Below, one piece after another: positions 1-64,000 of a DNA stretch of 64,000 nucleotides. The translations under genes and the position numbers were made by a program. The stretch is from NCBI GenBank assembly GCA_964035545.1, contig OZ037766.1, forward strand, positions 17,492,222-17,556,221, given 5' to 3'. The number at the start of each line of letters is the position of its first letter. Within the stretch, counting starts at the first letter, position 1. Source of the stretch: Bugula neritina (Eukaryota > Bryozoa > Gymnolaemata > Cheilostomatida > Bugulidae). Under the pieces are notes generated by a model. That model was not told the origin of the DNA, made no database searches, and saw only the letters and a list, made by a program, of their open reading frames with translations.

Positions 1-1740
1 GTTGTTTAGCAATACTTCAACTGAACTTATTAATATTGCTACTGGAGTAAGTCTCGATGCAGAGACCTTCTTGTCAATAGTGACTGGTATGGCTCAGGGA
101 GGAGAAATGGCTCAAAAGTTTTTTCAAGATAGACTTTTAAATACAATAAAACCATTAATTTTTACACTGCTATTCACCGGCTTAAAATCTCTTCCTTTGA
201 CTTTGTGGCTAAATCACTTCAATCGGCCATTAAACCAAATGTTCCTAAAATATCATTTGCTAAACTTCTCATAAGTGCCAAAAGTGTCAAAGATTTGCAT
301 ACAGTTCTAGAGAAAGAAATTGGTCCCATTCCTCTTGCTCTATTTACTGAAAACGGACAGATGAGAAAAACATGCAAATTGCAACTAATGCATATTTTGG
401 AACAGAAATATCTTGGAAACAGGGTCTCCAATGATGATAGTCAACTGTCCACCAACAAATCGATCATTATTGATGGTATGTGCATACTTCACTCGACAAA
501 AACATCAGGCACTTTTTACAGCTATGCTCTGAAGATGTTGGAAATATTTCTTGAATGTGGCAAAGGATATACAAGGGTTGATGTAGTGTTTGACGTGTAT
601 TCTGAAACATCAATTACAGCACAAGAGCGTATTAGACGGGGTGCCCAATAGATGTGCTCTATTTCCATTATTCATAACAACCTGCCTGTTCCCAAAAACT
701 GGAGTGCTTTTCTGAGCAATATTCACAACAAAAATGAGTTGGTAGATTACATAGTGAAGGTGCATGGAGTAGACATATTGAGAAAATTCCAGCTGGTACA
801 TTTTTAGTGTGTAGCGCCAAAGAAGTCTGTGTTCTGCAAAACCATTATCGTTAAAATTGTAACAAATTGAAATCCAATCATGATGAAGCAGACACGAGAT
901 TAATCCTTCATGCAGCTGATGCACTGAGTGATTACGATTTGGTAGTAATAAGATCAGTAGATACCGATGTTGCTATTATTGCGCTTAACATCATCTTAGT
1001 AATGTTTTAACTGAGCAGGCTAATAAAGATGTAGTAATCTTCGTTGGAATGGGGAGTCACAAAAGATATATATCTCTTTTTGAATCAGCCAAAAAAATCT
1101 ACAAAAATTTCTCAAGAATCTATTATCACTCCATGCATTTACAGGTTGTGACTCAGTAAGTTCTATCTTCCGAATATCTAAAAAGCGTGCTTTGGAGGTA
1201 CTTGAAAAGGAAAGCTATAATCTGTCTTTAGGTTCTGATGATTGGTCCCCAGTATCAGAAGAAACATACTTAGAGTGTGAATGATTTGTCTCCAACCTAT
1301 ATGGTGCCTATGATGATATCACTGAAGCAAGATATAAAATATTGGCTTTAAAAAATGTCTCCAGTGAAGCACAGCTACCACCTAGTAGGAATTCCCTAGA
1401 ATATCACGTGAAACGAGCCAATTATCAAGTTACACTTTGGCAACTTGCTTTTACACCTATTTTACTTCATCAGCCAATTTTTGACCATGGTTGGGATACT
1501 AACTTGACTCCAATAAAATATGATTTTGAGAGCAACGCAGATGTGATTGTAACAGCATGTAAATGCAAAAAAGCAGGCTGTAAGAGTAAAGCATGCAAAT
1601 GCAAGCGCCTGATGATGAAATGCTGTGGTTTATGTGAATGTTTCGATTGCAACAACAAAAGTGGCCAGTCTTCTTTTTCAAACAAAGAGCCTGATTATGA
1701 TGATGATGGCAACAAACACAGTTCCGATGAAGAATTATAA
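1..1740 (+). pseudogene. Decayed gene of a repetitive PIN-nuclease-like, Cys-rich protein family
   Basis: Coding pieces lie in order but in shifting frames: about 2-200, 205-651, 904-993, 1130-1280 and 1342-1740, with frameshifts and stops between them, so this copy is broken. Readable landmarks are VVFDVY followed by a basic ERIRRG stretch (about 585-640), an acidic RSVDTDVAIIAL segment near 950-990, HAFTGCDS near 1133-1156, and a C-terminal Cys/Lys cluster (CKCKKAGCKSKACKCK, then CCGLCECFDC) before an acidic tail ending at 1740. I recognise this pattern from multicopy uncharacterised proteins of invertebrate genomes thought to carry a PIN/FEN-like nuclease fold; the family name is inference from memory. 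The left end lies outside the window. It may be a mobile element in a 5' intron of the TAF5L-like gene or a separate insertion. Function of this copy: none expected. Confidence 0.6.
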
Positions 1741-3120
1741 TATATTTAATTTGGTATATAAACGCTAGAGATAACAAAACTTTGTAATAAAGCTTGATCT
1801 ATTGTAAATTAAAATTTTAAATACTATCTTATTTATAAATAAATACAATTACAAATGTCTACCAATATCTGATATAAAAGAGCATAGTAATTGCTTGTGA
1901 TGCTGAAATCATAATATTACTTTTTTATGAACCATATTTTATGTTACTATACTTATGAATAAAAAAATCAAATATTAGTGGTCTGTTAATTATTGCTGAC
2001 ACTCAATTTATACAGTAAATATTGAATATTAATACTTAATAGTATTGATCGTAATCAATTATTCAAAATAAGTCAATAAGCTAATATAAATACACTAAGA
2101 ATACATTTTTATCATGCTGATGTTGTTCCTATCAACAAAGAGCAATATTATTGGGTAGAAATGCAATAATTTATAACGGAGGAGACAACTCCCATTTTAT
2201 GTTTTTTATTTGTCATGGTTGGGAAAGATGTTATATAGTTCAGAATGTAATAAAAATTGGGGAGCATTATTAGAACACAATAGAGTATTTCATACCAAAA
2301 ATCAACATTCTAAATGCTAGAACAGAAAAGTAGCAGTTTAGAGAATATCCGGTATATGCAAAAAAGTAGTTTGTCATATTATAGGCTCCGCCCACTTTTT
2401 TATTTTTGGTCAAAACTTCTGTTAGAGAAAGTTACATATGTGTACAACATTCCTTGAAAATATTTTTAATGTCAAACCTAAACTACTCAGAAAATTAAAT
2501 ATTTAGAGTTCCATAGTCCCCCCTTGAAAAATGCTGAACCCCTGTATATCCACCCCTCTCACGAGAGAACCCCCCCCCAGATACAAAAAAGGTACTCGCA
2601 GATCTGAGATCAGTAGAATGTTGGCTTTGCAGTGATATATAGCAACAAAGGTTAGTATTGATGTGCTCCACCCGCCCATTTTTGCATGTTGGCACCCCCA
2701 CTATTGGTAAAGTTTTACAAAAATACCAAGTTATAGTTTTGCTTTTATGACCTGAATTTTAATTCAAAACTGGCCACACTGTCAGTAAATGATTATGAGT
2801 TTACTATTATTGCTAAATTGACTGCTACGTTGACTCAGTAACTTGGTTGGTCGAAGGGAACCATTTTCGTGCCGACTTTAGCTCTACAGCTTGTGTAATA
2901 TTGTTTAACTTCTGCATATTTGACGTGGCTGTTGCGATCCCTAGCTTGCATTATGGCTATCCTGGTGATATGGTGGCAATTAAAGCAGTATTCATTGTTT
3001 TATTTTATTATTTTTAATAAAGGTTACTAGCACTGTAATACTTATCAAAAGCTGAAGTTGAAAGCTCCGTTGAAGTTATTTTGTTACCAGCTAAACCAAC
3101 TCTATGATACGTTGTTTTAG
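1741..3120. other. Non-coding stretch; possible 5' region or intron of the TAF5L-like gene
   Basis: AT-rich sequence without a convincing exon. A C-rich block lies at about 2515-2580. The missing N-terminal exons (LisH and most of NTD2) of the TAF5L-like gene were looked for here and not recognised, so they are either to the left of the window or too diverged to see. Confidence 0.4.
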
Positions 3121-6100
3121 GGAATTGAAGTACAGTATTTCTTTCACTCCAGACACATTGAGCTACCTTACCAGCTACCTATCTGTGAGTTTTTACAACA
3201 TTATCAAATATTGTTAGAATAAATACAGTGTTATTACATATATTTCCCCTATTTCACTCTCCGACTAGCATTCTTAAAATGCTTGCTGTAACACTAAATA
3301 TGCATTATAATGATGCAAGTGACATATTTATCCTATAAGTACCACACTATCCTGTACTTCTTAGCTGCTTGTTTGCTATATGATAAAGTTATGTACCGTA
3401 AAATCGGGTAACATTGGCCGTTTTGAGACATATTTTGGGTGTCATATGAAAGGATTACAATATTCTTCAAAATTTTTGGATGCTAAATGAAGCTTATCAA
3501 CATATGCACTAAATGAAAGAACCATTTGCAGTTTGGGACTGCTAGATCTCCTGTGGCATTAAAAAAAGTAGGTGGCCAAAGTTACCCTATTTTCGGGGTA
3601 ACTTTGGCCGGTGTCGTTATTCTCCATGTAGCTAAAGTTAGCAGCACTTGGAGCTTTTTTAGCCAGTTAGAAATTAAAGAACAACATTATTCAACTTCAT
3701 TACTACAAAAAAAAATTATTTTAGACAAAATGCAAGCTATAATAGTGTAATTATTGCATTGAAACCACAGTTATTCGAGATACATTGTTATTAAGTGTAA
3801 AAACTTTTGTATATGTATAAAAAATCATGTGATTTGCTGGCAACATTGAATAAATCACTGTACAAGTTCAAATTTCATTGAATTTAATCTTAAATTCAAG
3901 TATGCCCTTTCAAACTATAGGCTGTAGCAGTTGTCTGTAGATTTTTTAAATAATGCGTAATGTCTTCAGAATTAACTGTTGCCCATTCCGGTGCTATGTT
4001 TTGGCACAACCTGTGAGACAAGCTATCTTTATGTCTTGACATAAAACTGAGACTCCAGTGATCTTGAGGGTAGTTGCTTTTGAAATGTTGTACTCTTCTC
4101 TCACATTTGTCAAAATAGGTCTTGACTATTATTCGAAAGTCTGTTTTATCCAATGGAAAGCCCCATTGAGCCAGCTTTGTAGTAGGTATGGTCAACAATG
4201 GCTACCTCCTCTACTTGTGATAACACAGTTTGGCGTCCAGGCTTCAGCTTGTGTCTTCATGCGGCTCTGTTTTGTAGTGTTCCTTTGGTAATATCATATT
4301 TCTAGCCACTTCTTGTCAAGACTTTCCAGCTGCCAATTCTTGTGAATAAAGCAAAACCAATGATCTCCTCAGATATACCATATCTTGGAGATATTACTTT
4401 TCTTTAATATTTTCTGAGTATAATTGTCTTGAAAAATACATTTTACAATGCATGGTCAAATTCTTATATAAAAAAAAACATTAAACACAAAATTGCTGTC
4501 TGGGAACAAAAATGCATAATTCCCCATGTAATTATTTCATATTTCGGACTCTTAAGTTGTTTCAAATATATAACTAAAGCATTGGGTATAGGTGAATCAA
4601 ATGATTGTGCCTTTAGAGAGTAATGTACTATGTGTCTGAAGTAACAGAAAATTCGCAGCGCTGCCAGAAACCTACTTTGGAGTACCATTTAGTCATGGCC
4701 AAAGTTACCCCAAATTCGTCAAAAATTGTACACAGTGAATTCAAGACACATATTTTAATTTTGGATTTCAATTTATTTACCTAAATTACAAATATCCTGG
4801 TTAAATACTTACCAAAGTTCTTTAATACAAAAAAGAAAATGAGTCCAGCTTTTCTAATGCCTTCAAATAGATTAAAGTTGGACAGCGCTGAAAATCTTGT
4901 TGTCAAACAGGAAATTGAAAATGGCTGACAGCAAGAAGCAGCAAATAAGTATATCAATTATTTTTCAGGAATAGGATGCACCAATCTGCAGTCAGTGCAT
5001 ATATACAATTAAAATATCTTTAGACTTCATAGATATAGCACCAGCTACATTTTAAACATTTTTTCCAAAGTGGCCAAAGTTACCCCAAGTGGCTAAAGTT
5101 ACCCCATTTTACGGTACTATGTTGGCCACAGCTCTTCTTTCACTCTAATTTATTTTGTACATTTATTTTTTTGTAGCGTGGGTCGAATTCTATGATATTA
5201 CAAGTGTTCAATGCAAATATTGCCGTTGAAAGTGAGTGGTGCATTCAGTCATTAGTATAAATTTTAGCTCTAGTTATTGTCTGATAAGAAGCCCATAGCC
5301 AATGTACTAAGATCTATATCTTTAATATTTATTTTTGATATTGTTTAACCAGCATGCAGCTATAAAACTAGTGAGCAAATGATTTAGATTGAAATACAAG
5401 TATTACTCATGCATGAAATGACGAGTTCTTAGCTCAGAATTGTGCTGTTGCCTCAAATAGGTCTTCCACTTTTATCATGCCCTTATGTAGTTCTGCTTTT
5501 TAGCTCTTTCCTTGTCTTTTATAGTTACTACTGACAGCTCTCTAGAGCCTATTTACTCTAAAATGGACAAAGACAACTCCTCTGAAAGCAGTAGTGAAGC
5601 TATGGAGAAGCTTAAATCAGCTATAGAAGCTATGCAAGGTGTTGCCCCACCTCAACCTAGTATACGGCTTCATACCATCAGCTCTCAGTACCCAGGGTCA
5701 GTTGCAGTGTTGGAAATATCTGCTTTCCATTTGTTTTAGATGAATATTTAGCACCAGACAGACTTGAGTATGAAATATATTTCAGTTTGTTTTTTGTTGT
5801 ACATTAGGCTATTGTTGAAGTTTTTTGGATACTCCATTGTTTGCTATTTTATTTTGAGTTGTCATAGGTTCATGAAATTTTAAGGTGTAATAACTGCATG
5901 TATGATGCATCTTTCTGAATGAATTGATATGATTTAGGATTTGGTCTGAAAATTTGGCAGTTCTTGTGACACTGACTGGAGTGTCAAAATATGCTATTAT
6001 CTTTTCCATAGCACAAAGTTGTGTCATCTACTTGAAACCTCACTTTGTATATTTTAGCTTGGTTTGTGGTCACGTGACTCCTAGATATTTGGTGCTGGGG

Positions 6101-9100
6101 TGTCAAGATTCTTCTCTACGCATGTTTAGCCGGACAGGAGGACAGGGTAAACGAAAGTCAAGTTTAGAATGTAAAGTTGAGGAGGGAGAATCCTCTTACC
6201 AGTTTAACATCTCTACAGTACCACTACAGGGCGACTTTCTGGAAGACATGGAGGATTGTGCTAAACTTAATCAGTTAGATATATATATTCTTTGTTTGAG
6301 TTTTAACTGTTGGCATAGATATTTTTGTTAGTATAAATTTTGGGTTACATAGTTGCAGTTGGAAATTGTTGGTTTAAATGCTAAAATTCACAATATAGTC
6401 GGTTCAATCTGAGTTGATATACTTAATATGTAGGCATCAAGTGTATCATTATTTTATTTAAATTTGTCTTAAATTTTGTTAGAAAGATCATGAAATAGCA
6501 CTGGTTTGTATATTCACTGATGTTTGTTACTGCTATTCTTTTAGCACGCATAACACTGCACAATGTGATACCCTGAGAGGCCATAGCTCCACTGTATATA
6601 GTATAGCCAATTTTGATGATTCTGATTACTTCATAACTGGGTCGGCAGATAAAACCAGTATGTACAACTTTTCTCTTCTCCCATATTTTCAAATTATCTT
6701 ATACATCTGAATTATTTGTTTGCTGTTTTGGGTTAGAGAAGAACATTTTGCTTGTCCTATAGTAAGTTGTTTGTTTTCATCAGTAATTATTAAAGATTTG
6801 TTAATGGAGAATTATAAATTAATTTTTCTTACCTTGCTCTATTGGGTTTAGTTATTGCATTTTACAATTTATTGAGCATCGTTTTATGACAATGATTTCT
6901 AATTCCATTGCTACCATATAAATGTCCTCCTGCTATCATGGCCGAAAGAGGAATATTGCTTCAATGTGCTTTCTCACATGCTTCACTAACTATTGCCATT
7001 TAAAGATCTAATCAATTTAATTAAAATTATCGCTAATGAAGACCAATTAAGTCTGGTCAAGATATCTCCACAACAAATTGAAATATTTTGAGTTGCATCA
7101 ATATTCAACAACCACTTCATATACACTTGCTTTCCATGGATCGATCTCAGCGAGATCGATCCATAGAAATCCGGCGATAATCTCACAACCACCTATGGTG
7201 TATAGAGTTTATATAATGTTCAGAATTGTATTATTTTGTCTGGGGAAAGGATAAGATTAAATACAAGCAAAATTAATGGATATGAAAATTTGTGGGATAG
7301 TTTTTACATGGAAAATGTAACTCCTTTTTGATAAATAGGACATACAGAATGTTAATAATACTCAGTGGAGGTAGTGTTGCTTGATGTGCCTCCTTTCTTT
7401 GTTAAGTTGTCATTCCTAAAGGAGAACTCAAATATGAAACACAATTTTATAAATGGGGTATACCTGCAAGTTCTTTGGGCAAGAAGATAACTTTCATGTA
7501 TTTTTGAGAGTTTGTAAGCCACTATCCTATTGTTTATAAAGTTCAACAATTGACCTGTGTTTCTAGCAACATTTGGGGTTTTTACTTTACACTGTATTAG
7601 TCATCTGTATTAGTCACCTATGTTGGCCATCTGTATTAGTCATACATATTAGTCATCTGTAATAGCCATTGAAAAAACTATTTGTGATACAAATTTAGAT
7701 TAAAGTTATGGCAAGTTACAACATTTCAAGTTGTTATGTGATGATGAATATGGCTTGCTAAGCTTACTGATACTTCTTTTTGAGCATGTAGTAGTTTCAA
7801 GAGCTTGAAGAAGTCTCATTTCTTAATGTATATAATTATTTAAACTATTAGTTGTAGTTGTAATTAATGATTCAACAATTTTATACCTCATCAAGTTATT
7901 GCTGATTCCCGATGGTTTCATCAGTGAGTTTTGTCTCCTCTTTGCTCATCCAAGGTGCTGCATGCAAGTGCTCTGTTACCCAACAAAGTCATTATACAGC
8001 AGACAAATTCTATTTTCTTGTCTCTATTTAGTGACTGAATTTTTTGTAGTTCGTTTGTGGGACAGTGAGAAGTTAGTAAACAAAGTTATATATCGAGGCC
8101 ACACGTTGACGGTTTGGTCTCTAGCAACAGCGTGAGTACAGTCAGTACAGTTGTATTTCTACGAGATTTGTGCTAAGCATGCGCACTAGTTGAAGTAAAT
8201 GATAAATTTGTTAAATGATAACATACACTCTACTGACTGCTGACTTATTCACTAACACTTGGCCAATTATCTATTATATAATTAAAAATATTATGCTAGC
8301 TGTGACATCAGATGTCAGTTTTTCAAGTGGATCTGTCAAATAAATTGATTATTGCTGAGTAATTCTCCTTGGATGTTATACTAGTGATGTGAGTCACCAG
8401 TCTTGTTCTGAAGATGTTTTCTGTTTGTGCTCCTGAAACCTTTTAACTGATAGAAGCTACACTTGTTTGCACATATAAGTTGATTGTGTGGTGGTTTTTA
8501 ACTAACCATTACATATTAAATTGTATAACTGAAATTTACAAAAAAAGCAAGAAATGCTATTCATGGCTCTAAAAATGGACATAGCATGTTGGCAGCATGT
8601 TACCTAGCAATATCTGAAGCTAAATCAATTGATCTGTAAACTTAGCAATAAAAGTTATCTTACTTTAACTGTGTCAAATAACTAGGAATTTCACTTGAAA
8701 ACTTGATTTAAATTTATCTTATTCTCACCAATTGACTTCAACCATCAATGAACTCTCTGTTTTGCAGCCTGCATAACAATCTTGAAATAATGAAGGTAAC
8801 AGTTTTAATAGCTTACTAATCCTGACTACAAAAATGCACGTAAACAACAGAGTCGATGTGCACAATGAGTAGCAGTGACTTGAAAAAAAGTTAAAATGTA
8901 GTTAAATTGAAATTGATGCAACTGAATCATTTCACCTAAAGTTGACACTACCAACTTCTGTTTTATTTTATATTTGTTCCAGATATAACGTCTTAGCTAT
9001 AGTTCTTTCATAAAGAAACTACTATAAAACAGGTCATTTTAATTTTTTATTTAGCAACAATAGAAAATATAAGTAGAAAAAGTAATGAAAGAATAGGAAA

Positions 9101-12100
9101 AAATAAATAATCAGTTTGAGTTTGATATAAAAACACTGCATTGCATTTTCACGTGTCATTTTCATTTCCTTTTCACAGTCCAACTGTTAAACATAAATCT
9201 ACTGAATTTTTAGCTTTTTTTAGATTTGTCATAATTTAAATGTTTCATATTTGGTTATAATTATTTTATTAACGCAAAATTTTTACTTAGTTATCGTTAA
9301 ATCTAACTAGTAACAACTTTACTAGTAAAAGCACTGTTACTACGCAACTATGCACTACTATTGCAGCTGGCGCGACAAAGAGGTGCTGGGATGTTTGTTA
9401 GTTGGGCATTCGTCAGACCCAACGAACAAAAAAACGTCGTGTGAATAAGCTATAAAGGCTTGCATTAGTTAATGGACTTGTAGTTCTAAACTCTTTTGTT
9501 GAAGGGGGACAAATCTGAAAGGATATGTCACATTTTGTGTGTGTCATTAAAGTTTATGTAACCTTGTTATTCTGAAACATTTTAGTCACAGCAGTAGTTA
9601 CTTTGTCAGCTGCTCAAAAGATCGATCTGCCAAACTATGGACTACTGAATGTACATATCCACTTAGAAGTTATATAGGCCACACTATGTCTGTAGATGTA
9701 AGTGTCACTTTACTAAAATAGTATAGAAATTAATGTAAATACTCTTTAGTAACGTATTGCACACTGTGTATGTGTAAGCATTTCTATTGATTATGTAAAG
9801 ATCACAGTTGTATGCTTCATGCTTTTGGGATTTTTAGTGGATTATGGGTTAATGGGATTTGTAATAAAATTTGTCACCCAATTAAAATAGTTGAGTCCAG
9901 CATGCAGATGCTATATGACTTGCATAATTTTGCAAAATATCTTCTAAACTACAATTTGTATACAATATCCATGGATAGTCATCTTGAACATTGAAAAGTT
10001 GAAAACTTTTAAAAATAAAGTTAATATTTTGGTTATATAGTAAACCCCATGAATACTCTTTGAAAATTCAGCTGTAAACTCCTGACAAAATATAGTACAC
10101 TATCAATGAGGCAAGTTATTTACTGGTTGCATTTCTCTACATGATTCAAATAATATAGTGAAGTAGAGTGTGGCAGAGTGTGTATAAATAGTACTGCTTA
10201 TTTGAATCTTCTGTTACTAGTGTGTCAAGTTTCACCCCAACAACAGTTACATTGCCACAGCATCTCAAGACCGAACTATAAGGTTGTGGAGTGTGCAGGA
10301 GGGCAAGTGTGTAAGGCTGATGCAAGGTCACAGAGGCAGCATTTTTTCTATAGCATTCTCTCCTACTGGATTGTTACTTGCATCTGCAGGTTAGTGGCAA
10401 TAAACAGCTCGAGTAAATTCTGCTATATAGTCTTATATTGATAGGTGAATGTCTAGAAAGTTTAGGTTTAACTTGCCGGACATTCACCCATTAGTGACTG
10501 GTTAGATGGCATTCAGTTTTGTCAAATGCATTTCAGTTAATTAATCAATTTCAAACTGTATAAATACACACTTTAATAATTCTAACTACAGCTAGTTAGA
10601 TAATTATATGAATCTTTAGGATAAAGGGCAATGAAGTGCATGCATGATATCATATTTGGTTTATAGGAGTTATGTTCCTTCTTATCAGTTTTGTTGGGTC
10701 TGGCAAATGTAGCTAGACAGTGTTTACTGTGGGTTTCTAGAGTGGAGAGTGTGTAACAGTGTCATTTTAATTGATTTTCAGAATGCACAGTTAGTCACTG
10801 GAGAAGCCATAGATTTTAATAGGCTTACTAAATTGAGTAGGTTTTAGAATTTGATATATATTGCCAACTAGCCCTGTTATAGCACTTTGAAACAGAGTAG
10901 TTATGCTCTGCAAACTACAATATCACTGTTTTGTAGTATAACAAACTTTATGAAATAAAATACCTTTTATTGGAGTACAAATTAAAATTTGGGTGGCTTA
11001 GTGGAATTATGTTTGAATGATGTACACCCTATTGAGTAGTATTTTTATTCAATTTCATTTTGAGTAACCTGAATACTACAGCATCATAGGAATTTCTATG
11101 GTAGTAAAACTGTAAATGTAAACCCAGTGTCAAATACATTTAACTGAAATCACTAAATAACATGCACATGTTCATAGGAGAAGACAGGAAAATTAGGCTC
11201 TGGGATTTGGCATCTGGAGACCTGATAAAAGAGATGAGAGGTCACACAGACACTGTCAAATGTCTGGAGTTTAACCAAGATGGTTCTCTACTTTGTTCAG
11301 GTAGTGATAGTATAGTTACACCCACCTAGTGTAGTCACACCCACCTAGTGTAGTCACACCTACCTAGTATAGTCACACTCACATAGTATAGTCATACTCA
11401 CCTTGTATAGTCACACCCGCCTAGTGTAGTCACACTTACTCAGTGTAGTCACACTCACTTAGTGTAGTCACACTCACCTTGTATAGTCACACTCGCCTAG
11501 TGTAGTCACACTCAGTGTAGTCACACTCACTTAGTGTAGTCACTAGTATTTGTCTAGTTGTTAGTATTGTCAGTATTTCGTCAAACGGACCGAAATACTG
11601 TTTAGTACAAACCAAACATGGCGCTCTGATAGTCTCTGAAATCCTATAAACTGCATAAGTAGCTAAATTGTAAGTTAAAAGCATTTCCCCAATTTCTTAT
11701 ATAAATAATTGTATATTAGAAAGTTATTGCAGTTGCAAACACTTGGTTTAGTTGCCAGTGTGTTTTATGTGATGATAATTATTATATTTCTGAGGAAGTT
11801 GATGTCATCAGAATATACAGAACCTCAAAGCTTGTTGAAATATTTATTAAATAGGTTATTATATGTAAAATGTTTATTTATATTTATGTATTTACCCATA
11901 TGTTTATTTGTCTATGTCTTACTCTCCTTATGTTGTTGCTGCATTCTCAAGTCCAATTTCCCTAAGTTCATGTTTAGACTAATGGTCAAAACATTTATTC
12001 ATCCTGAAATTGAATGTATTGAATATTACAGAACATTATGAGTGGTTAGCCACCAGTTAATCATATTAGTCATAATATTATTTTTACTTTTTCATCTATT

Positions 12101-15100
12101 GATCTAGTTTATTTTCTTTTGTTGTTGCTGCATTCTCCAGCCCAGTTTTCCAAATTAATGTTAGGGCTAATTGTTCAAACAATCCTTACTAATCAAAAAG
12201 TGTATTCACTCAAAACAATGTAAATAGTTGGCAATAAGCTAGTCAATTGTTTAACATATTATTTCTTAACATTTTCTCTACCAAAGGGAACTTTGGCTAA
12301 GTCAATACCTTGTAGAAAAAAAAAAAGGGGACGGAGCAATATTCCGAAGGCCCATTAGTCCGAAGGTCCATCAGTCCGAAGGTCCATCAGTCCGAAGGTC
12401 CATCAGTCCGAAGGTCCATTAGTCCGAAAATTAGTAGACACGTGATAGTAAAGAGCATCCTCACTGAGAATATCATTGATTTCACTCACAATCTAGTTTA
12501 AGTTCTTGCTCTGTTAATGCTGTATATGTGGGTGGCATGCGTGTTGCCTACTTGCGATTGTTTAGCCTGAGATTACACTATGACCAGAAAACAGCTGCCA
12601 CAATTAGGGCTGCATCATCTATCAACATTCCATTATGGCTGCTTTATAAACTAAGTACACAGCAAGCTATTCACTAGCCTGTCAGCTAGCAAGCCTGTAA
12701 TTAATATTGTACGCATCAGTATCTTTTCACCTCTAAGTGTTCACTGAAGCATGAAGTGCTGCGCAATGATGATAACTTAGGAAAAAAAATCCTATTTGCA
12801 GTGTATAAATCACCTATATTTTATAGAAAATCTATAAAGGCTATTGAAAATTTCAAAAAAGTTGCTTTGAGGAACAGAAAGATCTACAACATGGTTTTTA
12901 AATTTCGATTCTATAGCACAATTAGGTGAGGTTTTATTTGGCTGGACTGAATTCTTATATACCAATAGTGTGGCCCCAGCCAGGCAGTTACAGCTAGAAG
13001 GTTGCCCTTATCTACATATCTTGTGGATTTGTTTGGTTTGGTATATTATGGTGTGCAGCTTTGGTTATTTGATTTTAAAGTAGTGTCCAGGATGTTTATA
13101 ATTTTTAGTCTTCAATGCATATTTACAGATATCCCTAACTGAAGATATTTTTAATTACAAAGAGATATTTTTAATTGAAATAGATATATGCATAATTTAA
13201 TTAATATAATAATGCAGTTTAGCCGCTTACAGATAATTAAAGAGATTCAATGTGATACCAAATAAATAACTACCAAGCCAGAGATTTACTATTGCATTCA
13301 ATAGCAAAATTCTAAAACAAACCATTATTTTTTTGACGCTAACTTCAAATGCAACCTTTTTGTATAAGTTATGAGGTGCCCGGTAATTTTTTACCAAGCT
13401 TATGATAAATACAGTACAGTAGACACAAAAGGTTTGCTTGGCTTTAATTTTACCGGTTTCATGTTTTTACTTTAGTTTATCAGTTTATAAATAGTCAACA
13501 TTAAGGGCCTATATAAGCTGAATGACTGTAGCTAGAATAGAATTGCAGTCCCCTGTCATTTTTACACTAGCTGTAAAATAAGTAATACTAATTAAATGCT
13601 AGTAATTTTTCTCCTAAGTTATCATCATTGCGCAGCACTTCATGCTTCAGTGAACACTTAGAGGTGAAAAGATACTGATGCGTACAATATTAATTACAGG
13701 CTTGCTAGCTGACAGGCTAGTGAATAGCTTGCTGTGTACTTTGTTTATAAAGCAGCCATGATGGAATGTTAATAGATGATGCAGCCCTAATTGTGGCAGC
13801 TGTTTTCTGGTCATAGTGTAATCTCAGGCTAAACAATCGCAAGTAGGCAACACGCATGCCACCCACATACATCATTAACAGAGCAAGAACTTAAACTAGA
13901 TTGTGAGTGAAATCAATGATATTCTCAGTGAGGATGCTCTTTACTATCACGTGTCTACTAATTTTCGGACTAATGGACCTTCGGACTAATGGGCCTTCGG
14001 ACTAATGGGCCTTCGGACTAATGGGCCTTCGGAATATTGACTAGTCACCGTAGAAAAATACCTTTGTTATCGAAGAAATACCTGTGTGATAGAGAAATAC
14101 CTGTGTGATAGAGAAATACCTGTGTGATAGAGAAATACCTGTGTTATAGAGAATTACCTGTGTTATAGAGAAATACCTGTGTTATAGAGAAATACCTTGT
14201 TATACAAAAAAATCTCTTGAAATTAGTCAAGAGGAATTTCTCTGTTGGAAGATGATGACTCACTTAGGAGTGTCTCCTTTAAAAATCAGTAACATGTGAA
14301 TTACTAATGTATGTTGTAGGATCTCAAGATAATACTATACTAACATGGGACACCAGGACTGCACACAGTTCACACAGGTATATCAGCATGTTGATATATT
14401 ACAGCTTTACTGCTGTTTGAGCTGCTTAGAAAACATGAATATACAAGGTTATGATGGTCTCGACTGTTTTCACCATAGCAAGGTTTACTGTTTGTCTGCT
14501 TACACATGTACACCATATACAAATTCGTAATTGAGGTGTTATTGCTGGTGACAGTCTCAAACAGATAAGTTTAGTTTTATTAGTTGATGCATCTGCTAAT
14601 GAGTCTGTTTAGAGACACTTGATAGCTAGACTGAAATTCTTACAGTTTTTGAGGAAGCAGCAGAGATAAAATTACTTGATAGCTCCGCCCTTTGCAACAG
14701 TTTTGATATATTGAAGCATTTGTGCAAAAATTAAAAAAGTGGATTATAAAATTAAAATGTTTTAACCATCGTCATAGTTCTTGTTAATGAAGTAAATGAG
14801 CACTGCTTTTACTCCATATTACTTGTTAACTCTGTCACTCCCATGAGTTGTGATATAGTGCACCAAGAAAATATGCTGATCGTTATGTTGCATGAAGGCT
14901 TAGCCACTCTCTATTGTTGAACCACCTGTAGGCCAGTGAATCATACAGCAGCATACATATATTATGTAGTAACAAAGTATCATGGTGTTAATCACCCCAG
15001 AAATTATCTGCCCAAAGCTGAGTTTATGCTGAAGAATACTTTTATAATAGAATTCCAATTATTTATTACACAGTTTAGTGGTCTTGTTCAGCTCTGCTAC

Positions 15101-15378
15101 ACTCACTAGAAGACATACACTGGATTTCTTTTATACTTTTACTATTTTTTCAAGTTACTGTAATAGTTGAATTTGCACTCATAATTGATGGCAAATAATA
15201 TTTTCTTAAAGATTATAACCAGCTTGCCTATCTTTTTAGTATAAACTCTTTGGGCTCACCACAGGCAGGGATGCCACCAACTCCCGATCTACTTGCTACC
15301 TACTACACTGCAGACAGCTCAATAGTTTCTATCCAAAGACAAAATTATGGCATAATGGAAGTGATTGGAGCTACCTAA
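3121..15378 (+). CDS. TAF5L: TAF5L/TAF5-like WD40 subunit (SAGA/TFIID), 5' end missing
   Basis: Exons: 3121-3184, 5177-5231, 5525-5696, 6058-6273, 6545-6657, 8050-8131, 9586-9697, 10221-10389, 11178-11300, 14320-14377 and 15240-15378 (stop TAA). All joints have AG/GT and matching phase; together they give 433 residues. The first two exons resemble the end of the TAF5 NTD2 helical domain. About six WD repeats follow, with motifs such as TLRGHSSTVYS, IRLWDSEKLVNKVIYRGH, DRSAKLWTTECTYPLRSYIGH, DRTIRLWSVQEGKCVRLMQGH and IRLWDLASGDLIKEMRGH, then a short tail. TYPLR-Y-GH and VIYRGH favour TAF5L (SAGA histone acetyltransferase module) over TAF5 (TFIID), but a single ancestral TAF5-type gene is possible. 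Family role: WD40 scaffold for histone-fold TAFs in the nucleus. Missing: N-terminal LisH/NTD2 exons. The tail is slightly shorter than usual. The donor at 6274 (GTTAGA) is weak. AATAAA follows at 15412. Confidence 0.85.
3396..5114. mobile_element. Pogo/Tigger-like DNA transposon remnant with TIRs and TA target site
   Basis: The left end reads CCGTAAAATCGGGTAAC and the right end is its near-perfect inverse (GTTACCCCATTTTACGG), each flanked by TA (3394-3395 and 5115-5116). This is the arrangement expected of the Tc1/mariner/pogo superfamily. A motif close to GGCCAAAGTTACCC recurs near 3572, 3596 (inverted), 4695, 5071 and 5090. It lies in the intron between exons 3121-3184 and 5177-5231 of the TAF5L-like gene. 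Confidence 0.75.
3896..4198 (-). pseudogene. CENPB/pogo-type transposase N-terminal fragment
   Basis: A 100-codon minus-strand reading frame inside the pogo-like element. HWSLSFMSRHKDSLSHRLCQNI resembles the W-x-x-F-x-x-RH-x-x-LS-R core of the CENPB-type DNA-binding helix-turn-helix found in pogo/Tigger transposases and domesticated relatives. The preceding segment (FDKCERRVQHFKSNYPQDHW) fits the helix before it. No DDE catalytic domain is left in the element, so it cannot move itself. Assignment rests on this short motif plus the surrounding TIRs. Confidence 0.55.
7137..7163. repeat. Perfect 12-bp inverted repeat with 3-base loop
   Basis: Arms TGGATCGATCTC and GAGATCGATCCA are separated by AGC, in the TAF5L-like intron 6658-8049. 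The same CCATGG/GATCGATCT vocabulary recurs at 54117-54250 and 54780-54850. Confidence 0.8.
11312..11545 (+). repeat. Minisatellite, about 18-19 bp unit, just after a 5' splice site
   Basis: More than ten imperfect head-to-tail copies of a unit close to TAGTGTAGTCACACTCACC. It starts about a dozen bases after the donor at 11301 of the TAF5L-like gene. Confidence 0.85.
12337..14039. mobile_element. Foldback/long-TIR element with subterminal 16-bp tandem repeats
   Basis: The left arm (12337 to about 12785) and right arm (about 13613-14039) are near-identical inverted copies of roughly 430 bp, beginning CAATATTCCGAAGG and ending CCTTCGGAATATTG. Next to each terminus are 4-5 tandem copies of a 16-bp unit (GGTCCATCAGTCCGAA on the left, CCTTCGGACTAATGGG on the right). 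The AT-rich centre of about 825 bp codes for nothing recognisable. No clear target-site duplication is seen. The element sits in the 3-kb intron 11301-14319 of the TAF5L-like gene. High arm identity suggests a young insertion or arm homogenisation. I cannot assign a superfamily. Confidence 0.85.
14055..14215 (+). repeat. Minisatellite, about 18-19 bp unit, beside the foldback element
   Basis: Seven to eight copies of a unit close to ATAGAGAAATACCTGTGT, starting about 15 bp beyond the right end of the foldback element. Confidence 0.85.
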
Positions 15379-17009
15379 CCCTAGAATTACCTCATAGCCT
15401 ATTTTCTTGGGAATAAATAAGGTGCTTACTAAAACTACTAACTGTTTAGGCTGCAAAATTCTAGGGTATCTATCATATGTAACATCAAAATAATCTTCAT
15501 ATATGTTATTTCATGTGCAATCTAAAAGCTGACCACAGAAACCTGTTTGCTTAAAACTGGATGTTGTTAAAGGAGGTGTTGTTAGCTTGTAATATTGAAG
15601 AGTTTTGTAATGTTTTCTTTTTCTTGTAATGTTTGTAATTATTGTATATAATGAAAATGTTTCTTTGTATCAAATTTTAATTTTTGTAAATACATGAAAC
15701 AATAAGAATTATTGGCTGAAAATAGATTTATACACTCTCCAACATTCCCAATATAATTTAAAGTTCTCTACTGTAGCACTCTGCCACGTATGGCAGTAGC
15801 AGGTGCCTAATTCTGGGTTGGGCATGTCTTCTGAAGCAACAGAACTCGCTCTCTCTCCCTCCCTCCCTCCCTCCCTCCCTCTCTCTCTCTCCCTCCCTCT
15901 CTCTCCCCCTCCCTCCCTCCCTCGCAGGGTCATTATGAGCTGGTACCACTTACATGGTGCCCTGTGGAATTATGGTAATATCAATATGTTCTCTAGTATT
16001 CCAAAGCTATATGTCACCAAGAGTATGAAATTTATGACTTAATTCCTGTGTACACCTGTTTATTTACTGTATCTAGGTCCCTCTTTGCAGTGCCTGTAGA
16101 ACAAGTTTCACACCTCATCCTGTCTGATGGCATATCCCTCACTAGCATTGCTAATTATTGTCTTTATTCAAACTTGTTGACCAACTATAGCTTTTACTTT
16201 ACCAGAAGATCCACAGTACTTGTGTTCTTACAATCAATCAACTGATGAAGGGACTTGTAGATAACTCCAAAGTTAAACCTAGAATTAGACCTTTAACAAT
16301 TCATTAATTTAGCTAACAGCAATGCCAATTCTATAGAGTTTATAATACCTTGAGATGAAACTGCAGGATTGGGTTTCTAGAAATATTTAGCAAATACTTA
16401 TTTCAATACACGCTTTACTAATCTGATGAATGAATAACGTTATTCCTAACCATAAGCAGTTTCATTTCTAAACTCTATTTATTTGCTTGCCAGTTTCATT
16501 ATCATAATTAGTTTATTCTAGACTAACCACGTATACAACTAGGCCTTAGCATTTGCTGTTGCCTTTGTATATTACAATATTTATTTATACTACTTAACAA
16601 GACACAAAACTTGTTTGCCCGTTTCTATAGAAGCCATATAATCCACCAATAGCATAGCAGTAAATCAATACCTCTCTAATAGATTGCAATCATTTAATGT
16701 GTTGGCTGTGATACCTTTGGCACCACTATCGACGTAGCTTTGAGATCTGCCATATAAGTCTCTTAGAAAAGTAAGTAGTTTCCAAGTGACTAGCTTGTGT
16801 ACTGCAATACTAATATACGACTGTGCATGGGAATCATTTGGAATCAATTTCACGAGCTGTGCTTATGCTAACAGCTTTTTGACATTTCTCATTATTATAA
16901 AAAAATTTCAATTCAGCTTCCCAATTTAAAAACTCACCTCATATTATGCATTATGTATGATAGGCACAGTTTTTCCTGTTCAGCTAAAGAGATACATCGA
17001 AGCTAAAGC
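15379..17009. other. Intergenic spacer between the TAF5L-like gene and the tetraspanin
   Basis: It holds the AATAAA polyadenylation signal at 15412-15417 and a CT-rich polypyrimidine block (15849-15922). No exon with coding support was found; a reading frame at 16048-16245 has no matching splice phase or motif. Confidence 0.6.
15849..15922. repeat. Polypyrimidine (CT) simple-sequence tract
   Basis: About 75 bases of almost pure C/T built from CCCT and CT units. It produces spurious Arg/Glu/Gly- and Leu/Pro/Ser-rich reading frames on both strands. Confidence 0.9.
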
Positions 17010-20000
17010 ATGGGGTGTGAAGGCTGTGCTCGAATTACTTTGCTTGTGTTCAATATCGTCTTCTTTGTAAGTATGATTTGCTGGGCTAGTAGTGTCCGGT
17101 GTGCTTTCTATTTGCACATGGCAAATACTTTCACATAGTTCTGATTAGTTTCTTTAGAAAATGTATAATTTGCCATCTAATGTTACTACTTGCTATGTTA
17201 CTACAGCATATTCTACTAATGAAAAATTACACATTATAGACTAATTTAAAACATAGCATCTCATCCATGCCACTATCACCATACAGCTATGATTGTTCAG
17301 TATTTCATGAGTAAAATCTTGCAAAATTTTTATTTATTTTTTTTATTTTTTTTTTTATTTTTACTTATTTTTTTTATGAATGCTATTTGTTGCATCTATC
17401 CCAATTTTTAAAACTATAAGCAAGTTGAAGTATATAATTTCTACTGTTTTATATTTTCAGATTATTGGTTCGGTGTGCCTTGGTGTTGGAATTTGGGTGG
17501 TGGTCGATGGAGCTGTTTTCTTAGCGGTCTTGGGGAAAATACCAGAAGACACGTCTGTTGTTGGCAGTTTAATCCAGGATGCGGCCTATATACTCATAGG
17601 TGGTGGTGCTGCTATTTTCCTTATTGCATTTTTCGGATGCTGTGGAGCTTGGAAAAAGAACAAGTGTCTTTTAATTGTGGTTAGTAAAACTAGGGCATGA
17701 TTATGTGAGCATATTGTATTATGTGAGCATATTATATTATGAGAGCATATTATATTATGAGAGCGTATTATATTTTGTGAGCATATTATATTATGTGAGC
17801 ATATTATATTATGTGAGCATATTATATTATGTGAGCATATTATATTGTGTGGGCATATTATATTGTGTTTGTTGCAACAATTATGGTATGCATGAAATGC
17901 ATTTTTAGCAAATATTTCTAACACAGATACGTAGCCCCTTTATTATACATGTTTAGGTGCAACTATACTTAGTTGCAGTAGTAAATTTTAAAACATGGTC
18001 ACCAAAATGAATTTTTGTTTCACTCAAATTTGTTTGCCTCTAAGTAATACCAGGTTCATATTTTTGTAGTATGCGGTTATCATTGGGGTGTTGTTACTAC
18101 TGCAAATAGGCGCTTTTGTGACAGCCTATTTTTTCTATGATCAAATTGTTGACGTTCTCAATGACTCACTTGCCAATGCCCTCAACAAATCATATGACAG
18201 TGAATTCCAAGAAACATCTGCTGGAGAGTTTGATTATACTGGTGGGAATATCTTATCTAAAGGTCTCGATGCTATACAGATTGAGGTACAGTGCTGTCAC
18301 TTTTGCAGTAGAATCTTTTTTGGATTCTTTTACTTAAACTGCAGTGCTTGAAATTAGGTTATTTTTCACTATTGACTATATTAGATATTTAGTTATATTT
18401 TAGACTCCAATAGTTTCTCAGAATAACAGATGGTACATTATACATGAACATCATAAATAGGCCTATGTTTTACAAATCAACATAATAGTTATATGAATGA
18501 AATCACATAGTATTTTTTACCATTCAATACACTGTCTCACTTTACATACCAAGTTTCCACATATTATATAAAAAAGATTTGAGTTCATTGGCACCAAAGC
18601 CTACTTGGAAAATGTCCAAATGCACTGAGTAGCTGCAGGATGTTTTGAAATTGCCTCACCAGGTGACTTACAGAGGGGGCAACTCTAATTAATAAGTTTT
18701 GTTACAGCTATGCTACATATACATTGTAACTTACAGGGTTTATTTGTTTCCAGCAGAAATAAGCCATCAGAAAAATATACTTGTTTGTGTTTTGCAATCT
18801 GTTTTCCTTGCTTTTTTAGTACAATTTAGTTCACTAACTTAGTAACCGGTCAGCTAATTATTAATAAAGAAGTAAGTTAATTTCTAAGCCTCTAATTACT
18901 AATTTATCCAGCCATTGCATCTCAGCTTAAATTAAATTAAAAGACATGGATTTGTCTCACAGCTGACCTTGGTGTGTCGAAATATTATTGTTGGCTGTAG
19001 GTTGTTTTATAAGAACAATTAAAATTGTTTTATAGTATTTTCATCAGCTCATTACAAAAAGTCAGTCCATTTGATCATTGTATACTCATCATTGCTGAGA
19101 GACTAAAAATTGATTTAACAGTTCTTCAGATATGGTTTTAATTATTGGTAAGCTTTGTATTTACAATCACATAATGAATTTTTGTCTACTTTAAATGCAA
19201 AAGATACTGTAGGTTGAAAATATGAAATTGATACTTAGCAGTGTTTATACAGAGCAGTAACTGTTATCTTGCATACAACTTTAGTTGAAACTATAAATTT
19301 ATTGGGGGGGGGGGGGGGGAGTAGCTATTGAGGATATATTGTGTTCATTAATTTTGGTTTGTTATAATATGTAATATATGAGTATATGACAGGCTTGTTA
19401 CAATGGTCAGCTTGTGATATATGTCAGCTTATGATATATGTCAGCCTATGATATATGTCAGCTTATGATATATGTCAGCTTGTGATATGTGTCAGCTCGT
19501 TATATGGGTTAAAGATTATCACACAACTATCATACTCAGTGACAGTGTAATAATCTGCCAGAGGTCAAATTTATTTTCTCTTTATGTTCACAAGTAATAT
19601 GTAACTAATAGCTCATGTTTTCAGTTTGGATGCTGTGGTGTACTCAACTACACGGATTACCCAAATGATGCCTTTCCTCCCACCTGCTGCCCAGCAAACT
19701 ACTCAGGGAAGATTAAAGATTTAGCAGATCAGTTGTGGAAAGGAGATGTAACTACTTACACAACTACTGCACCAAACTGCCATGGGAATATTACTTACAT
19801 TGAAACAGTTCCTGTAAGTTTTCTTACTAACAAACTACTTGAGTCATTTTGATTGTAAATGAGTCACTCAAATAACTTTGACGGAACATATTTGAAATGA
19901 AAAAAAGTTTTAGAAATGGACTAAAGTACTTTTATCAAATTTTCATAAAGGTATATTTAATGATAAATGAAATGATTTATTTATCATATAATTATCTCTT

Positions 20001-22134
20001 ATTTCATCCGTTAAAAAAAGTCTTTGGACCTTTAAAATTCTTTCAGTATAGCTTTCTGATATGGAAATCAAAATTATGTACAAATATTAACTCTCTTACA
20101 GGGCTGTCTTGATGAAATTAAAGATTATATTCTGGACAGGAGTATAATTTTTATTGGAATAGCTGCAGGAACCATTGCTGTTCAGGTTAGTTTTAGCATA
20201 TAAGCATTTCACCTATAATTTTGCTTTTATTAGCAAAATCGGAAATAGTTTCACACGAATCGTAGTTAGATATAAAGGTAGGCTGTAACATACAAAGCAA
20301 AAATATATCTATCTATATAGTTTGCCTATATTTTCTATTATCTTATAGACTCTACACTAGTAGGCTATAATATTATTTTTCTAAAACCAATTTTCTTAGT
20401 ATAATTTTTGTGTAGTTTTATATTTCACTTTGTAGCTAAAATGGGGAAAATCGTTAGTAAAACTGATTCCTTTTGTAGTTGATTCTGGTCTTCCTATCTT
20501 GTTGCCTGTTTTGTTCCATTCAAAATGAGGAGAAGAAACCATGATTTCTGATAAAAAGAATAATTTTTTGATCAAAAATGATATTTATATGCTAATTCAG
20601 TAGTATTACACAAGCAATATAATTATTATATTATAGTCTATTAAAACATGTCATCTGATAACCAGCTTTAATTTATTCTCAATTTCTTTAATTTTATAGA
20701 TGCATTTAATTATTTTCTGCTCAAGTAATGTTTATGTATTGGATTGGAAAGTCTTGGGGTTTATTTAGAGACTTCACTGACTTTAATCATTTTTACAATT
20801 ATGAAGTTAGGCCAACACAGATTTAAGTTGCGGTTTTCTTTCCCATTTAATTGATTTCGGGTTCTAACTGTAAAAAGAAATGTTAATGCTTTGCATCTTA
20901 TTTCTTCCATTTCAGTGTGACTGTGTCCAACTGTTTACCTTATTATTTATTTTATTCTTTTATTCTAAAATTAAACCAAACAATAACTTTTAGCTTTGCT
21001 AATCTAGTTCTTTTATTATGGTACCTAGCAGAAAAAAGTTATTTCAAAATATTTTATGTGCCATTATTTTACCAACTCAGTAAATACGTAAAGTAACTTT
21101 TTATCGAAAGCTCATTTTCTTTAAATGCTATGTTTTCCATGTTTCATTGATACGGCACTTTGCTTATGCATTTATTATAAATAAATGTTCAGATGAGCTT
21201 GTATGCCTTGTTGGGAATATCACTCTGGGGATTAGCATCACTCAGTTGTGTGGGAGTGTTGGACATTTACGAGTAACTCATTTTAGTTAAACATTATAGC
21301 AAGTGATACTGCTTATAATTTCAAACCAGTTTAAGTTGTCTTGTAGTATTATGTTTAAAAGTTACAAGAACCATGTTTTAAATCCTTTTCAAAACAAATA
21401 CTAAATTCCTGTCTCAGTGCCATAAATCATGTTCATAAAGAATTGAGTTTTGTTGATTATGAAATATGCATGTTTCTTGTAGATTTATTTGACATATGCG
21501 CCTTGGCTGCAATTTTAATTGCAATATTTATTACAGAGGTTTTAATTATGTTATTGTATGACCAGCTTGATGTAAACTCAGTATAAATACTCTGCTTCTT
21601 TTAGATTGCCCTGCTTGTGGCAGCTGGTTGCTACATTAAGGTTGTTGGTAGTGAAGAATAACATAGCCTTTTGCTATGCTAGCTTCAAAAAGCATTTGAT
21701 GGTGATTAGTTTTTGAGCTGTGCTCCCTTTTCTTTTCTCCCAGTTTGAAAAGTGTTGACCCATATTTTACTAAACCAATTAGGTGACACACTGCTCCACA
21801 CTGCACTAACACTTAACAAGTATTTTGATAATATTTCTGATATTAGTCACTAATACTTCTGAGAAGATATTTGAAGACTTTCATGAGTTTTATATCCTCT
21901 GTAAGTTCTGCAGTCAGAATCAGTGACATCAGAATCTGTTCATTTGCATGTCTGATGGTATAATAGGCTCAACATATTAGTGGAGTGCTTTTATTCCTCA
22001 AAAGGCTTGAGTCTGCCAGTCATGAAATTGAACAGAAAAATTCACATTATTTCAATTTCTTATTGTAGGTTGTGCTGGTAATATTAGCTGCCTGCTATGC
22101 CAAATCTGTTGATGATGATAAAGACTATGCATAG
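17010..22134 (+). CDS. CD63-like tetraspanin with alternative last exons
   Basis: Constant exons: 17010-17066 (ATG start), 17461-17679, 18070-18285, 19625-19813 and 20102-20185. All are phase 0 and encode 255 residues. Start MGCEGCARI has juxtamembrane cysteines. TM1 is split over exons 1-2, TM2 ends in FGCCGAWKKNKC, and TM3 is at the start of exon 3. The large loop has the hallmark CCG, PTCC and two later cysteines (six in total), plus N-glycosylation sequons (NYT, NYS, NIT). Exon 5 supplies the outer half of TM4 (IIFIGIAAGTIAVQ). The inner half and cytoplasmic tail must come from one of the last exons listed separately (20479, 21193, 21605, 22069). The longest path uses 22069-22134, followed by AATAAA at 22352 and 22366. 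Family role: membrane organiser in plasma or endosomal membranes. The orthologue within the family is not resolved. Confidence 0.9.
17698..17872 (+). repeat. Minisatellite, about 18 bp unit, just after a 5' splice site
   Basis: About ten copies of a unit close to TGAGCATATTATATTATG, beginning some 18 bases after the donor at 17680 of tetraspanin exon 2. Confidence 0.9.
19304..19319 (+). repeat. Poly-G run
   Basis: Sixteen consecutive G in the tetraspanin intron 18286-19624. Similar runs lie near 22451 and 40117. Confidence 0.9.
19395..19505 (+). repeat. Tandem repeat, about 17 bp unit
   Basis: Five to six copies of a unit close to GATATATGTCAGCTTAT in the same tetraspanin intron. Confidence 0.85.
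20479..20544 (+). CDS. Tetraspanin alternative last exon A (TM4 inner half and tail)
   Basis: A TTTTGTAG acceptor is followed in phase 0 by LILVFLSCCLFCSI and the polar tail QNEEKKP, then TGA. Spliced to exon 20102-20185 it completes a normal-length TM4 with a juxtamembrane Cys cluster of the palmitoylated tetraspanin type. An AATAAA at 21180-21185 could serve this end. Confidence 0.75.
   Translation: MILVFLSCCLFCSIQNEEKKP
20700..20768 (+). CDS. Possible tetraspanin last exon A' (weak)
   Basis: A pyrimidine-rich acceptor (…TTTAATTTTATAG) is followed in phase 0 by MHLIIFCSS and a mixed tail ending VLGFI, then TAG. The hydrophobic part is short, and the tail lacks the charged, Cys-containing pattern of exons A, C and D. 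It could be a chance reading. Confidence 0.25.
   Translation: MHLIIFCSSNVYVLDWKVLGFI
21193..21276 (+). CDS. Tetraspanin alternative last exon B
   Basis: Phase 0 after AG at 21191-21192: MSLYALLGISLWGLASLSCVGVL, tail DIYE, then TAA. The hydrophobic stretch is longer than needed, and the polypyrimidine tract before the acceptor is weak, so this copy is less certain than A, C or D. Confidence 0.5.
   Translation: MSLYALLGISLWGLASLSCVGVLDIYE
21605..21661 (+). CDS. Tetraspanin alternative last exon C
   Basis: A CTTCTTTTAG acceptor is followed in phase 0 by IALLVAAGCYIKVVGSEE, then TAA. It matches exon D in pattern (L-V-x-A-A-x-C-Y-x-K-x-V), which suggests tandem exon duplication. The tail is short and acidic. 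Confidence 0.75.
   Translation: MALLVAAGCYIKVVGSEE
22069..22134 (+). CDS. Tetraspanin alternative last exon D
   Basis: A TTCTTATTGTAG acceptor is followed in phase 0 by VVLVILAACYAKSV and the acidic tail DDDKDYA, then TAG. Two canonical AATAAA signals follow (22352-22357 and 22366-22371), so this is the distal gene end. Confidence 0.85.
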   Translation, partial: VVLVILAACYAKSVDDDKDYA

Positions 22135-22351
22135 ATGTCTTTATACTTTATGTTGGATGATACTCTTTTAACATGTTTATTTTTTTTTTTTTTGAAGAAA
22201 AAATATTTCTCAGCCTGTGCTAATAATTCAACCTCTGGCTTTTACCAAACAAATATTGTGATTTTTTGAGCATCGTGATCTGATTTTAAAGCATTTTACT
22301 TTTGGCAATTTTCTATTTAATTTTTGCAGTTATAATGTTGGTGTTCTTTTT

Positions 22352-22371
22352 AATAAACTAATACAAATAAA
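22352..22371 (+). other. Polyadenylation signals of the tetraspanin gene
   Basis: Two AATAAA hexamers 9 bases apart, about 220 bases after the stop of exon D. Confidence 0.7.
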
Positions 22372-25300
22372 TGTGCAGTTGATATTCAAAATTTGGGCAT
22401 ACTATGAGAAATTCTTTTGCCAAATACTCCTATAATATAATTTTAATATGGGGGGGGGGGGCGCGAAACAGTCATAGGGGTACAAAAAGCTGGTCGAATT
22501 GTAAGAGAACTTATTGACTTAGAGTTGTGATTGTTTTTTAATAAAAAGGTAATGACATAATTATTCAGCCATTGTAGTTTCAACATTTGTGGAGCATACA
22601 TGTTGAAGAGGCCAGTCAAAAAATGTTTTTACCTACTTTTTTAAAAATTTTCAAGATGTCATTAAAGCTTTATAACCTTTTACACTCAAAGGTAACCAGC
22701 CTAGTTTTTACTGATATTGTTGCTATTGCTTGTCTTTACATTGCTTAACTAGTATAATAGCAAATTCTAAAATAAATTTTCTTTGAGCCACATTTATTTT
22801 CAACTTGGCCACCTAGGGCACAATGGGCCACCTGACCATTGCACCCTGATCACTGTTATTAATTTGTCTGCCCAAAAAATTAGTTGAAATGTTAATGAAA
22901 TCTATAGATATAGCTATTTCTGACTCTTTTTTGTAAAATATCAAAGACATCATAGTAAGACTACCAAATTACAAGGTTAAGCTGCATGCTCTCATATGCA
23001 TCTGGTGTGGTTATAGCTTTGCCATTTTATACAACATACAAAACACTCTGCTGTTGCTACTGATGGATAGTCATGATACTCATTATACATTATATCAATG
23101 AGGAAATATATACATGTATTTGACTAAAATAAATTGTGATTTGCTCATTTCCTCCCCCCTTCCGCACTCCAGCCAAAAACTGCAGTCACCTTAGCAACAA
23201 CGTTCATAAAAAAATTCCACTTGAAACTTTGTAGCACATGTTACTAAAGTTTTTTCTGATGAATGTTCCTGTTTAGTGGAAAGAGAAAAAAAATTTAGTT
23301 CTAAACGGTAATGATAATGGTGCCGTGAAAATGAGTGATATGCGTTTGATTTTGTCTCCTCCTGTTATCTGTGGTGGCACAAACTACTACTAAAACATGA
23401 TTTTCGCTGTAGATCTGAAAGAGATTTTTTTTACTTGTGTAAAATAAATAAATAAAGATTAGAGGCAACCAAATCAGCAAAGTTTCAATATATTTGTTGT
23501 GTCCCACCCAGTGGCCCCTTGCACCCGGTACCAGGGCACAATTGGCCGTATTTTAGTCATGAAAATTTCATTATTCTGAAGGTTGTGAAAGAGATAAAAA
23601 CAACAAGCTGATATCTGTAATAGACAACTGGTGTAGCAGTTATACTAGAGATTATTGAACTAGTAACTTGCAAAACAGACGAATGAGAGTAAAAAATTCA
23701 AAACTCAGCCCATTGTGCTCCCCCTATAACAATTCTGGTTTTTTTTTAATAATGCTTACCGGTACTTATTTATTTATCCATATTTTTTCATCAGTATAGT
23801 TTCTCACCTAAACTGCTGTAGTATGTTTTGTAGGTTCAAAGCTTGGTCAATGAGCACCATCTGACCCGGAGGTAGATGCAGTAATGGAGAAATTAAAGAA
23901 AGCCTGTGTTTTAAACTAGAAATGTAGCAAAAGAAGTTATGTTATGATTTTTAACCCGCGCCTCAAACCAAAATTTAATAAGAAAGTTGAAGCCTCAATT
24001 GAATATATTGAAAATAACTGAAAATTTATTATCTCAATTTCTCCACTACTGCTCCTAAATGGTCTTTTCCTTTTGTGTCTTTTCCTTTTTCCACATGTGT
24101 CTTTCACCCCAGCCTGCTCCTGTAAGTGATCATCGTAATCATCAACATTCTCATTTCTATTGTGTTCATCCTATCTCCCATCCTCTTAGTGACTGGCAAG
24201 GTTTCATTACTCTGAGTGAGTAGAGGTTTGATAAAATTAATGTTTTTTTGCACAACGCTGCTGACAAGTAGGTCCCTGCACCTGGTCCTAGCCAATCCAA
24301 TCCTTCCAGTAATTCTGATTATATTATTTGAAAACACTAGTCTCAGCAAATGGCTGCAGTCCTTTCATTCATAATTTTTCTCTTCACCTTATTAGCTGCT
24401 CCATTGCAGCATGCACTCAGTCTTGATTTGCTTAGCACCAGTTTAGTATCTTCTACAATAATTATTTTCTCCAATCTTCCAACATATCCTCCACTCTATT
24501 TGCCTCGCTCCCACTCAAATCTTCCACATGGCTCATGCGGGGTGCCCTCATTTATCTCCTTTGTAATGGTCCCTCTTTGTAATGACATTTAAAATTATTA
24601 TAAAAATAAATGAACACCTAGCCATGAGCCTTGATTCTAATTTGTTTGCCATCTTCATGCATATACTCACCAATTTTGGGCAGTCCTCTTACTTATTAGT
24701 CTGATACCTTATACTCCTCACACCAACTACATATTAATCTCTATCATAAAAGTTGTAGCATAGTAACATAGTAGGTATTTGAAAAGTCAAAATGAACACA
24801 ATAATAGTTGTACAGGCAACAGAGAATTAGTTTATATATTGAATAGCAAAGTACACTAAACGTAAAATTCAAGAGTTCCTCATATTATAAGCAAATGACC
24901 CTTTTTGCTGCTAAAGCACTTTAACACACAGTGTACTATATTTATGCCTTCTGCTGTATAAACTAAATATTTGACATGTTTAACTTTATCACTTGAATTT
25001 GTATGCAACAACAGCCTATTTGAATTGGTGTTGAAGTTTAATTATTCATTCAAATTGTTCACCTAGTTTTATGCCATGCAGAGACGAAATTGGGCCATAA
25101 AAGAATGACTACTCTTAAATTGTCATTTTTCAATGCGACCACAACACTTAATGATTTTTGATGTACAAATTGTAATACATGAATTTGCCAGTTTAGTTAG
25201 AACATCATTAGCTGGCAGCTCTTTTCCCACATTTCATACATTATGTTGCATTCCGTTAAATATTATGCTTTAAATATCACATTTTAATTATAAATGTGCC

Positions 25301-25895
25301 TCATGAATGAATGCTACAATCAAGAAACAAAGCCACACAATAAATAATAACATCTAACAAGTAGTGCTTTATTCATATATTGTATAACTGCACAGTAATA
25401 ATTTTATAATAGTTCAAGAACATTTTTACTTGCTATTTGATGAACCAATGCTGCTAAATCTTGTTCCTCAATAAAGGAAATTAGTCTTATTGCAATGTGT
25501 TTAAAAACATGTAGCCTCTGTAAATTATAAGTTTTCTTGTGATATATAAAAAGTGCCAGGCAATAAATGCTGGGGATGGTATATTTCTCAAATGCCAAGA
25601 TAATGAAAATTATAGAAATTAGCATACTATTCATAATTCACAAAATAGTAAGCAACTTGTTATTAGATAACTCAATATAAAACAGTGATTGCAGTTACAA
25701 TGCTTGCCATCAGCTGGCAGAGTATAAAATAAAAATGGTTGACTAAATTCAACAGCAAGCAAGATGGTATATATAATAGATTTAATATGTAAACCAGGAA
25801 GTTTGTATTTCAGCTATACACTGTGTAACTTAGCATATAACACTTAATCTTGAGAGTTTAACTTTTTTGACCCCTTCAAGATTATTTTAATATAG
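22372..25895. other. Intergenic spacer with transposon debris
   Basis: Convergent region between tetraspanin (+) and DCAF7 (-). Direct and inverted copies of a motif close to GGGCACAATGGGCC lie at about 22810, 23535 and 23709 (inverted), reminiscent of subterminal repeats of DNA transposons, but no matched ends were found. A poly-G run lies at about 22451. Reading frames at 24104-24349 (-) and 24350-24592 (+) show no recognised domain. Confidence 0.4.
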
Positions 25896-25901
25896 TTTAT
25901 T
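25896..25901 (-). other. Polyadenylation signal of DCAF7
   Basis: AATAAA on the minus strand, 73 bases after the DCAF7 stop codon. Confidence 0.6.
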
Positions 25902-25973
25902 GAATTATCAAATTACTGAGTGGCCAGGTATAAATATAATACACATAAGAAAACTTGTACAGGGCATTTGCTG

Positions 25974-28900
25974 CTAAACCCTCAGTATCTCCAAGGATTG
26001 GTTGTAGCATATGGCTATCCAATCAGGTTGCGTAGCTGACCACTGCACGCAGTTGATCTCGCCAGCTGCAGTGTAGGCAAGTATTGGATCCTCTATTGCT
26101 CGAGGCATCTGTTGAATATCCCAGATAAGTGCCTGACTGTCATCACCTACAATGGGAATGTGAACCTGTGTCTGCAGGTCTAGCATCATGCAACACGCTA
26201 TATATACACACGTACAAATGTGTGTATTATATTGTGAGAATATAATACAAACAAAAAGGTAGGTCAGCATTTCCAGCCATACTTGCGACAATAAATAAGA
26301 TAACAAAACTTAAACATAACACTTTGGTGAGGTTTATTACAACAATTAGTAGCTCAGCAATGGTTTAACAAATAGAAACACACATTTCTTGTGCATTGTA
26401 TAACATTAACTTGTAATTATCTTCTCAATGTGATAACTAAGTGTGGGACAACAACTTTGATACTTGTTCCTAACTACTTATTAATTATTAAACTAGTTTA
26501 CCTGCAGTACAAATGTGGCAGCTAGAGTGTGGGGCCCAGGCTATGCCATTGACACAGGCCCTGTGGTTATTGAGTCTAGCCACAGGAGTACATGGCACTC
26601 TCACATCTAATATTATAACCTAAAGTAAAAGGTGATTGAAGCAGCATATATAATGGTGATCATCTCATTACAGTAAAACCTATAAATAATTTATAGTGAC
26701 CTAGGTCCCAGTATATTCATATTACATGCTATGATAGTATCACACTAAACTATTTATTGTCAAATATACTAGACATTTAAAAAGAAAGTATCATAAATTG
26801 AAACAAATCTGCACAAAATATTTAAAGCATCTCATCTATGAAATATATCAGTTGAAAAGGTATCAGCAGTCATCCAGATTTGCCGATGGAGAGAAGCAAT
26901 AGTCGTCATAGGAAAATTATTTCAATTGGATATAATTTATATAAGCAAAAGGAGAAAATCAATTCAAATTTCATCTTAATATAATAGTTTACACTCATGT
27001 AGAACTATCAAGCTCTACACAATGCAGTGAATATTATTTTAAGAGAGAGGGCTGACAAGTGAAACTGTATAGTGTATACAGATAGGCAGTACTAACAAGC
27101 TCTAGCTAACCTCAGAGGCGTCCATGGCATATGTAGCCAGATAGTTGGGATCTTGTTTGTTCCACGCTAGGCGTAATAAAGGCTGGTGAGCATTGTCCTC
27201 GTAAATTATTGTAGAGTGTTCCAGATGCCTGAGATCAAACATCCTGACAGAGCCATCAGCACCTATCGTTTATTACATCACACTGAATATGGCCATCAGG
27301 TGTTGAACAGTATAACAATACTACTACCAGTATTACCACCACAACTAGACGATGTATTTAAATACACTTTTATTTCAAATACTTCTGATATTCCATATTA
27401 ATATGATATAACACCACTTGCTATCATCACAATATTACACAGGGTGGCATATAAAACTACACTTTCAAACTTTCAGCCAACTAAAAGCATAAATTTGAAA
27501 GTATAATTGCCAATCTATATTAACCAAAGGTTTGGTGTGTATGTGTGAGACTGTTGTCATAGTGTGAAAGCTTGTTATATGCAAGACACATGAGCTCCTC
27601 TTACTTACCCACACTAGCAAATATATCTCTACCACCTCCAGCCCTGCTAAATGCAATATCATATACTTCTTTATCATGTGCAATGAGTTGAGTTTTTACA
27701 TGACCTTGAACTAAGTTCACCCTGCCAATTACCTGACCTGTCTGAAACACAGCAAAACATCATAATCTTTAGAGCAAAATGGCATTACTTGACTACTAAA
27801 CAACACGAGAGACACAGTTTATGACTGAATTTGAGTATAAACAGTTACCAAATATATATTACAGTTAAATAATACCATCTGCACATAAGTTGGAGGCTAA
27901 ATAATAGTAGCATGGTTAGCAGTGCCATTATGATGTAATGAAAAATGCATTATGTTGCCTGACTAGTTGTTAACAATAGAGCACACTGCTAACCAACAAT
28001 TCACTAACTATACTAAGCAAACCAGCAACAGTCCACATTACAGAAAAGCTCAGGATAATAAACAAGACAATCAGTTTTCTCTTTCAAATTTGTCAGCTTG
28101 TGATGCATCAAACTTTTTCGCAACGAAATAAAACACATTATGCTTGATAGGTTACCTCTAAACCCCAGATAGTGCAAGTCGTGTCGATGCTTGAAGTTCC
28201 AAGGAGGTTTGGATCAACTTCGTTCCAATCAAATGAGGTTAGTGGAGCACAGAAATCGGAGTTTTTATTCTGTAAAGATATGTCACTCATTATGTGTTAG
28301 TATAATTATTTTCATAACAAAGATATTTGATTGTAGATTATTGAAGTCAGGGTCAGGTTTGTATACTGCAACTCCTGTTTCTACCAGCAAGGTTCTGTGG
28401 GCTTTTAGAACCCCATTGAAGGTGCATGAATTCTTAATGAATCAACAACTATCTACTGAAATGAAGTTCAAGATCAGTTAGGCCAACGATTGTTAGTATA
28501 GCTGGCTACATGTAGACACACTCCCAAACATATTAGTCCAGCTTTTCCAGCTTAAAGAGTTTTACAGATCTCTTCAAATCAGCCCACTCACCAGCAAACA
28601 TGCAGAAGTTTTCACTACAGCAATTTATGCAAGGAAGGTTGGGGGACGTTCAGGGCTACAACTGTCAGCTTTGAGCCATATTGATGAAGCACAAGAAGTT
28701 CATCCCGAGTTATAATATGGTTTCAGGGCCCAGCACTAATCACTGATACGATTACAGCCATTGCAGGCAAAATCTCATGAGCTAAGAGAGCCCCACTAAT
28801 ATTTGAGGAAGGCTTTGTTGATAAAAAATCTATGTTCACAGTTTCAGCAAAAGCTATTTGCGATTCCACTTTGCTTGCTCAAATGTTTCTTTTATGATGA

Positions 28901-30973
28901 AATGAATCCTGAAATCTAGTTGTTTAGCTTTCCATAAAGGGGAAGAGCAAAATTTAGGTAGTGTGCTTGCACCAAGCTTTTTTATCTATATTTATTTCCA
29001 AACGAAAAATAGCAAATTAGCACCACACATGTGTTTATACTTTTATATGGTAACTGGAAACTTCTTTAACTCATCATGTTTCAAGACAAGAACTTCTACT
29101 CAGAATATCAAAATATAAAAGCTTATTTAATGTTTAATGAGACTGTTTAATGTGCTTTATACACTATCAGTCACAAAATCTATTGAATCGCTTGGTGAAT
29201 TCATGTGATAAGTTAGATTTTACAATATATTAAAAAAAATATCCCGACACTTTCCCTGTATACTTTGAATCCACCGCCTCCAAAAGTGACAAGGAGATTT
29301 CTAGAAGACTGAAAAACATTAACTGTATTTGGTTGTCTAACAAAGAGCATTCAAGGAATCTTTACATTAAGGTAGAAGCATACTAGACTGCAAATGCACA
29401 TTGTTTGTGCTCTTAGGATAACACATCATGTTGCAGAGAACCTAAGAAGAATAAATCATTAATGATAATGCTTTTAGAACCACTGGTTAATAACTACTGT
29501 CAACTAGAGTAACGTCTATCTCCAATGAATCACAAATAACACATTTCAAGAATTTGCTTCGTAGACACACTGAAAGGTTATGACTTGGGTTCTAAGATGT
29601 CATCAAATATAATCTCCAAGATTTCAACATTGAACCCCAACACATGGGTGCCATCGCCATAACACTAAGACTATGTCAAAGATGCTACATATTATGATTG
29701 AATGAGACTAAATATTGTCCTTTATGACACAAGCACATTAACCTACCATGAGTAGATTAGGATTGATATTTGGTAGCAGGTATACATTGAGCTTGGAATG
29801 TGAAGACTCCAGGCTACATATTGTCCAGGAAAAATAATAATTTATGAGGCTATTCTTAAGACTTTCATCTAGGCTAGTAAGTTGAATTAGCAACATCTAT
29901 CAGATTTTAGAAAGAGAAAAATGGATTTGCACACAAAGGGAATACTTATAGAGTAACTTACATTGTTCAGTAAACATTCAAGTCGAACTTCAGGGTCACC
30001 AACTCGCCATATTCTGAGGTAGTCACCAGAAGTAGCTACCAAGTCTGGAAACACTCCTTTCTATAGCATAGTGTACACTTACTATAAACTGTGCAGTTTT
30101 ACTAAACAGTACAAATTTATAAGTGAAACAAGTAGTAATGGGCACTTGCATTCATAACAATCAAGTTAATTTCAGTGAGACTTTACAAAGGCAAAAATTC
30201 AGAGAGTTTGAACATTTTATTTCATGTTTTGTTTAATAAAAACATATTGAGCTGCGAAAATTCGTTTAAAACTTAAGTTTTTCCAACCTCTGCAAACTGA
30301 ATCTGAAGCCATAAAACAAGGTTTGAAAATAGTTAAAAACAAAATAATTATATGATAAATTGAATATTTGATTTACATTATAATCAACAAGTATTCAATA
30401 ATGTGATGCATTAATTCACATAAAACCTCACTCAAAAATGAGTAGGCAGTACAACTCACTGTGTCCGGTATCCATACAATTTTGGTGGTAGGGTATGGGT
30501 GTTCAAATGTAGCTTTACAAACAAAATCTGAGGTATCTTCATCTAGCTGTACAATTTGAACCTAATTCAACACACAAAAAACATTACAACACATAATATA
30601 CTCTAACGCTAAATATATTACACTCTACTACAATTATTAAATATCACCTGGTTAACTTGTGTTAAAATTGAATAAGTTTGAGGAAAAAATCTTGTATACT
30701 GAAGTGATATTATTCTAGAGAATAATAAGAATGCACTACAAGTATAATCATGTCAAAACAGCTACTTAGTCATGACTCATCTCAATAACTATCATCTACA
30801 CTCCTCACTTTGTTATTATACTCTTCAACAAAACTTCCTAAAGCTAAACGAAACTTTCGATCAGGTCTAATACTCCAGTTCATACTGAAAACCGTCCAAG
30901 GAGCATCATATTTATATATTTCCTTTCTCTTCCCTGGAGGGGGAACTGTGACAGTGGCTGGAAGACTGGACAT
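25974..30973 (-). CDS. DCAF7: DCAF7/WDR68 WD40 adaptor
   Basis: Eight exons (minus): 30973-30809, 30561-30460, 30060-29962, 28269-28156, 27741-27609, 27262-27111, 26619-26502 and 26146-25974. Phases all agree and give 351 residues; vertebrate DCAF7 has 342. The start is the ATG at 30973 ([23 protein letters not shown]); the first dozen residues are an extra N-terminal stretch before the conserved GKRKEIYKY. Diagnostic conserved blocks are [99 protein letters not shown] and the C-terminal [16 protein letters not shown]. Family role: WD40 propeller that acts as substrate adaptor for CUL4-DDB1 and as scaffold for DYRK/HIPK kinases, in nucleus and cytoplasm. The gene looks intact. The introns hold AT-rich sequence; nothing is recognised in the largest (28270-29961). 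Confidence 0.97.
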
Positions 30974-33380
30974 TATGTCCACACTGTTTCACCTAAAAAA
31001 TTCAAACTAGCATAATTTGCTATCAAACTCTATTGTTATATTACAATATTATGTAGAAAATTTCCAAATTGGTTATTAATCAAGTGTAAATATGACCAAG
31101 TAAAAATAAGCAGTTGAATGGGATATATTTTTGTAGGTCAGAATTAACGGCATGACAAATTATTGGTGTGCTAATTTTGCTCAATACATTAATAGCAAGC
31201 TAGACTTTATACAAGTTTACACCGAGTCAACATTAACAAAAACACAAAGATGCAACCTTTTCGTCATACAGTAAATGATTGTTTCCAGAGAAGATAACAT
31301 TCATCGTTATAGATATTTGCTAGCATAAAAATGTTGGCTGACCAAATGTTGTCTACGCTACTTGCAGACAAAACACATCTCATTATCTTGTATGGATAAA
31401 CACTAGATTCTAGACATATTGGTTATAACCATGAATTCTAATATTGTAAATAAACATTCATACTTCAAATACAAGATCTTACCAACACTAACAGGTAGTG
31501 TTAGCAAAGAACTCAGTTGATGTAAGATTCCTTAGTGCATCCAGTAGTTAGAAGAATAACTTATGATTAGTGAGTGTAGTTTTAAGGAATATTTATCCAG
31601 GAGTGAGTCAAAATCTTAATGCTAAAAATAAAAAATAGCATGAGCATGAAACACTAAAAATCATGAGTCTGAGTATTTGAAAGATACTACCCTAGGTATG
31701 AATATGAATGTCAATAATTAGAGAGAAAAACATTGACTCTCAAGATGAATACAAATATACATGAAGTTATGACACACAACACCAACACTTACTCTTAGTC
31801 TCATAGTGATGGTGACAAAATTGACCATTCTAACAACATCTACTACTAGTGATTAGTACTAGTAGCATACAATTACTATTGGTAATAGTTATAGTATTCA
31901 TATAACTGTTACCATTAGTATTACTATCAATACTAGACTTGGCAATCAGAATTATTAATAATATTACTCAATAATATTAACTACTAGTATTGCATTTATG
32001 ATTTCTCATTATTATTATGACTTGATATCATTATTCAATTTTATAACACACGCCACATCACCTGTGACCTGCTACTAACTATGCAAGTAATACCCACAGT
32101 AATAGTAACATATGTCTTTGACACACTTACAAGTAGTGAGATACACAGTGATAGTCAATATCATACTGAGACTGAAAGTAAATTCAATACACTATATAGT
32201 ACTGTAGTGAGTACTGAACCTGGTAGTGGTATACGAACACTGAAATGTATAGTTCTACTAACACAAATTTCTGTTGTTTCGTACACTAATCATTTCGTGT
32301 ACAAGCTGCTGTACGTAAAATGAATAATGAGTTAACCATAAACCCAAATGATAAATATCAAAAAATATGTATTTTAGTTAATTTATATTGGAGTGTACAA
32401 AACGACCTGAAAAAGTGGGTACGAAACAAGTTGTGTAAGAAATGACCTGCACCCCACTAACACATAGTCATAGACTTTCACTTACACAGTTAGTGTTGCA
32501 GATTTTGAATAGGCGGATTTCCAGTTAAACTAAAACATTAAATTTAACAAACCGAATTGACAAAAGTACGAGTATCAGGATCAGTGTCACTATCAGTATC
32601 ACCATCATAATCATAATCAGTTTGAGTAGCAGTATCAAGATCGATTTCAAACTCAATGAATATCAATATGGGATTGAGTATGAAAACTTAAGGACAGACA
32701 GATTGACAAAGTTCAGGCTATTCTCAAGTGACCAGCGCAATATCACTAACAATAGCCAAATGTCCAGTGCCCTGTGTCCACCTGACATCAACACTAAATT
32801 CACTGTAGCCTACGCCACCAATCTAAGACCAGTGACACTGGTGAAGCTCCAGAACTATTGTTAGCAATATGACTGTGCAGTGTTGGTATGCTATTGGTCA
32901 AGGGAGTGCTCAGCAGAATGGGCACTCAGCAGAATCATATATATAGTGGACCTTTCATATACAGGAGAACCCCTGAATACCATCTAGAAGGAGAAACTGC
33001 TGAATACCATCTAGAAGGAGGCACTCCTGAATACCAGCTAGAAAAAAACCCCCAGAAGAGTGTCCAGATCAAGACTGACATGTTTTAAGCCAGAGGAGTC
33101 ACTGAAACAACCAGCAAGAACAGTTAAGGTAATTAATACTAACTTGCCATATTACATATATGCATATAGATATTATAGTAAAACTAAATACCCCCTTTGA
33201 CCCTTTCAAGTAATTACAATATTGCTTTGAATAAAATTGTACAATTACGTTACAGCAAAGATAACGAATTTACACTGTAACAATATAAATATTAATATTA
33301 CCAATAATGTTATGATTATCATAACCAGTATGATTATCCTTATCCATAAAAACTCATTTCAAATCTAAAACTACTACTGA
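30974..33380. other. Gene-free spacer upstream of DCAF7
   Basis: Its first part must contain the DCAF7 promoter, but no core element is identifiable. From about 31800 the sequence drifts into degenerate short-period repeats (see 31800-35480). No exon is supported. Confidence 0.5.
32974..33054 (+). repeat. Three tandem copies of a 27-bp unit
   Basis: Copies start at 32974, 33001 and 33028 with the core TGAATACCATCTAGAAGGAG. The frame stays open (EYHLEGGTP-type repeat), but no gene context supports translation. Confidence 0.8.
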
Positions 33381-34170
33381 GTTAGTGAGAGACTAGCTAT
33401 TTGCTGATGATAGTGTTTTAGTGGCCCATAATTCTGATAATATACAGACTCTAGTCAACAGATTTGCCAATGCTGCAAAAGATTTTAGTCTTAAAATCAA
33501 CATCAAGAAGACAGAATGCCTGTATCGGCATCCAAAATTTCAAAGTGGGACATCTCAGCCAAACACCATAGCCATCGATGGAGAACCTTTGAAAAAGTGT
33601 CAAGCCTTCAAGTACCTTGGAAGCACAGTAGCTGTCAATGCTAAACTAAATATAATAAAATTTCTCTGAGAATAGGAAGCGCTAGTACAGTGTATGGAAA
33701 GTTGAGAACCAGACTTTGGACTAATCATCATGTTTCAATCAAAGTCAAGTGTCAGGTATATCGTGCTACCGTACTCACTGCCCTACTTTATGATGCTGAG
33801 ACCTGGAACATATACAGCATGCAAGTAGACAGACTGCAAGTATATGTCATGCGACATCTGCGCTCAATCATGGGTATCTCTTGGAGGGACAAGATAACTA
33901 ACTAAAAAGTACTGAAGAGAGCTAGTTTACCATTTCTAAAACCTATCCTCATTTAAATGAGCTTGAGGTGACTAGGACATCTCGAGAGGATGGACCATAG
34001 CCATTTACCTACACAACTTCTTTATTCGCAGCTGAAAGCAGGTAAAAGTAACCAAGGAAGGCCCAGATTGAGATTTAAAGACACTGTAAAGCGGAATATG
34101 AAAAGGATAGGCATGGACAGAGATAGCTGGCAAAGGAAGGCTAAGTGTAGAGACAGATAGAGATGTCTGA
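33380..34170 (+). pseudogene. LINE reverse-transcriptase fragment (ORF2 C-terminal half)
   Basis: It begins at the catalytic FADDSVLVAHN box (codons near 33399-33431), continues through the thumb and connection (INIKKTECLY, AFKYLGSTV, LRTRLWTNHHVSIKVKCQVYRATVLTALLYDAETW), and ends with LRSIMGISWRDKITN, LERMD and GRPRLRFKDTVKRNM. Frames change at about 33670 and 33905, and stops occur. The C-terminal GRPRLR-KD-KRN block is typical of LINE ORF2 proteins often annotated as craniofacial development protein 2-like endonuclease-reverse transcriptases. 5'-truncated and inactive. Confidence 0.85.
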
Positions 34171-35559
34171 TTAAACCAAAGTAAAAACAGTCATTGTCGC
34201 ACCGACAGACTGCTATGATGATGATGATCCCTAGGCTTATCCTGTACAGTGTACTTTTGAAAATGCAATTTTTGTTTTAAGTATTACTATTAGTATTAGT
34301 ATTACTATTAGTAACACTAACTTACTATGAGTATGAGAATGACATTGTAATTGGCTAATTCAAACTAAAACTGTAGTACTAAGAGTAAAAGTAAGTAGAA
34401 ATAACTAAAACTTAAACTAAAAGTAAAAGTTAAGATAAATTAGTTAATTACTCAGTGAAACTAAAAGAGTAACACTAAAACTTAAAGTAAAAGTAAATCA
34501 AAATGAAAATGAACTCAAAATCAAAATGGACCAGCCGATAAAATTATTTAAAGAATGGTTTCTACAAAAGCAACACCCTCTGCTAATAGCTATAACAATA
34601 GTAACAGTAATCATAACCCTAATAGTAATAATGATACTAATAGTAATAGTAATTTAGCAAATATTATAATACTAATACTAATACTAATAGTAATAGCAAC
34701 GGCTACAAAATCGCAAAGCAAATTATAAATTATTATTATAAATATTGTTATATTCGAACCGCCACACTCGCTAATGTGAACTTGTGGTCGTTTAAATATC
34801 GTGCTATGAATATATGGTATACGAAACCATTGCTGGAGATACGCAACCAGATTAAAGTGTTATGAACTCAGAAAAAATTCCACTAGTGTCCTCCAACTTC
34901 CAAGCCTTGATGTACTAACTTGTAGTAATACTAATACTAATAGGCGTGCGATGTTAAATGTTGATTAATTTCCAGTAGTAGGCTTGTTGTTTGTTTTCAC
35001 AGTCACTGTGATGATAAAATTCTGTACCATAATCAAAGTTTAATAAATCTATAAATGTAAGTTGTGCACCTACCTCAATAATAACATTAACATTGTGATT
35101 GTCATTATATTATTTACTACTATTCAGTATTCATATCACTCAACTCTTAACTTTAAGTGATAAGTCTTAATTAAAATTTTATAACTTATACTTATAGTTG
35201 TAACTAATAGTAATACTTATAGATTATAAGTTTAAGTTAATCTTATAGTTATACTTGAGGTTAATGACTTAATCCTATGTTTCATTGTTTGTAGCTTATA
35301 GTTATACTTATAGTTAATGTTATACTTATAGTATAGGTGAGTTATAGATTATACTAATACTAATAGTAATAGACAATAGTAATAGTAATACGTATACTAA
35401 TCTAATGCTCAAAGTCAAACTGAAGCTTAAAATGAAAATGAAAGTCAAACTGAAACTGAGGTAGACTTACTCTTACTCTTAGTCTTATACAGGTAGACTG
35501 CCAAGACAGTAGAAACTTGCAAATGTCACACCTAAGGGGCAGGGACAGCAAATCTCCAG

Positions 35560-36690
35560 AAAACTTTACGTCAGTATCCCTGACAAACATGATGGAATGG
35601 TGAAACACATCGTGCTGCATTACCTTAAATTTAATGGAAAGCTAGACAGTGTAATTCATCATCGGCAACATGGTTTCAGAAGAGGACTGTCCTGTCAGAC
35701 TCAACTGTGTGCTACCTATATGACCTAGTGAAAGCAGCCGATGAGGAACACACTAGCTATGCAGTAGTTATGGGCTTCAAAAAAGCTTTTGAAAAAGTAC
35801 CTTATTTTATGTTGCTTCAAGCATTGCAGCTGATACTGAGTATAAACAGATACCTCACTGGCTGAATACTCGATTTCTTCTCTGACAGACAGCAGTCCAT
35901 TGTACTGATGGGGGCAAGATCTCAAAATTGCAAGGAAATTTCAGGCATGCCACAGAGCTCTGTGCTAGGACCAACCCTGTTTTTATGCTATATAATTGAT
36001 TATCCAGATTTGTTGTCGGGCAAAGTTAGCCTCTATGCCTATGATACTCCACTTTACCAAATTGTGAACACCACAAACTCAAAGGATGCAGAAGTGTTCG
36101 AAAATGATATCAGTGCTGTCTATGAATGGTCTATAAAATGGAAAGTGCCCTTTGATAAAAAGAAGTCTCAGGCAGTTAAATTTGATAAAGTAACCCCCAT
36201 ATCATACTACAAACTCAGTACCACATGCCTTGCGTTGGCAGAAAGCACTAAATACTTTGGGGATAATTCGGTCAGACCTAAGATTTGATCAGAACATAAA
36301 TGAGAAGTTTATTAAGTCCCTGAAAGCTCTTGGAAAGTACAAGCATTTTATGTATGATGCCCCAATCGATGCTAAGCCACTGGCTTATACAAGTTTATGC
36401 AGACCTATACTTGACTATGCAGATGTGGTTTAGTATCCTGGGACTAGAAGCAAGGTGCATGATATAGAGCTGGTCTAGAACAGTACCATATGGTTTGTAA
36501 GCAATCTAAAGAGACGTACTGACAATGTATTCAAAGTGAGGAATGAGCTAGGACTCTGTTCGCTGGAAGACAGAAGAAAAATCATTGACTGTTTACTGAC
36601 CCGGATTCTTCAGAATGAGGATCAGCACCGCACTCTAGCCAGAGCCTATGGTGAGATGATTGAAGACAAGGCACTTGTAACTGTAACCAC
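35560..36690 (+). pseudogene. LINE reverse-transcriptase fragment with decayed catalytic box
   Basis: RT palm pieces in order: HGFRRGLSCQTQL (about 35675), a degenerate AVVMGFKKAFEKVPY (about 35765), GMPQSSVLGPTLFLCYI (about 35945) and AYDTPLY (about 36040) where F/YADD would be expected. They are followed by KWKVPFDKKKSQAVKF, STKYFG and a C-terminal region ending at about 36690 (LCSLEDRRKIIDCLLTRI). Several in-frame stops. GxPQGSVLGPxLF and LEDRR place it with CR1/Jockey-like LINEs, a different lineage from the fragment at 33380. Confidence 0.8.
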
Positions 36691-36959
36691 CTGATGATAA
36701 TCATTTGCAATATCATGATGATAATCATAATGAATTTATTATCATGACATTGATAATTATGATTATGAGAATATTAATATTATTATAATACTTACATTAA
36801 ACTGATAACTCATAAGACAAACTGTTAGTAATAAATAATAATATAAGCTTTCAGAGATTGCAAATTTGGATGGATGCATTCCTACACTGGATAGAAAACC
36901 TTCTAACCAATTGTACACAAACAGTGGTGTTGTAAGGTCATGCCTCAGACACATTAAAT

Positions 36960-37770
36960 GATTACCAGTTACCTCAGGTGTGGTACAAAGACCAATTTTA
37001 AGGCCAATACTTTTCATCATCTTTATCAATGACTTTCCTGACTGTCTTGATTGCTCATGTGCCATGTTTGTCAATGACATCTTTGTCTGCCAGGAGATAG
37101 CCTTATTGAGTGACTGCATTAGGTTCCATCGAACTCTAGATTATCTTGGTGCGAGTCAGACAAGTGGAGTATGTTATTCAACATTTCTAAGAGCAGAATA
37201 ATGTGCTTCAACTCTGTAGGCAATACTCTCGATTACATGTTGAATGGATCAGTGCTAGATCATGTAGACTCTGCAAAATATATGGGTGTCACACTGCAAT
37301 CAAATTGCAGGTTCAATGAGCATATATCAAATAAAATGTTAGAGGCTGAAAGATAGCTGGGCATGGTTAAAAGAGATTTCTACTGAGCCCCTAGATGAGC
37401 ACAATTGATTGCATGCAAAGCATTGTGTCTACCACATGTGAAGTATGTCAATGCAGCTTGTGACTCAACCTACAAGAAGGAAATTTCTTACTTATAAAAT
37501 GTACTAGTTGGTGCTGTACAATTAATAGCTAATAACAAAGGCAGTGTAAATATCAAATTGCCATGAAGAAAATCTGCCTTCTGAAGACTCGGCTCTCAGC
37601 TCTACTTAGGATGACCTCCTAAAAACCAACAGACAACACTATATAGACTCACTCCCAAGCGAGTAGATAGCCCCGATTGGTAGGTGCTAACAGTACCAAG
37701 TACCTGAACATTTTTTGCCAAGGACTATCGGGGATCTGAAAATTGATCACAATTAAGCAATAACCCCGAG
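36960..37770 (+). pseudogene. Second CR1/Jockey-like LINE RT fragment
   Basis: It starts at VVQRPILRPILFIIFINDFPD (a decayed GVPQGSVLGPLLF-type box), then VNDIFV in place of the ADD box, ISKSRIMCFN, YMGVTLQSNCRFNEHISNK, and a worn C-terminus to about 37770. It is separated from the previous copy by an ATGATAATCAT-type simple repeat (36690-36800). It is a distinct copy, because its palm region repeats the part already present upstream. Confidence 0.8.
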
Positions 37771-38536
37771 ATTTCCACATAGAAAAAAGTAAGCTTCTTT
37801 TTGGTCAATACAGCTCAGCCAGCATTAACTGTATGACTATTTGACAATGGCTGTTCAACATATTACCCATATTTGGTACACATTTTCTTCTATCTGGGGC
37901 GTTCCATTGTGATTGATGATTTTGAGTAAGTTTGAGTAAATAATATAATATAACTTGAAGTTTATAACTTCAACTTAAAGTATATTATATGCAGTAATAA
38001 AATGTTTTTGCATATTTTAGCTGCCATCTGCAGACTTTTTGCTCAACAATTTTGCTTCATAATCACTGCGTTTCCACTGCTTCAAATGAATACATGTGAA
38101 TGCTCCTATGGAAAGATATGTGGTTGCGGTTTGCATTAACTTATTGTTGTGGTTTCATTTGATGCAACTGTTACCAAACATCAAATGAAAAATTCATTCT
38201 CATAATTTAAAGCAATGGAAATGCAGTGAATAAAATTAAATTTTGTCCAAACATCGGGACTAAATTTAGAATTTGGATCACCAGCCAATGAATTTTCCAG
38301 TCTGCTTTGAAGTCTGTAGTATTATAAAACACATAATTATTGTTACTGTCATTGCATGGTATTCTTAGCTGCTGCCACACACAGCTTAATCACTGGGCTG
38401 GCTTCAACATTTAAGCTTTGAACTTTCAAGCCATCTATCGTTATTACTATAGTAGCTCCAATTCAATATGATTACCGTTGATTATTTTGATAATATTAAT
38501 ATCAATTTGAATAGGAATTTGACTATGTATTACAGT

Positions 38537-39000
38537 CTATGATTGGGTTGAACAGTGGCGCATGTGACTGTGTAAATTAATGTGTGAGCCACAGTATTTG
38601 TTGCAAAAGTCACATTTGGATGTAAACTCTGGTCTGTTGGTGGTGGCTTAAGCTTTCCTGCCTGCCTTCTTTTCAGCAGCTGCACTGACAAGTTTTCCTT
38701 CCCCTGATGTATGATGGCGTTTCAGTTTGCTTCTCCAACTCGAACGATTGGATGTAAGATCTTCCCAGGATGCTGTGTTTATGCCGACAGCTTTCATATC
38801 CCTCTTGCAGACATCTTTGTCGCCCACAACTTCGGCCGCGTTAGTTAGTTTGCTGTAGAGTGTCTTTTTGGATGCGTCTTTTGTTCATACAGGGTAAACA
38901 TGCTTGAAAGACTAGCTTGAGAAAAAACTTCTACATTGGTTTTGCGATGTGATCGCCAGCATGTTGCGAGTGTTTTGCAGGTGGAAAGTGTTGAGCCTCC
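38537..39000 (-). pseudogene. 3' end of a LINE ORF2 with C-terminal zinc finger
   Basis: Minus-strand frame with GDKDVCKRDMKAVGIN, SWEDLTSNRSSWR and, near the end, CDFCNKYCGSHINLHSH, a Cys/His finger found at the C-terminus of many LINE ORF2 proteins. It stops at 38537-38539. One internal stop precedes the finger and the frame is broken further upstream. Confidence 0.8.
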
Positions 39001-39010
39001 TCTCTTGCCT

Positions 39011-40785
39011 GGCATAAGAATATTATTATAATGGTAATACTCACACTCTTAGTTTTATTGCTTTCAAATATCAATGTTTAGCAATTACTAAAAAATTCAG
39101 TTTTGTGTTGATAATATTAAATGGTGATTATAAAAATTTTGTTTGTTTATGTTTGACTTTGTGTGTTTTGGTGAGCAATAAATGCACAGGGCTAGTTTCT
39201 TATGATGACTCCGATAAATATTATGCGAATGCTGTGTTACCCTGTAACGCAAAAAAGTGTACTAAACATAACCAATAGGATGTGTCAATATTTTATATAA
39301 AATATTTTGGGTGTGAAGAAAAATGATAAAAATAAAATGCAACAAACTTAATACTCATATTGCATCATTGATGTAACATTTGAGAATACAAATAGCAATA
39401 TTCAAACCGTTATTACAGTCATGTATTTGGTTGAATGAAATGCAAGAATCAAAATCTCATTTTATTTAGTTATTCAGTTGTCAGATAACGAAATTGATAG
39501 CCAACTGATCAACCTCTTTTATTGAACTTATTTTTTTTGGGTAAATGTTGGACATGTGTCGGTTTGCTATATGTATAATCCAATGCAAAGTCTTTGGATC
39601 TGTCTGGAAAGTTTCTCCCTCTAATTTGGTGTTTGGTTGGTATGCATGACTTAGTCATTTTATCTGAATTGTTTTTAACTGGCAACTTGTATTTAAAGAG
39701 GGTGTCTTGCTGCTTTTAATAGACTCTTTTCAAAGGTCCCTGGTATCCCCTTTACAACTAAGAGTTATGGTTTCCCACAGGGAATAGGTTGAACTTTTGT
39801 ATAAAGAGCAAACTCATTAGAAATTTAAAGTATGGCTGCTACTTAGAATTCTAATTATGCTATAGAATTGGTATTTTAGGAGATAGATATTTTGGTATAA
39901 ACACACATATTAGCAGTTCAAAAAAATTTTAAAAAATATTTTTTCATGGATAATTTTGACAAAAATAATCTTGAAAGCATTTATGTGGTTTTGGTTACTG
40001 AGCAAGGCTAAAGTAGCACTTTAGTATTGCTCAGCAGCCAAAACCACAAAAATGAATTCAAGCCTATTTCGCTAACAAATTTCATTTTGGAAGATCGCAA
40101 CTTTTAATTGTAAAGGGGGGGGGGACATTGGGGACCTCTGAAAGGAGTCTATTCATTGCTAAAAGTAGGCTGCTTATTTTCAGTGGAACTTGCAGTGCTA
40201 TTTTTTCTTTGCTGGTATTCTTATTGATTAATAACATGTGTTTTAAGCAGTCTTGGGTGCAAATCTACTCGACTGTATCTAATGAAAAATTCTTATTTTT
40301 ATTGTTTTATTACATGAGGTGTTTGCTAGCAATTATAGAACCTTCCTCTGGCACAACCTCATTTTCATGTTGATTATGCTCTGGATGTGCACAGGTGATT
40401 CAATAAGGAGAGGTTTTAGATCTTTAGCTGATTTGTTGCAGTTTCATTGGTGCTTTTTCTTTGAGTGTATTTTTTTTGGCAAACTGATTTGTGATAACTA
40501 TCTCCTGTATGCTTTTTTTACTCTTTTTGTGATAAATCTAATATCATTCCATGAATATTTCATTATCACTGAGTACACCATTGCATTTATTCCCGTCTGT
40601 ATTTCTTTTTGTAGGTTTTTGTAGGTTTCTGCATAACAGACGCAAGACCTGTAAAAATGCTTTATTTTTATCTTGTCGTGTTACTATAAGAATAGTGTAA
40701 AATTTGGCATGTGCTAAATATTTCTATATTGGTGGCTGCCCTTAATATATGGTGCGTTTAATTCACTTTAATTTTTCAGAGAATA
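39011..40785. other. Spacer with a small inverted-repeat element
   Basis: AT-rich, no supported exon. Inverted ends of about 50 bp at 39717-39767 and about 40097-40155 share AATAGACTC / GAGTCTATT outer ends and a TTTACAA-type inner block, suggesting a MITE of about 440 bp. The reading frames at 40128-40624 are not supported. Confidence 0.5.
39717..40155. mobile_element. Candidate MITE with about 50-bp imperfect TIRs
   Basis: The left end runs from AATAGACTC to ACTAAGAGTT; the right end is its imperfect inverse, with a poly-G run inserted (40117-40125). No target-site duplication was identified. Confidence 0.5.
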
Positions 40786-43700
40786 ATGAGGTTTAATGAT
40801 CGGGAAATTCGGCAGTACATCAAATTAGCACCTTCCCAAATGGAAGGGCAACTTCTATACGTGTTAGGCAACAAAACGGGTAAGGATATAAATCTTATAT
40901 ATGTTGGCTCAAATGGTATCATACTGTAAAATAAGTATACATACATGTCAAAGCTAGTACACACAGCTTTCTTCAGGTGATTTGATTGAGGTCACTATAG
41001 TCTTACCTTTATTTAAATATGTTTATGATATTTTGCTTAATTGATAGGTTCAAATAGAAGAGTAAAAGCTAAATTAGTCAACAATATTCTGGCTTTATAC
41101 AAGATGTCTAATAATGGAGTACTCACAGATGCTGAGGTACTGTAATACACTGCTTGTTAAAATTTATTGTATATCATAGCCATATTATAAGTGTTGGTTA
41201 CACCCCCCCTCCCCAAATGGTCTTTCGTATTCGAAATAGTTTGTTTGGAGTTTGTTTTAGATTCCTAAAGCAACAACTAGCTTTTGCAGTAAGCAATTAC
41301 CTGATAGACCAACAACTAAAGATGAAGCTAAATAGTGAGGTGTCCACTGGCAGACATCAAACAGGGCATAATTTTGCCTATGCAGATAGCAAGTCTATCG
41401 TCTGTGTATCTGCCAGTTGCTGACACTGTGGCACTATAGTATACTACTATAACCAACAAATGTCTTCAAGTCATAACACACATGTGTTAGTTGCATATTT
41501 TATCAAAGCTATTATAACTATTTTATCCATTCTTCATATTATCTAGTAATTGTAATAGTTGTGTGATTCGAAAATAAAAATTAAGTTTTCATACAACAAT
41601 GTCAGAAGATAGTAAAGAATATTGGCCCTTATTCGCATTATGTGAATTAATGTAGGATACATGCTTATGGTCACAAAATTATCCAGCAAACTTGTAACAT
41701 TTTATTGTAGCCTTCAGAGCTTCTTATTCTTTCAAGTTGTACAGTAAAGTCTGGAGCAGGAAGGCAAAATGTGTTTGATATAGGTGAGTCACATTCCTAC
41801 TTGTGATTTAGTGAACTCTACTTCCAAATCCTAACTAGGATGTTTGCTAATTACAATAACCAAATAGTGAAAGCGCATACATTTGCAGCCTGATATGTTT
41901 TTATACTTATTATTAAAGTTAATGTTTTACTTATTACATAAAAGTAAAAGCTTTATGGATATAGATTATGTGATTTAACAGAGTGGACTGTGTTAAGTTC
42001 CTATGGTAGTGAATCTAATTGTCAGAGTACCATTTTGGTTTCATTGTTCATTTCAATAAAAAAATGAGACTTTAAAGTGAAATTTTTTTTCATAACATAG
42101 TAAAGCCATGGGTAAACACAACTAGTCACTTGAGCTGTCTCTTCTGCTGGTAACATATTCAGTGTGGCAGCTAATTTCCGGAGTGAGAAAAATTATACTT
42201 TGTGCCACACAGAGCAGAATTTTTCCCAAGTACTCACTCAATCGTGTGGCCAGTATTTTTAGTCATTTCTATACATGAAAAGATAACTACAGCAATATCA
42301 GTAATTTATTATGTTGCGTTTTGCTTCTATTTGAACTGATTTTTCACTGTTCCTTGTTGTAGCCCGCTTTAGACCAAGTATAAAACAAATAGTTTTTGTT
42401 ATACGTAGGTCACAAGATAGATTGTTGGAGATATACATATTGTGAGGATAATTTCTAAATGTCATTCACAGATGTCGATCTACTATTGTATTAAATTGGT
42501 ACTTTAGCTAAAAATATTTTGACTTTCAGTCAATAACATACTAACTTAACCACTACTTAATTTTCTTTAAAAACTCCACCATATTATCATCATCTTGCTG
42601 TCTGTCGTGTCCGACTATGACTTCTGGTGTATCATTAGTCTCCATCTGGATCTGTCAAGTGACAGCATTTGCCATTTACCGAGAGATATCTCCTCATCTT
42701 TAAGGTTGCGTTTAATGGTATCTTTGTAACGGAGCCTTGGTCTGCCAATGTCACGGGAGCCTTCTGTTAGCTGTGAGTATAGAACCTGTTTTGGGATCCT
42801 GGTGATGAGTTCAGTAAGCCTCAGTATAAGCTCCGCACCACCTTTCTTCAACAGCTCAGGATGAATACCATCACTTCCTGGTGACTTCCTGTCAGAGAGC
42901 GCATTTACAGCTCTCATAATCTCTGCGGCATCAGGACATTCATTCATCCATTCTTGGGTTGGCTGCTGGTGTATGTGGCTGGTGATGTCAGGGTCCACAT
43001 TTTCTGTTTCATTTAGGAGTGTTCGGAAGTGCTCTGTCCATCACTGCATCAAATCATCTCTTTGGGTGAGGAGGGTGTGGCTGTCCTTGTCAAACAGTTG
43101 GTCTGGGTGGTTTACACATGGACCCCATACTGCCCTCATGTTTTCGTAGAAGCTTCTCATGTCATTTTGGTTAGTCAGTTCCTGCAGTTCAGCTGCCTTG
43201 TCTTGACACCTTTTGTTCTTTAGTTTACAGCATTTCTTTTGAAGTGCTCTGTTACATTCCTTGTACCTTCCTTTGGTTTTCCTGGTCGATCGGTTCATGA
43301 CAGCGAAATGTGCTAGGTTCCTCTCACTTAATAGGTCTTATAGTTCTATGGAGTGTTCATCAAACCAGTCCTCGTGTTTTCTGCCAACAGTGCCTAGCTT
43401 CTCCTTCGATGTTTCATAAACTGTGTTCTTGAAGTTTTTCCATGCGTCGTCAAGTGTTCCAAGTGTTCTCAAGCTCAGTTTCTCACTTAGTGCTGTTTTC
43501 AAGTCATCAAGTATTTCCCTATCTTTCAATTTGTTGACGTTGAGCTTTTTACTTGGTTGTTTAGACTTCTTCATTTTCCTTTTGATGATGAGGCTAGTGC
43601 GTGATTTTATCATGATATGGTCTGTGTTGCAGTCTGCCCCACGCATTGCTCTGGTGTCGTGTATGTCCTTCAGATCACGTTGACGAGTGATATATGTATA

Positions 43701-44836
43701 TATATATATATATATATATACATACATATATATGCAATAAATAAGAATGGTAGCTGATAGGGTTATAAAATTTGAGGCTTTTCTCCTTGAATCAGTGAAA
43801 CTTTTTTGTCAAACCAATCATCTAATTATAAATTAAATAATTAATAATTATTACATACTAATATGGAAAGATATTTATTATTTCTGTTAACTGTGTTATG
43901 AAATGGATCAAAAAAGTTATCACAGAACAATAATTTTGATGAGTGGTTTTACAATGCTACTCTGAAGTTCTCAAATCAGCCAAATTTAATTTTTAACCAA
44001 AAATTGTGAATGTTTAAACTAACTTTAAGTTGTGTTATATTATGAATATGGAGTAAAATGAATAGATGATATTTTTTCATAATTTTGATTAATAAGACAT
44101 TTAAATCAGTTTTATTGTAGGTACTATGGGTGTTGGCTGTTTTTATAAGTGTGGCACTATGTTTGGCGAGTTCGGACTGATATATTTAATCTTTTGTAGT
44201 CTGCCCCGGATCTCCATTCAACACTACTTATTCTTTTCAATGTAGCAGCTCAGCAGAACTGATGCATTGGATTCAAGCCATTACTAATGTCAGGTAATGG
44301 GAGTTGCTACAATAGAAATAATATTGAACAAACTATTCACTGAATACTAATAATTTGATTTAGTTAAATTGATATTATTTAAAAATACTTGTTTTGCTTG
44401 TTTTTATTGAATATAAACTCCAATAACTCCTATTTTTCTAAATTATATTTGTAGTGCCCTAGAAAAAGAATTAAAACAATTAAAAGAGTTGATATTTCGA
44501 AAAGAGAAAAGTCTACATCAAAGACAGATAACTCACTTGCAAGTTAATCTCCAACCATTTGATGCAGCCCCATCTAACCCGATTCCCTCTGGAGCACCTT
44601 CTCTATTAAAACCATCTGAACCTTTCCTTACTCTACCACATTTCACTGGATTAAGTTCTGCTCCTACAGTACCTCACAGACAACATCACACTATTTCTAC
44701 CATTTCCTCAGTCAACCCAACTCTGCCTCGCTCTCTACAACCAACCAGAAAAGCTCCAGCACCACCTCAAACCTCACACTCATTTAGTGAGAACACTTCA
44801 ATGAGCTCAGATGTGTTGCTAATAGACTTTTCCTGA
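40786..44836 (+). CDS. Small PH-domain adaptor with coiled coil and Pro-rich tail
   Basis: Five exons: 40786-40879, 41048-41136, 41711-41783, 44200-44293 and 44455-44836, phases consistent, 243 residues. It begins MRFNDREIRQYIKLAPSQMEG; the acceptor at 40779-40780 just before this ATG means a 5' UTR or coding exon may lie upstream. Residues about 20-115 read as a PH domain: MEGQLLYVLGN start, KAKLVNNILALYK, SELLILSSCTVKSG, NTTYSFQCSSSAELMHWIQAI with the invariant C-terminal Trp helix. A short charged coiled coil follows (LEKELKQLKELIFRKEKSL), then a Ser/Thr/Pro-rich tail with TRKAPAPP (SH3-ligand-like) and a C-terminal DVLLIDF motif. The composition suggests a membrane-recruited signalling or trafficking adaptor. 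I do not recognise an orthologue. A broken LINE sits in the intron 41784-44199. Confidence 0.75.
42600..43730 (-). pseudogene. Internally deleted LINE ORF2 (endonuclease-RT linker and RT ends)
   Basis: Minus-strand pieces: 43727-43338 (late endonuclease/linker), 43298-43041 (linker) and 42998-42615. The last contains the RT entry motif DRKSPGSDGIHPELLKKGG and then, after ELITRI, jumps straight to QVLYSQLTEGSRDIGRPRLRYKDTIKRNL, the C-terminal block also seen in the copy at 33380. The catalytic palm and thumb are missing. A (TA)n/CATA stretch (43689-43735) borders the 5' end. It lies in an intron of the PH-domain gene, antisense to it. Confidence 0.85.
43689..43735. repeat. (TA)n microsatellite
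   Basis: About 45 bases of TATA/CATA repeats at the LINE boundary. Confidence 0.9.
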
Positions 44837-46008
44837 ATCTGTGTTTGTTATGTTATAATTTGTTGAACTTCATATATTTATGAATGAATAATTGCTTGAT
44901 GTATATTTGTTGTGTGTTTTATATTATGCTACCTGCAATGCAATTGAAAGTTATTAAGGAAAGGCAACTCCTCTCCATAAGCATCTTGAGCTGGTTTTAT
45001 GCCAGTAGCTGGCTCAACTGAAGAGTCAAACAAAAAACTCGATGTCAACTTTTGCAGTGGATTGATTTCATTAAAGTCATTTGCAAGCTTTATGCAAAAG
45101 AGTAATATATTTTTTATTTTCTCATATGCCTTTTATAAAGTAATTTTTAAATAGAGTACACTGAAAACTATGCATTTGTAGTTATACTGCATTTATAGAA
45201 ATAGATTGTTCAGCAAGAAAAAGAATCATTAAGAGTGTCTGTGCTCTGTGCATTGCAGTTATATAGTGGCACAAGCCACCTTACATAAAATGTTAGTGGC
45301 TTATTGTAAACTAACCAACGTAGAGTGGAATTAGCAAGTAAATACTGCATTAGCTGTAAAAATTGAAATAATGCTAAATTGCATCAAATAATTGTTTGGC
45401 GTCTATCTAAATTCTAAAACATTTATAGTAATTATTCATAAAATCAGTAATACAGATAATTAACAGTGCAGCCACTAATAAACACAAGGTTACTAAGTTG
45501 AAAACAAACTTGATCGTAATGCCACAGTGCATACTTCCTTTCATTCTTAACATACTTAGCCTATTCCAAATGTTTTCCATTGAAAATTAAACAGAATGGT
45601 CTCAGAATGCTCCAAAGTTAAAAGGTTTTTCATAACAACATAACACTTTTACACTACAATAAAAAACAACAAATAAAAAGGTTAGCTTGGCACAAGCACA
45701 ACACTATTATATGTATTTATGTAATATGCAACAAACTAGATATTTTTATGCAGGCATTTTAAAAATTTCTTGCTCAAGTCGTAGCAAAGAGATTTTTCTG
45801 ATCCAAATGAATATTATCTCAAGTGTATGCAATCAATAGTCTGCACCATTTTTACACTATAGGCAAAATGAACAATATTTAAATTTTGAAAAATCAATTT
45901 TACAAAAATGTTTATATTTTGGCATAAACATGTAGAGGGAAAACAGTAGCTTATTGTGCCTTTCTTTAGTTGTATTTTGGAAATTATAGAGAAGTATTTG
46001 CAAAAATA
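44837..46008. other. Spacer after the PH-domain gene
   Basis: AT-rich, no recognised domain or repeat. A pyrimidine-rich acceptor-like site (TTTCTTTAG, ending 45969) opens directly into the frame of the CAAX ORF. Confidence 0.4.
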
Positions 46009-46338
46009 ATGTCATTGGATCAGTTTATAAAGTCACCGACTGGAAACCCATTATATACAGAAGCAGTTGAGCATATAGAGCTGGAGCACCAGGCAGAAAT
46101 CACTATTCCAATAGAGATCCCAACAGAACATCCATCACCACCAGTATATCAAACACACAATCAACAACCAATACCTGATGTTGTAACAAATCAATCAAAG
46201 CTAACAGCTAATCAAACCGAAAAGCTTGTATCACCAATTAATAAAGAATTACAAGACACCAAAAAACCAACTACTGACATTACCTTAAAGCTAAATGCTT
46301 CATCTGAAAAAAGAGTGCCATGCTGTGCTGTTATGTAA
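46009..46338 (+). CDS. Small ORF ending in a CAAX prenylation box
   Basis: From the ATG at 46009 (MSLDQFIKSPTGNP) it runs 109 residues, ending KRVPCCAVM and TAA. The frame is also open back to the acceptor-like AG at 45968-45969, so this may be a last exon rather than a one-exon gene. Composition is Pro/Thr/Gln-rich and apparently disordered. CAVM is a good CAAX box (Met favours farnesylation) with an adjacent Cys that could be palmitoylated, as in paralemmins and some Ras/Rho tails; beyond that ending no family is recognisable. It could be an alternative 3' end of the upstream PH-domain gene, but exons 1, 3 and 4 of that gene end in phase 1, 1 and 2 and only exon 2 ends in phase 0, so joining it there would remove half of the PH domain. 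Confidence 0.5.
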   Translation: MSLDQFIKSPTGNPLYTEAVEHIELEHQAEITIPIEIPTEHPSPPVYQTHNQQPIPDVVTNQSKLTANQTEKLVSPINKELQDTKKPTTDITLKLNASSEKRVPCCAVM

Positions 46339-46625
46339 AACTAGCATGTTGAGAAAACTTTATATCAATTTGTTATAACTATCATTATTGACTAGTTCCT
46401 ATCATTGAACAGTAAGTTTTTCTAATCTGTATATATTTATTACAAAGCTTATATATTTTATAACACTAAATATAATGCATAAAATAACAGGCGATTTAAG
46501 TAATATAAACAACCATAAATATAATATTCTTAATTCATCAGTCTGATACTGTTGTTGCTAGTGTTGAGCTCGGGAGGAGACAGTTAAAAACAACAACTTT
46601 GGTAAATTAAAATTACAGTGTTTTT
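46339..46625. other. Convergent 3' spacer
   Basis: Short AT-rich gap between the CAAX ORF (+) and the RSPH10B-like gene (-). It holds a minus-strand AATAAA at 46436-46441, about 190 bases after the RSPH10B-like stop. Confidence 0.6.
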
Positions 46626-49600
46626 CTATAACTCCTCTGGTAGAGAAACAACTGGAGTAACTGCTGGAGGAAAAACCGGTACTTCCCCTGCAGACATGGC
46701 TGATTTTGGGTATGTGGGACATGCAGATACTCTACCGCGGCAGATGCAGTTTTTTGCATGATCAACTTGAATGAATGCATTGTTCTCCAGCTTTTCTTTG
46801 ACCAGTTGAGTTAGCATCGCATGATGATGATAAGCTGGAAAGAACTTAATTACAAAAAATATAAAGAGCTGGTGAGTCCAAAAGTTGAACTTCCTTGTTT
46901 CAGCAATCTCACCGGCAAAGTCAAAACTCTGGCCTGCAAGCAAAGGCATATTTTATTATAGTATTACCTGCTACAGCTATAGCATATATCAACTGTTTTC
47001 TATAAACTAAAACATAATATTTATATGGTGAAGTAATGAAGCAAACAAGCAGGCCAGCATGTTTTTACAACACGTTAGAGCAAATTGTAAACCCAAACAC
47101 TCAACAGCACTTTATAATATTCATAATTAAAAATATATTATAACTAGTAATATATTAATCATTTCTAAAGTAGCTGTTTGTTTTATGAAGAACTTCTCTG
47201 ACAGAAAAATATTAGTTGCTACATAAGGTTAAAAAACTTCATAAACTATTTCAATAAAATTAATTATAGTTCAATGATCTCTTAATCTTTGTTTATGAAG
47301 CTAAGCTAAATCAAATAACCTTATTAAAATTTTCTAGCTCGTTTTTGCACTTTGTCTACAATATTTTTATTGTTTAGCCCAAAATAGATAGCTGAATAGG
47401 AAAAAAATCTTGTAATATAATCAATGTTATATTGACATTTTAAAAGCACAGTTTTTGAGGTCATTTTAATAAAATGTACCTATTTAAAAACTTGAACTGG
47501 TACATAATCTTAAATTGAAAAAACCTTCCTTAAAAACTGAATCCTTTTAGGCTTAGTTCAAAACCATATAGTCAAGAAATTACTTAAACATTTGGAACAG
47601 AACATGTATAGTTTATATTGTTACCTGAGTAACTCATCCGTCAGATTTACATACTTGAAAATTGAAGTTAATCATATACATACCTACTTCTCCATCTTCT
47701 TGCACCTCCCTATCAATATGATCCTTGTCGAGGTCTAGGACAGGCTCACTGCCAACATCAGCTATGCTCTGCTGTAAAGGGTTTGAAGATATATTCTTAG
47801 ATTCTGTGCGTCTTAATTCAGGCAATGATCCCGATGCCTCAGTTTTCACCTTAGATGCTGTGCCACCAGCAACTACAATATAGCATGCTGTATATTGACA
47901 ACAGATATACTATTTCTCTCTAATCATGAGAATTCTGCATAGACAGAGTGAATCAAACAAAAGTACTGTAGTTGTTCATTAGATTTGCTTAATATTTTAG
48001 CGTCAAGTGTGAAGTAACCAAGTAGAATGATATTTATTTTACAAGTAGGTATATATAAGGTGCCCATCTTTTGAGCACAGTATATACCTAGGCTAGTGTT
48101 AACATTTCTGGTTACAACAACAGCATTGCAGGTATTGCAAGTCATCATATAACAGCATAAAGGCACTTAGAAATCACAAAATATAAAATAGAACAGCTGC
48201 TAGTCAGAAAACAAGTTTATTTTTAAACTAATACAGCAACTTAAAATTAACAAAATCACAATACTTTTTCCTTCCCAATGTTGAGTAGTAGATTCGACTT
48301 GAGTGAACAATTATTTGGGTGATGAAGTAAATTTCTTTTGTCACAATATTGTCTTGATATGGCAAAATTTACTTGTAGACAATAAATAGTTTTAGACTTT
48401 GAGCTCTCTAATAGCCTACCAGCTTCTTCTACATTAAGATTTTTCTATGATTTTGAAACAATTATTCTAGAGTTTTTTAAATTGGCAATGGACAAATAAT
48501 AACTTATTATGGATACACCTTTAAATTCACAATGCACCTGAACTAATAGAATCACAAACCAGTATAGAAAATAACATTAGATATATATTCAATCCTAAAT
48601 AGCAGAAACAGGCAAGCATTTACAATTTCTGTAATATATCAGTTTAAGATGACATAAAATAGTATAACATCATGTTGTAGTATGACCTGTGTCATAAGCT
48701 ATTACAAAACCATGCAATGGTCAACTGCTCTCAGGTGCAAGGATTTGACCTTAAGGCTGCAATAAAATACGTCAACAAGTTAATTATGACGTATGAAAAC
48801 ACATGTGACAGAAGAAATTATCTGCTTTTAATTAAAGCAACAGTAATTTCTTTGGTCTTAGTCTACTGATTAGAAGTGTGGTCAAGAAAATATAAAGTCA
48901 TAAGTTTAGTAAATAACTAGTTAGCACCATCTCAGTTGCATACATATATTACAGTAATATACTACATACAGTCTTGTTGATATATGGAATATTATTTAAA
49001 GTTATCCTACCAACTGATGACTGAACCCTGTCCGTGACAGACACCGAGACATGAGGTCTTCCACCACCAGCTGCTGATGTTGCAGACCGGGGAGTCATGT
49101 TTGGAGCCAAACTACTTTTGCCATCAGCTTCTTCTTCACCATCTGCAGCCATCTACAAAAAACTAGCAAGATGATTAAGTTGAAAACTAACTTTAATAAA
49201 ACCTATTTCTATTTATAGACTTAAATTTATCTGCCCAATAGTCTGAAATGACTAAATAAGCTAATATATATTCCATGAATCAAACAAGCACTTTGTTACC
49301 TTAAAAGGTCATATAAACTTTGAAAGCATTACAGTTAAGTACGAGATCTTTCACAAGAACTTAAATACATCCATTAAAAGAATCAATTTGCTGTTCATGC
49401 AGGTTCTTGTGTTTTAAAACACTTTCAACACTTAATCACGGTGCGTGCAACAGTAAGTAAGTGGCAATCTCTACATCTTGCATAAATTCTTATTGCAATT
49501 TTATAACTCAAACTATAATTGAAACAAAATTAGTTTTCCGATTTTAGAAAACTATATCTTTTAAACATGGATTTCGTAATTTTAAATCTTGTGTAGTTTA

Positions 49601-52600
49601 AGACCATTACTAATCGTTGAGCCTGACAAAAAATATTATCAAGAAACTTTGAGTTCAGGAGTCTATATTTGAGAAAAGATATTTATGTGCCACAGTTACA
49701 TGTATACACAGCAAGCAAACTATTATGAACTGCTGGCTATAAAGTTTTGATTGTAGTTATCAACCAACTTCATCTATGTTTGATTTGCGATAAGCTATTT
49801 GACATGACAATTCAAAAATTACAATTTGAAAACACCTTTTTGGAAAACGAAAAAATCACTAACAAACAACTCGAAAAATAGACAATTAAAAAATGGATAG
49901 TTGAAAAATAGACGTTTGTGAAATGATACATTTGGAAAAGGAAGAATATTCAACATAGCCTGGTCCGGAGGGGCGTACAGCATCTGGTCGGGTCCACAAT
50001 AGCTTCCAAAAATATATATAAAGGCCGAATCAATTGGGCTATTATGGAAGTAGAATTAGTTACCAAATCGTTCACAATTAAATTTGCCCACATTTACAAT
50101 AAGCTATTTTGAACCCGGCTAGATACTGAACGTTCTCTCCAGATTAGGCAATGTTGGATATTCTTCATCTTCCAAACGTCCATTTTCCAGTTGTCTATTT
50201 TCTAATTGTCTATTTTCGAGTTGTTTATTGGTGATTTGTCTGCTTGCCAGATAAGTGTCATTTTTGAAATGTCACGGAATTCGTAAATATGTACCGGCGC
50301 TGCAGCCCCTACACGAATCCAATTTTTATTTTGTGTTTATTTTATAAAATAGTACAACATAATGATAATTTTTTATTAAACTAGTCTAGGCTGCAGAAAA
50401 ACATAATGAGCTCACTTGACCACAAAAGCTGAAAGTATAAAAAAATAAATAAATTCAAGCATTATATAATTGTAATCAGTATTTAGCCACTCAGACTTCA
50501 ACTCAAAGCATGGTACGGCTGCACATGACTCATGTGCGATGTTTTCAACTTCATAGATCTAATAACATCATAGGTTTTGATGACTAGATTTATACTAAGA
50601 AATTTTGACGATTTTGGTCAACTTACCGGAGCAGATCTACCCGAGGTGTGATCAGAGAAAACTGTAAGCTGGTCACCAGTTGCCTGAGCTCCCAACATGG
50701 CTGATTTGTGGCCTGTGGAACCAAATGGAGATGAGCTGGTTGGGTCTTTTGCTAGTGCTTCTGTGACATAGTGCTGAGCGCAACTTACCAAAGCTTCAAA
50801 GAACTCCAGAAAACTCATCTAGATAATAAAATTAGTCGTTACAGCACTGCTTTCTGCTTTGATGGATATTATAAATATATTTTTATTAAATTTCAAATTC
50901 AATTGTAAATTTACAAAATATTTTCATTTCAGTCAAACAATTAAGCACCACAAGCCTGTTGTTTCATTATTATTATTATTATTATAAGCTCTAAACACTT
51001 AAAATTTTAAAATATCCAGTTGCTGGGGAAAATAACCTTGTGGTTTGTAAGAAGTTAAGTTCTATAAACATCTCACTAAAAACAATAGTAATAATGAATA
51101 TCAAAGTTTAGATGGAATATTTGGGATATTTCTCATATCTCTTGTTTAATTCAAACAACCAGCACAAGCTCTTTTTGAAATTTAGTAAAACTTTTGCTTT
51201 GAATCGCAAAATTTAAACAACATTCACAAACAAAACTAGCAAAGCCAAAACGTTTTGATATTTGGGTGCAATAAACTATTGAAGATCTAGTAATTTTTAG
51301 AATACCTCTAATTCCAAATTATATCCATCTTGTTCATCAGTTGCATTAGGATTATCAGAAGTGAGAATTTCTACGACATGTTTGGCGGTGAGGTCATTGT
51401 TGATAAGCTTTAGATCTTTCATGAGAAATAAGAAATCCCGCATTTTCATAGATAACCACAGAGAGTTTTGCTGAAAAAATCCAACTATACTAAAAACTAT
51501 GCCTGTGACAAATTGTATCTAACAAAGAATAGTAATAATTGGTGAAATGAGCTACAGAGTGAGACCCAAACAGATTGTGTGCCTGCAAAGACTGATGTTA
51601 AGATGTCATATATTATTACTCCAAAACCTGCCATAGAGCTACTTTAAATTTTCCATTCATAAAAATATATAAAGAAAAAAATCTTAATAAAATTGGTGTG
51701 CAATAAAATCTGTTTTTAGGTAGCTTATATAAAAAAATATAACATCCCTTAAAAGAGAAGAGCAGTTAATTACTAAACACAATAAATGGCATTTTAGTAA
51801 ATTTTGATGTAAAATTCAAAAGGGGTTTCATCGAAGAAATTTTTGAAAGAAGGAATTGTAAAGATTGAAAAAATAATAAACCTCAACTTTAAAGTGTCTT
51901 TCCAATTTGTTACAATAAAACTGCCAGCGTTGATTTTTGTTGTACGGAGAATATTATGACGTTTATAATAATTTACCAACACTGTGCCGTTAAGGCTAGT
52001 GAATAAAAACTAACTGTGATCACAATATCAGTGACTTACTTTGACTGATTTGCATGCAGACTTGTAAACGAGGTAAGCCTCGTCTACGTACTCCAAGGCA
52101 GTGATTGCCCGTCGAGTCTCATAGAAAAATTGGCCCTTGACATTGCAAGCATTCTTTAGCAGCAAATTGGTGATGAGCTGATTCACACACTCCGGGAATA
52201 AGACAGAACCATCGAGCCTAGATGATATTGTAAACTAATAGACTTCACACTAAAGATTTATAAAAAAAAGAAAATTTCCCAAAAAAGTTTGTTGAAATAA
52301 ATGTAGATTGCATAATGTATAGGTGATAGTTACTTCTATTATATAGAGTGTTTAAGATCTGAAACAATCTTTCAACAGCAGCAGAATTAGAGTTATAGGC
52401 TCAACTTGCTGATAAAATAAGAAAAAGTATCATCAAAACACCTTTCATTATATGTTACAGAAACAAGGAGAACTTGAAACAAAGATTGTAGTCGCATTAT
52501 ACAGACTAGTGGGTCACTACAATAGGACCAACACTCACATGAAGTCTTGGTGGAACAGGTGAATGGACAGAGTAATTATATGATTCACAAACTGCCTAAA

Positions 52601-55600
52601 CAGTATTTTATCATGAGGATTCTGTGGCTCATTGGTCTCGTACTCTACAACATGTATATAAAATACATAGAAACAAGAGTGGAGTTTACCATTTCTTCAG
52701 CACTACACAAAACTAATTTTTTTGTAAACTCAAAAAATCAGAGAATTGAGAAACTGGGGCAAAAAAATTTGAGCATGACCAGTCTAATAAAAAGCAGTGG
52801 GTACTATCAAACATGAGATATTACTGTGGTATATTTGTAGAAATACACGAAATAAAACTCACTGAATACCAAAGACTACAACATCACCACAGTTTCAATT
52901 CAAATTCCTATTTCTGATCAGCTTAACAAAAATTGAACTGGCTTTTATTTCTTGTTATGAGGCATTCAACACCTTCCTACCTAAAATTCTATCCATGTCT
53001 ATGAGAGTAAGGTGCTTGTAGTGCAGCTGACAGTCTCTCATCATTCTCCAGAATTGCATATGGCTGAGGATGAAAGTATTGTCTGATGATTCATAGTAGC
53101 CAAGGCAGCTGTAGTAGTCGTATATCTGCCAGCAATGTATAAGCAATCATGAATGCACACGCTGCACTAGATAGTCAAATTGCCAATTATTATTTCACAT
53201 AGCATATATGTAATAATTACACTTTAGATTAAAACTGAGCAATAGCAAGTCAAGTCAAGCAATATTAGCACACGCACACACACATATATGCTCAAGGCAA
53301 TGAACTAAACATGGCTAATTAACCTGATGACTGCATCAATGTTTGAAAGATGTTTTACTTTATGCAAAATATACAGAGCCTGATAAACTGAAATAATCTA
53401 TTTAACTATTACCTTCTTCAAGGCAGATATGTGACGTTTGATGACATTGGCCACTTGTTTAGAGTCATCCTGTTCACAAACAATGTCTGGGGTTTTAATT
53501 AAAGATTGCAAGTTGATCTGGAAACTTGGGCCAAGAGTGTTAAGAGAGGCATTGCTATGTATAGACATGTTCTCTATAATTAGAAAAGTTATTATACATT
53601 TTAATGCAAGTTAGATGACAGATAAATGATAAATTATTCTCACTACAGTCATGTAACAAAGAAGTTTAAATCTATATAACAAAAAACTTATTGCTTTTCA
53701 CTAGAAATATCAAACTTTTTCAATTGTTTTACTAAAAAGCATTAACATCAACATAAAAATAAATAAACAAGTGAGTAATCTAAAGCAGAGCTAGCATATA
53801 CTATGCTTACCCATGGGCAGAGGAGTGCAGGTTCTAAGTCCTGTAATGTCAGGTGTGCTGGTGCCATCCATACCAAAGTTGGGGTATTCCTTAATATGAT
53901 CCGAATCAAACTGACCTTCATAGTATCTCCCATTCTTGAATGTAAATCGGCCCTTTGATAGCAAAGTAAAAAAATCATACAGGTTATTTGAAACTCATTA
54001 CGTTGGCCATTCCTGTAAAGTGTAGCTAAGGCTTATTAGCAGGCTAAGTACTTGTTTTCTATCGTGGCAATTTAGCAGTTGTGACTCAATGCTCTTCCTA
54101 ACAACACTAAATCACCGGCTTTCCATGAATCGACTGAAAAACATCAAAGATCGATATCAGTCGATCTGAGCTGGTTGGTCTGTGGAGATTGAACTCAGAT
54201 CGATCTCATGTCAATAAGACCATGGAAAGATGCCAGATCGATCTGAGAAGTAGAAAAGAACTGCTTAGGTAAAATGTTGTCTGCTAATAAAAATAATAAC
54301 TTATTGTTAATTACTAAGCAAAGTACTGAATAGTTACTATAGCCACCTTTTCAGATGTCAAAACTTTGACTTTCATCAGAATGATTAAGAAAACTCAATT
54401 ATATTAAATTATAGACGGTAGGAGGTACAAAAAATGAGAGCATTTAAATTGAATTTAAATTGAATTTAAATGACTAGTAAAACTTAGTTTCATTAGTTAT
54501 TAGTTGCGTAATTCGAAGCCTAGCTATCCTGTAAGTTTATGAATAATCTGCAAGACAGCTATTAATTTTATATAAGCTGTCATGCTAAAAAAATAAAATT
54601 AATAATTATAAATTGGTCAAATTACTTCACGCTAAAAGCTTTGCTGCGTAAAGTTTATAGCTGGTGTTAAATTTTAGACTATGGAAATCTTATTTTCCAA
54701 CAGCAGTAGCTTCAATCACTCAAATGGGTGAAAACATTATACTATTAAAGTACTCTTCACTTAAAAGGAGGCAACTGCGTAAGATCGATCTGACACTTTC
54801 ATGGAAAAATGATCGATCTAAGCACATTCCTAAGATAGATCCATGGAAAACTGGTGAATGGCCTTTTATGGAAATTAAACAGCTGTCATTGTGCTTACTG
54901 AGTCAGTACTCTAACCACTACACTATGGCTTCTCCATGAGGAAAATGACTTAAACATTGTTAAAACAAAAAAGTGAATAGAAACCTGCAATAAACTGCAA
55001 CAAATAAATAACACAAGTACCGTATAGTTCAACAAATTTTAACAATAAAAATATTTTTTTTGCAAAACAATTCTTGTGGTAAATATAATCAAAGGAATGT
55101 TGAAAAAAATGAAAATTGGTAATACTTATTGGAAACATCACGATTATGACCAAACCACTAAACAAATAGTAACACAATCAAAAGCATAATTACATTCTTA
55201 CTTTGCCATGTTTCATATTGTTGTACCAATAGCCTTCATACTTGGCCCCATTCGCATAATAGAATGTACCGTAGCCATGCCGTATTCCCTTTACTAATTC
55301 TCCATTGTATGTGTTTCTGAGGGTATACTGTGACCCAGGAACTCTCTGCACATACCAGACGTGCTGGCCAAGCCCATGTTGTAAGCCATCTTCCCACTGT
55401 CCTATATACATTTGGTTAGTATCCACCCACTTCATCGTACCATCCCCTACAATAAATTTACAAAAAGGGCTGGAAAAATCAATTTATTATCTGAAATGCA
55501 AAAGAAATTGTCCTATTACCATAATTAATGACGATTGTGAGCAATATACTGCATGCAAAAATATTTAATTTAAGTTTGGTGAAAATAAATTTCAATATTA

Positions 55601-56893
55601 TTATTATATTTTATAGCACATTGTCATGTAGGTTAACTAACCATGCCTGACATTGTTGAACCACATGCCCTTGTACACATTTCCAGAAGGATACTGCCGG
55701 GTCCCATGTCCATGGCGCACATTCTGTACCCACTCACCATCATAGTATGAGCTCCCATCTGCGGTGTAACTTATAAAACCCTGTGTACCACAATGAGGTA
55801 TAATGAAGAGTTACGAACAACAACATAACCTAAGGCTGGGAATATATTTCTATAAGTTTAAAGCCGCCAGACTAATTCAAAGTTTGAAATGGACAAAAAA
55901 ATTGTAAGAAGCCATCTAAACAAACTAGTCAATTAGAACAATAGATGGCCAAAACGAAGTATAACTTCTTTACTCCTAAGATGCATGATTGATCAACAAA
56001 TCAAATACTTTGCCATGTCTGTTTCCTTTAACCCATTCACCAGTGTAGCTCACAGAACCAGATTTGTCAGTAAAAGTGCCAATGCCATGTCGTAGTCCAT
56101 TCACCACATCACCCTCATAACAACTACAATACAACAAATCTGTATCTATTTTTAGCATGCACTAGCAGATGAGCTAGCGCTGTTATATTAGTCCATACAT
56201 AACTTTAGATTACTTTAAGCCTCAACAGTCTCATTCATATTTTCCCTATTGATCCAAGCAACTAAATAATAGATGCATACATGTGCTTGTGCATGTGTTT
56301 TAATTTATTGTGAATGTCTACCAGGCAATTCAATTTTCATCATAAAACAAACACAACATTTGAAATATTTGTGTAAACATATTATACACATCTTTAGTTT
56401 GAAAACAATTTTTTATTTCAAATATTTTATAAAGCAGTAGCTATTCCACGGTTTGAAACCAGTTAAGATGCCTCTATAATCATATTTTATAAAAATTTTA
56501 TAAAAATTTTATGTGGTTATACAGCAAAGTTGTCAGTAAATGTTCATCAAAATACCTTTTGTCTGGCCATGTATATGTGCCTTTACCAGTCACACAATTG
56601 TTTAAAAACTCCCCTTCATATTGCAAACCATTTGCCCAAATAAATTTGCCATGCCCATGCATCATTCCTTCAACAAACTCTCCCTGAAAGAATAATAAAC
56701 AACTCGTATGCTTTTGCTTTGCCTCAACTAGCAAAAACAAGTATTTTCAGCTCCTGATAGCCAAAGACATGCTCAAAAATAACATAAATGTATAACTTTA
56801 AATAATACATATCTTACATCATAATAATTTCCACCAAAAAACGAGCATTTACCAGGACCATCATACATTCCTCTTTTGAATTCGCCTTCATAG
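46626..56893 (-). CDS. RSPH10B: Radial spoke head 10 homolog B-like MORN protein, first exon(s) missing
   Basis: Fifteen exons (minus): 56893-56818, 56683-56556, 56123-56009, 55780-55642, 55446-55202, 53952-53811, 53573-53413, 53125-52981, 52644-52539, 52217-52040, 51470-51306, 50818-50627, 49152-49011, 47872-47684 and 46933-46626. All phases agree, 809 residues. The first half is about nine MORN repeats (YEGEFKRGMYDGPGK, YEGDVVNGLRHGIGTF, YTGEWVKGNRHGKG, YDGEWVQNVRHGHGT, YEGYWYNNMKHGKG). After it come the helical blocks of this family: FWRMMRDCQLHYKHLTLIDMDRIL, NPHDKILFRQFVNHII and MKMRDFLFLMKDLKLIN, then FLEFFEAL. The C-terminal third is low-complexity before a final helical exon. Human RSPH10B ends in a long Glu/Ala-rich coiled coil that is not seen here. 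Family role: radial-spoke component of motile cilia. Sequence before the first MORN exon, including the start codon, was not found between 56894 and the gypsy LTR. Confidence 0.92.
49800..50275. mobile_element. MITE with about 150-bp imperfect inverted arms
   Basis: The left arm (49800 to about 49975) and the inverse of 50130-50275 share AATCAC-AA-AAACAACTCG, then alternating GAAAAATAGACAA-type units, then GAAGAATATTCAACAT-type sequence. Tandem ATAGACAATT-like words within each arm suggest expansion. It lies in the RSPH10B-like intron 49153-50626. Confidence 0.7.
54030..54937 (-). mobile_element. tRNA-derived SINE copy, head and body separated by inserted sequence
   Basis: On the minus strand, 54937 to about 54890 reads like the 5' half of a tRNA (CCATAGTGTAGTGGTTAGAG is an A-box/D-arm, then an anticodon-arm-like CTGACTCAGTAAG). 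A B-box-like GTTCAATCT follows only about 700 bp later (54184-54197), and then a body resembling the SINE at 57601-57690: GTTAGGAAGAGCAT, AACTGCT, CTTAGCCTGCT (54117-54030). The intervening sequence carries several CCATGG and GATCGATCT motifs. It lies in the RSPH10B-like intron 53953-55201. Confidence 0.55.
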
Positions 56894-57108
56894 CTAAAAT
56901 AGATAAAATTTTACCATTTGTTATTGTCGATATTATACACGAGCAATTAAATTGGTAATGCTAGCACAACTTTTTATAGTTGAGTTGAGTAAGCATACAA
57001 TTATAATAAATAATGCTAATATAATGTAGGCTAAGCTTGCTTAAATTAAAAAGAGAACCTTTTATAAATCTTTTTGGGGTGCCCTTGTCTTATATGAGGT
57101 AACAGCTG
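56894..57108. other. AT-rich spacer or intron upstream of the first MORN exon
   Basis: No start-codon exon for the RSPH10B-like gene is recognised here. Confidence 0.4.
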
Positions 57109-57700
57109 TCGTCTGGGGGTTAGAACATTTGCTTAGTGGGCCATTTTACTTAATTTAGTACCAACTGGATATCTTCAGTTTTTAGCTTTTTTTCACAATT
57201 CAACTGCTAATGAACATGGGTTTTTTGGCCAAAACTAGTAAAACACCAATAAATACACCTAAACAATCAAAGTTCTCTTAAATTTTGCTTCATTTCTCGT
57301 GTTTTTTCCTAATTACTCAGTTACTTTTGGTTGTGGACCGTTGCGGTTTCTTCGTAACCGTCTGCACTCCTAATAAGCTAAATATATAAGAAAAAACAAG
57401 GGAAATCAAGTAAAATTAAGAAAAGCCTCAATGGTTTCCGTGTGTTTATTGATGCTTTATTAGTTTTAGGCAAAAAACCATGTTCATTACCAGCTAAATT
57501 GTGAAAAATAGCTAAAAAATGGAGATTTCAGTGGATACTAAATTAAGTAAAATGACCCTATTAAACACGAAGTCTTGGGTTTGAACCCTGACAAAAGCCA
57601 TTGGTGATGTTAGAAAGAGCATCTAATCATAATTGCTCCAGTGCTACATCTGAAAAAGTCCTTAGCCTGATCTAACAAAAACCCTTTTCATCAGGGGTTT
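57109..57700 (+). mobile_element. tRNA-derived SINE interrupted by a palindromic insertion
   Basis: The A-box/D-arm-like GTCGTCTGGGGGTTAGAAC (57109-57127) and the B-box/T-arm-like GGTTTGAACC (57578-57587) are separated by 57139-57562 instead of the normal few dozen bases. The B-box is followed by the body (57601-57690) shared with the copy at 54030-54117: GTTAGAAAGAGCAT, AATTGCT, CTTAGCCTGAT. The GTTAG-AAG-GCAT block resembles a conserved internal block of SINEs from many marine invertebrates. Confidence 0.6.
57139..57562. mobile_element. Near-complete palindrome (foldback), about 424 bp
   Basis: The left arm (57139 to about 57353) is matched by the inverse of the right arm (about 57355-57562) at roughly 80% by eye. 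Shared blocks are CATTTTACTTAATTTAGTA, CTAATGAACATGG and AAAACTA-TAAA-CA-CAATAAA. It closes on a centre near GCGGTTTCTTCGTAACCG. There is no coding capacity. Confidence 0.75.
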
Positions 57701-57881
57701 CTCACAGGGATGGCGACATAGACTTGTTGAGCTTTTGCGGTGAGTCTTGTGTTATATAACAATTGGAAATTTATTGCTCAGCATTTATTCCCTTGTTAAC
57801 AGAGAACACGCTATTGTGGTATTTTTGTGGGTTGAATGCAATTAGTGCCTGAACATGCTCTTTGTTAGAGAGAACAAGATG

Positions 57882-58426
57882 TGTTGTATAATTGAAGCAA
57901 TCTTTATTGAGTAGAATGATATAATATTTTAGGTCCTCTGCCAGTGAGCTCCAGTAGTAGACTGAACTACACTAGAACTCGCTGGCTTTTACATACAGCA
58001 AGAGATAGGGTTTTTCCTTTGTTGCCAAGATCGGAGGTCCGAAACGCCGACCTTCGGCATTTCGGAAGTCCGAAACGCCGAATTTCGGTGCTTCGGCATT
58101 TCGACAGTCCGAAACACCGACCTTCGGCATTTCGGGGCTTCGGCAGCCCAAAATGCCGACTATCGGTATTTCGGAAAGCCGAAATGCCGATCTCAGGCAA
58201 CAACAGGAAACAAGCATATGCAAAAATCTACCACACACACTCCTCCATCGGAAAGCACACTTTCCGATAAAAGGGAATGCGACACAAATAACAAAAAAAA
58301 TGAAGTAACGAAGGGAACAACACAAGAAGTTCTGCACAAGAAATGGTATGACAGGTATAAAAAAAAATTAACAGAATGCGACATATAAACACCAATATCA
58401 TGCAAAATAATAAAAACAAAAGAACA
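57882..58426 (-). mobile_element. Long terminal repeat (3' LTR) of the gypsy element
   Basis: On the minus strand it opens TGTTCTTTTG directly after a polypurine tract and ends TTATACAACA, that is TGTT…AACA inverted ends. It contains an AATAAA (minus) at 57903-57908 near its end, as expected for the R/U5 side. The partner LTR lies outside the window, so length (about 545 bp) and ends are inferred. Confidence 0.7.
58031..58192. repeat. GC-rich hairpin array inside the LTR
   Basis: Alternating CCGAAACGCCGA-type and TTCGGCATTTCGG-type words, about five inverted pairs in 160 bases, able to form consecutive stem-loops in DNA or LTR RNA. Very CpG-rich compared with the surroundings. Confidence 0.85.
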
Positions 58427-58427
58427 T

Positions 58428-58440
58428 GCTCCCTCCACCA
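58428..58440 (-). promoter_or_regulatory. Polypurine tract (plus-strand DNA primer)
   Basis: GGTGGAGGGAGCA on the minus strand, immediately upstream of the LTR start. Used in LTR retrotransposon replication to prime second-strand synthesis. Confidence 0.65.
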
Positions 58441-58459
58441 GTGTCAACATAAAGCAGTC

Positions 58460-59422
58460 TTATTGCTGGTCTGTGTCGCGTGCCCGCTCTAGGGGGCTTA
58501 CGCGCCGTCTTAGCTCCCCCAACTCCTCCTCATATCGCCTCAGGCGCCGGCGCAGGGACCGGACCTCCTCTTCCAGCTGTATAGATGCAGCGCGGGTGTG
58601 GCTGGCGGCGCCATGTTGGGGTCGTTTTCCTTCGCCCGTCGCCAAGGGTCGCCGACTCAGGTTCGGAGACCCGGACCTGCCGCCTTCGACCCGTGCCAGC
58701 ATGACGCGAAGTGGCTGGGTGGCCGCTGGTTGAGGTGTTGTGACGAGTTTCTCTTCTACCTCCCGGATTGGGCGGCATACGGGAAATTCTTGGGCGAGGG
58801 TAGCCCGTTTGGGGGGTCCGCTACGTGGGGCAGCACCAGGTCCCAGAATTTGGGGTAGCTGGCCTGGTCCACCGCAAACGTGTAGCCCGTGTGGCAGCGT
58901 GAGATGCGCTGATGTCTCAGCACGTAATCGCGCTGACAAGAAAACTCGCCGTACGGGCAAAACACGTTAATGTAGTGCTGCGGGGCGTGAAACCGCAGCT
59001 GCCGTGTGGAGGAAAACTTCCTCCAACACTGCTGGCAGATGCGGTTGCCCGGCTTGCCGCACGTCTGGCCAATTTTCAGGTTGGTCTCCCGGGAAACCAA
59101 TACTGGCGGGCGACCAAGGCCCGAGGCAAAGCCAGTAATTGGGAACTATCTTCCTTCTCTGCAGGCTCCCATCGAGCAGTATGCCCTGCTCCTCCCCGGC
59201 TGAGAGTTGAAGCTTAGCCGGGTTGGACCCAGGGCCACTGGTGCTAGTGGGAGGCACCCCTGTTAGTGGAGTGGTGGTGCTGGCTGCTGGGGGCCGGAAC
59301 AGGGGCCGGTGGAGGGGGGAGTTGGTATAACTCGACCCGACCTCCTCTACATCCAGACAATTCCCTACAACAGATAGGAGAGGCTGTGACAAGCCGATTT
59401 CTCTATCGACGAATTTCGGCAT
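58460..59422 (-). pseudogene. Extra 3' ORF of the gypsy element: Cys/His motif and coiled coil
   Basis: Minus-strand pieces 59422-58967, 59100-58756 and 58960-58460 in three frames form one decayed reading frame downstream of integrase, where env would sit in env-bearing elements. It has a Pro/Thr-rich start, then a Cys/His-rich segment (CQQCWRKFSSTRQLRFHAP, later FCPYGEFSCQRDYVLRHQR), then a C-terminal charged coiled coil (LEEEVRSLRRRLRRYEEEL) to the stop at 58460. There is no signal peptide or membrane anchor, so it is not an envelope. The Cys/His pattern looks like a C2H2-type pair and is known to me only from invertebrate gypsy-associated ORFs; function unknown. Confidence 0.7.
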
Positions 59423-60267
59423 AGACTTATACGGAGCTAAACTATAAACTGGGGGCCGAGATGAGTCAGAGAGTGTGACCGAGCCTACGTCTTAGTCCAA
59501 CAAGAAGTCGTGGACAGGGTCACCTTCCAGATCCATCTTGGTCCCGGGTTCTAATAAGTCAGATTCCAAAGAATCTAACAAACTCCAATCAACATTAGCT
59601 CAGTTGGACTCCGTTTGTGAAGGTTCCAACCTTAAAGGAATACCTGTAGTAACGTTAGTAGCTTCAATGAGTGTAGCATCCATGTCCAAGTTGGAGTTTG
59701 GTTGTGATTTGAAATTAGAATTCAAATTTTGTTCGTCAATTTTAAAATTGAGTGCTGCTCGCGCGGTGGCTGTAGTAACAATAGCCGAGCCTCGTGGTTC
59801 AGAATGTTTACCTGCAACGGCGATGGCCACGTTATCCGTGGAAATTCCCACTAGATTTTGAAATGATAACTCAGGCGATCGCGCGCCCCCGAAATTCGGT
59901 CTGAGTTTTCTTTCTCTTGGTGGAATTCTCCAGAGTATTGGAGGAAGTTGCCAACCAAGGCAGGGTAGTCTGTCGAGTTAGGGGAACTAGGATCACGAGG
60001 GGATAACTCCAGGCATCCTACTGCATAATCTGCCAGGTACCTAGGAGGTCTTTTGTCCCTCTGGCTCCTTTCAAGCCGTAGGGGTTCTGTCAGGGCTTGC
60101 GATTCTTCGACTACTGCGGCGGGGGGGAGAGGGGGGTCCTGTCATCACTGGCGCTATGGGCGAGGACGTCTTCCTCCGATTGGGGTGGTACCCTCGGGGC
60201 CTGTGATTGTTGTAATTGTCACCCCTGTCTTTGTTGCTGTTTTAGTTGTTCCAGTAGGGCGGCCTGT
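59423..60267 (-). mobile_element. Spacer between integrase and the extra ORF
   Basis: GC content falls toward 59550-59870, where Asn/Ser-rich frames give no recognised domain; no start is assignable. It is part of the same element. Confidence 0.4.
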
Positions 60268-61500
60268 TCACGCGCTGCCTTTCTCTGAATGACAACTTCC
60301 ACCTCTCTTGGTTAAGCGACTCTCCTCCGATGGTTGGGCTGGCGATTGGGCTCTAAGAGGGGTGGAGCCTGACCCACCGCGTCCGGGCTGGCATGGTATG
60401 GTTTTAAAGCGCTGCTCGCTCTGGACTGAAACTTGTCCAGAGCGCTCCACACGGTATGTGTGGTTGGGCAGTACCTCCACTACGCAGTAGGGTCCGACGA
60501 ACTTGGGCTGAAGCTTAGCCGACTGTCCGCGTCGCCTTCGGTAGCTCACCATCCAGACCCAGTCTCCCACCTGGTACAACGGGGGCTCTTCTGAGTCTTC
60601 TGCGCAGGTCTGCCACTGCTGGGCATGCAGTGCATCATAAGCTTTGCCCATGATTTCTATCAGACCTCCTACATACTCGTGTACCGGTGACTTGGGGGCG
60701 GGAACATGGTATGTCAGGTGTTCTGGAACCCGCGTCTCCCGACCTAGCATCAGAAAGTTTGGGGTCTCCTGTGTGGCGGAGTGTGGTGTGCAGCGGTAAA
60801 CCCGCATGATTTGTGGCGGCACCACGTCCCATTCTTCCTTACCTCGACCGAAGAGCAGGCTCCTGAGGGCGTCACCCAACATCCTGTTGTTACGCTCGAC
60901 GACTCCGTTTCTCTTGCGGGTGATTTGGGGTGGTTCGACTCTGGTTCACAATCCATATTTGGCAGAGGTCTCCCATAAGCTGGGACTGGAACTTGGCGCC
61001 CTGGTCCGTATGTATCTGCTCGGGTAACCCGAGGTAACAGAACACATTTTGGTCCAGAGCCCGGGCCACTGTGGGGGCTGTTGCGTCTGGAATAGCCAGA
61101 GCATCTGCCCACCGGGTAAAGTGGTCCGTGAGCACCAATATCCAGGTGTTCCCTCTGGCGGATAACGGCATGGGCCCAACGAGGTCTACCGCCACTACCT
61201 GCCATGGTCGACCAGCGTGTAGCCGGCGTCGACCAGTGGTTTCCGTGGGGCGGGCGGCCATGCTTACTAGCTTGGCAGACCTTGCACTGCCGTACCCGCA
61301 GTCATACGTCTCGAGTCATTCCGGGCCAATATCAACGCAGCCGCAAACATCTGATGACCCGACTGACTCCAGAGTGAGCCTGCTTACGGGTGTCCCAGAT
61401 CAGTTCCTACCGGAGGGCGCGTGGACCGATGATGCAGTCCCTCTCCTGTTGACGGTTCTCTGCTGCTAACGTTATCATTAAGGGGCCGTCAGGACTGACC
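60268..61500 (-). pseudogene. Ty3/gypsy integrase (broken)
   Basis: Minus-strand order: HHCC finger remnants ending in a Q-CKVC-ASK block (about 61500-61262), DDE core in 61261-60890 (VAVDLVGPMPLSARGNTWIL with the first Asp, HTDQGAKFQS with the second), then frame 60882-60268 with RVYRCTPHSATQETPNFLMLGR and the C-terminal GDWVWMV…KFVGPYCVVEVLPNHTYRV domain. A frame change at about 60890 falls beside the third catalytic acidic residue, so no single frame spans the enzyme. Confidence 0.9.
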
Positions 61501-61566
61501 TTGAGGGCATCCCAACGACGACAGAGGAGTTGGAACTCAACGTCTCCCTGCTGCTGTTGGTCTTTG

Positions 61567-62334
61567 CTAGGTCGTCGGCCCTCCTTCTTGCCCCGAAATA
61601 TGTCTGCTACCGCGCCGAGTAGCGTCTCCTGGAGTCGGCACAGCTCCTTGACATTCTGATACAGAGTGGGGTTGGTGTGGAGCGCCTGGACAACGTCTGA
61701 GTGGGGTTTCGGTCCGAAGATGGCCGTGCTCCCATCGATAGACGGTGCCCGCCCCTAACTCTGTTTCCACGCCAAAGCGAGCGGGTCCCCCGTCCCTCTT
61801 CGCGATGTGCAGGCATTGCTTACAGTCCCCTACCGGCCGGCGGCTCATGCCGTCGGCGTTCCCATGCTTCCGGCCTGCACGATGCTCTATTTGGTAGGAG
61901 AACTCGGCAAGAATCTCTAGCCAACGAGCCACCTGGCTTGAGGGCTCTGCACGTTTACACAGCCATATCAGTGATGCATGGTCTGGTCGCAACCGGAACG
62001 TTCTCCCATACAGATATGGCCAAAAGTGCTCGACCGCCTTGACTACTGCTAGGAGTTCCTTCCTAGTAGTGCGGTAGTTTTTCTCGGCGGCCGCGAGAGC
62101 CTTGCTGTAGTAAGCCACGACCACCTCACTTCCACCCTGGACTTGAGACATAACAGCTCCCACACTGTGGTCGCTGGCGTCAGTGTCCAGGATGTACTCT
62201 TTGGCTGGATCAGGATACGCCAGAATTGGCGCCTCCATTAGCCGTTGCTTGAGGTGGTCGAATGCCTGCTGCTCCTCCTGTGTCCACTGCCACCGGACCC
62301 CCTTTGCGGTCAGCCGATTTAACGGCTGAGCCAC
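61567..62334 (-). pseudogene. Gypsy RNase H and connection domain
   Basis: Frame 62334-61567: connection WTQEEQQAFDHLKQRL, RNase H with ILDTDASDHSVGAVMSQ, YSKALAAAEKNY, TRKELLAVVKAVEHFWPYL and HGNADGMSRRP. It is cut from the RT by an in-frame stop at about 62366. Confidence 0.92.
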
Positions 62335-62364
62335 CCCTGCGAAGCCAGGTATGTACTGCCGGTA

Positions 62365-63790
62365 TTACCCTACTAGGCCCAGGAATGCTCGCAATTCGGG
62401 GAGGTCATGGGGAACAGCCCACTCCTTCACAGCCTGTACCTTCTCTGGGTCGGTAGAGACACCGTCACGGCATACCACATGGCCCAGGTACGTGACTTCT
62501 GGCAGCAGGAGTGCACACTTGGAGGGCTTCAGCTTCAGTCCAGCTGCCCGGAGACGGTCAAAGACCTCCCGCAGACGACTGACATGAGTCAAAAAGTTTG
62601 GGAAGATTACAATGACGTCGTCCAGATAGATGAGGAGGGTCTTCCAGTGTAATCCACTAAGGACCTGCTCTATGAGTCGCTGGAAAGTTGCCGGGGCGGA
62701 CATTAGTCCAAATGGCAGTACTTTCCACTTCCAGAGCCCGTCGCGAGTGACGAATGCTGCTTTGTCCTTGGCAGTACCCGCTAAGCAGATCCAAAGTACT
62801 AAAGTACTTGCTACCCGCGAGGGCGTCCAGCGACGCATCTATCCGTGGGAGAGGGTAGGCGTACTGGATGGTAACGCTATTGAGTCTGCGGTAGTCCACA
62901 CAGAACCTCCAGCTACCATCCTTCTTCTTGACCAGGACTACTAAAAAGCTCCACGCACCGTGGGCAGACTCAATCAGATCCCGGTCGAAAAGATCTTGCA
63001 CCTGCCGGCTCACCTCCTTCTCCGAGCCTAGGCGTCGGGTTGGCTGCCTGATGGGAATGGTGCCGGCTGCCAGGGGTATCTCGTGAGAGATAACCTCAGT
63101 CAGCCCCATGTCTCCATCGCCATGACTGAAAACATTACTGTACTCCGTGAGTAGTTGAGCCAGTCCTTGGCGTTCAGTACTACTCGTACAGTTTCCACAT
63201 GCTCCATCATACAGGTCAGCCATGTGCTCTGGGACTGCTTCTTGGCTGGTGCGAAGGGGAGGGGGGTTTCCCTGGGTGTCGGCCACTGTTTCCACTGCCG
63301 GACCCACATCCGCCTCCTGGATAGAGTGGTACTTCCACACCAGCACTCCAGCCAATAATCGGACAGGTTCCGTAAAGGGGTTGATACACTGCACGAGATC
63401 TTGCCGACAGTCTAGCCGATTCAGGCTGTTTGCTAGTCGGATCGCTCCGTGCGTTCCCTCAACCAACCCCAGGCCGGCGATCCCTTTGCAGTTAACTCTG
63501 CAGCGGAGGGTCACCTGGGATCTCCCTGGGACCGTGCAGTCCTGTACTACCTGGACTCCGCCCACCAAGGGCCTGCCAAACTTGTCAACGCAGACAAGTT
63601 CTTTTCCAGCCATCACTACCGCCGACCTCTGGAAATCCATGCTACACTGGTGTTTCTCCAGAAACGGCATTCCCTGGATGGCATCTTCCTTCAGCTGGCG
63701 GACTATAAATGTCTCGTGGATTTCCTGATCACGAACATGTCCAGGTAGTGTAATGATGCCATAGAAAAGAATGCATGATCCGTCCGCCAA
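62365..63790 (-). pseudogene. Gypsy reverse transcriptase (broken)
   Basis: Frame 63790-62657 carries the post-protease linker and RT fingers (AHGAWSFLVVLVKKKDGSWR, FCVDYRRLNSVTI, YPLPRIDASLDAL, YFSTLDLLSGY). Frame 62838-62365 carries FVTRDGLWKWKVLPFGLMSA, the catalytic IYLDDVIVI and LGHVVCRDGVSTDPEKVQAV. A frameshift near 62790 separates them. This is the usual protease, RT, RNase H, integrase order of Ty3/gypsy (Metaviridae-type) elements. Confidence 0.92.
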
Positions 63791-63993
63791 CGTACCATGC
63801 GCACCTTCTTACGGCTCGAGGCTCGCCGCTCTTGGGCGCCAAGGGTGTCAAAGAGACGCCTACTCAACAAGTTTGTAGTGCACCCAGTATCCAGTAGGAA
63901 TGTGGCAGCTTTACCCAAAATTTTTCCAGGCAAGAAGTAACTGCTTCTATACGGCTGGGTGCTCCTGGAGCGGTTAGTCTCTGGGGGAGACAC
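63703..63993 (-). pseudogene. Gypsy protease (start outside window)
   Basis: FLLDTGCTTNLLSRRLFDTL holds the DTG active-site triad of retroviral-type aspartic proteases. The frame shifts near 63795 relative to the RT frame. Gag and the 5' LTR lie beyond the right edge. Confidence 0.85.
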
Positions 63994-64000
63994 AACTTGG

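Follow-up and report, generated by a model that had tools for sequence, protein, structure and literature searches.

Candidate alternative last exons that split the fourth transmembrane helix of a Bugula neritina tetraspanin gene

Results

A tetraspanin-18-like gene with its last intron inside TM4

We analysed a stretch of 64,000 nucleotides of the Bugula neritina genome (hereafter the window), which contains a tetraspanin-18-like gene whose last intron lies within the fourth transmembrane helix (TM4), in phase 0. The constant part of this gene comprises five exons, all in phase 0, which together encode 255 amino acids and break off halfway through TM4:

17010..17066, plus strand: constant exon 1, with the start codon and the first part of TM1; phase 0, GT donor; its protein matches P0001
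17461..17679, plus strand: constant exon 2, TM1-TM2 with the GCCGAWKK motif; match to Pfam PF00335
18070..18285, plus strand: constant exon 3, TM3 and the start of the large extracellular loop
19625..19813, plus strand: constant exon 4, large extracellular loop with the CCG motif
20102..20185, plus strand: constant exon 5, the penultimate exon, with the end of the loop and the outer half of TM4 (...GIAAGTIAVQ); phase 0, donor CAG/GTTAGT

Joined to the first tail exon downstream (tail A, below), the constant exons match the tetraspanin family PF00335 over profile positions 2-225 of 225 with 160.5 bits, against a curated cut-off of 32.1. The cysteines of the large loop fall in FGCCG and PPTCC in exon 4 and in GCL in exon 5, so that the CCG signature is present. 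The whole-domain match, CCG, the GCCGAWKK loop and the juxtamembrane cysteines are all shared with the tetraspanin-18-like branch of the family. The exon reconstruction bears out the original prediction that the exon at 20102-20185 ends in phase 0 inside TM4, a helix in which vertebrate tetraspanin genes also have an intron. The window gene departs from this branch in that several candidate tail exons, and not a single one, follow its TM4 phase-0 intron.

The annotated B. neritina protein P0001 (EB796_012506; 96% identity) carries tail A and ends LILVFLSCCLFCSIENEEKKP. P0003 of Watersipora subatra, recorded as 'tetraspanin-18-like isoform X1', stands at 56%, has an A-like tail and ends LLLVIIACCLFCAIRNDETKV; the other close proteins are P0002 (58%) and P0004 (51%).

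Neither an Rfam family at gathering score nor a tRNA was found in the window. An open frame at 45970-46338 has a CAAX-like end (...KRVPCCAVM). From 58000 to 64000 the GC content rises from about 33% to 53-58%, and minus-strand open frames there read like a Ty3/gypsy-type polymerase and integrase; we read this part as a putative GC-rich retroelement in an AT-rich genome.

Open segments downstream of the penultimate exon

As originally predicted, four open segments follow exon 5, each preceded by AG, in phase 0 and ended by a stop. Together with the candidate poly(A) signals they are arranged as follows:

20479..20544, plus strand: tail exon A (LILVFLSCCLFCSIQNEEKKP), the one expected to end the gene; profile score 22.4; present in P0001 and similar in Watersipora P0003
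21180..21185, plus strand: AATAAA, which may be the poly(A) signal of transcript A; a G/T-rich stretch comes after it
21193..21276, plus strand: segment B, rejected as an exon; within the stretch downstream of AATAAA; profile score -21.6, acceptor -5.4
21605..21661, plus strand: candidate tail exon C (IALLVAAGCYIKVVGSEE), plausible, weaker; profile score 4.1, acceptor 5.6; mutual best match with D
22069..22134, plus strand: tail exon D (VVLVILAACYAKSVDDDKDYA), a very probable alternative last exon; profile score 18.1; 1 of 3000 shuffles as good
22352..22371, plus strand: a pair of AATAAA motifs (22352 and 22366) that could serve as poly(A) signals for D, and also for C if it is read through

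The profile spans the 14 residues that follow the intron position in TM4 and was built from 54 homologous tails, that is, the 68 homologues found less four fragments, P0001 and nine with gaps or insertions. With it we scored every AG-preceded, phase-0 segment with a stop, and A, D and C were the top three of the 57 such candidates in 20186-23000. The control set comprised 10,136 candidates from both strands of 248 kb, drawn from 20 loci chosen for other tetraspanin genes and from the remainder of the window (16.9 kb upstream, 35.1 kb downstream). The score of C was reached by 23 of these: 18 were tetraspanin gene ends (17 separate exons and one, in L027, with the AG inside an exon) and five were background. 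The best background candidate scored 7.1, and no non-tetraspanin candidate reached the score of D.

Such segments can arise by chance, as T-rich intron sequence after an AG often encodes a hydrophobic run and a stop. This explanation fits B, which 2622 of the 10,136 control candidates equalled or exceeded, and is possible for C, whose score was reached by the best candidate in 60 of 3000 dinucleotide shuffles of 20186-22400. It fits D badly, however, since only one of the 3000 shuffles did as well, and in none of them did the second-best candidate attain the level of C. A and D exceed chance, C does so marginally and B does not, and chance is a very unlikely account of the array.

Scored against PF00335, the complete forms gave 160.5 bits with tail A, 156.4 with D, 151.5 with C and 148.1 with B, the D form lying 8.3 bits above the B form; the match ended at profile position 217 of 225 for B and at 223-225 for the other three. 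Acceptors and donors were scored with a generic model, in which the acceptor of C was the best of eight (5.6), that of A scored 3.0, that of D a mediocre 0.0 and that of B was the worst (-5.4). The four constant-exon acceptors, at 1.8 to 4.7, are all stronger than that of D. A, C and D each have an acceptor, the same phase and a stop of their own. The expectation of four alternative last exons holds up well for A and D and fairly for C, and fails for B on profile, acceptor and Pfam match.

Segment B starts 7 bases past the AATAAA at 21180, in the G/T-rich stretch, and has no cysteine at the juxtamembrane places where A, C and D have them. Two properties speak for an exon: its hydrophobicity (1.96 against 2.53 to 2.67 for the others, on a 19-residue scale) and its exon-like GC content of 0.44, as high as that of C. 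On balance B is probably not an exon; in the simplest reading, the 3' UTR of the A transcript would run from 20545 to about 21200, and B would lie at its poly(A) site or beyond.

In a comparison of 21 tail exons, from which those of L041 and of the second L032 gene were left out, C and D are mutual best matches, with a BLOSUM sum of 36 and identity at 6 of 14 residues and 24 of 42 bases, which agrees with the earlier remark that the two look like an exon duplication. The cysteines predicted at the inner end of TM4 are likewise present, in A at C8, C9 and C12, in C at C9 and in D at C9 of the tail, giving counts of three, one and one; the net charges of the A, C and D segments are 0, -1 and -2. 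We considered two outside sources for these sequences and rejected both. A second, downstream tetraspanin gene as the origin of C and D found no support, as the first 25 kb of the window held no further tetraspanin exon at the threshold used; nor did a transposon or repeat, as a DNA search that skipped very common words returned no other genome match to the tail region.

Between the stop of A and 21192 no donor-like site scores above 0, which is weak evidence because one real donor of the gene scores only -0.3. Neither AATAAA nor ATTAAA occurs between the stop of C and D. The 3' UTR of a C transcript would therefore include D unless the transcript is spliced onward, and weak donor-like sites lie 40, 121 and 239 bases past the stop of C. 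The best reading of A and D is as alternative last exons that would swap the inner half of TM4 together with the tail, and C is a fair candidate for a further one. The layout as a whole is a candidate case of recurrent alternative last exons, with two or three tails in the window gene and not four.

Twin tails in two further tetraspanin genes

A Pfam search of the genome gave 41 exon matches, and we examined 22 tetraspanin genes, from the window and from loci L023 to L046 (C114:4800 and C3:16441261 being left out). A separate tail exon after TM4 is present in 19 of the 22; L027 has no intron there, and L031 and L036 were left unassigned. More than one tail was assigned in 3 of the 19, the window gene, L030 and L034 (2 of 18 outside the window), by position and profile, a procedure that could miss low-scoring second tails. 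In both L030 and L034 the 10 kb locus has a single set of constant exons, with the twin pair behind it:

L030, 2386-2451 and 2584-2649, reverse strand: twin tails LIGIVFACCLGKAIKREHSYA and LIGIVLSCCLARAIKQEYEVV, with 132 bases between them
L034, 5713-5775 and 6224-6292, reverse strand: twin tails VMGIVFSCCLARAVRKEYEV and VIGVVVSCYLAGGLRNKKHRLL

The twins differ by pS 0.65 and pN 0.15 in L030 (p 0.003) and by pS 0.75 and pN 0.28 in L034 (p 0.006), from rounded counts over 15 codons each, which are small samples; by this measure both pairs look constrained. The same layout, with synonymous-biased divergence, in two further genes makes the idea of alternative tails stronger than it is from the window alone. 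The second tail of L030 is nearest to the first tail of L034 (58 against 55 for its own twin), and for the second tail of L034 the closest match is a tail of L040 (44, with 35 for its own twin). As the twins are not mutual best matches, these comparisons stop short of showing a simple within-gene duplication.

One L030 tail has the CD63-like C terminus EYEVV and the other ends in EHSYA; the C-terminal motif of CD63 itself is GYEVM. Going by these motifs, the L030 pair would switch between a YxxPhi-type end and an end without YxxPhi. The YxxPhi motif is absent from tails A, C and D, so an endocytic switch of the L030 type is not indicated in the window gene.

The L030 locus also has a good donor (CAG/GTAACC) 30 bases past the stop of its first tail and neither AATAAA nor ATTAAA between that stop and the second tail, so the first tail may be a stop-bearing cassette exon. 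Under the 50-base rule a stop-bearing cassette with a near donor escapes decay, and the L030 cassette would do so. A composite 3' region of this kind, in which a stop-bearing cassette is spliced onward and the downstream tails serve as 3' UTR, would make the choice one of inclusion or skipping and not of competing ends. It draws support from L030 and from the weak donor-like sites after the stop of C, but sits poorly with the window's tail A, after which comes an AATAAA and, as far as 21192, no donor-like site above 0, and with L034, which has an AATAAA between its two tails. We hold such a composite region to be quite unlikely.

Records of the tails and their divergence

Of the three tails A, C and D, only the A type was recognised in other records (P0001 and P0003). 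When just the last 52 residues of the D form served as a protein query, the sole match was P0001, which bears tail A. In an alignment search for the D tail, which yielded 252 proteins with E no higher than 1e-15, the close ones among the 120 matches listed were only P0001 to P0004, together with two fragments, P0009 and P0102, and scans of viral and prokaryote contigs for stray bryozoan DNA found nothing. That these searches returned the tail-A protein P0001 for the D tail, and no C or D tail from any relative, counts against alternative last exons. The protein collection is clustered at 90%, so that a D isoform of the same species could hide in the cluster of P0001; this cluster has one member sequence, and hence no D isoform is recorded there. 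The 90% cluster of P0003 has two member sequences, and as P0003 is labelled X1, a near-identical Watersipora isoform X2 of the same gene may exist.

We found no synonymous excess among A, C and D (C/D p 0.73, A/D p 1); for A and C the divergence ran in the opposite direction (p 0.08). This genome alone therefore gives no selection evidence for C or D, which could be old, unused copies. On that account only A is used, and C and D are old tail duplicates, intact in appearance, whose splicing has ceased or become very rare. Tail A in the annotated B. neritina protein, the missing synonymous excess and the low profile score of C are all in keeping with it. D is nevertheless fully open, with an acceptor and a stop, and scores like the tails assigned to other genes in this genome (2.0 to 33.4); C and D share just 24 of 42 bases, time enough for decay to have broken them; and in L030 and L034 the paired tails seem to be under constraint. 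We consider the use of A alone unlikely.

A tandem array of large-loop exons

A further tetraspanin locus (G000:C1:8924150-8951433, spanning L024, L043, L044 and L025) has one TM1/2 exon, one TM3 exon, one tail exon and six tandem large-loop exons of 282 or 285 bases. All six are open and of phase 0-0, with intact acceptors and ATG/GTRAGC donors, and they are candidates for mutually exclusive ectodomain exons. A gap of 20 kb splits the array into three and three, and it may represent two genes, one of them without its first exons. When the array was taken together with one copy per neighbour gene, pN equalled or exceeded pS in 6 of 12 equal-length pairs (rounded counts), unlike in the tail twins.

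Discussion

What the analysis shows is the exon anatomy, the match to the profile, the statistical results and a like arrangement in two other genes; use in RNA, the mechanism of choice and the function are what we infer from them. We think it reasonably probable that the window gene has a last intron inside TM4 followed by competing last exons. With the exon 5 donor (after 20185) joined to A and the transcript ending at the poly(A) signal near 21180, the product would be the common protein, which has the juxtamembrane motif CCLFC and QNEEKKP as its tail. If D were chosen, or with less certainty C, the transcript would use the poly(A) signals at 22352 and 22366 and encode a different inner half of TM4 and a different tail, with one cysteine in each and the ends VVGSEE (C) and VDDDKDYA (D); the ectodomain and the first three and a half helices would stay unchanged. 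The choice would depend on how well the later acceptors compete with the early poly(A) site. Signals for sorting and scaffold binding reside in tetraspanin tails. The isoforms would likely differ in palmitoylation at the inner end of TM4 and in tail partners or sorting, and the tails may switch trafficking or partners.

KRAS4A and KRAS4B are the best-known case in which alternative 3' coding exons exchange a membrane-anchoring tail, and one of the two forms has a palmitoylated cysteine. It differs from the window gene in that KRAS is a small GTPase, not membrane-spanning, and has two forms only. Among spiralians, the Lineus longissimus tetraspanin-18-like models X1 and X2 (P0089 and P0088) are annotated isoforms that differ by one block of related sequence; unlike in the window gene, this block belongs to the large extracellular loop and both models have the same tail, and it is a possible parallel to the six-exon array described above. 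In Caenorhabditis elegans, one tetraspanin locus yields TSP-14A and TSP-14B, which differ in membrane targeting (apical/endosomal in one case, basolateral in the other), and the difference between them consists of 24 N-terminal residues with a di-leucine-type signal, and not of TM4 or the tail (PMC8827444). Among the titles and abstract openings that we searched, in which subscription papers are thinly covered, no tetraspanin with tandem last exons was found.

If the window gene keeps its ectodomain and swaps the inner half of TM4 and the tail, it would offer a natural experiment that sets partner recognition apart from trafficking, and the presence of such a layout in three genes of one genome would make it a recurrent device. 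We put forward more tentatively, as a possibility that is somewhat doubtful, that bryozoan tetraspanins are modular receptors, with at least three genes that use tandem last exons to swap the inner half of TM4 and the tail (in one pair, a CD63-like endocytic EYEVV would be turned on or off) and another gene with six tandem large-loop exons. If this is true, one small family would diversify both binding on the outside and sorting on the inside.
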